A stretch of 35,824 bases of DNA. Origin: Trueperaceae bacterium (lineage in GTDB: Bacteria; Deinococcota; Deinococci; Deinococcales; Trueperaceae). The stretch spans positions 1 to 35,824 of the forward strand of contig REEJ01000142.1 of assembly GCA_007695125.1 (NCBI GenBank), written 5' to 3'. The notes under the pieces are model-generated. The model was not told where the DNA came from, made no database searches, and saw only the letters and a list, made by a program, of their open reading frames with translations. The translations under genes were made by a program, and so were the position numbers. Numbering within the stretch: position 1 is the first letter of the stretch; every line of letters begins with the position of its first letter. Below are positions 1 to 35,824 of this stretch, piece by piece.

Positions 1-1
1 C

Positions 2-1201
2 AACGTCGGCTCGTTCCTCGGCGGCGGCACGCTGCGCAGCTACGGCAAGGGCATGGCGATGGGTCCGGCCGATGCCGACGAGCTCACGACCATGCGGCGG
101 GTGCTCGAGGAGGCGATGGAGGACGGCGCCTTCGGCGTCTCGTACGCGCTGATCTACCCACCCGACGCCTACGTCGACACGCCGGAGCTGATCGACGTGT
201 GCCGCGCGATGGCCCCCTACGGCGGCGTGTACATCACCCACCTGCGCTCGGAGTCCGGCGGCATCTTCGAGGCGCTCGACGAGGCTTTCACCATCGGCCG
301 CGAGGCCGGCGTGCCGGTGGAGGTCTACCACCTCAAAGCCTCGCACCCGGCCAACTGGTGGCGCATGCCGTCGGTGATCGAGCGCATCGAGCGCGCCCGC
401 GAGGGCGGACTCGACGTGACGGCCGACATGTACCCGTACCCGGCCTCCGGGACGGGACTCTCGGCGATCCTCCCGACCTGGACGGCCGAGGGCGGGCGGT
501 TGTACGAGCGCCTGCGCGACCCCGCCGCGCGCGCGCGGGTGCGCGCGCAGCTCGAAGGGCTCGAGCCGCACGACGGCATGGGCCTCGAGACCGACGGCGG
601 CGCGCACGGCGTGATGCCGGTCGGCTTCAAGCGCCCCGAACACCAGCCATACGTGGGCATGAGGCTGTCCGAGATCGCCGAGCTGCGCGGCCAGGACTGG
701 ATCGAGACCGTGCTCGACCTGCTCGCCACCGAGGGTCAGCGCATCAGCACCATCTACTTCTCGATGACCGAACGCAACCTGCGCCGGCAGGTGGTCCAGC
801 CCTGGCTGACCTTCTCGACCGACGCGGGTGGCTTCGATCCGGCCTGGGCCAAGCCGCTCGGCCCGTACCACCCGCGCGCCTACGGCACCTACCCGCGTGT
901 GCTGCGGAAGTACGTGCGCGAGGAGCGCCTCCTCACGCTCGAGGAGGCGATCCGCAAGATGACCTCCGCCGTCGCAAACCGCCTGTCGCTGCGCGACCGA
1001 GGCGTGCTGCGCGAGGGCGCGTTCGCCGACCTGGTGCTGCTCGATCCGGACGAGATCGCCGATCGCGCCACCTTCGACGACCCGCACCAGCTCTCGGTCG
1101 GCGTGCACGACGTGTGGGTGAACGGCGAGCGGGTGCTGCGCGGTGGTGAGCACACCGGCGCGACGCCGGGGCGGTTCGTCAAGGGACCGGGTGCAGCGTG
1201 A
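2..1201 (+). CDS. N-acyl-D-amino-acid deacylase / D-aminoacylase-type amidohydrolase, 5' truncated by window edge
   Basis: Frame open from base 2 (NVGSFLGGGTLRSYGKGMAMG...); EAMEDGAFGVSYALIYPPDAYVDTPELI, GVYITHLRSES, VEVYHLKASHPANW, DMYPYPASGTGL, FSTDAGGFDP and C-terminal GVLREGAFADLVLLDPDEIADRATFDDPHQLSVGVHDVWVNGERVL are typical of the family. Confidence 0.9.
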   Translation, partial: NVGSFLGGGTLRSYGKGMAMGPADADELTTMRRVLEEAMEDGAFGVSYALIYPPDAYVDTPELIDVCRAMAPYGGVYITHLRSESGGIFEALDEAFTIGREAGVPVEVYHLKASHPANWWRMPSVIERIERAREGGLDVTADMYPYPASGTGLSAILPTWTAEGGRLYERLRDPAARARVRAQLEGLEPHDGMGLETDGGAHGVMPVGFKRPEHQPYVGMRLSEIAELRGQDWIETVLDLLATEGQRISTIYFSMTERNLRRQVVQPWLTFSTDAGGFDPAWAKPLGPYHPRAYGTYPRVLRKYVREERLLTLEEAIRKMTSAVANRLSLRDRGVLREGAFADLVLLDPDEIADRATFDDPHQLSVGVHDVWVNGERVLRGGEHTGATPGRFVKGPGAA

Positions 1202-1268
1202 GCCGGGCGTGGCCCGCGCGTGATAGCGTGCGGCCGTCCACGACGTCTCACACGAAGGAGCACCCCCA

Positions 1269-1559
1269 ATGACCGAGATCGAGACCCTCCGCAAGTCCGA
1301 CCTTGCCGAACTCGTCAGCGCGCGGACCAACCTCAACCGCAGCCAGGCCGCGCATGCGGTCGCCGCCGTCTTCGACGTGATGTTCGAGGCACTGACCGAG
1401 GAGAAGCGTGTCGCCATCACCGGCTTCGGCACCTTCGACGTGCGCGCCTCCCGGGAGCGCACCGGCGTGAAGCCCGGCACCTCGGAGCGCATCACCATCC
1501 CGGCGCGGAAGCGCGTCGGCTTCAAGGTCAGCAGCCCGCTGAAGAACGCCGTCAAGTAA
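1269..1559 (+). CDS. HU-family DNA-binding protein
   Basis: 96 aa; LRKSDLAELVSARTNLNRSQAAHAVAAVFDVMFEALTEEKRVAITGFGTFDVRASRERTGVKPGTSERITIPARKRVGFKVSSPLKNAV; AAGGAG upstream. Confidence 0.96.
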   Translation: MTEIETLRKSDLAELVSARTNLNRSQAAHAVAAVFDVMFEALTEEKRVAITGFGTFDVRASRERTGVKPGTSERITIPARKRVGFKVSSPLKNAVK

Positions 1560-1577
1560 GGCACGGACGCTGGTAGA

Positions 1578-1611
1578 CCGCTGGCCCCTGGCGTGAGTCG
1601 GGGGCCAGCGG
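1578..1611 (+). terminator. terminator-like hairpin downstream of HU gene
   Basis: Perfect 11-bp inverted repeat CCGCTGGCCCC (1578-1588) / GGGGCCAGCGG (1601-1611), 12-nt loop, 18 nt after the stop codon; no clear T-tract. Confidence 0.6.
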
Positions 1612-1656
1612 ACCACGGCGGACGCTCGAGGGGGCCGGCGCGTACGCGCGTGTCGA

Positions 1657-1670
1657 GGGACGATCGTCCC
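1657..1670. promoter_or_regulatory. 14-bp perfect palindrome GGGACGATCGTCCC, candidate operator upstream of BTAD-STAND gene
   Basis: Read directly; a second 12-bp palindrome GCGCGTACGCGC lies at 1638-1649; -10-like TAGAGT at 1701-1706 just before ATG 1716. Confidence 0.4.
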
Positions 1671-1715
1671 GAATCCCGTACGTGTGAACGTGCGATGCCC
1701 TAGAGTGACGCCACC

Positions 1716-4370
1716 ATGCTGCTGCGCACCCTGGGTGGGCTCGCGCTCGAGGGCTCGGCGTTGACGCGACCGAAGCCGTTGGTCGTGCTCGCGTACCTCG
1801 CGCTCGAGGGGCCGACGCCGAGACGGCGGCTCGCGGAGGTCCTATTTGGCGACGCCGTCGACCCGCGGGACAGCTTGTCGACCGCGCTGCGCCACCTGCG
1901 CGCGGCTGAAGCCGCGAACACGCTCGCCGGCGACATCGTTCGCTGCAATGTGGCGTGTGATGCAACGGCGCTGCTCAACGCCTTCGACGGCTATCGCTAC
2001 GCCGAGGTCGTCGCGGCGTACGCGGGTGCTTTCCTCGACGGGTGTGATGTCGGTCTCGGCGTCGAGGCCGAGGAGTGGTTGTTCGAAACCCGCGAGACGA
2101 TCGCGAGCCGTGTGCGAGCGGCGAGCGTGCACGAGGCTCGTGCGGCTCTGCACGCGCAACGCTACGACGACGCTCGGCGCTTGGCTGGGCGGGCGATCGC
2201 CCTAGCCGAGGCGGCCGACATCGAGTCGGACGAGCTCGCCGTGTTGCTGGCCATCTCGGAGGCCACTGAGATGCCCGAGGCCGCGCGGTTGCGCGCCATG
2301 GCAAGCGCGATGGACGTGGATGCGCTCGACGTCGTCGCGCTCGCGTCGACGCACGACGTCGGTAGCGGCAGTCTCCACCGGACGACGCGCCTCATCGGCC
2401 GCACCAACGAACTCGCTCTGCTCGCCGACAAGCTGACCGAGTCGGACGAACGTGTGTTGGTCGTCTTCGGTCTCGGCGGCGTCGGCAAGACGCGACTCGT
2501 CGCACGGTTCGCGCAGTCCGTGCCAGCTCGGCACCGGAACCGTTTCCCCGATGGCGCGGTCTTCGTTCCGTTGGATGGCGTCGTCGATGCGAGCGGCTTG
2601 GTCGCCGCCGTCACGGCCACCATCGTGCTCGGCGGCGGCCAGGGCCGAGGCATCGACGGCCTCGTCCGGGCGCTGCAGGCGTGGCGCGGTGTGGTCGTAC
2701 TCGACAACGTCGAGCAGATCGAGGATGTCGAGGCGGTCATCCGCAGGTTGACCGAGGGTTGCCCCGACCTCGTCGTACTCGCCTCGAGTCGGCGTCGGCT
2801 CGCGTTGCATGCCGCGTACCACATCGAGTTGACCGGACTGCGGACGGACGAACGCCCGGGTGGCTCGGAGGCGACCACGCTCTTCCTCGATCGTGCGGCA
2901 CGGGCGGGCGGCCCGACGGCGTTCAGCGACGCAGACATGGTCACGATCGGGCGTATCACGAGGCTGCTCGACGGGCACCCGCTCGCCGTCGAGCTTGCGG
3001 CGGCGATGACGCGCGCGTTCGGTGTCGAACGGATCGAGGCGCACCTCGGCGAGGACCTCAGCGTGCTCGAGAGTCGCGCGGTGGACGTGCCAGAGCGACA
3101 CCATACGGTTTCCTCGTTGCTCGAGCCGACCTGGCAGCGACTGGACGAGAGCGATCGCCATGCCCTCGTCCGGCTGGCGACCTTCGCATCGGGGTTCACC
3201 CTCGAGGCGGCCAAGGTCGTCGCTGCATTGGGGCCTCAGCGCTTGCTCCGCCTCGTCGACGTCGCAGTCGTGCACGTGGAGGGTGGCGGGCGCGGTCGCT
3301 ACCGCCTGCATCCGATCGTGCGCGGTTTCGTCCGCGAGCGGGCCGACGAGGCCACGTGGCAGCAAGCCCTCACGGCACACGCTGCGTTCGTCCGGTCGTA
3401 CCTCGGCGATCTGGACGCGGCGCTCGCAGTCGACCGCGCCCGCGCCATCGAGCGCCTCTCGGTCGATCGTGAGGAGGTGCGCTCTGCGGTGGCGTTCGCG
3501 CTCGGCGAGGGAGACGTACAGGCGGCCGGCGCGATGCTCCACACCCTCGTCGTGTCGGGTGATCTGCTGCAGGCCCGTGGTGCTGACGAGCACCTCATCG
3601 ATCTGGTCACACGGGTTGCCCAGGCATCGCTCGACCACGGCGAGCGAGCGGTCGCGGAGCGGCTCTTCACGAAGGCGGCGAACGCCACCCGCACCTTCAT
3701 CGGTGATGCCGAGGCCGCGATCGCGCTCTACCGACGTGCGCTGGCGGTCGCCGAGGAGACGGGTGACCTCGTCCGTCAGGCCGGGCATCACGCGATCCTC
3801 GGCATGATGGTGTTCGACCGTGACCGTGCCGCGAGCGACCGTGCCCTCGCCAAGGCTCGCGCGTTGGCCGACGCGGCGGACGACGAGATGGCGGCCGCCG
3901 AGGTGTTGACTCGGGTCGCGTACTGTGCCGGCCGCGTTCGAGACTGGGTCGAGCTCGAGGCGATCGCCTCCGCCCTCCTCGCGCGCCTCGATCGCATCGA
4001 GGCACATCCTGAGGCCGACCGCTCGCGTGTCGATGCAATGCGGTACAGCGCCATGCACAACCGGGCCGTAGCCGTCGACGAACAGGGCGACAAGCGCCGA
4101 GCGATGGGGTTGCGGCGCGAGGCGCTCGCCTTCGCCGAGGCGAGAGGTCACCTGTTGTGGCAAGGTTACGCCCACGCGGATATCGCACGAGGGTTGGACG
4201 AAGCCGGTGATGCGGCGGCCGCGGCGTTCCATGCCGCCAGTGCCCGGGAACTCTTCGTCCGCCTCGGGGCACGCGACGAACTCGCTGCGTTGGAGCGCGA
4301 TGTCGGGACCGTGTTCGGTGCCCAGAGCGCGCCCGGTACCGGGGGCGGCGCACCGGCGGTTCGCTCGTGA
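1716..4370 (+). CDS. SARP/AfsR-like protein: N-terminal winged-helix + BTAD, STAND (NB-ARC-type) ATPase, C-terminal TPR-like repeats
   Basis: wHTH-like LTRPKPLVVLAYLALEGPTPRRRLAEVLFGDAVDPRDSLSTALRHLRAA; BTAD AAYAGAFLDGCDV...EEWLFETRETIASRV; Walker A GLGGVGKTRL (2469-), Walker B VVVLDNVEQ (2691-), LASSRRRL; helical repeats toward C-terminus. Confidence 0.9.
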   Translation: MLLRTLGGLALEGSALTRPKPLVVLAYLALEGPTPRRRLAEVLFGDAVDPRDSLSTALRHLRAAEAANTLAGDIVRCNVACDATALLNAFDGYRYAEVVAAYAGAFLDGCDVGLGVEAEEWLFETRETIASRVRAASVHEARAALHAQRYDDARRLAGRAIALAEAADIESDELAVLLAISEATEMPEAARLRAMASAMDVDALDVVALASTHDVGSGSLHRTTRLIGRTNELALLADKLTESDERVLVVFGLGGVGKTRLVARFAQSVPARHRNRFPDGAVFVPLDGVVDASGLVAAVTATIVLGGGQGRGIDGLVRALQAWRGVVVLDNVEQIEDVEAVIRRLTEGCPDLVVLASSRRRLALHAAYHIELTGLRTDERPGGSEATTLFLDRAARAGGPTAFSDADMVTIGRITRLLDGHPLAVELAAAMTRAFGVERIEAHLGEDLSVLESRAVDVPERHHTVSSLLEPTWQRLDESDRHALVRLATFASGFTLEAAKVVAALGPQRLLRLVDVAVVHVEGGGRGRYRLHPIVRGFVRERADEATWQQALTAHAAFVRSYLGDLDAALAVDRARAIERLSVDREEVRSAVAFALGEGDVQAAGAMLHTLVVSGDLLQARGADEHLIDLVTRVAQASLDHGERAVAERLFTKAANATRTFIGDAEAAIALYRRALAVAEETGDLVRQAGHHAILGMMVFDRDRAASDRALAKARALADAADDEMAAAEVLTRVAYCAGRVRDWVELEAIASALLARLDRIEAHPEADRSRVDAMRYSAMHNRAVAVDEQGDKRRAMGLRREALAFAEARGHLLWQGYAHADIARGLDEAGDAAAAAFHAASARELFVRLGARDELAALERDVGTVFGAQSAPGTGGGAPAVRS

Positions 4371-4440
4371 ACGATGTTCAGGTCGCCCACTGCGACGCGC
4401 TGGGCGTGACTTCCACGCAGTGGGTCGGGAGGTGGTTGGG

Positions 4441-6084
4441 ATGAAGCGTTCGGCTGTCGTGCTGCTCATGGCCGTGATGATGGCCGTCGGCACGGTCCTC
4501 GGGCAGGGGGACGACGCCCCGGACCGGTTCTGGTACCTGCGACTCGGTGCGCCACTCGGTGCCGTCGTACCGACCACACCGGACCTGCGGCTTGTGCCGA
4601 TGCTTCCGGAGCCTTCCTGGCACGGGCCGACGCTCGAGACGTACGAGCACGTCCGAAACTGGGTCCGTGATTACACCGGTTCCGACGAAGGCAGCGATGC
4701 GCTCGAGGCGTTCGTGCGCCTGCTCCAACGTACGGGCACGGATGGGGACGTCACGTACCACAGGTCGCTGCGGTCCGACGACGAGGACGACGCACTCGAT
4801 TCGTGCGGCCTCGTCGGCGGCGCGGGCCGCCTCGTCGGCGATGGCGGTGGCGGCGTACTGTTCGCGGACGGCGGCGCCGGCCGTCTCGTCGGAGATGGTG
4901 GAGCGGGCCGTCTCGTCGGCGATGGCGGAGCTGTCCTCCAGGTTCGGCCCGACCCATACTTCGTTGCCAGTGACGTCGTCGAACCCTGGGCACTCGAGCT
5001 AGAGCACGTCGCCGGCCAACTCCCCGGTCTCGCGGGTACGGCGTTTGCGATCGTCGACCGGTTCGACCTCGACAGGTTGCCGGTACGCGACACGGGACGC
5101 ATAGACCGCGAGGCGGCGCTCCTCGCGGCGGCCGATCTGGTCCTCGCCGCTCGTGACGAGACCGACGGCGTGGTCGTCGTGCCACATGGCCACCTCGTTC
5201 TCCACCACATGCTGCAGCTCGTCATCGCCCAGGTCCCGGAGGGCTCGCAGGTCCTCGTCACCGTTGGCGAGGCCACCGGGGACGGCCCGACGCGCGTGGA
5301 CGTCTCGTGGGACGATGTCGAGGGCAGCGTTCGGATCGACCTGTACCCCATGCAGTACGACACCTTGGACGGTCTCGAGGATGCGCTCGCATCTCTCGCG
5401 GCTGACGACACCGTGCGCATCGTCATGAGCTGGACGCTCTCGAACTGCGTCCTCGTCGAGCGCTACATGCAAGAGGTCGACGTCGACGCGTTGCGCGAGA
5501 CGGGTGTGGCAGGAACGACCGACCTTGTGGTGGAGTCGTACGCCGCGTTCCTCATCGACCTGATCGGCCTGGCGCGTAGTGGAGACGAGGCCGAGCTGCT
5601 GGACACGTTGTGCGAGGCGTTCGGAGGTGTCGAGCAGCCGTGCACCGACTCGTTCCTCATCGCGGTGCTCCTCGCGTTCCTCGATGGACGTGCGGAGGCT
5701 GACGTTGGCGCATCGATCGAGCAGGAGCACCTGTGGCGCCGCGTCTTCGCGGCGGCCGGGAACCACCGCATGCCGTTCCCGCTGCCGCCTGCGTCGTGGC
5801 CGCACGTGTACGGCGTAGCGGCATGCATGCCCACGCTGACGGGCAACGCGTGGTTCACGAACCGCGGTGACGTCGTACGGAACGAACACGTCCTCGCCCC
5901 GGGCGCGTGGTACCCGGTGGCCTCGACGACCGACGGTGATGGCCAGCTCGGCTACTGGGGGACCTCCTTCGCCGCCCCGTACGCGGCGCTGGCGTTCACC
6001 GCGTCGCAGTCGGTACCCGACGGTCCTCACGTCTTGGGCACGTGCACAGACGAGTTCGTCAAGGCCCAGTACGCATCGCAGTGA
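4441..6084 (+). CDS. secreted, divergent subtilisin-like (S8 family) peptidase with internal GAGRLVGDG repeats
   Basis: Signal peptide MKRSAVVLLMAVMMAVGTVLGQ; RBS GGGAGGTGG; S8-like Asp block FAIVDRFD, His block VVVPHGHLVLH, oxyanion-Asn block AAAGNHRMPFP, Ser block GYWGTSFAAPYAALA. ORF track start at 4207 overlaps the upstream gene and is rejected. Confidence 0.75.
   Translation: MKRSAVVLLMAVMMAVGTVLGQGDDAPDRFWYLRLGAPLGAVVPTTPDLRLVPMLPEPSWHGPTLETYEHVRNWVRDYTGSDEGSDALEAFVRLLQRTGTDGDVTYHRSLRSDDEDDALDSCGLVGGAGRLVGDGGGGVLFADGGAGRLVGDGGAGRLVGDGGAVLQVRPDPYFVASDVVEPWALELEHVAGQLPGLAGTAFAIVDRFDLDRLPVRDTGRIDREAALLAAADLVLAARDETDGVVVVPHGHLVLHHMLQLVIAQVPEGSQVLVTVGEATGDGPTRVDVSWDDVEGSVRIDLYPMQYDTLDGLEDALASLAADDTVRIVMSWTLSNCVLVERYMQEVDVDALRETGVAGTTDLVVESYAAFLIDLIGLARSGDEAELLDTLCEAFGGVEQPCTDSFLIAVLLAFLDGRAEADVGASIEQEHLWRRVFAAAGNHRMPFPLPPASWPHVYGVAACMPTLTGNAWFTNRGDVVRNEHVLAPGAWYPVASTTDGDGQLGYWGTSFAAPYAALAFTASQSVPDGPHVLGTCTDEFVKAQYASQ
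4819..4926 (+). repeat. four tandem 27-bp units encoding GAGRLVGDG / GGGVLFADG / GAGRLVGDG / GAGRLVGDG
   Basis: Read codon by codon in frame of the S8-like gene. Confidence 0.9.
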
Positions 6085-6192
6085 TCGATGACATGTCGTG
6101 TGCGGGACGTGGACGGGCCGTGAACGGACCCACTCCGCCACAGTGATGCCACCCACCGGGGAGACCGGTAGGCGCGAGATGGGAGGACGCGC

Positions 6193-7062
6193 ATGCAGGG
6201 GCATCACACGACATATACCGGATCGACCGGCAATCGGCAGGGCGCGGCGACGTTCCCTGCGCGGCGTCGGAGCGCCGCGTTCGTCACGAGGCCAGGCGTG
6301 GAGCGCCGAGGCGGTCACCGCGTGCCGCGCCGTGCGCGGCGTCGGTCGGGCGAGGTGCGCGCGACGCTGCTGCTGCTGGGGCCACCGAGACTGCGCCACG
6401 ACGGTGCCCTCATCGACTTACCTCTGGCGCGTTGGACGGCCCTGCTCGCCTACCTCGCGCGGGGCGGCGGTTGGGTCCGACGGGAAGTACTCGCAGCACT
6501 GTTCTGGCCCGAGCACGATGATCACGGCGCCAACTTGAACCTCCGCCAGACACTCCAGACGATCGTCCGCTCGCTCGCGGGCAGCGCGCTGCAGCGTGAA
6601 CCTACCCGCGTCCGATGGGCAGGTGGCTGCGACGTCGAGGCATTCGACGCCCTGGTACGAGGGCAAGACTGGGGGTCGGTCGTACGCTCCTACGGCGGCG
6701 CGTTCCTCGACGGCCTCGACGTGCCGGACGTACCCACGGTTCAGGAGTGGATCGACGCGGAGCGCACCGGTCTGCATGCCTGCTGGAGAACCGCTGCGTT
6801 GCTCGAAAGCCGCGCCGCGCTCCTCGAGGGTCGCTTCCTCGACGCCCTGCCGCTGGCTGAACGGCTGTGCCGCACGGACGCCTTCGACGAGGAGGGACTG
6901 CGCTTGCTGCTCGAGGCGTTGGTTCGCTGCGGCGACCGGACGCGCGCAGAGCGCACGTTCGCGGGGGCGGTGCAGGCGTTCGTGGGCGAGCTCGGTGTCG
7001 AGCCCGAGCCGGAGACGATGGCGCTGGCACGGACGCTCGGGCTGTCGAGTGAGCGTGCCTGA
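6193..7062 (+). CDS. stand-alone SARP/BTAD-domain transcriptional regulator (start may be GTG 6355)
   Basis: VRATLLLLGPPRLRHDGALIDLPLARWTALLAYLARGGGWVRREVLAALFWPEHDDHGANLNLRQTLQTI; SYGGAFLDGLDV...VQEWIDAER; GELGVEPEPETMAL, typical BTAD C-terminus. GGGAGG before 6193, but residues before VRATLLLLG look low-complexity. Confidence 0.85.
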   Translation: MQGHHTTYTGSTGNRQGAATFPARRRSAAFVTRPGVERRGGHRVPRRARRRSGEVRATLLLLGPPRLRHDGALIDLPLARWTALLAYLARGGGWVRREVLAALFWPEHDDHGANLNLRQTLQTIVRSLAGSALQREPTRVRWAGGCDVEAFDALVRGQDWGSVVRSYGGAFLDGLDVPDVPTVQEWIDAERTGLHACWRTAALLESRAALLEGRFLDALPLAERLCRTDAFDEEGLRLLLEALVRCGDRTRAERTFAGAVQAFVGELGVEPEPETMALARTLGLSSERA

Positions 7063-7120
7063 GCCGGCAGCACCTTCGTCGTAGGGCGGAGCGCGCTACC
7101 CTGGTCCCAAGGAGGCCTCC

Positions 7121-7597
7121 ATGACCGATCCGGTCGACCGCGACGCGTTCAATCGCACCTTCCTGTACCTACTCGACGAGATCGTCGGCGAGCCGCCCAA
7201 GGACTCGCCGGGCACCGCGGTGCTCGACCCCGATGCCGGTTGGCTGCAGACGCTCCTGACGGTGGACCATACGCGGGCGTCACGGACCATCGCCCAGGGC
7301 GGCACCACGATCGCCGGCCAGGCGGCGCACGCGGCGTACTACGTCGAGCTGCTCGAGCAGCTCGCCAGGGGCGAGGACGTCGAGGCCGACTGGCCCCGGA
7401 GCTTCGTCCCGAGCGTCGTCGACGAGGGGCGCTGGGAGGAGACGCGGGCGCGGCTGCTCGCGGCGCTGGCGCGCTTCCGCGCGATGGTCCTCGCCGTCGA
7501 CGAGTGGGACGAGGAGCGCCTGCGCGGCGCGCTGGGCGTGCTGGTGCACACCGCCTACCACCTCGGCGCCGTGCGGCAGATGATCCGCGTCGTCTGA
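7121..7597 (+). CDS. DinB-like helical-bundle superfamily protein
   Basis: 158 aa; LLTVDHTRASRTIAQGGTTIAGQAAHAAYYVELL...LGVLVHTAYHLGAVRQMIRVV with spaced His typical of DinB-like fold; AAGGAGG RBS. Confidence 0.7.
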   Translation: MTDPVDRDAFNRTFLYLLDEIVGEPPKDSPGTAVLDPDAGWLQTLLTVDHTRASRTIAQGGTTIAGQAAHAAYYVELLEQLARGEDVEADWPRSFVPSVVDEGRWEETRARLLAALARFRAMVLAVDEWDEERLRGALGVLVHTAYHLGAVRQMIRVV

Positions 7598-7608
7598 TCC
7601 GCGTCGTC
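7581..7608. repeat. 14-bp perfect tandem duplication TGATCCGCGTCGTC x2 spanning the DinB-like stop codon
   Basis: Direct reading: tgatccgcgtcgtc tgatccgcgtcgtc tga. Confidence 0.95.
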
Positions 7609-7663
7609 TGACGCGCGCCGACGCTGCCGTATCCTGCGTTCGAGCAGGAGAGGAGCGTGGGAC

Positions 7664-8491
7664 ATGCGCGTGTACGTGTCGTCCGACATCGAGGGCGTGG
7701 CCGGCGTGGTCACGTCGCAGCAGGGGAGCCCGAGCGGCGGAGTTGAGTACGAGCGTGCGCGCCGCCTGATGACCGCCGAGGTCAACGCGGCCGCTGCCGC
7801 GGCCTTCGATGCCGGGGCGTCGACCGTGGTGGTGAACGACGCACATGGTCCCAACACCAACCTCCTCGTCGAGTCGCTCGACGAACGCGTGCACCTCATC
7901 ACGGGGAAGCCCAAGGCGCTCAACATGGTGCACGGCGTCGACGAGGGCTTCGACGCGGCGCTGTTCCTCGGCTACCACGCCCGCCCGGGCACCGCCGAGG
8001 CGATCTTGGACCACGCCTACGTCGGCACGGTCGTCGACGAGCTGCGCCTGAACGGCGAGCCTCACGGCGAGTTCGGCCTGAACGCGATGCTCGCCGGCTC
8101 GTTCGGCGTGCCCGTCGTGATGGCCAGCGGTGACGACAAGCTCGCGGCCGAGGTCGCGGAGCTGCTGCCGCAGACCGAGGTGGCGGTGGTGAAGTGGGCG
8201 ACGGGTCGCATGGCCGCACGCACGCTGATGCCCGGACCGGCGCGCGTCGCGATCGCCTCCGCCGTCACACGCGCTTTGCGCGCGACGCGTCCGGAGTGCG
8301 TCCTGCGTCCGCCCGAGGGTGACCTCGAGCTCGACGTCCGCTTCGTCTCGACGATCCAGGCCGACCTGGCGTCGATCATGCCGGGCGCGCGGCGCGTCGA
8401 CGGGCGCACCGTGCGGTTCGTCCACGACGACTACGCCGAGGTGTTCCGAGCCTGCCGCGCGCTGATCGCCCTGGGCCAGGCCGCCTCGTGA
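7664..8491 (+). CDS. M55 family D-aminopeptidase (DppA-like)
   Basis: MRVYVSSDIEGVAGVV, VVNDAHGPNTNLL, ALFLGYHARPGT, LNGEPHGEFGLNAMLAGSFGVPVVMASGDD. Confidence 0.93.
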   Translation: MRVYVSSDIEGVAGVVTSQQGSPSGGVEYERARRLMTAEVNAAAAAAFDAGASTVVVNDAHGPNTNLLVESLDERVHLITGKPKALNMVHGVDEGFDAALFLGYHARPGTAEAILDHAYVGTVVDELRLNGEPHGEFGLNAMLAGSFGVPVVMASGDDKLAAEVAELLPQTEVAVVKWATGRMAARTLMPGPARVAIASAVTRALRATRPECVLRPPEGDLELDVRFVSTIQADLASIMPGARRVDGRTVRFVHDDYAEVFRACRALIALGQAAS

Positions 8492-8566
8492 GCGAGCAGC
8501 TCGTGGTCGCCAACGCGCGGCGTGCCCGACACCTGCGCTCCCGACGCCTGCGCGCCTGACGCCCGC

Positions 8567-10048
8567 CTAGAATTTCCCGCCCGTCCGGAAGCCGCCGCCG
8601 CCGATCCTGCCGCCGGTGCGGAAGCCGCCGCCGCCGAAGCCGCCGCTCGGAGGCCGCGGAAGCGAGGGAGCGCGCGGGATCGACGGCGGCCTGGGCGCCC
8701 CGCCACCGCTCGACCACGGCGACCCACGCCCGAAGCCGCCCGAGCCGAAGGTCGGGTTGCTGCGTTGCGGTGCCTGCCGGCGCTGCTGTTCCAGCACGCG
8801 CCACAGGGCGTCGCGGGTCATCGCGCCCTGCAGGAACTGCGCCAGCATCGTTGCGACGAGCGTGCCGTCGGCGAAGGTCGAGCCCGGCTGGTCCATCCGC
8901 TGGCGCGTGTAGTCGCTGCGCAGGCGCTCGAGCTCGCGCACGCGCTCGCGGTTGCGCGTCGCGACCTCCTTCAGCTCGCGGAGCGTGGCCTCGGTGGTCG
9001 TCCGGTCGCGCTCGAGGTCGAGCAGCCGCGCGACGATCGCGTCGTCCTCGGGGAACGGCGTCGCCAGCGCCTGGCGCCGCAGCGCCTGGAGGTCGTCGCG
9101 TCCGAGCTCGGAGGCGAGGAAGGCGAGCGCCTCGCGGTAGGCGTCGTCCTCGCCCTTGGCCGTGCGCTCGAGTGCGTCGTGCGCGGTGTCGCGCTCGAGC
9201 GCCAGCGCCGCAAGGCGCTCGTCGGCAGCGGCGAGGGCGGTGGCTGCCTCGTCCCGCGCGGCCTCGTGGGCGCTGACGCCGTCGGCGTCGCGTGCGGCAC
9301 GGTCGAGCGCAGCCAGCGCCGCGTGTGCCGCCTCGGCCCGTTCCGCCACCCGTTCGGCGTGCTCGTGCAGCCGCTCGGGCAGCTCCTGCAGCCGGGTGAA
9401 GTTCAGTCGCGCCGCGTCGAAGCCCACGTGCCGTGCGACCTTGCCGTCGAGCCAACGGATCGGCGGCATGGCGCGGTACGCGCTCGTGCCGAAGCGGCGG
9501 CGCCACAGGTACATGAAGAGCGGATCGTCGTGGTACGCGCGCTCCTTCTGGCTGCGCTCCTCCGCGCTCTGGGCGGCCTTCTCGGCGGCGTGGTCAGCGG
9601 TGCGCGCGGCCTCCCGAGCCGCCGCGCGCGCCGCCCGGTAGGCCTCGTCGTCGTCGAGCCGCGCCTGCGTCGCCGCCTCCGCCTCGTCCAGGGCGGCCTC
9701 GGCATCCTCGAGGACGTCGGCGAGGCGTTCGCGCTCACCCTCCGTGGCGCCCGCCTCGGTGGCCAGCCGATCGAGGTCGGCGTGCAGCGCGTCGATGCGC
9801 TCCTGGCGGCGCTCGAGCATCGCCAGCACGCGGGCATCGGCGTCGGCGACACGCTGCGCCGTGCGGTCGCGCTCCAGGTGCTCGAGGCGCAGCCGAGCCA
9901 GGGCCTCGATGGCTTCGCCGCGGCCGACGTCGACCTCGGCGAGACGGCGGCTCGCCTCCGACAGCCGCCGCTCGACGTCGTCCAGTCGCTTCTGCTCCTT
10001 GGCGATCGCGCCTTGGATGGTCCCCAGCGCCTGCCGCCCCGTGGTCAT
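8567..10048 (-). CDS. coiled-coil protein with Gly/Phe/Arg/Pro-rich C-terminal tail, function unknown
   Basis: Start MTTGRQALGTIQGAIAKEQKRLDDVERRL with GAGGAGG RBS (preferred over ORF track start 10081); long Ala/Glu/Arg heptad-like segments; tail GGFGGGGFRTGGRIGGGGFRTGGKF. Confidence 0.75.
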   Translation of the reverse strand: MTTGRQALGTIQGAIAKEQKRLDDVERRLSEASRRLAEVDVGRGEAIEALARLRLEHLERDRTAQRVADADARVLAMLERRQERIDALHADLDRLATEAGATEGERERLADVLEDAEAALDEAEAATQARLDDDEAYRAARAAAREAARTADHAAEKAAQSAEERSQKERAYHDDPLFMYLWRRRFGTSAYRAMPPIRWLDGKVARHVGFDAARLNFTRLQELPERLHEHAERVAERAEAAHAALAALDRAARDADGVSAHEAARDEAATALAAADERLAALALERDTAHDALERTAKGEDDAYREALAFLASELGRDDLQALRRQALATPFPEDDAIVARLLDLERDRTTTEATLRELKEVATRNRERVRELERLRSDYTRQRMDQPGSTFADGTLVATMLAQFLQGAMTRDALWRVLEQQRRQAPQRSNPTFGSGGFGRGSPWSSGGGAPRPPSIPRAPSLPRPPSGGFGGGGFRTGGRIGGGGFRTGGKF

Positions 10049-10058
10049 GAGGACCTCC

Positions 10059-10994
10059 TCACCATCGCGTGATCGCCCCACCGCTGGTCGGGATGGTGTA
10101 CTCGGGCGCCAGCGCGCCGGCGCGCTTCGCGCCCACGAGGCGGTCCTCGATGATCCCGTCGGCCGCCTTGTCGGCGGCGACGCGCTCGAACACCTCCTGC
10201 GGGACGCGCAGGCCCCACGTGCTCACGCGCTCGACGCGCCCGGTCTCCTCGTTGGTCACCTCGACCCGCACCGGCCTGCCGGCGTCGTCGACGGCCTCGA
10301 CGATCAGGTAGTAGTTGCGCGCCGCCGTGTTCACGTCCGGCACGCGCCAGACGCCGCTCACGGCGTTCGGCCCAGCCGCGATCACGAGCTCGTAGCGCTG
10401 CTCCAGCAGCGCCGCGAGCGATGCCAGCGCGTCGACCTCGACGCGTGCGGCAGCGGTGTCGCCGCGCTGCAGTGCGGCCTCGCCTGCAGCGAGCATCGCT
10501 GCTGCGCGCTGCAGCGCGGCGGGGGCGTCCGTGCCGGACGTGACCCGGGCGTGCACCGAGCTCAGGTCGGCGGCGAGCGCCTGGCGTGGCACCACCACCG
10601 TGGCGTGACGCACGCCCAACACGAGGGCGATCACCGCGACCACGACGACGGCGAGCGCCGCCAGCGAGGCGCGGTGCACGTACAGTCGCGCCAGCGTGGT
10701 CGCGAACCCTGGTGGCGGCGGACGGTAGGCGAAGCGGTCCTCGCGCAACGCCGCGACACCGGCCGCGAGTACGTGCTCGGGCACGTCGATCCCCTGCGCG
10801 GCGTAGGTCGCGCGCAGCCGTTCGATCAGCGCCGCCTCGCGCACCTCGCCCTGCAGTTCCTGCTCGACGAGCCCCTGTCGGTGTCGCAGCGTGTCGACGA
10901 CGTCCATGGCGAGCATGACCTCGTCGAGCGCGACGCCGCTGGTCTGCGGCGCTGCGCCGGCCGCCGCGGGGGTGGGTGCGACCGCGTCCGTCAC
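10059..10994 (-). CDS. DUF6384-like single-TM protein
   Basis: VALDEVMLAMDVVDTLRHRQGLVEQELQG; TM segment ASLAALAVVVVAVIALVLGV; C-terminal NYYLIVEAVDDAGRPVRVEVTNEETG...TWGLRVPQEVFERVAADKAADGIIEDRLVGAKRAG. Confidence 0.7.
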   Translation of the reverse strand: MTDAVAPTPAAAGAAPQTSGVALDEVMLAMDVVDTLRHRQGLVEQELQGEVREAALIERLRATYAAQGIDVPEHVLAAGVAALREDRFAYRPPPPGFATTLARLYVHRASLAALAVVVVAVIALVLGVRHATVVVPRQALAADLSSVHARVTSGTDAPAALQRAAAMLAAGEAALQRGDTAAARVEVDALASLAALLEQRYELVIAAGPNAVSGVWRVPDVNTAARNYYLIVEAVDDAGRPVRVEVTNEETGRVERVSTWGLRVPQEVFERVAADKAADGIIEDRLVGAKRAGALAPEYTIPTSGGAITRW

Positions 10995-11001
10995 GGGCGC
11001 C

Positions 11002-12168
11002 TCAGAGCGCCGCGGACTGCGCCAGCTTGGCCAGGCGGCGCTTGCCGTCCTCGACGGCGCCGGCGATCTCCTGTGCGTTCACCGTGCTGTGGACCCGCAT
11101 CTCCTCGATGATCTCGCGCGAGCGCGACTGGTAGTCCACCACGGCGTCGACGAGCCGTTTGACGGCGTCCGCCCGGATCGTCGGCCCGTACCCGGCCCGC
11201 AGTGCCTCCTCTTGGACCTTGCCGCCCATGTCGGCCAGGACCTCGAGCGATTGGCTCACGCCCTCCTTCATCGCGTCGAGGGTCCGGGTCGCCTCGTGCA
11301 GGCCCGTGAGTCCGCTGAACGACGCGGTCAGCGCCGTGAGCACCGTCTCGTTCGTGCCGAAGAAGCTGACCGCCTGCGCGTTCACGCGCTCCTTGGCGGT
11401 GTGCGACTGCATCATCCGGCCCATCACCACTTCGGAGGTGTTGTAGCTGATGGTCAGGTTGTCGGCCAGGTCCTTGGCGATCTGATAGCGGCGGTCCGAG
11501 GCCTGGAGCGCCCTGACGGCCTCGTCGCGCGCCAGTTCGAGCCGCGCCCGCGCGGCCGCGTCGTCGCCCTCCGCCTGCTCGACCGCCTGCATCGAGGCAC
11601 CCACGGCGTCCTTGGCGGCCTGCCGCTGGGCCTCGGCCGTGTCGAGCACCTCGAAGGCGAGCACCTCCGCCTGCTTGAGCGCGCCGCGGAAGTCCTGGTA
11701 GGCCTCGAGGATGGTCCGCTCGCGACGGATCTGGTCGAGCGACGACGCGCTGACCTCGAGGTAGGTGCGCTTGATGCGGTCGAAGCGTTGTGCGATGTCG
11801 CCGCGCGTGACCTTCATCCACACGTTCGCGAGCCGCTCGAAGGTCGAGATGCGACCGTCCTCGACCTGATCGACCATCGCCTTGGCGTCGTCGCGGATGC
11901 TGTTGAAGTCGTTGACGATGCGCTCGTAGCGGGTGCCGATCTCCATCGCAGCGACCTGCTCGCGCACCACCTCGTTGAAGAGCGACGCCTGGGCCAGCGT
12001 GCGGGTGATGGCCACCACGCGGTCCTCGTCGAGGTCGCTGATCTGCTGCAGCAGCGCGACGATGGGGGCCTCATGGCTCGCTGCGCCTTCGGGCACCAGG
12101 CCGAGGTTGCGCAGGGCCTGCATGGCCCGGTCCAGGTAGGCGAGGGGCGTGGGCGATTCGACGGTCAT
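11002..12168 (-). CDS. alpha-helical protein of the family usually annotated 'cell surface protein' (possibly TelA-like), function unknown
   Basis: SFFGTNETVLTALTASFSGLTGLHEATRTLDAMKEGVSQSLEVLADMGGKVQEEALRAGYGPTIRADAVKRLVDAVVDYQSRSREIIEEMR. Confidence 0.65.
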   Translation of the reverse strand: MTVESPTPLAYLDRAMQALRNLGLVPEGAASHEAPIVALLQQISDLDEDRVVAITRTLAQASLFNEVVREQVAAMEIGTRYERIVNDFNSIRDDAKAMVDQVEDGRISTFERLANVWMKVTRGDIAQRFDRIKRTYLEVSASSLDQIRRERTILEAYQDFRGALKQAEVLAFEVLDTAEAQRQAAKDAVGASMQAVEQAEGDDAAARARLELARDEAVRALQASDRRYQIAKDLADNLTISYNTSEVVMGRMMQSHTAKERVNAQAVSFFGTNETVLTALTASFSGLTGLHEATRTLDAMKEGVSQSLEVLADMGGKVQEEALRAGYGPTIRADAVKRLVDAVVDYQSRSREIIEEMRVHSTVNAQEIAGAVEDGKRRLAKLAQSAAL

Positions 12169-12623
12169 ATCGGCCTCCCGGGCGCCGCGGCGCCGCGGGC
12201 GATCCAGGCTGGCGGCGCGTGCATGGCTCCATCATCGTCGTGACGCGACGGCGCGGCAAGGGGGGGTCCTCGGCGAGCACATCCACACTGATCCGGCCGG
12301 CCGCGTGCGCGTCGTTGAGTATCATGGTGACGAGTCGCCCGCCTGGGCGGACGCCTCTTGGCCTGCCTCGCTGCAGCCTCGAGCGCAGCGGCGTGGTTCG
12401 AGTGCGTGGCTGCGCTGGACCGGGAGCGGCTGCGGGGCATCGCGCGTCGGCCCTCGCTCGATCTCGCCGACCCGGTTCGCGGGGCGGCGGGAAGTCCGAC
12501 CTGCGCACGCTCCTCCTCGCTGTCGATCCCACCGCGCACCACCTCGAGCAGTGCATCGTGGTGCGTCGCTTGCTCGGTGCCTGACCGCTGCGTCAGGGCT
12601 GGGCTTCGGCAAAGGAGGGACCC

Positions 12624-13907
12624 ATGCGCAACGTCTTCGTCCTCGCGCTCGACGCCTTCAACCGCCGGCAGCTCGAGCGGGTGGAACGGGCCAGCGATTA
12701 CCGCTTCCATCCGCTGCTCGGGTTCGAGGATGTCAAGCTCGGTCACCACGGCAAGATCCCGGAGATCATCGAGCGTGCAAGCGACGAGCTCGAGCGCTTC
12801 GCCCGCACCGGCGGCTCGGTCGACGGCATCATCGGCTTCTGGGACTTCCCCGTCCAGACGCTGGTGCCGATCCTGCGTGCCAGGCGTGGGCTGCCCGGGC
12901 CGACGCTCGAGAGCGTGTTCAAGTGCGAGCACAAGTACTGGAGCCGGCTCGAGCAGCGCGAGGTGGTGCCCGATCAGGTCCCGAGCTTCACGACCTTCGA
13001 TCCGCACGCGCACGATGTGGCCATCGAGCTCGAGCCCCCCTATTGGGTGAAGCCCGTCAAGTCGGCGGCGTCCCAACTCTGCTTCCTCATCGAGACCGAC
13101 GCCGATCTCGAGCATGCCCTGGCGGCTCTACGCCAAGGCATCGAGCGGTTCGGGGTCTCTTTCGACCAGTTGCTGTCGTACGCGGACCTGCCCGACGAGG
13201 TGGCGGCCGTCACCGGTCATCACTGCATCGCCGAGACCGCCCTGACCGGCGACCGTTACACGCTGTCGGGCTACGCGGTAGACGGCGAGGTGGTGATCTA
13301 CGGCGTTGTCGACTCGCTCACCTATCCGGGCAGGTCGTCTTTCGCGCGCTTCCAGTACCCTTCGAAGGCGCCTGCTGCGCTCAAGGAGCGGATGATCGCG
13401 AGCGCGACGACGGTCATCCGGCGGATCGGTTTCGATCGTGAAGCGTTCAACATCGAGTTCCTGCACGACCGTTCGCGCGATCTGCTGGGGCTGCTCGAGA
13501 TCAACCCGCGCATGTCGCAGTCCCACGGCGATCTGTACGCGAGGGTCGACGGCCTGCCCAACCAGAAGATCGTCAGCGACCTCGCGGTCGGCCGGAGACC
13601 CGAGTTCCCGCGACGCCAGGGGGCGTACGCCTACGCGGCCAAGTGCTACCTGCGCCAGTTCACGGATGCCGTCGTGACCCGCGTCCCCGACGCCGAGGGC
13701 ATCGCACGAATCGAGCGCGAGGTCGATGGAGCCCTGATCGACCTCAAGGTCGCGGAGGGTATGCGGCTCTCGGAGCTGTCCGGGCAGGACGCCTACAGCT
13801 ACGCGCTGGCGTGGATCTACGTCGGCGGTGACTCCGAGGAGGCGCTGCAGGATGCGTACGCGCGCTGCGTCCAGGGGCTCGGCATCGGCCTCGAGATGCG
13901 AGCGTGA
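12624..13907 (+). CDS. ATP-grasp domain protein (carboxylate-amine ligase-like)
   Basis: PPYWVKPVKSAASQLCF, HCIAETALTGDRYTLSGYAVDGEVVIYGVVDS, FNIEFLHDRSRDLLGLLEINPRMSQSHGDLY; AAAGGAGGG RBS. Confidence 0.85.
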   Translation: MRNVFVLALDAFNRRQLERVERASDYRFHPLLGFEDVKLGHHGKIPEIIERASDELERFARTGGSVDGIIGFWDFPVQTLVPILRARRGLPGPTLESVFKCEHKYWSRLEQREVVPDQVPSFTTFDPHAHDVAIELEPPYWVKPVKSAASQLCFLIETDADLEHALAALRQGIERFGVSFDQLLSYADLPDEVAAVTGHHCIAETALTGDRYTLSGYAVDGEVVIYGVVDSLTYPGRSSFARFQYPSKAPAALKERMIASATTVIRRIGFDREAFNIEFLHDRSRDLLGLLEINPRMSQSHGDLYARVDGLPNQKIVSDLAVGRRPEFPRRQGAYAYAAKCYLRQFTDAVVTRVPDAEGIARIEREVDGALIDLKVAEGMRLSELSGQDAYSYALAWIYVGGDSEEALQDAYARCVQGLGIGLEMRA

Positions 13908-15943
13908 GTGCGATGCGGCATCGCAGCGATCTGGCGAACCGGGTACGGGAGATCGATCACGTCCTGATCACCATGCCGGACGGTGCCCGCCTGGCCGCCC
14001 GCCTGTGGCTCCCGGAAGGCGCCGAGAGCGCACCCGTCCCCGCGATCCTCGAGTACATTCCCTACCGCCAGCGCGACTCGACAGCGGGCCGCGACTCGCT
14101 CAACCACCGGTACTTCGCCGGCTTCGGGTATGCCTGCGTCCGCGTCGACCTGCGTGGCAGCGGCGACTCCGATGGCGTGCTGGCGGACGAGTACCTCGAG
14201 CAGGAGCTCGCTGACGGCGAGGCCGTGCTGCGCTGGATCGCAGCGCAGCCGTGGTGCGACGGTGCCGTCGGCATGATCGGGATCTCCTGGGGAGGCTTCA
14301 ACGGGCTGCAGCTCGCCGCACGGCAGCCGCCGGAGCTCAAAGCGATCATCACCCTGTGCTCCACCGACGACCGCTACGCCGACGACGTGCACTACATGGG
14401 AGGCTGCCTGCTCGGCGACAACCTCTCGTGGGCGTCGACGATGTTCGCCTACAACTCGCTGCCGCCCGACCCCGAGTGCGTCGGGGAGCGCTGGCGCGAC
14501 ATGTGGCTCGAGCGTCTCTCCGGCAGCGGCTTATGGCTCGACACCTGGTTGCGCCACCAGCACCGCGACGACTACTGGAAGCACGGCTCGGTCTGCGAGG
14601 ACTACTCGGCCATTCGCTGCCCGGTCATGGCGGTGAGTGGCTGGGCCGACGGCTACTCCAACGCGGTCTTCCGGTTGCTGGAAGGGCTCACCGTGCCCCG
14701 CCTCGGGCTCGTCGGGCCGTGGAGCCACATGTACCCGCACCTCGGCGTGCCCGGACCCGCCATCGGCTTCTTGCAGGAGGCAGTGCGCTGGTGGGATCGG
14801 TGGCTCCGTGGCGAGGACAACGACGTCATGGAGGAACCGATGCTGCGCATCTGGAAGCAGGACACGGTGTCGCCATTCACCGCCTACGACCACCGCCCCG
14901 GACGCTGGGTGGGGGAGCCCCACTGGCCCTCCGAGCGAGTCGGGCCACGCCGCTACCGGCTCGCGCCGTACACCCTGGTGGATCCGGACGAGGACATGCC
15001 GCAGACCGTCCACGCAGCCGACTTGGCCATCAGCTCGCCGCTCTCCGTGGGCCTCTTCGCAGGCAAGTGGTGCTCGTACGCAGGCGCACCGGACCTCCCT
15101 GGTGACCAGCGCGAGGAGGACGGCGGCGCGCTCGTCTTCGACAGCTCGCCGCTGGAGACCGAGGTCGAGGTGCTGGGGATGCCTCTGGTCGAGCTGGAAC
15201 TCAGTTCCGATCGCCCCGTCGCGATGGTGGCGGTGCGGCTCTCCGAGGTCTTGCCGCACGGTGCCGTGACGCGGCTCACCTACGGCCTGCTGAACCTCAC
15301 CCACCGCAACTCCCACGAGCGTCCCGAACTGCTCGAGCCGAACCGCCGTTGCCGTGTGACCGTGCCGCTCAACGCGCTCGCGCAGCGCTTCGCGCCAGGG
15401 ACGCGCCTGCGGCTCGCGATCTCGACGAGCTACTGGCCCATCGCGTGGCTACCGCCCGAGAGCGTGACGCTGACGCTGCACACCGAGGGCTGCTCACTGC
15501 TGCTCCCGGTGCGAGACGTGCCCGAACCAGACCCAGCGCCAACGTTCGAGCCGCCCGAGGCCGGCGAGCCGCGCCGCGAGACGCAGCTCGCGCCCATGCG
15601 CCAAGACTGGCTGGTGAAGCGTTACCTCGACTCGGACGTCTCGACGCTCGAGGTGATCCAGGACAAGGGCACGCGCCGGATCGACGACATCGGTCTCGAG
15701 GTCACGACCAAGGCGGTCGAGTCCTACAGCTACCAGGCCGAGGACGTCACCAGCGCGCGCGGCGAGACCGAGTGGAGGCGCCGGCTGCGTCGCGGCGACT
15801 GGTGCATCGAGACCCGTACCCGAACGGTGCTCACCTGCACCCGCAGCCATTTCCTGATCGAGGCCGAGCTCGACGCGTTCGAGGGCGAACGGCGCGTGTT
15901 CAGCCGCAACTGGCACCTCCGGGTGCCGCGCACGTTCGTGTAG
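13904..15943 (+). CDS. CocE/NonD (S15-like) family hydrolase
   Basis: MPDGARLAARLWLPEGAESAPVPAILEYIPYRQRD, RGSGDSDG, GMIGISWGGFNGLQLAARQPPELKAI, C-terminal jelly-roll-like block; GTGA 4-bp overlap with upstream ATP-grasp gene. Confidence 0.93.
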   Translation: MSAMRHRSDLANRVREIDHVLITMPDGARLAARLWLPEGAESAPVPAILEYIPYRQRDSTAGRDSLNHRYFAGFGYACVRVDLRGSGDSDGVLADEYLEQELADGEAVLRWIAAQPWCDGAVGMIGISWGGFNGLQLAARQPPELKAIITLCSTDDRYADDVHYMGGCLLGDNLSWASTMFAYNSLPPDPECVGERWRDMWLERLSGSGLWLDTWLRHQHRDDYWKHGSVCEDYSAIRCPVMAVSGWADGYSNAVFRLLEGLTVPRLGLVGPWSHMYPHLGVPGPAIGFLQEAVRWWDRWLRGEDNDVMEEPMLRIWKQDTVSPFTAYDHRPGRWVGEPHWPSERVGPRRYRLAPYTLVDPDEDMPQTVHAADLAISSPLSVGLFAGKWCSYAGAPDLPGDQREEDGGALVFDSSPLETEVEVLGMPLVELELSSDRPVAMVAVRLSEVLPHGAVTRLTYGLLNLTHRNSHERPELLEPNRRCRVTVPLNALAQRFAPGTRLRLAISTSYWPIAWLPPESVTLTLHTEGCSLLLPVRDVPEPDPAPTFEPPEAGEPRRETQLAPMRQDWLVKRYLDSDVSTLEVIQDKGTRRIDDIGLEVTTKAVESYSYQAEDVTSARGETEWRRRLRRGDWCIETRTRTVLTCTRSHFLIEAELDAFEGERRVFSRNWHLRVPRTFV

Positions 15944-16020
15944 CGCTCGCTCGGCGGTCCGTGTGCGTCGGCACGGTCCGTTGCGGCGCCGTCGGCGGGG
16001 CGGTCGGTAGCCATGACCGC

Positions 16021-16248
16021 ACGCACTATGTATCCTGGAGTGACGATCCGCTGAGCGCACGCACCGAAGCCTGGGACGAGGTTCGGCTGCAGCGAGACGA
16101 GGACGGTTGGGACGGACGCATCCGTACCCACACCTCGTTCATGGCCGACGCTACCCACGTTCACACGCGCTGCGAGGTCGAGGCTTCCCCAGGTGCGGAA
16201 CATGTGCTCGAGCCGTCGATCGAGCGGAGCTTCGAACGCGACGATGCC
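16021..16248 (+). pseudogene. C-terminal remnant of a second CocE/NonD-type hydrolase
   Basis: In-frame peptide YVSWSDDPLSARTEAWDEVRLQRDEDGWDGRIRTHTSFMADATHVHTRCEVEASPGAEHVLEPSIERSFERD aligns by eye with the intact neighbour's C-terminus (YQAEDVTSARGETEWRRRLRRGDWCIETRTRTVLTCTRSHFLIEAELDAFEGERRVFSRNW); no N-terminal domains present. Confidence 0.55.
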
Positions 16249-16346
16249 CGACGCCGTCGGACGTGCGTTCGTGCCCAGCGACTTGCGGGCCTCGTGGCCC
16301 ATCACCGCGCCCAACCGTTGGGCGCTCGGAGCGAAGGAGGATCCTC

Positions 16347-17897
16347 ATGATCGAGCGTCATCATTCGAGCCGGCGACCGTCCTGGCGACCGCGTGCGCTG
16401 TTCGTGCTCGCGCTCGCCGCCCTGCTCGGCAGCGCCACGGTGCTCGCCGCGAGCGACGAGACCCTCAGCGTCCGCGCCCGCAACGGCGCCGACATCAACA
16501 CGATGGACCCGGCGTTCTACCAGGGCAACGAGGAGTACAACGTCGACATGGTGCTCTACAGCAAGCTGGCGCGCTTCGCGCCGAACAGCACCGAGTTGGT
16601 GCTCGACGCCGCCGAGTCGCTCGAACTCAGCGACGACGGCACCGTGGTCGAGTTCCGCTTGCGCGAGGGCATCCAGTTCCACCACGGGTACGGCGAGATG
16701 ACCAGCGAGGACGTGAAGTTCTCGTTCGAGCGCATCGCCGATCCCGACAACGACTCGCCCTACGCATCGGAGTGGAGCGCGCTCGTGGAGGTCGAGACCA
16801 TCGATCGCTACTCCGGCCGCATCATCCTCGACGACGTCTACGCCCCGCTGCTCAGCTCGTCGATCCCCTTCACCACGGGCAGCATCGTCAGCAAGGCGGC
16901 CTTCGAGGACCGCGGGGAGCAGTTCGCCACGCAGCCCGTGGGCTCGGGCCCGTACTACTGGGCGTCCTGGGAGCCCAACCAGCGACTCGTGCTCGAGCGC
17001 TTCGACGATTACTACGGCGAGGCGCCGCACTTCAAGACCATCGAGGTGCTGCCGATCCTGGACCCGCTGATCGCGGAGTTCTCGTTCGACGTCGGCGAGA
17101 TCGACGCCACCGAGGTGTCGCTCGAGTCCGTGGACCGCTACCTCCAGGACGACACCGTGGTCGTGAACGTGCTCGACACGCTTCGTTACCACTGGCTCAG
17201 CTTCAACACCCAGGCAGCGCCCTTCGACGACGTACGCGTGCGTGAAGCCGTCCGCTACGCGGTCGACGTCGACGAGGTCCTCACCGGCGCGTACAACGAC
17301 GTCCCCAACCGCGCCAACACGATGCTCGCCCCCGACATCCTCGGGCACTGGGCCGACGCCCCCGCCTACCAGCCGGACCTGGAGCGCGCGCGGGAGTTGC
17401 TCGCCGAGGCCGGCTACCCCGACGGGTTCAGCACCACCCTCATCACCGACGACGTGCCCGTGCACCAGCAATCGGTGGCGATCATCCAGCAGCAACTGCG
17501 CCGCATCGGCATCGACGCCAGCATCCGCATCGTCCAGAGCATGTTCGAGACGATCGGTCAGGGGGGCGCCGAGGGCATGCACTACGCCAGCTTCTCGGCC
17601 GTGCTCGACCCCGGCTACTGGTTCGAGTGGTTCTCCTGCGACCAGATCGGCGCGTGGAACTACTGGCAGTGGTGCAACGAGGAGTACGACGAGCTGAAGG
17701 ACCGTGCCGCCCGCACGGCCGAGCCCGAGGAGCGCGCGGCGTACTACGTGCGCATGCAGCAACTCATCGACGAGGACGTGGCCGCCATCTGGACCACGAA
17801 CGGCGCCAGCATCTACGTGCATCGCGCCGGTGAACTCGATCCCGCGTTCGTGGCCATGTACGCCCAGTACATGTACTGGACCGGGCCCGTGGACTGA
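16347..17897 (+). CDS. ABC transporter substrate-binding protein, family 5 (peptide/opine type)
   Basis: Start after GGAGG at 16336-16340; signal RALFVLALAALLGSATVLAA; DINTMDPAFYQGNEEYNVDMVLYSKLARF; QPVGSGPYYWASWEPNQRLVLERFDDYYGEAPHF; DDVRVREAVRYAVD. Confidence 0.95.
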   Translation: MIERHHSSRRPSWRPRALFVLALAALLGSATVLAASDETLSVRARNGADINTMDPAFYQGNEEYNVDMVLYSKLARFAPNSTELVLDAAESLELSDDGTVVEFRLREGIQFHHGYGEMTSEDVKFSFERIADPDNDSPYASEWSALVEVETIDRYSGRIILDDVYAPLLSSSIPFTTGSIVSKAAFEDRGEQFATQPVGSGPYYWASWEPNQRLVLERFDDYYGEAPHFKTIEVLPILDPLIAEFSFDVGEIDATEVSLESVDRYLQDDTVVVNVLDTLRYHWLSFNTQAAPFDDVRVREAVRYAVDVDEVLTGAYNDVPNRANTMLAPDILGHWADAPAYQPDLERARELLAEAGYPDGFSTTLITDDVPVHQQSVAIIQQQLRRIGIDASIRIVQSMFETIGQGGAEGMHYASFSAVLDPGYWFEWFSCDQIGAWNYWQWCNEEYDELKDRAARTAEPEERAAYYVRMQQLIDEDVAAIWTTNGASIYVHRAGELDPAFVAMYAQYMYWTGPVD

Positions 17898-17914
17898 ACG
17901 GACGCTCCGGTGAC

Positions 17915-17942
17915 GCGCCGCGGGGCATCGCGCCCGCGGCGC
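17915..17942 (+). promoter_or_regulatory. stem-loop between SBP and permease genes
   Basis: Perfect 10-bp stem GCGCCGCGGG (17915-17924)/CCCGCGGCGC (17933-17942), 8-nt loop. Confidence 0.65.
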
Positions 17943-18013
17943 GAGCCCGCGCGCGCCACCACCATGACGCTTTCCGAACCACGAGCCGCTCCTCCTGAAG
18001 GTCGACGGGCGCC

Positions 18014-18955
18014 GTGATCGTCTACACGGTGCGGCGCCTGCTGACCGCCGTCGCGACGGTGATCGGCGCGGTGACGCTGCTGTTCCTGATCATCCGGCTC
18101 ATCCCCGGCGATCCCGCCGTGGTGATGCTCGGTCCGCGCGCGAGCCCCAGCATGATCGCGTCGATGCGCGAACGGATGATGCTCGACGAAAGCGTCCACG
18201 TGCAGCTGTTGGCGTTCCTCGGCAACGTGTTGCGGGGCGACCTCGGCCGCGACGTGCTCAACGAGCTACCGGTGTTGGGCATGGTGCTCGACGTGTTGCC
18301 CTTCACCATCGTGTTGGCGTTCGGCAGCATCGTGTTGGCGGTGCTGATCGGGGTGCCGTTGGGCACGCTGGCCGCCGCGTACCGCAACTCCTGGCTGGAC
18401 CGGGTCACCGCCTTCGTCTCGGTCGCGTTCATCACGGTGCCCCCCTTCGTGGCCGGGTTGCTGCTCCTGTTGCTGTTCGCGGTCGAGCTGCGCTGGCTGC
18501 CGGTCAGCGGTGGCGGCGTGCGGGGGGACGTCCTCAACCAGGCGCGGCACCTGATCTTGCCGATGCTCGCCCTGGCGCTCACGTGGGTGGGCTACATCGC
18601 CCGCCTGATCCGCTCCTCCGTGCTCGAGGAGATCACCAAGGACCACGTGCGCACCGCGACCAGCAAAGGGCTCAGCCCGGGTCGGGTGCTGTTCAAGCAC
18701 GTGTTGCGGGGTGCGCTCATCCCCACGATCGCCGTGCTCGGCGTCGGCTTCGGCAACCTGCTGGGCGGCGCCGTGTTGATCGAGATCATCTTCAACCGCC
18801 CGGGTCTGGGGTTCTTGATCTTCAACGCGATCGAGTCGCGCAACTACCCCGTGGTCCAGGGGGGCTTGGTGGTCGCCGTGTTCCTGTACACGTTGGCCAA
18901 CGTGATCGCCGACGTGTCGTACGGCTTCGTCGACCCACGGATCCGGGAGGCCTGA
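18014..18955 (+). CDS. ABC transporter permease, DppB-like
   Basis: IVYTVRRLLTAVATVIGAVTLLFLIIRLIPGDPAVVMLG; EEITKDHVRTATSKGLSPGRVLFKHVLRGALIPTIAVLGVGFGNLLGGAVLIEIIFNRPGLG. Confidence 0.97.
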   Translation: MIVYTVRRLLTAVATVIGAVTLLFLIIRLIPGDPAVVMLGPRASPSMIASMRERMMLDESVHVQLLAFLGNVLRGDLGRDVLNELPVLGMVLDVLPFTIVLAFGSIVLAVLIGVPLGTLAAAYRNSWLDRVTAFVSVAFITVPPFVAGLLLLLLFAVELRWLPVSGGGVRGDVLNQARHLILPMLALALTWVGYIARLIRSSVLEEITKDHVRTATSKGLSPGRVLFKHVLRGALIPTIAVLGVGFGNLLGGAVLIEIIFNRPGLGFLIFNAIESRNYPVVQGGLVVAVFLYTLANVIADVSYGFVDPRIREA

Positions 18956-18956
18956 C

Positions 18957-19847
18957 GTGGACGTGAGCACCGTCACCACCACGACCGCTGCGCCGGCGCG
19001 CTGGCGTCGGCTGGCCGTCGTGCGCCTCCTGCGCGACACCACCGGCGCGGTCGGCACCCTGTTCGTGCTGCTCATCGTGCTCCTGGCCGTGTTCGCCCCG
19101 CTCATCACACCCTACGCACCAGACGAGATCAACGTGCTCAAGCGCCTGGCGCCTCCGAGCGCCGAGCACTGGATGGGCACCGATCAGCTCGGACGCGACA
19201 CCTTCACCCGCCTCGTGTACGGCACCCGCATCGCGCTGTTGGTCTCGCTGCCGGCCGTGATCGCCGGTGCGTTCGTGGGGATGCTCCTCGGGCTCGTCGC
19301 TGGCTACCTCGGCGGTTGGGTCGAGACCGGGCTGCTGTGGTTGTTCGACGTGGTGCGGTCGTTCCCGGCGCTCCTGTTCGCGATCGCCGTGATCGCGCTG
19401 ACCGGGCCGAGCCTGTTCATGATCGTGTTCATCATGGCGCTCACGCGCTTCCCGTCGTACGGCAGGCTCATCCGCGCCCAGACGCTCAAGATCCGTGAGG
19501 AGGAGTTCGTCGCCGCATCGCAGGCGCTCGGTTGCTCCCCGTTGCGCGTGATGCTGCGGCACATCTTGCCCAATGCCGTCGCGCCGCTCTTCATCCAGGC
19601 GGCCATGGACGTTCCCGTGGTGATCACCTTCGAGGCGGGACTGAGCTTCCTCGGTCTCGGCGTGCCGCCCCCGACGCCCTCGTGGGGCAGCATCCTGCGC
19701 GAGGGCTACACCTACGTCCGCGCCACACCCTGGCTGATCCTGTTCGGCAGCGGTTTCCTGGTGGTGGCCACGCTCGGCTTCACCTTCTTCGCCGAGGCGC
19801 TGCGCGACGTGTTCGACGTCAAGATCCGCAACGAGGGCGCGAACTGA
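18957..19847 (+). CDS. ABC transporter permease, DppC-like
   Basis: APPSAEHWMGTDQLGRDTFTRLVYGTRIALLVSL; REEEFVAASQALGCSPLRVMLRHILPNAVAPLFIQAAMDVPVVITFEAGLSFLGLGVPPPTPSWGSIL. Confidence 0.97.
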   Translation: MDVSTVTTTTAAPARWRRLAVVRLLRDTTGAVGTLFVLLIVLLAVFAPLITPYAPDEINVLKRLAPPSAEHWMGTDQLGRDTFTRLVYGTRIALLVSLPAVIAGAFVGMLLGLVAGYLGGWVETGLLWLFDVVRSFPALLFAIAVIALTGPSLFMIVFIMALTRFPSYGRLIRAQTLKIREEEFVAASQALGCSPLRVMLRHILPNAVAPLFIQAAMDVPVVITFEAGLSFLGLGVPPPTPSWGSILREGYTYVRATPWLILFGSGFLVVATLGFTFFAEALRDVFDVKIRNEGAN

Positions 19848-19946
19848 GGCGTCGCCTGCGACGCTCGGATCCGCTGCTGAGCGGCCCCTGGCGTAGGACG
19901 AACGGCACTTCCATCATCGCGTTCAAGCCGCTATCGTCACGGGGCG

Positions 19947-20627
19947 ATGAGCGTGGTGCTGACCCTGATCTGGGTCGTGTCGGTCTTGACGATCGCGCTG
20001 CTGGTGCTGCTCGCCTTGGTGCTGGTCAGCACGTTTCGCGTCGATGGGCACCTCGACGGCAACCTCGACGACCCGTCGGGGCGGCTGCGGCTGCGGTGGA
20101 CGTTGCTGGCCGTGGTGCTGGACGTGCGCGAGCGCACGCTGGAGCTACGGCTCGTGAGGTGGCGTTTGATCCGGCGCACGTTCGCCGAGATGCGCACCGA
20201 TCCCGACACCACACCGACGCCGCGCGAACCGCGCGGACCGCACCCGCGTCGCGCCGGTGGCGCCGGGATCGGCGGCCTGCACTTCTACCTGCGACAGCTG
20301 CGCTACGTGATCGCGCGCATCAGGCTCGACCGGTTCGACCTCGACCTGCGCGTGGCCACGCCCGATCCCGCCGTCACCGGCGCGCTCTACGGGGCGACCT
20401 GCGGGGTCGTGTACCCGCTGCTGGCGTGCTGGCCGCATGCCAGGCTGGCCGTGCGTCCGGACTTCGTCGGCAGCGTTCCCGCTGGGAGCGTGGCGCTCGC
20501 CCTGCGCGTCCGTCTCGCCACGCTGGCGCTCGTCGCGTGGCGCGTCTTCTGGTACCAGCGGTCGAAGGCAGGGAAGGCCCTGACACCCTCGACCGGGAAC
20601 GGAAGGAGATCCCATGGAACCACGTGA
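19947..20627 (+). CDS. DUF2953 domain-containing protein (YtfI-like)
   Basis: N-terminal TM; GGLHFYLRQLRYVIARIRLDRFDLDLRVATPDPAVTGALYGATCGVVYPLLACWPHARLAVRPDFVG; overlaps GerW gene by 14 bp. Confidence 0.75.
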   Translation: MSVVLTLIWVVSVLTIALLVLLALVLVSTFRVDGHLDGNLDDPSGRLRLRWTLLAVVLDVRERTLELRLVRWRLIRRTFAEMRTDPDTTPTPREPRGPHPRRAGGAGIGGLHFYLRQLRYVIARIRLDRFDLDLRVATPDPAVTGALYGATCGVVYPLLACWPHARLAVRPDFVGSVPAGSVALALRVRLATLALVAWRVFWYQRSKAGKALTPSTGNGRRSHGTT

Positions 20628-21003
20628 ACTGCTCGAGGCGCTGGCTGCGCAGGTGCGCGAGTTGGCCAAGTCGGAGACGGTGATCGGCGAGCCTCTCGTG
20701 CTCGGCGACGCCACCATCGTGCCCGTCACGCGGGTGACGGTCGGTTTCGGTGCCGGCAGCGGCAGCGGCGAGATGAACGAGGCCGAGAAGGCGGAGAAGG
20801 CCGGCGGTACCGGCGGCGGCGGCGGTGGTGGCGTGCGCATCGCTCCAGCCGCGTTCATCGTGATGCAGCACGGCGAGGTGCGCGTGCTGGCTGCGCCGGG
20901 CAAGCGCGGTGCCCTGGCCGAGATGTTCGAGCAGGTGCCAGACCTGGTCGAGAAGATCGTCAGCGCGCAGCAGGCGAAGGGTGGCGCGAAGGAGGACGAC
21001 TGA
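20614..21003 (+). CDS. GerW/YtfJ family protein
   Basis: ETVIGEPLVLGDATIVPVTRVTVGFGAGSGSGE...GGTGGGGGGGVRIAPAAFIVMQHGEVRVLA; RBS GGAAGGAGA. Confidence 0.88.
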   Translation: MEPRELLEALAAQVRELAKSETVIGEPLVLGDATIVPVTRVTVGFGAGSGSGEMNEAEKAEKAGGTGGGGGGGVRIAPAAFIVMQHGEVRVLAAPGKRGALAEMFEQVPDLVEKIVSAQQAKGGAKEDD

Positions 21004-21006
21004 CCC

Positions 21007-21939
21007 TCAGCTGCCGCGTTCCATCTGTTCGACCAGCCGCTCGACGTCTGCGCGCGTGCAGAGCTGCGTGCCGGGGGTGGTCACCGTGGCCGCGCCGGCT
21101 GCGACGCCGTAGCGGATCGCGTCGGCGAGTGGCCAGCCGCGGGCCAGGCCGGCGACCAGGCCGCCCACCATGCTGTCGCCGGCGCCGACGGCGCTCCGGA
21201 ACCTCACGGTGGGCGCGTGCACGTGCCAGTGCTCCTCGGCGGTCGTCGCGGTGGCGCCGCCCGCTCCCAGCGAGGTGATCACCACGTCGACGCCGCCGCG
21301 CCGCACCAGCGAGCGCGCGACCTCGCGGATGTGGTCCTCGTCCTCGACCGTGGTGCCCGCCAGAGCGGACAATTCGTTGACGTTCGGCTTGACCAGGAAG
21401 ATGTCGGCCTCGACCCCGTGCTCGAGGGCCGGACCGCTCGTGTCCAGGACGATACGGCAGCCAGCCGGCGCGACCCGCGCGAGGCGCGCGTAGAAGTCCG
21501 TAGGCGCATCCTCCGGCAGGCTGCCGCTGAGCACCAGGTACGGCGTGGCCGGATCGAGGCCGGCCACCAGGTCGATGCAGGCGTCGAGCTCTGCCTCGGA
21601 GAGCGTGGGACCGGGCATGTTGAAGCGGAACTGGCGGCCGCTGGCTCGCTCGACCACGGTGAGGTGCTCGCGCGTGTCGCCCTCGATGGGGATGGAACGG
21701 TGCGAGATCCCGGTGGCGTCGAGGAGATGCCCCAGGCGCTCGCCCACGGCACCACCGCGCGTCCACCACGCCTCCGTGGCGACGCCGAGTTCGAACAGGA
21801 CGCGCGCGACGTTGATGCCGCCGCCCCCCGGTTCCACGACGCGCGTCTCGCAGCGCAGCTTGCGGTCGCCGACGACGTACTCCGTCGAGGTGCTCATGTC
21901 GACGGCTGGGTTGAGGGTGAGCGTGACGACGGGTGCCAT
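21007..21939 (-). CDS. PfkB-family sugar kinase (phosphofructokinase-like)
   Basis: MAPVVTLTLNPAVDMSTSTEYVVGDRKLRCETRVVEPGGGGINVARVLFELG; VLSGSLPEDAP; VKPNVNEL; VRFRSAVGAGDSMVGGLVAGLARG. ORF-track start 22284 overlaps comB and is rejected. Confidence 0.92.
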   Translation of the reverse strand: MAPVVTLTLNPAVDMSTSTEYVVGDRKLRCETRVVEPGGGGINVARVLFELGVATEAWWTRGGAVGERLGHLLDATGISHRSIPIEGDTREHLTVVERASGRQFRFNMPGPTLSEAELDACIDLVAGLDPATPYLVLSGSLPEDAPTDFYARLARVAPAGCRIVLDTSGPALEHGVEADIFLVKPNVNELSALAGTTVEDEDHIREVARSLVRRGGVDVVITSLGAGGATATTAEEHWHVHAPTVRFRSAVGAGDSMVGGLVAGLARGWPLADAIRYGVAAGAATVTTPGTQLCTRADVERLVEQMERGS

Positions 21940-22016
21940 GTCTACAGCTTGCCACGGGCTCGGGTATCGTCGCTCATGGCCATGGTCGAGTGGGGCCGCG
22001 CGAGCGGTGATGTGTG

Positions 22017-22775
22017 ATGCGGGTCGAGCTCGCCTTCGTTCCTTCGGCGCCCGGCGCCAGCGCGGGATCAGCGCCGGGCGGCGGTGACGGGGCCGATACC
22101 CAGGTGGTGTTCGACGTGCTCCGCATGACCACCACCGCGGCGGCGCTGTTCGATGCCGGTCTGCACGCGCTGTGGGTCGTCCCCGATCCCGAGCATGCTC
22201 GGAGGGCGGCGCTGGCGCACGGCGCCCTGCTGTTCGGGGAGCGCGACGGTGTGGCCCTGCCGGGCTTCGATGGCGGCAACTCACCGCTCGAGGTGCGCTC
22301 CGAGCGCATACGCGGCCGCGACGCCGTGTTGTGCACGACCAACGGTTCGCGGGCGGTCGCCGCGGCCGGCGCAGCGCGCGTGCTGCTCGGCGCGGTGGTG
22401 AACGCGCGGGCCGTGGCGCGCCGCCTGCAGGCGCTCGCGCCCGCGAGCGTGCTGCTCACCTGCGCCGGCACCGACGACGCTGTGTCGATCGACGACGTGA
22501 TCGGCGCCGCCTGCGTGATCGATGCCCTGGTGGCGCTGGTCCCCGGGCTCGACCTCGACGACGCCGCCGTGCTCGCGCTGCGGGCGCTCGAGGGCCCAGG
22601 ATCCCTCGAGGCGTTGCTGCGGCGCTCGGCGCACGCCCGGCTGCTCACGCAGATCGGCTTCAGCGACGACGTGGCGTTCGCCGCGCGGCGTGACGCCGTG
22701 GTCGTGGTGCCGGAGCGTGGCCCCGCGCCCGGGTCGGCGTTCCTCGGGCGCTGGCCGGCGAGCGACCCGGCGTGA
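22017..22775 (+). CDS. comB: 2-phosphosulfolactate phosphatase
   Basis: VVFDVLRMTTTAAALFDAGLHALWVVPDPEHARR; LFGERDGVALPGFDGGNSPLEV; LCTTNGSRAVAAA; LTCAGTDDAVSIDDVIGAACVIDAL. Confidence 0.88.
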   Translation: MRVELAFVPSAPGASAGSAPGGGDGADTQVVFDVLRMTTTAAALFDAGLHALWVVPDPEHARRAALAHGALLFGERDGVALPGFDGGNSPLEVRSERIRGRDAVLCTTNGSRAVAAAGAARVLLGAVVNARAVARRLQALAPASVLLTCAGTDDAVSIDDVIGAACVIDALVALVPGLDLDDAAVLALRALEGPGSLEALLRRSAHARLLTQIGFSDDVAFAARRDAVVVVPERGPAPGSAFLGRWPASDPA

Positions 22776-22800
22776 GCGACCGCGCCGCAGGGCGCGCGGC

Positions 22801-24069
22801 TCAGCTGCGGTCGAGGTCGAGCAGCAGCGAGCGCACGAAGGCCTCGGTGCGCTCGACCGTGGTCGCGTCGACGCGCTCGAGCGTGTCGCTCGCCTGGTGC
22901 CAATCCGGGAGGACGCCGGCCGGCGTGAGTCCCACGAACGACAGCGACGGCACGCCGCGGCTCATGAACGCGGTGGCGTCGGTGTGCAGCGTGGTGTAGG
23001 GCAACGCGTACGCGCCCAGCTCGGGCTGCGCTGCCGCGACGCGCTCGGCCGCAGCGACGAGTTCCGGCGCGGGTCGCAGCGGGAACACCATCCCCTCCAC
23101 GCTCGTGTGACACACGCCCGCACCGTGTCCGCCGACGTTGTCGATGCTGATGGCGTACAGGCCGTCGAGCTCACGGGCGTGACGTGCCAGGAACGCCTGC
23201 GCGCCGTAGGAGCCGACCTCCTCGCAGCCCGTCGCGAGCGCCCAGACTTCCGTGCGCTCGAGCGGCTCACGCGCGAACCGCTCGGCCAGGCTGACGACGA
23301 TCGCCGCGCCGCTGGCGTTGTCGTTCGCGCCCTGCGTGAACGGCGTCCGATCGGGTTGCAGCGTGAGCGCCAGCACGACGAGGAAGGCGGGGGCCAGCGG
23401 CAGCGACCAGCCCCGGAGCGCGCCCAGGTCGAAGGCCGCGATCACGGCGAACACGAACGTGGCCAGCACGAACGCCACCACGCCGAGCGTGGTCACCACG
23501 CGGAAGAAGGCCAGCCGGGCCGGGCTGGTGAATACCCACGGCGTGCGGTGGGTGTCGACGTGGCCGACGAGCACCACCCGCCTGGTCGGCTCGCCGGCGG
23601 CGGGCACGCGCGCCCAGACGTTCTGGCTGTCGCCCTTGGGGACGAGCGGTCGTAGCGCGTTCGGACGGAAGTACATCTCCAGGAAGACCGATGCGGTCGC
23701 GACGCCCATCAGCAGCGCGGCGACGCTCGCGCCGAGGCGCGAGTCGAGGGCGATCAGCACGAGGCCGAGGAGACCGGTCAGGGCGGCGAGCGCGAAGGGC
23801 AGCCAGCCGCTCACCGGTGCCCGGAACGGCTCCCAGTGCGTCTCGAGTCCGGCTGCCTCGAAGCGCCCCCGGACGTAGCTGGAGGCCTCGCGCTCCTGAG
23901 GCGTGGTCGATCCGCGCGGGCCGATCACGCCGGCGAGGTGTCGTATGTGGTCCATCGCGGTGCTCAGCATGGTCCCGTGCATGATGGCACTCGCGCGCCC
24001 GTCCCGTCTGCTGCGGGTCGCTCGGGGAGGCCGGAGTCCGAGCGCCTGGAACGTCCCGACCGCCGTCAT
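22801..24069 (-). CDS. M28-family metallopeptidase with transmembrane segments (start may be internal, e.g. MHGTM or MLSTAMDH)
   Basis: VVLVGHVDTHR, GANDNASGAAIVVSLAERF, ATGCEEVGSYGAQAFL, SIDNVGG, HTDATAFMSRGVPSLSF; about four hydrophobic segments flanking GHVDTHR. Confidence 0.88.
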   Translation of the reverse strand: MTAVGTFQALGLRPPRATRSRRDGRASAIMHGTMLSTAMDHIRHLAGVIGPRGSTTPQEREASSYVRGRFEAAGLETHWEPFRAPVSGWLPFALAALTGLLGLVLIALDSRLGASVAALLMGVATASVFLEMYFRPNALRPLVPKGDSQNVWARVPAAGEPTRRVVLVGHVDTHRTPWVFTSPARLAFFRVVTTLGVVAFVLATFVFAVIAAFDLGALRGWSLPLAPAFLVVLALTLQPDRTPFTQGANDNASGAAIVVSLAERFAREPLERTEVWALATGCEEVGSYGAQAFLARHARELDGLYAISIDNVGGHGAGVCHTSVEGMVFPLRPAPELVAAAERVAAAQPELGAYALPYTTLHTDATAFMSRGVPSLSFVGLTPAGVLPDWHQASDTLERVDATTVERTEAFVRSLLLDLDRS

Positions 24070-24108
24070 CTAGCATGAGGGAAGACGAGCGGCGATGGAG
24101 GGACGACC

Positions 24109-26196
24109 ATGGCGAGCCAGCGGCTCCAGGCGCACCCGATCCTCGACGTCACCCCACGCAGTGGGGTCGTGTTCGCGTGGGCGGGTGCGCCGTGCGTTGC
24201 TGCGCAGGGCGAGGTCATCGCCACCGCCCTCACGGCGCAGGGCGTACGCGTGTTCGGCAGCCACGCCCATGACGGCAGCCCACAGGGGCTCTTCTGCGCC
24301 AACGGCCAGTGCGCGCAGTGCCTGGTGGTGGCCGATGGCGTGCCGGTCAAGGCGTGCACCACCGTGGTCACACAGGGCATGCGCGTCGAGCCGCTGCACG
24401 CCTTGCCGGAGTTGCCGTCGCTCGATGCGGCGCCGCGCCTGCGCGACGTGGAGCGCCTCGAGGTGCCGGTGCTGGTCGTCGGTGGCGGTCCGGCGGGCCT
24501 CGCGGCGGCCGCTCAGCTCGGCCAGCGCGGCGTGCACACGCTGCTGATCGACGACAAGGACCGCCTCGGCGGCAAGCTCGTCGTGCAGACGCACCGCTTC
24601 TTCGGCAGCGTCGACGCCGTCCACGCCGGCACGCGCGGCATCGACATCGCGACGCGGCTCGCCGCGGAGGCGACCGCGCATGCGTCGGTCGAGGTATGGC
24701 CCCTGTCGACCGCCGTCGCCGTGTTCGGCGATGGCTGGGTCGGTGTGGTGCGGCCCGGCGGTCGCTACGTGCTGGTGCGCCCCGAGGTCTTGCTCGTGGC
24801 CGCCGGCGCGCGCGAGAAGTCGCTGTCGTTCCGCGGCAACACGCTTCCCGGCGTGGTCGGCGCGGGCGCGTTCCAGACGCTGCTCAACCGCGACATGGTG
24901 CGCTTCGCGGAGCGCGTGTTCGTCGTCGGCGGAGGCAACGTCGGGCTGATCACGGCGTACCACGCGTTGCAGGCCGGGGTCGACGTCGTCGGTCTGGTCG
25001 AGGTCGCCCCGACGTGCGGTGGCTACCGGGTCCACCACGACAAGCTCGTTCGGGCCGGGGTACGTATCCACACCTCGCACACGATCCTCGGCGCCAACGG
25101 CGAGGGTGCGGTCGAGTCGGTCACGATCGCGCGGGTCGACGAGGCGTTCCGGCCGGTCGCGGGCAGCGAGCGCTCCTTCGCGTGCGACGCCGTGCTCGTC
25201 GCCGTCGGGCTCGACCCGGTCGATGACTTCACGGCCAAGGCGCGCGCCGCCGGCCTGCGGGTCGTCGCCGCCGGCGACGCCGACGCGGTCGCGGAGGCGT
25301 CGGCGGCGATCTTCGCCGGCCGCATCCGCGGCCTGGAGGTGGCGCGCACGCTGCGTGCCTGCGACGACGCCGTGCCGGACGTGTGGCACCGCACGGCCGA
25401 GGTGCTGCGCTCGAGACCCGGTGAGAGCGTGTCACGAACGCCCTCCCAGGCGACCTCGGGCGTGCGCCCGGTGTTCCATTGCGCTCAGGCGATCCCGTGC
25501 AACCCGTGCGCGTCGGTCTGCCCACAGCACCTCATCCATGTGGACGAGGACGACATCCGCCAGGTGCCGACGTACCTCGGCGACGCCGACGCGTGCCTGG
25601 GCTGTGAACGCTGCGTGCGGATCTGTCCGGGGCTCGCCATCACGCTCGTCGATCGACGCGACGACCCGGCGTTCCCGATCGTCACCATCCCCTTCGAGTT
25701 CGACGTCACGCCCTTGGCCGACGCTTCGATCGTGAACGTCGTGGACGGCAGCGGTGGCGACCTCGGCGCGGCCGAGGTGACGCGCGTCCGGCGCGCGGGC
25801 CGCGGGGCAGACGGCACCGCGCTCGTCAAGGTGCGCGTGCCGGCGGCCATTGCGGAGCGCGTGGCGGGTCTGCGTGCGCGCGTGGCCGCTGCCCCGGAGC
25901 CGCTCGACGCGTGGGTGTCGCACGTGGCCGACGACGAGGTGGTGTGCCGCTGCGAGCGCGTGCAGGCGTCGGCGCTGCGCGGCCGCATCGCCGACGGCGA
26001 ACGCGACGTGAACGCGCTCAAGGCGCTGACGCGCGCCGGCATGGGGGCCTGTGGCGGCAAGACGTGCGCCCCGCTCATCGGGCGGCTCTTCGACGATGCG
26101 GGGGTGCCGCGCGAAGCGGTGACGTCCGGCGTGCGGCGACCGCTCTTCGTCGAAGTCGCGCTCGGGGCGTTCGCCGGGGTCGACGGCGAGGCCTGA
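24109..26196 (+). CDS. fused FAD-dependent dehydrogenase: 2Fe-2S (HcnA-like) + pyridine-nucleotide-disulfide oxidoreductase + 2x[4Fe-4S] + BFD-like 2Fe-2S
   Basis: CANGQCAQCLVVADGVPVKAC; VLVVGGGPAGLAAAAQLG; VFVVGGGNVGLI; CAQAIPCNPCASVCPQHLI...CLGCERCVRICPGLAITL; VCRCERV...TRAGMGACGGKTCAPLI. Confidence 0.92.
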   Translation: MASQRLQAHPILDVTPRSGVVFAWAGAPCVAAQGEVIATALTAQGVRVFGSHAHDGSPQGLFCANGQCAQCLVVADGVPVKACTTVVTQGMRVEPLHALPELPSLDAAPRLRDVERLEVPVLVVGGGPAGLAAAAQLGQRGVHTLLIDDKDRLGGKLVVQTHRFFGSVDAVHAGTRGIDIATRLAAEATAHASVEVWPLSTAVAVFGDGWVGVVRPGGRYVLVRPEVLLVAAGAREKSLSFRGNTLPGVVGAGAFQTLLNRDMVRFAERVFVVGGGNVGLITAYHALQAGVDVVGLVEVAPTCGGYRVHHDKLVRAGVRIHTSHTILGANGEGAVESVTIARVDEAFRPVAGSERSFACDAVLVAVGLDPVDDFTAKARAAGLRVVAAGDADAVAEASAAIFAGRIRGLEVARTLRACDDAVPDVWHRTAEVLRSRPGESVSRTPSQATSGVRPVFHCAQAIPCNPCASVCPQHLIHVDEDDIRQVPTYLGDADACLGCERCVRICPGLAITLVDRRDDPAFPIVTIPFEFDVTPLADASIVNVVDGSGGDLGAAEVTRVRRAGRGADGTALVKVRVPAAIAERVAGLRARVAAAPEPLDAWVSHVADDEVVCRCERVQASALRGRIADGERDVNALKALTRAGMGACGGKTCAPLIGRLFDDAGVPREAVTSGVRRPLFVEVALGAFAGVDGEA

Positions 26197-27347
26197 TGGA
26201 GCGCTTCGACGCCGTCGTCGTCGGGGCCGGCAGCGTCGGTCTGCCGACGGCCCTGGCGCTGGCCGAGTCGGGCCTGCGCACGGTCGTGTTGGACGCCGCC
26301 GCGAGCCTCGGTCAGGGTGCTCACAAGGCGGCGATCGGAGGCGTGCGCGCCACGCATGGCGACCCTGCCAAGATGCGCGTGGGCCGTCACAGCCTCGACG
26401 CCTTCCGGACCTGGCAGGGGAGGTACGGCGACGACATCGAGTGGGTCACGAGCGGCTACGCGTTCGTGGCGTACCGCGAGCGTGAGGCGACGATGCTGCA
26501 GCGGCTCGTCGCGGCGCAGCGCTCGGCCGGCCTCGACGTCGTGTGGCTCGACGGCGACGGAGCGCACGAGCGCGTGCCGGCGTTGGCGCGCGAGGGCCTG
26601 CTCGGGGCCGCGTGGTCGCCCGGCGACGGGCACTGCTCGACGCTGCTGGCGGGCCAGGCGATGGCGGCTGCGGCACGACGCTCAGGCGCCTCGTTTCGCT
26701 TCGGCGAGCGGGTGCTGGAGGTGATCGTCGAGGGCGGCTCCGTCGTCGGCGTCCGCACCGATCGCGGCGCGTACGCGAGCCCGGTGGTGGTCAACGCGGC
26801 GGGCGCGGGGGCCGCCGCGCTGGCGCAGCGGGTCGGCGACTCGCTCGAGATCGCGTCGGAGCTGCACGAGGCTGGCATCACCGAGGCCGTCGCGCCCTTC
26901 CTCGGCCCGCTCGTCGTGGACATCACGCCGGGGCCCGGATCGGTCAACGTGTACTGTTATCAAACATCGCGTGGTCAGGTCATCTTCTGCCTGACCCCCG
27001 AACCCGCGATCCTCGGCGACGATCTGGTCGAGACCTCGGCGTTCTTGCCACAGGTCGCGACGCGGCTGGTCACGTTGATCCCGCGGATCCAGCACCTGCG
27101 GGTGCGCCGCACCTGGCGCGGCGTCTACCCGATGACGCCGGACGCCTCGCCGCTGGTGGGCTGGTCGAGCCACGTCGAAGGTCTGCTGCACGCGGCCGGT
27201 ATGTGCGGCCAGGGGTTCATGCTCGGTCCCGGCGTCGGCGCGCTGATCGCGCGCATGCTGCACCGCGAACTCGGCGACGACGACCACGACACCCTCACGG
27301 CCTGGGCACCCGAGCGCGACTTCGCGGGCCGCGAGGCGTTGCGCTGA
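26196..27347 (+). CDS. DAO-type FAD-dependent oxidoreductase (sarcosine-oxidase-beta/HcnC-like)
   Basis: MERFDAVVVGAGSVGLPTALALAESGLRTVVLDAAASLGQGAHKAAIGGVRATHG; VVNAAGAGA; RTWRGVYPMTPDASPLVGWSSHVEGLLHAAGMCGQGFMLGPGVG; TGATG overlap with upstream gene. Confidence 0.93.
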   Translation: MERFDAVVVGAGSVGLPTALALAESGLRTVVLDAAASLGQGAHKAAIGGVRATHGDPAKMRVGRHSLDAFRTWQGRYGDDIEWVTSGYAFVAYREREATMLQRLVAAQRSAGLDVVWLDGDGAHERVPALAREGLLGAAWSPGDGHCSTLLAGQAMAAAARRSGASFRFGERVLEVIVEGGSVVGVRTDRGAYASPVVVNAAGAGAAALAQRVGDSLEIASELHEAGITEAVAPFLGPLVVDITPGPGSVNVYCYQTSRGQVIFCLTPEPAILGDDLVETSAFLPQVATRLVTLIPRIQHLRVRRTWRGVYPMTPDASPLVGWSSHVEGLLHAAGMCGQGFMLGPGVGALIARMLHRELGDDDHDTLTAWAPERDFAGREALR

Positions 27348-27360
27348 GCGCTCCGCGACG

Positions 27361-28566
27361 TCACACGCCCAAGACCACGTCCTCGAGGCCACGCGGTGTC
27401 GAGGTCAACGACTCCGGCGGGTCGGCGACGACCACGGTGTCGTCGACCCGGAACCCGCCGAGGCCGTAGAGGTAGATGCCCGGCTCGATCGTGTAGACCT
27501 CGCCCGCGCGCAGCGGGCGCTCGTCGAACGCCATGTCCGCGGGACGATCGTGGCCGCGCAGGCCGATGCCGTGGCCGGCCCGGTGGAACACGTTGGATGC
27601 GTAGCCGTGACGGTCGAACACCGCGAGCGCCGCGCGGTCGATCCCCGCGAGCGGCAGCCCGGGGCGGCACGCGGCCACCGCGGCCGCCTGGGCCTCGAGC
27701 GCGGCCGCGTACGCGCGGCGCTGCTCGGCGCTCGGCTCGCCGACGAACAGCGTGCGCTCGTTCTCGACGTAGTAGCCGCCGAGCGACACGACGATGATGT
27801 TCACGATCCCGTGGCCGCGTGCGATCCGTGCGTCCGAGCCCGAGGGCGTGCCGTGCGGGGCCGCCGAGTCCGGCCCGGTCAGGCTGAAGCAGCGCGCCGT
27901 GACGTCGGAGGACGGGAAGCGTCGGGCGCCCTCGACGCGCATCAGGCGAGTCGTCTCGGCGTCGACCTCGGCCATCAGTGCACCGGGGATGGCGAGGTCA
28001 CGGAACACCACCTGCCCGTAGTCCGTCAGCGACGCCGCAGAACGCATCAGCGCGAGCTCCTCCGGTGACTTCACCGAGCGCATGTCGGTGAGCACGTCGG
28101 GCGCACTCTCGAGCTGCAGACCCGGCGCGTGCGCGACGACCTCCTCGAGCGCGCCGCCGCGCGCGTCACAGGCCAGCCGCCCGTCGCCGGCCATGCCCAG
28201 GTCTCGCAACCGCGACGCCACCAACGCGCCCCAATCGGCGCGCGACCACGTGTCCGGGTCGGGCGCGGGCCGCTCGACGTAGAACGTCACGTCCTTCACG
28301 GCGAGCGCGCCGCGCTCGGCGGCCATCCGGGTCGCGTGCACCGAGAGCTCGTGGAGCACCAAGGCCGGTTCGCCTTCGCGCGGCACCACGAGGACGATGG
28401 GTCGCTCCCACGGCTCGACGTCCGGCCGCCAGCCGCTCAGGTACGCGACGTTCTCCGGGACCGTGAGCGCGAAGGCGTCGACGTCGTGATCGACGAGCCA
28501 GGCGCGCAGTGTCGCCAGGCGCGCTCGGAGTGAGGTGGTCGGGATCGCGGTCAGGGGTGCGGGCAC
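27361..28566 (-). CDS. M24 'pita-bread' family hydrolase, apparently non-metallo (creatinase-like?)
   Basis: Creatinase-type N domain (LRAWLVDHDVDAFALTVPENVAYLSGW); HRAGHGIGLRGHDRP, GEVYTIEPGIYLYGLGGFRVDDTVVV. GTG start with GGAGGT RBS. Confidence 0.88.
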   Translation of the reverse strand: MPAPLTAIPTTSLRARLATLRAWLVDHDVDAFALTVPENVAYLSGWRPDVEPWERPIVLVVPREGEPALVLHELSVHATRMAAERGALAVKDVTFYVERPAPDPDTWSRADWGALVASRLRDLGMAGDGRLACDARGGALEEVVAHAPGLQLESAPDVLTDMRSVKSPEELALMRSAASLTDYGQVVFRDLAIPGALMAEVDAETTRLMRVEGARRFPSSDVTARCFSLTGPDSAAPHGTPSGSDARIARGHGIVNIIVVSLGGYYVENERTLFVGEPSAEQRRAYAAALEAQAAAVAACRPGLPLAGIDRAALAVFDRHGYASNVFHRAGHGIGLRGHDRPADMAFDERPLRAGEVYTIEPGIYLYGLGGFRVDDTVVVADPPESLTSTPRGLEDVVLGV

Positions 28567-28603
28567 GGTGGACCTCCGAGCAGAACCTACCGCGCCGCTG
28601 CGC

Positions 28604-29782
28604 TCACGAGGCGCTGCCGACGCGTTTCCAGAAGGCGCTGAAGGAGCGCGGTGCGGAGCCCTGCGTCCAGCGCTGTGCGAAGGCGCGCGGCGGCGGGTCG
28701 GCGGGGCCGGGCCAGTGCGCGACCGCCGGGTGCGCGCGGTGCCGCACTGCGGCGGAGGCGCCCTGCTCGGCCGCCGCGACGCGTTCGGCGAGGAGCGTGC
28801 GTGCGTCCGCGACGGCGACGCGCAGGCCGGGCACCTCGCGCGCGGCGCTCAGGACCCAGGCGAGCCGATCACGGCTCCACGGGTGGCGGGCGAAGAGCGC
28901 CGGCTCGAGCAGCAGCCAGCGCTCGGCGTCGTCGCCTGCTCGCCAGGTCGGATCGAGGGCCCACGGGTGGTACGCGAGCAGTGGCCTGTCCGGGTCGAGC
29001 CGGGGCGGCGGGAGGTCGGGGATCGTCGCGGGAAGGTCGAGCTCCAGCGACTCTGCCAGGGCGGCGGGCACCGGTCCCGCCAGGAGCTCTGAGGTCGGTC
29101 GGTCGAGGAAGGTGCCGCGTTGCGCGCGGTCCGAGAAGCGGTCGAGGTTCGCCTGGTTCGCGAGGTAGGGCTTGTGCGACCCGGTACCCGCCACCCACTG
29201 CCACGACAGCGTGTTGGAGGCGAGATCGCCGTCGAGCAGGTGGAAGAAGAACCAGGCCGCGCCGGCGCGCCAGTCCGCGCCCGCCAGGTGACACGTGACG
29301 CTGGCCAGCCACATGCGGGCGTGGTTGTGGACGTAACCGTCGTCCAGGAGAGCCCTGACGGCGTCGTCGAGGGCGTCGATCCCGGTGCGCCCCTCGATGA
29401 TCGCTCGGGGCAGTCGGCGTGGCTGGGCCGCTGCGCTCCGGCGCGGCTGTGGACCGAAGCGATCGGCGAAGATCGTGCGCCCATCGCGCTCGTAGACGAG
29501 CTGGAAGAACTCGCGCCAGGCGAGTTCTTGCGCGAACTTCCCGGCAGCGTCTGGCGCGACGATCGCCAGGACCTCGGGCACGCTCACCAGACCGTGCGTC
29601 AGGTAGGGGGAGAGGCGCGACACCGCCCCGCGCAGATGGTTCCGGGTCCGCGCGTACGCGCGCTCATCGACCGAGCGCACCCGCTCGAGTGCGGCTGCGC
29701 GGGTCGCTGGGAACGCGGCCGCCAACGCCGGCCGCAGCGTCAACTCGTGGACCGGGACGCGCGCGGTCTCGCTCGCTGCCAT
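28604..29782 (-). CDS. cryptochrome/photolyase-like FAD-binding protein lacking the N-terminal antenna domain
   Basis: FAQELAWREFFQLVYERDGRTIF; GRTGIDALDDAVRALLDDGYVHNHARMWLASV; DWRAGAAWFFFHLLDGDLASNTLSWQWVAGTGSHKPYLANQANLDRFS. Confidence 0.88.
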   Translation of the reverse strand: MAASETARVPVHELTLRPALAAAFPATRAAALERVRSVDERAYARTRNHLRGAVSRLSPYLTHGLVSVPEVLAIVAPDAAGKFAQELAWREFFQLVYERDGRTIFADRFGPQPRRSAAAQPRRLPRAIIEGRTGIDALDDAVRALLDDGYVHNHARMWLASVTCHLAGADWRAGAAWFFFHLLDGDLASNTLSWQWVAGTGSHKPYLANQANLDRFSDRAQRGTFLDRPTSELLAGPVPAALAESLELDLPATIPDLPPPRLDPDRPLLAYHPWALDPTWRAGDDAERWLLLEPALFARHPWSRDRLAWVLSAAREVPGLRVAVADARTLLAERVAAAEQGASAAVRHRAHPAVAHWPGPADPPPRAFAQRWTQGSAPRSFSAFWKRVGSAS

Positions 29783-29785
29783 GCG

Positions 29786-31192
29786 TCACGGTATGCGCTG
29801 GCTGGCTGCCTGCGCCGTGGGCGTGCTTCCGATGTCGTGCGCCTCGGGCGCTTCGAGCAAGCTGTCCTCCATGTGCCGGATCCGGCGCGAGGCGGCGCTG
29901 GCCACGGTGAACGCCGTCAGGACCAGGCCCATCGCGATGAGCAGCACCGCCGCGCCGCGCCCCTCGCCGCTGCCGATGATCGGCCCGAGCCACGGCTCCA
30001 ACGCGCCGCCGGGCGCCATGGCAGGCTCGAACACGCGCGCAGCCAAGCTCCCCGCGAGCACGATGCCTGCGGCCTGCGCCGCTGCGGTCAGCACCATGCG
30101 AAAGGCGAACACGCGCCCGAGCACGTCCGGCGCGGCGTGCTCCTGGAAGACGACCCGATTGAGCGCGAGCAGGACGGACTGCGCCGCGCCGATGACGACG
30201 ATGGTCACGCCGATCCACACCGCGTCGGGACGCAGACCGCTGACCACCATCCCGACGCCGACGGCGAGGGTCGCCACGAGGATGGTGGGCATCCGCCGCC
30301 GGGGACCGCCCCAGGCGCCGATCGCGACCGCACCGACCACCGCCCCGATCCCGTACACCGCGTACACGATGCCGATGGTCGCCTCGTCGCCGATGCCGAG
30401 CACCAAGGGACCGGAGAGTGCGTACACGAACGCCGATCCGAACACCGTCAGCGCCAGGAAGACCGACAGGAAGACGAAGGCCGGCCGGTCGTGGACGTAG
30501 CGCAGGCCGACCACGAAATCGGCGACCACACCGCCGCGCGTGCCGGTGCCGACCGATCGGATCGGGTTCGGGATCCGCACCGTGGCGAGTGCCACCAGCG
30601 CGACGACCGCCGTCGCGACGTCGAGCACCAGCACGCTGCCGAGGCCTGCCGTGACCATGAGCGCGCCGGCGAGCGGCGGGCCGACCACGATCCCGAGCGT
30701 CTGCATCACCTGGCTGTATCCCGAGGCGCGCGCCAGGCGCCTGCGCGGCACGAGCAGCCGCACGCTGGCGTCGAACGCCGGCAGCACGAAGGCGTTCGCC
30801 AGGCCGTTCACGATCAGCGCCACGTAGATGTGCCACAGCTCCAGGCCACCTTGCCACCACAGCAGCGTGACGGCGACCGTCGGGACGCGCGAGAGCGCGG
30901 TCGCCGCGATGAGCACGCTGCGCCGGTCCCATCGGTCGATGAGCGGTCCGGCGACGAGCGAACCGATGGAGAGCGGGATGATCCCGAAGAACAGCAAGAG
31001 CGCGAAGGCCTCCGCGTCGCGCGTCTCCTGGTAGACCCACACGCTCAACGCGAAACGCGTGAGTCCCGATCCCGTGAACGACGTCGTCAGTCCGGCCCAC
31101 GTCACCCAGAACGAGGCCATGCCCTCGAACGGCGCTCGCCAGCGCGTTCGGGCGTTCACGCCGTCGCTCGTGTCGTCGAGGTGGGCGGGCAT
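29786..31192 (-). CDS. MFS transporter
   Basis: Multiple TM segments; SIGSLVAGPLIDRWDRRSVLIAATALSRV; ASGYSQVMQTLGIVVGPPLAGALM. Confidence 0.92.
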   Translation of the reverse strand: MPAHLDDTSDGVNARTRWRAPFEGMASFWVTWAGLTTSFTGSGLTRFALSVWVYQETRDAEAFALLLFFGIIPLSIGSLVAGPLIDRWDRRSVLIAATALSRVPTVAVTLLWWQGGLELWHIYVALIVNGLANAFVLPAFDASVRLLVPRRRLARASGYSQVMQTLGIVVGPPLAGALMVTAGLGSVLVLDVATAVVALVALATVRIPNPIRSVGTGTRGGVVADFVVGLRYVHDRPAFVFLSVFLALTVFGSAFVYALSGPLVLGIGDEATIGIVYAVYGIGAVVGAVAIGAWGGPRRRMPTILVATLAVGVGMVVSGLRPDAVWIGVTIVVIGAAQSVLLALNRVVFQEHAAPDVLGRVFAFRMVLTAAAQAAGIVLAGSLAARVFEPAMAPGGALEPWLGPIIGSGEGRGAAVLLIAMGLVLTAFTVASAASRRIRHMEDSLLEAPEAHDIGSTPTAQAASQRIP

Positions 31193-31249
31193 CGCTGGCG
31201 ACGCTACCGCAACGCTCCTTGCGCTGCCGTCGTCGAGCCGGTCGACGGA

Positions 31250-31717
31250 TCAGCCGCTGGCGCGCATCACGTGATCGAGGCAGTGGCGGTAGTCGACGCC
31301 GGCTGCGACGTCGGCGGCGAGGTCGGCGACGGTGATGTCGGCCATGGCGTGGAGCAGCGCGTCGCGCAGCCGCTCGTAGACGGCGCCACGAGCGTGGCAG
31401 CGATCCTGCTCGGGGCACGCCTTGAACCACACGAGGCTGACGCACGACAGCGGCGCGATCGGGCCGTCGATGGCGCGCATCACGTCGCGCAGGTTGATGG
31501 TCGCGGCTGGTCTCGAGAGCGCGTAGCCGCCCCGCGCACCCTTCTTCGATACGACGATGCCGGCGGCCACCAAGGCCGCGAGCAGGCGGACGAGGTACGG
31601 GCGCGCCACGCCGGTCGCCTCGGCGATGCGCTCGCTGGCGACCCAGCGCTCTTGTTCGACGGTGCCGAGGTAGCCGAGGGCGTGCAGGGCGTAGACGTCG
31701 GTGGTGGAGAGGCGCAT
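31250..31717 (-). CDS. Rrf2-family transcriptional regulator with putative Fe-S Cys triad
   Basis: [87 protein letters not shown]; Cys triad [16 protein letters not shown]. Confidence 0.92.
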
Positions 31718-31722
31718 GCAGG

Positions 31723-31728
31723 ATTGTA
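31723..31728 (-). promoter_or_regulatory. -10 element TACAAT 5 nt upstream of Rrf2 ATG (predicted leaderless promoter)
   Basis: Minus-strand reading GGCTACAATCCTGCATG. Confidence 0.5.
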
Positions 31729-32005
31729 GCCGTGCGCGGTTCGCGGGCGCCCGGTCCAACCGCGAACGCCGCGTCATGCGGGCGACCCTGGGTGCGTTCG
31801 ACAAGGGCCAGTGTGTGGCTTCGGCAAGACCCAGATCGCCTCGATGCGCGACCGCTCGCACCGTGGCGGCCGATCGTCGGGCTCGCGCCCGCTCCCCGTG
31901 TTCGCGATCGCCGCGCTTGCCACGTCCGGGCCGGTGTTCGCTCAGGACGCCCCGGCGCGCAGCGTGCCGCGGCGGCGAGGCCGCTCGTGTCGCCTACGGC
32001 GCGCC

Positions 32006-32830
32006 TCAGCGGCTCCGCGGGTCGAGGGCCTCGGCCAACGTGTCGCCGTAGAGGTTGATGCCGAGCACGACGAGCGAGATCGCGACGCCGGGGAAGGTGG
32101 CGACCCACCAGCCCCCGAAGAACAGCACCTCGCGGCCGTCGGCGAGCATCTGGCCCCATGAGGGGACCTCTGGGGGTACACCAGAGAGGCCGAGGAACGA
32201 CAGTGCGGCCTCGACGATGATCATCGTCGCCATCTGCAGGGTCGCGACGACGATCAGGGCGCCGGCGACGTTCGGCAGCAAATGCAGCAGCATGATGCGC
32301 CAGTGCGGGCTCCCGAGGGCGTGAGCGGCGCTGATGAAGTCGCGCTCCTTCAGCGACAGCACCTCGCCGCGGACCACGCGCGCGAAGATCACCCAACCGG
32401 TGATCCCGAGCGTGAGGATGGTGTTGGTCAAACTGGCGCCCAGCGCCGCGATGATCGCGACCACGAGCAGGATGAAGGGCATGGAGAGCTGCACGTCGGC
32501 GAGGCGCATCAAGACGTCGTCCACCCAGCCACCGACGTAGCCCGAGACCATCCCCAGCGTCACGCCCAACACCAGGCTGATCAGCACCGCCGACGTCGCT
32601 ATCAACAGCGACAGGCGCGAGCCGTACAGGATGCGCGACAGGATGTCGCGCCCCAGGCGGTCGGTGCCCAAGACGTGCCCCTCGCTGCCCGGCGGCGAGA
32701 GGCGGGCCTCGAGGTTCTGGAGTGTCGGATCGTAGGGGCTGACCACGGGTGAGAAGACCGCGGTGAGCACGAAGGCGGCGAGGATGGCCAGGCCCACGAC
32801 GGCCGTGGGGCCGCGCACCAGGCGCCTCAT
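32006..32830 (-). CDS. ABC transporter permease, DppC-like
   Basis: LSPPGSEGHVLGTDRLGRDILSRILYGSRLSLLIA; LKERDFISAAHALGSPHWRIMLLHLLPNVAGALIV; ALSFLGLSGVPPEVPSWGQML. Confidence 0.97.
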   Translation of the reverse strand: MRRLVRGPTAVVGLAILAAFVLTAVFSPVVSPYDPTLQNLEARLSPPGSEGHVLGTDRLGRDILSRILYGSRLSLLIATSAVLISLVLGVTLGMVSGYVGGWVDDVLMRLADVQLSMPFILLVVAIIAALGASLTNTILTLGITGWVIFARVVRGEVLSLKERDFISAAHALGSPHWRIMLLHLLPNVAGALIVVATLQMATMIIVEAALSFLGLSGVPPEVPSWGQMLADGREVLFFGGWWVATFPGVAISLVVLGINLYGDTLAEALDPRSR

Positions 32831-33744
32831 GCGTAGCGCACCCGCGGGTCGAGGAACAGGTAGCTGATGTCGACGATCAGGTTCACGAAGGCGAGCAACG
32901 CGGCGAACACGACCACCGAGGCCTGGACCACCGGGAAGTCACGCTGGCTCACGGCGATGAGCACGAACCGCCCCACGCCGGGCCAGGCGAAGATCGTTTC
33001 GGTGATCACGGCGCCCGAGAGCAGTGTCCCGAGCTGCAGGCCGATCACGGTCACCACCGGGATGGCGGCGTTGCGCAGCGCGTGGGCGTACACGACGCGG
33101 CGACCGTGCGCCCCCTTGGAGCGCGCGGTGCGGACGTAGTCGCTGCGCAGCTCCTGCAACACCCCGTTGCGGGTCAGGCGGGCGATAGCGGCCGCCGTGA
33201 AGGTCCCCAACGCGATCATGGGCAAGATGAGGTGCTGAGCGCTCCCGTAGCCAGAGATGGGCAACACGCGCAGCTGCAGCCCGAACACCAGGATCAGCAT
33301 CAGACCCAGCCAAAACACCGGGATCGACTGGCCCAACAACGCCAAGCTCATGACGCCGAGCTCGAGGGGCTTGCCTCGATGCAGCGCCGCGACCACGCCG
33401 GCTGGGACGCCGATCACGACCGCGAACAGGAGTCCCGCGCCGGCCAGCAGCAGGCTGGCAGGCATGCGTTCGAGGACGAGTCCGAGCGCAGGTGCGGCCG
33501 AGCGGAGGCTGGTGCCGAAGTCGCCCTGGACAGCGTTCAACAGGTACACGCCGTACTGCACGAGTACGGGGCGGTCGAGGCCCAGCGACGCACGGTAGCG
33601 CTCGCGAACCTCCGGCGTGGCGTCGAGTGGCAACAGCAGGTTGAGCGGATCGCCGGAGAGCTGGAGGAGGACGAACGCGAGCGTGGCGGCGCCCCAGACC
33701 ACCACGGCCACGAGCAGCAAGCGTCTGACGACGTAGGCCAGCAT
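32827..33744 (-). CDS. ABC transporter permease, DppB-like
   Basis: LAYVVRRLLLVAVVVWGAATLAFVLLQLSGDPLNLLLP; LRSDYVRTARSKGAHGRRVVYAHALRNAAIPVVTVIGLQLGTLLSGAVITETIFAWPGVG. Confidence 0.97.
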   Translation of the reverse strand: MLAYVVRRLLLVAVVVWGAATLAFVLLQLSGDPLNLLLPLDATPEVRERYRASLGLDRPVLVQYGVYLLNAVQGDFGTSLRSAAPALGLVLERMPASLLLAGAGLLFAVVIGVPAGVVAALHRGKPLELGVMSLALLGQSIPVFWLGLMLILVFGLQLRVLPISGYGSAQHLILPMIALGTFTAAAIARLTRNGVLQELRSDYVRTARSKGAHGRRVVYAHALRNAAIPVVTVIGLQLGTLLSGAVITETIFAWPGVGRFVLIAVSQRDFPVVQASVVVFAALLAFVNLIVDISYLFLDPRVRYA

Positions 33745-33761
33745 GAATGTGACGCTCCTGG

Positions 33762-33811
33762 CGTCGGGCCGCTGGAGCGACGGAGACGACCGCCTCTCCA
33801 GAGGCCCGACG
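33762..33811 (-). promoter_or_regulatory. long stem-loop between SBP and permease genes of second ABC operon
   Basis: CGTCGGGCC (33762-33770) pairs GGCCCGACG (33803-33811); after one mismatch CTGGAG (33772-33777) pairs CTCCAG (33796-33801). Confidence 0.65.
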
Positions 33812-33822
33812 GTGGCGAAGGC

Positions 33823-35346
33823 TCAGCGCAGTGCGGCGTCGAAGGCCCAGATGAGCTCGTCGGGACGTGGATCCCAGTCGATGCGCGTGCTCACGCCGTA
33901 GATGTCGACCTGCTGGTACAGGAAGATCCATGGCGCCGCGTCGCGCACCAACGCCAGGCCGTCGGCGTAGAGCTCCGCTCGGCGCGCCTGATCGACGGTG
34001 GCGCGCGCCTCGGCGAGCAACGCGTCGAGCGTGGCGTCATACATGTACGTGAACACCGAGCGTGGCGCTCCACCCTCGATGGTGCCGCCGTACAGCAGGC
34101 TGAACATGGTGTTGTCGGCGTCGAACTGGCTGTTGCCCCAACCGATCAGCCAAGCGTCGGTGGGGATCGAGCGTTCGAGCACCTGGCCCACGTAGCTGCT
34201 CCACTCCTGGACGCGCAACTCGGCGCGTACGCCGACCGCGGCCAGCTGGCCGACAACGGCCTCGGCCACCTGGCGGTCGTTGAGGTAGCGACCGTCGGGG
34301 CTGCCCATCGTGAACGTGAACCCGTCGGCGTAGCCGGCCTCCGCGAGCAGCTCGCGCGCACGCTCGGGATCGAACGGGAACGGATCGCAGAGCGCCTCGA
34401 CGTAGCCGTACATGTAGGGGTTCAGCGGACAACCGTTGGCCACGCCGTCGCCGCCCAGGATGGTCCGGATGATCGTGTCCTTGTCGACGGCGTGGTTCAG
34501 CGCCAGGCGCACGCGGGGATCGTCGAGCGGCCCCTCGCCCGTCACGTTGAGCACGATGAAGATGTTGCGGATCGAGGGCACGGTGGACGCGACCGCCTGG
34601 CCCGAGCCCGAGACGAGCGGCACGGCCTCGGGCGACAGGTTGGTGATGATGTCGACGCCGCCGGTGACGAGCTCCGCGACGCGGCTGCTCGACTCCGGGA
34701 TCGGTCGGAACACGATCTCCTGGATCGACGGGGCGCCGAACCAGTAGTCGTCGAAGGCGGCCAGCACGACCTCCTGGTCGCGAGCCCAGCGCACGAAGCG
34801 GTAGGGACCGGACCCCACCGGGTTGCTCGCGAAGTGCGCGGCACCGTTCTCCTCGATGTAGGTCTGCGGGACCATGAAGATCTGGGTGAGCTGCGTCAAG
34901 AAGGTCGCGAGCGGCCGGGCGGTGTGCACGCGGATGGTGTAAGGCCCCTCGACCGTGACCTCGCTGACGGAGGTCCACAGGTCGGACGTGCGCAGCGGCG
35001 CGTCCGAGTCGGTCAAGCGGTCGAAGTTGAACTTCGCGACCTCGGCATCGAACGCCTCGCCGTTGTGGAACGTGACGCCCTCACGCAGTTGCAGCTCCCA
35101 GGTGAGGTCGTCGATCGGCGTGGCCTCGGTGACCAGCCAGGGGATCAGCCCACCGTCCACGGCGCGCTTCATCAACGGGTCGAAGATGTTCGCCGTGACG
35201 TTCCCCGTGGGTGTCTCGCGATGGTCGTTCGGGTCCATCGTGGTGGCGTCCACGCCTTGCGCGATCACCATCCTGCCCGACTGGGCGTGCGCCATTCCGA
35301 GCGTCAGAACGACGATCGACAGGGCTACGACGAGTGGTTGTCTCAT
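33823..35346 (-). CDS. ABC transporter substrate-binding protein, family 5
   Basis: MRQPLVVALSIVVLTLGMAHAQ signal; VDATTMDPNDHRETPTGNVTANIFDPLMKR; NPVGSGPYRFVRWARDQEVVLAAFDDYWFG; DDPRVRLALNHAVDKD; GAGGAGG RBS. Confidence 0.95.
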   Translation of the reverse strand: MRQPLVVALSIVVLTLGMAHAQSGRMVIAQGVDATTMDPNDHRETPTGNVTANIFDPLMKRAVDGGLIPWLVTEATPIDDLTWELQLREGVTFHNGEAFDAEVAKFNFDRLTDSDAPLRTSDLWTSVSEVTVEGPYTIRVHTARPLATFLTQLTQIFMVPQTYIEENGAAHFASNPVGSGPYRFVRWARDQEVVLAAFDDYWFGAPSIQEIVFRPIPESSSRVAELVTGGVDIITNLSPEAVPLVSGSGQAVASTVPSIRNIFIVLNVTGEGPLDDPRVRLALNHAVDKDTIIRTILGGDGVANGCPLNPYMYGYVEALCDPFPFDPERARELLAEAGYADGFTFTMGSPDGRYLNDRQVAEAVVGQLAAVGVRAELRVQEWSSYVGQVLERSIPTDAWLIGWGNSQFDADNTMFSLLYGGTIEGGAPRSVFTYMYDATLDALLAEARATVDQARRAELYADGLALVRDAAPWIFLYQQVDIYGVSTRIDWDPRPDELIWAFDAALR

Positions 35347-35499
35347 CTCGTGCCTCCTCGCGTGGTTGGGCCACGTCTGCTGGGTTGGTGTGCGCACTGT
35401 AGCGCATGGGGCTCGGCGGGGTGGCACATGGTTCGTCCGGATACGCTTGCGCTCTTGGGCGCCAGCCCCCATACTTACGGCACCCGAAGGGGGTGCAGC

Positions 35500-35595
35500 A
35501 TGGACCGTCCGAACGCTCAACGCGCGCGGGCATTCGCCGCCATCGTGGCAGCAGCCCTGCTCATCGCGCTCGGCCTCATCTTCCGCAACGTCTAA
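35500..35595 (+). CDS. putative 31-aa small membrane protein
   Basis: MDRPNAQRARAFAAIVAAALLIALGLIFRNV with AAGGGGG upstream; single hydrophobic helix. Confidence 0.4.
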   Translation: MDRPNAQRARAFAAIVAAALLIALGLIFRNV

Positions 35596-35822
35596 GCCGA
35601 TCTGCAGCCGTACCGCGCCGCCCGCTCCGGGCGTCGCGGGATGTCAGTATCCGTCGCGTTCGCGTTGCGTTCGTCGACGGGGTCGGGCGGCGCGTGGCCC
35701 GAATGCGCGGTGCCGGCCTGGGGAGTCGTAGGTGGGGCCTCGTGTGCGGGCGGCCGCGTGGCCAGGAGCGCTGTCGCGAGCAGGACGCAGGCGAGCAGGG
35801 CCGTCTCGACACGGACGCTCGC
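35592..35822 (-). CDS. possible secreted/membrane protein C-terminus, truncated by window edge
   Basis: Minus-strand frame VRVETALLACVLLATALLATRPPAHEAPPTTPQAGTAHSGHAPPDPVDERNANATDTDIPRRPERAARYGCRSA-stop; hydrophobic N-terminus. Confidence 0.35.
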   Translation of the reverse strand, partial: ASVRVETALLACVLLATALLATRPPAHEAPPTTPQAGTAHSGHAPPDPVDERNANATDTDIPRRPERAARYGCRSA

Positions 35823-35824
35823 CC

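Follow-up and report, generated by a model that had tools for sequence, protein, structure and literature searches.

An exported divergent subtilase and a STAND/TPR protein as a candidate, undescribed signalling pair in Trueperaceae in which the protease probably supplies the signal

Introduction

Many large SARP/BTAD-STAND regulators are encoded in Deinococcota and in other groups, and the cues that they sense are mostly unknown. In the 35,824-nucleotide stretch of Trueperaceae DNA analysed here (the window), a gene of this kind is followed by one for an exported subtilisin-like protein and then by one for a second, stand-alone BTAD regulator. Is this trio more than a chance arrangement, and if so, which of its members senses and which responds? 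We describe a BTAD-STAND subtype that is paired with its own exported protein, is marked by a diagnostic sensor domain, and can change its output, and these three properties make the sensing question testable with one gene pair and a short peptide. A search of the open full-text literature, a scope that leaves subscription papers mostly outside, found no description of such a BTAD-STAND/S8 pair.

Results and Discussion

The three genes of the window

The trio lies on the plus strand and, as a sequence-only reading of the window had stated correctly, consists of three consecutive genes: the STAND regulator gene (positions 1716 to 4370; an open reading frame of 884 aa), the subtilase gene (4441 to 6084; 547 aa), and the gene for the stand-alone wHTH-BTAD regulator, here called gene 3 (6193 to 7062), whose product is 289 aa long from the ATG at 6193 or 235 aa long from the GTG at 6355. 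A scan of the window for sigma-70 promoters and terminators was uninformative.

The first gene product has an AfsR-like wHTH-BTAD-NB-ARC-WHD-TPR architecture, and its AlphaFold2 model (mean pLDDT, 86) contains the wHTH, BTAD, STAND, and TPR parts in the order that had been read from the sequence. An N-terminal winged helix (residues 1 to 77; positions 1716 to 1946), located by the secondary structure of the model, precedes BTAD-like helices (residues 82 to 203; 1959 to 2324), for which both the model and a BLASTP match to gene 3 provide evidence. This match (35.7% identity; E of ∼5e-11) bears out the earlier remark that the two BTAD regions resemble each other. The NB-ARC NTPase (residues 230 to 371; 2403 to 2828), with the Walker A motif GLGGVGKT at 2469 to 2492, is assigned from the model, from invariant columns, and from Pfam AAA_16/NB-ARC matches, which are sub-threshold and the only Pfam matches of this protein; Pfam BTAD is significant for gene 3 (8e-13) and for many STAND orthologues. 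In the C-terminal half, a WHD (residues 465 to 531) is followed by a TPR superhelix (residues 545 to 870). The closest folds in the PDB are 6mfv (a STAND-TPR protein), CED-4, plant NLRs, Apaf-1, and MalT, and in fold comparison the TPR part is similar to the peptide-binding TPRs of LGN. Orthologues in the same genus and in genus g16 are 40 to 54% identical to the window protein.

DNA binding and activation of transcription are the predicted output of this protein. Large SARPs of the AfsR type, the wHTH-BTAD, NB-ARC, TPR regulators of Streptomyces antibiotic clusters (PMC10972967), have the same domain order and a similar size, and their N-terminal wHTH and BTAD, central NB-ARC, and C-terminal TPR regions are all present in the window protein. 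Unlike these antibiotic-cluster regulators, the window protein belongs to a distinct TPR subtype that is tied to an exported subtilase and in which the BTAD part can be exchanged for a kinase.

S8L, a divergent subtilase family

The second gene product defines a divergent family of putative subtilases, which we call S8L. It had been described as an S8-like protein bearing a signal peptide, and both parts of this description hold: hydropathy reveals a hydrophobic type I signal peptide without a lipobox (4441 to 4503; helix at residues 2 to 21), and the family profile matches subtilisins (Tk-subtilisin at 5e-16). With Pfam PF00082, the window protein scores 15.4 bits, below the gathering cut-off of 21.8, which some relatives reach (22.0, 25.8, and 28.3 bits). 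In a 27-row alignment, the catalytic residues Asp206 (5056 to 5058), His249 (5185 to 5187), and Ser509 (in the motif GTSFAAP; 5965 to 5967) and the oxyanion-hole residue Asn441 (5761 to 5763) are invariant wherever rows reach them, as are Cys122, Cys336, and Cys535 in the rows that cover them. S8L thus shares with peptidase family S8 the catalytic Asp, His, Asn, and Ser and the GTS-x-AAP motif, and its nearest sequences in the PDB are Tk-subtilisin and the cyanobactin proteases PatA and PagA. The match to known S8 proteins is good only over the C-terminal third, however, and the invariant cysteines, a repeat-bearing pro-region, and a near-obligatory STAND neighbour are features unlike those of known S8 proteins.

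Most S8L proteins outside the core clade (defined below) have a lipobox, and those inside it a type I signal peptide; we predict that S8L is a lipoprotein in the former and a secreted protein in the latter. The structure model of S8L is of low confidence (pLDDT, 71), and a fold search with it gave no match at an E of ≤0.001. Mycosin (MycP) of type VII secretion is also an exported S8 protease and has a weak NCBIfam match to the window protein, but the identification of S8L as a mycosin was rejected (TIGR03921 score, 19.6 bits; cut-off, 278.75).

Linkage of S8L to STAND genes

We found ∼30 S8L genes, distributed over 18 of 111 Deinococcota genomes and a single Chloroflexi MAG. All but one of these genes adjoin a co-oriented STAND gene or lie one gene away from it (for two of these, the STAND pairing is an assignment across contig ends). 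The gene-neighbourhood check that had been proposed for the window therefore finds the S8-like homologues repeatedly linked to BTAD/STAND genes, in Trueperaceae, in one genome of the Deinococcaceae family, and in the Chloroflexi MAG. A contig search with a single S8-like protein as the query gave no match; with an alignment as the query, it gave 11 loci, mostly from Trueperaceae MAGs (Deinococcota), with one from a Chloroflexi MAG. Among 400 Chloroflexota genomes, S8L was found in one (with scoring of the four best candidates in each). As controls, we examined canonical Deinococcota subtilases (most of loci L092 to L100; E of 1e-11 to 1e-15 with the S8L profile), none of which adjoins a BTAD-STAND gene. 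Nor was an S8L neighbour present at ∼35 loci sampled from the BTAD-STAND paralogues without S8L linkage.

In the core clade, which consists of the window genus g1 and genus g16, the same three genes are adjacent and co-oriented in every fully readable locus, and gene 3 has an orthologue in each of the seven such loci outside the window; core locus L031 (genome G003) is cut by a contig end. As the same trio is found in other genomes, its occurrence in the window is more than chance, and as its flanking genes are not the same in g1, in most of g16, and in genome G037, what is conserved is the unit and not a large syntenic block. The earlier statement that paralogous regulators flank the protease is true of this one subclade and not of other lineages, and even core locus L032 (G001) has the order S8L-STAND-BTAD. 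A second clade has STAND and S8L without gene 3 (L024, L036, L037, L038, L040, L087 to L091, L180, and others). It takes in L090 (G104, group f4), which we read as belonging to a Deinococcaceae-family genome, and L051, from the MAG labelled Chloroflexi, the contig of which is possibly mis-binned. The single S8L gene without a STAND neighbour (L181) has a transposase-like fragment upstream, and an orphan partner STAND in the same genome (L199) has one downstream, both being read as such from sequence alone. The distances among S8L proteins and among their STAND partners are correlated (Mantel r = 0.77; P = 2e-4), a result that shared descent could explain in large part.

A diagnostic TPR domain

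BTAD-STAND genes are numerous in the Deinococcota genomes examined, and those paired with S8L form a subtype with a distinctive C-terminal TPR domain (residues 561 to 884 of the window protein; 3396 to 4370). A profile of this domain is diagnostic for the partnership, with S8L-linked STANDs scoring 260 bits or more and no sampled full-length paralogue exceeding 86 bits. It also matches S8L-linked STANDs outside its training set (L034 and L087) and matches L199 to L201, none of which was used in building it, at an E of 1e-83 or better; L130, a STAND cut by a contig end, scores 106 bits over 120 residues. The domain is present in 15 of the 111 genomes, all 15 of which have S8L (P = 6e-16 by a Fisher test, a value that is descriptive across related genomes and not a test of independent events), and the per-genome copy numbers of the domain and of S8L are nearly equal. 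In Chloroflexota, the profile has a full-strength match only in the one S8L-bearing genome.

Exchangeable output domains

In the proteins L200 and L201, which have the diagnostic NB-ARC and TPR regions, an N-terminal Ser/Thr kinase with intact motifs (VALK, HRDIKP[DE]N, and DFG) takes the place of the wHTH-BTAD part. The gene directly downstream of each begins as one for an exported lipoprotein and is then cut off by the contig end. In genome G006, this beginning is similar to the L034 S8L, and a start-less S8L (L033) ends another contig of the same genome; G007 has the same arrangement, with L035 as the start-less S8L. We infer that kinase-STAND and S8L are paired across contig ends in both genomes. 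At L083 to L086 (four genomes of two genera), S8L follows a class III cyclase-AAA_16/STAND-TPR protein, and the next gene at L083 encodes a SulP-STAS-cNMP-binding permease. The cyclase-STANDs score 32 to 56 bits with the diagnostic profile, not above the general TPR level; as they are without the diagnostic domain, this is a separate association and at best an analogous partnership.

With the output swapped for a kinase or a cyclase while S8L stays, S8L follows the sensory half of its partner and not the DNA-binding half. The constant pair is the STAND/TPR protein plus the exported S8L, and the BTAD part is not constant. These two stay together while the output varies, a pattern that favours a role for S8L on the input side over that of a regulated effector. 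The proposal of the sequence-only reading that the regulators control the exported protease is thus unsupported, given the kinase-output partners, the cyclase-STAND pairing, and the tracking of the sensory half by S8L.

A version of that proposal, which we consider possible but rather unlikely, is that the STAND protein responds to a cue that arises in the cytoplasm or is imported and in turn switches on S8L as an exported effector or scavenging protease, with the stand-alone BTAD protein fine-tuning the response and the repeats of the S8L pro-region (see below) serving as autoprocessing or inhibitory sites that the active site of S8L itself recognises. The STAND-S8L order and the short gaps would suit an operon regulated by its first gene, activators adjoining their target gene are common (large SARPs, PMC10972967), and identical, lineage-specific repeats would be expected of cleavage sites whose sequence changes in step with the specificity of the protease that carries them. 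However, the kinase-output partners lack a DNA-binding domain and so could not act directly on the S8L promoter, and S8L tracks the STAND/TPR half, whereas many BTAD-STAND paralogues in the same genomes do not lie beside S8L.

Peptide repeats in the S8L pro-region

Between Cys122 and the catalytic domain, S8L proteins carry one to four copies of a 7- to 9-residue unit. In the window, the invariant Cys122 is followed in the pro-region by four G[RV]L[VF][GA]DGG copies (4804 to 4929); the tandem repeats, at 4825 to 4929, had been overlooked in the earlier reading. The unit is of the GRLVGDGG type in the window and is lineage specific elsewhere (GGNPRMDGG, AMRINGS, PYRVVGA, GLNAVGA, GLQAVGA, GVNALGA, GVRAMGS, and LYLSGST). 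Exact tandem repeats of 6 to 12 residues are present in 13 of 27 S8L proteins, versus 2 of 797 other proteins of the same loci. Among the copies in 13 noncore S8L proteins, we counted 55 synonymous and 0 amino acid codon changes, where 29% synonymous would be expected for random single-base changes (nominal P = 2e-30, which overstates independence, as the proteins are related). By this codon pattern, the repeat copies are clearly old and held to the same residues. The constraint is weaker in the core clade, including the window, where the copies differ by 33 synonymous and 18 amino acid changes. Repetition of the unit is not essential, as several S8L proteins have it only once. As the unit differs between lineages and not within a protein, the same partner probably reads every copy, and this reader is probably either the active site of S8L itself or a receptor, for instance the TPR domain.

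A proposed signalling module

We tentatively propose, at a little less than an even chance, a two-part module with S8L as the source of the repeat peptide, which it would release or present, and the TPR-STAND switch as its reader. S8L, as an envelope subtilase, would act on the input side and, by processing itself or being processed, would make available a peptide that signals an event in the envelope or outside the cell. The TPR domain of the cytoplasmic STAND protein would recognise this product, the NB-ARC core would then exchange nucleotide and oligomerise, and the attached output domain would fire, leading to wHTH-BTAD transcription in the window and to Ser/Thr phosphorylation in two relatives. 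The BTAD output of the window would act on the operon and on other targets, with the stand-alone BTAD protein as a relay. The linkage in different genomic contexts, the co-occurrence, the output swap, the distance correlation, the repeat constraint, the likeness of the TPR part to the peptide-binding TPRs of LGN, and the RRNPPA precedent (see below) count for this model; the direction of signalling and the release, import, and TPR binding of the peptide are steps that we infer. Against it, the module encodes no importer, and with the diderm envelope expected in the host bacteria, the peptide would have to cross that envelope. The single-copy members, the amino acid differences in the core clade, and the low-confidence S8L model are further points against it.

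That S8L would be both the peptide precursor and its maturing subtilase, acting outside Bacillota on an NLR-like STAND receptor with exchangeable outputs (transcription, protein kinase, and possibly cyclase), we regard as unlikely. The nearest precedent is in Bacillota, where tandem pheromone propeptides are cut by extracellular proteases and read by cytoplasmic RRNPPA receptors (PMC11343458). In RRNPP(A) pairs, as in S8L/STAND pairs, an exported protein with short, sometimes tandem peptides adjoins a cytoplasmic TPR protein. There, the exported protein is a propeptide whose peptides are matured by extracellular proteases (PMC11343458), whereas beside the window STAND it is a full protease with the repeated units inside the protease itself. 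The peptide of the S8L/STAND pair is, for its part, a candidate. The phylum differs, and the partner of S8L is a STAND ATPase and not a receptor of the Rap/Rgg/NprR/PlcR/PrgX type; because of this difference in receptor class, we do not class S8L/STAND as RRNPP. If the repeats are the signal, the pair would exemplify bacterial signalling, between cells or from the envelope, that works by a new logic and uses an NLR-like receptor.

It is also conceivable, if improbable, that S8L is a guarded envelope protein, with the STAND/TPR protein monitoring it (for example, as a precursor left unprocessed or mislocalised in the cytoplasm) as a sensor of export or envelope stress, the repeats forming the TPR-bound segment, and no peptide being released. 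This would account for the constant S8L-TPR pair, the lineage-specific repeats, and the exchangeable outputs, and peptide import would be unneeded. Yet under this reading the invariant active site of the protease would not be needed, and the S8L-TPR contact that it calls for is itself a supposition.

A conflict or defence system, as the sequence-only reading had suggested, with an NLR-like immune switch and a protease effector, is highly improbable: although the NLR-like STAND with swappable kinase or cyclase outputs resembles in outline the NTPase-centred conflict systems, in which NTPase switches occur with peptidases and exchangeable outputs (eLife 2020, PMC7159879), the protease here is exported and not cytoplasmic, PADLOC gave no match above noise (best E of 0.004, to an ATPase fragment only), the neighbours are ordinary housekeeping genes (HU, Der, and transporters), and S8L is absent from PLSDB plasmids at the sensitivity of a tblastn search with one S8L query (L090). 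The peptidases of the conflict systems (PMC7159879) are mostly trypsin- or caspase-like, and neither BTAD nor exported S8L is mentioned among them.

An amyloid-type motif common to S8L and STAND was rejected, the best match in STAND being no better than that in shuffled sequence. In the NLR-associated amyloid signalling pairs of fungi and bacteria, a STAND receptor adjoins a partner in which a short motif is repeated, as it does in the S8L pair; in the S8L pair, however, the motif is 7 to 9 aa long, absent from the STAND protein, and carried by an exported partner.

Gene neighborhoods of S8L

The window also carries an amidohydrolase (53 to 1201), an M55 D-aminopeptidase (7664 to 8491), and two apparent peptide-type ABC transporter gene sets (16404 to 19847 and 32006 to 35271). 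In other genera, these genes do not belong to the module formed by the exported divergent subtilase (S8L) and its adjoining STAND/TPR gene.

At loci L083 (3691 to 11825), L084, L085, and L086 (5448 to 13415), S8L has on one side a class III cyclase-STAND-TPR protein, which recalls soluble adenylyl cyclase, and on the other a large permease. This arrangement was found in two genera, and among the four loci, the permease was confirmed as SulP-STAS-cNMP-binding in L083 only. The S8L lipoproteins of these loci and of L033 and L034 are longer (about 620 to 760 aa), with an additional region of about 150 to 200 residues after the lipobox and before the repeat region.

Directly downstream of S8L at L035 is a separate Ser/Thr kinase gene (436 to 2526, minus strand; 696 aa), and the inferred partner STAND has a kinase domain of its own. 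In G104, a papain-family (C1) protein with PKD domains (L090, 9285 to 11834, plus strand) directly follows an S8L pair.

At L199 (3258 to 5000, plus strand), the orphan partner STAND of G023 is adjoined on one side by a divergently oriented gene that encodes another type of S8 lipoprotein and on the other by a transposase-like fragment; such a fragment also adjoins the orphan S8L of this genome (L181).

BTAD-STAND genes

Across the 111 Deinococcota genomes (G000 to G110), Trueperaceae and their relatives show a strong expansion of BTAD-STAND genes, and S8L is absent beside most of these genes. At least several of the genes that lack S8L as a neighbor are adjoined by proteins with secretion signals.
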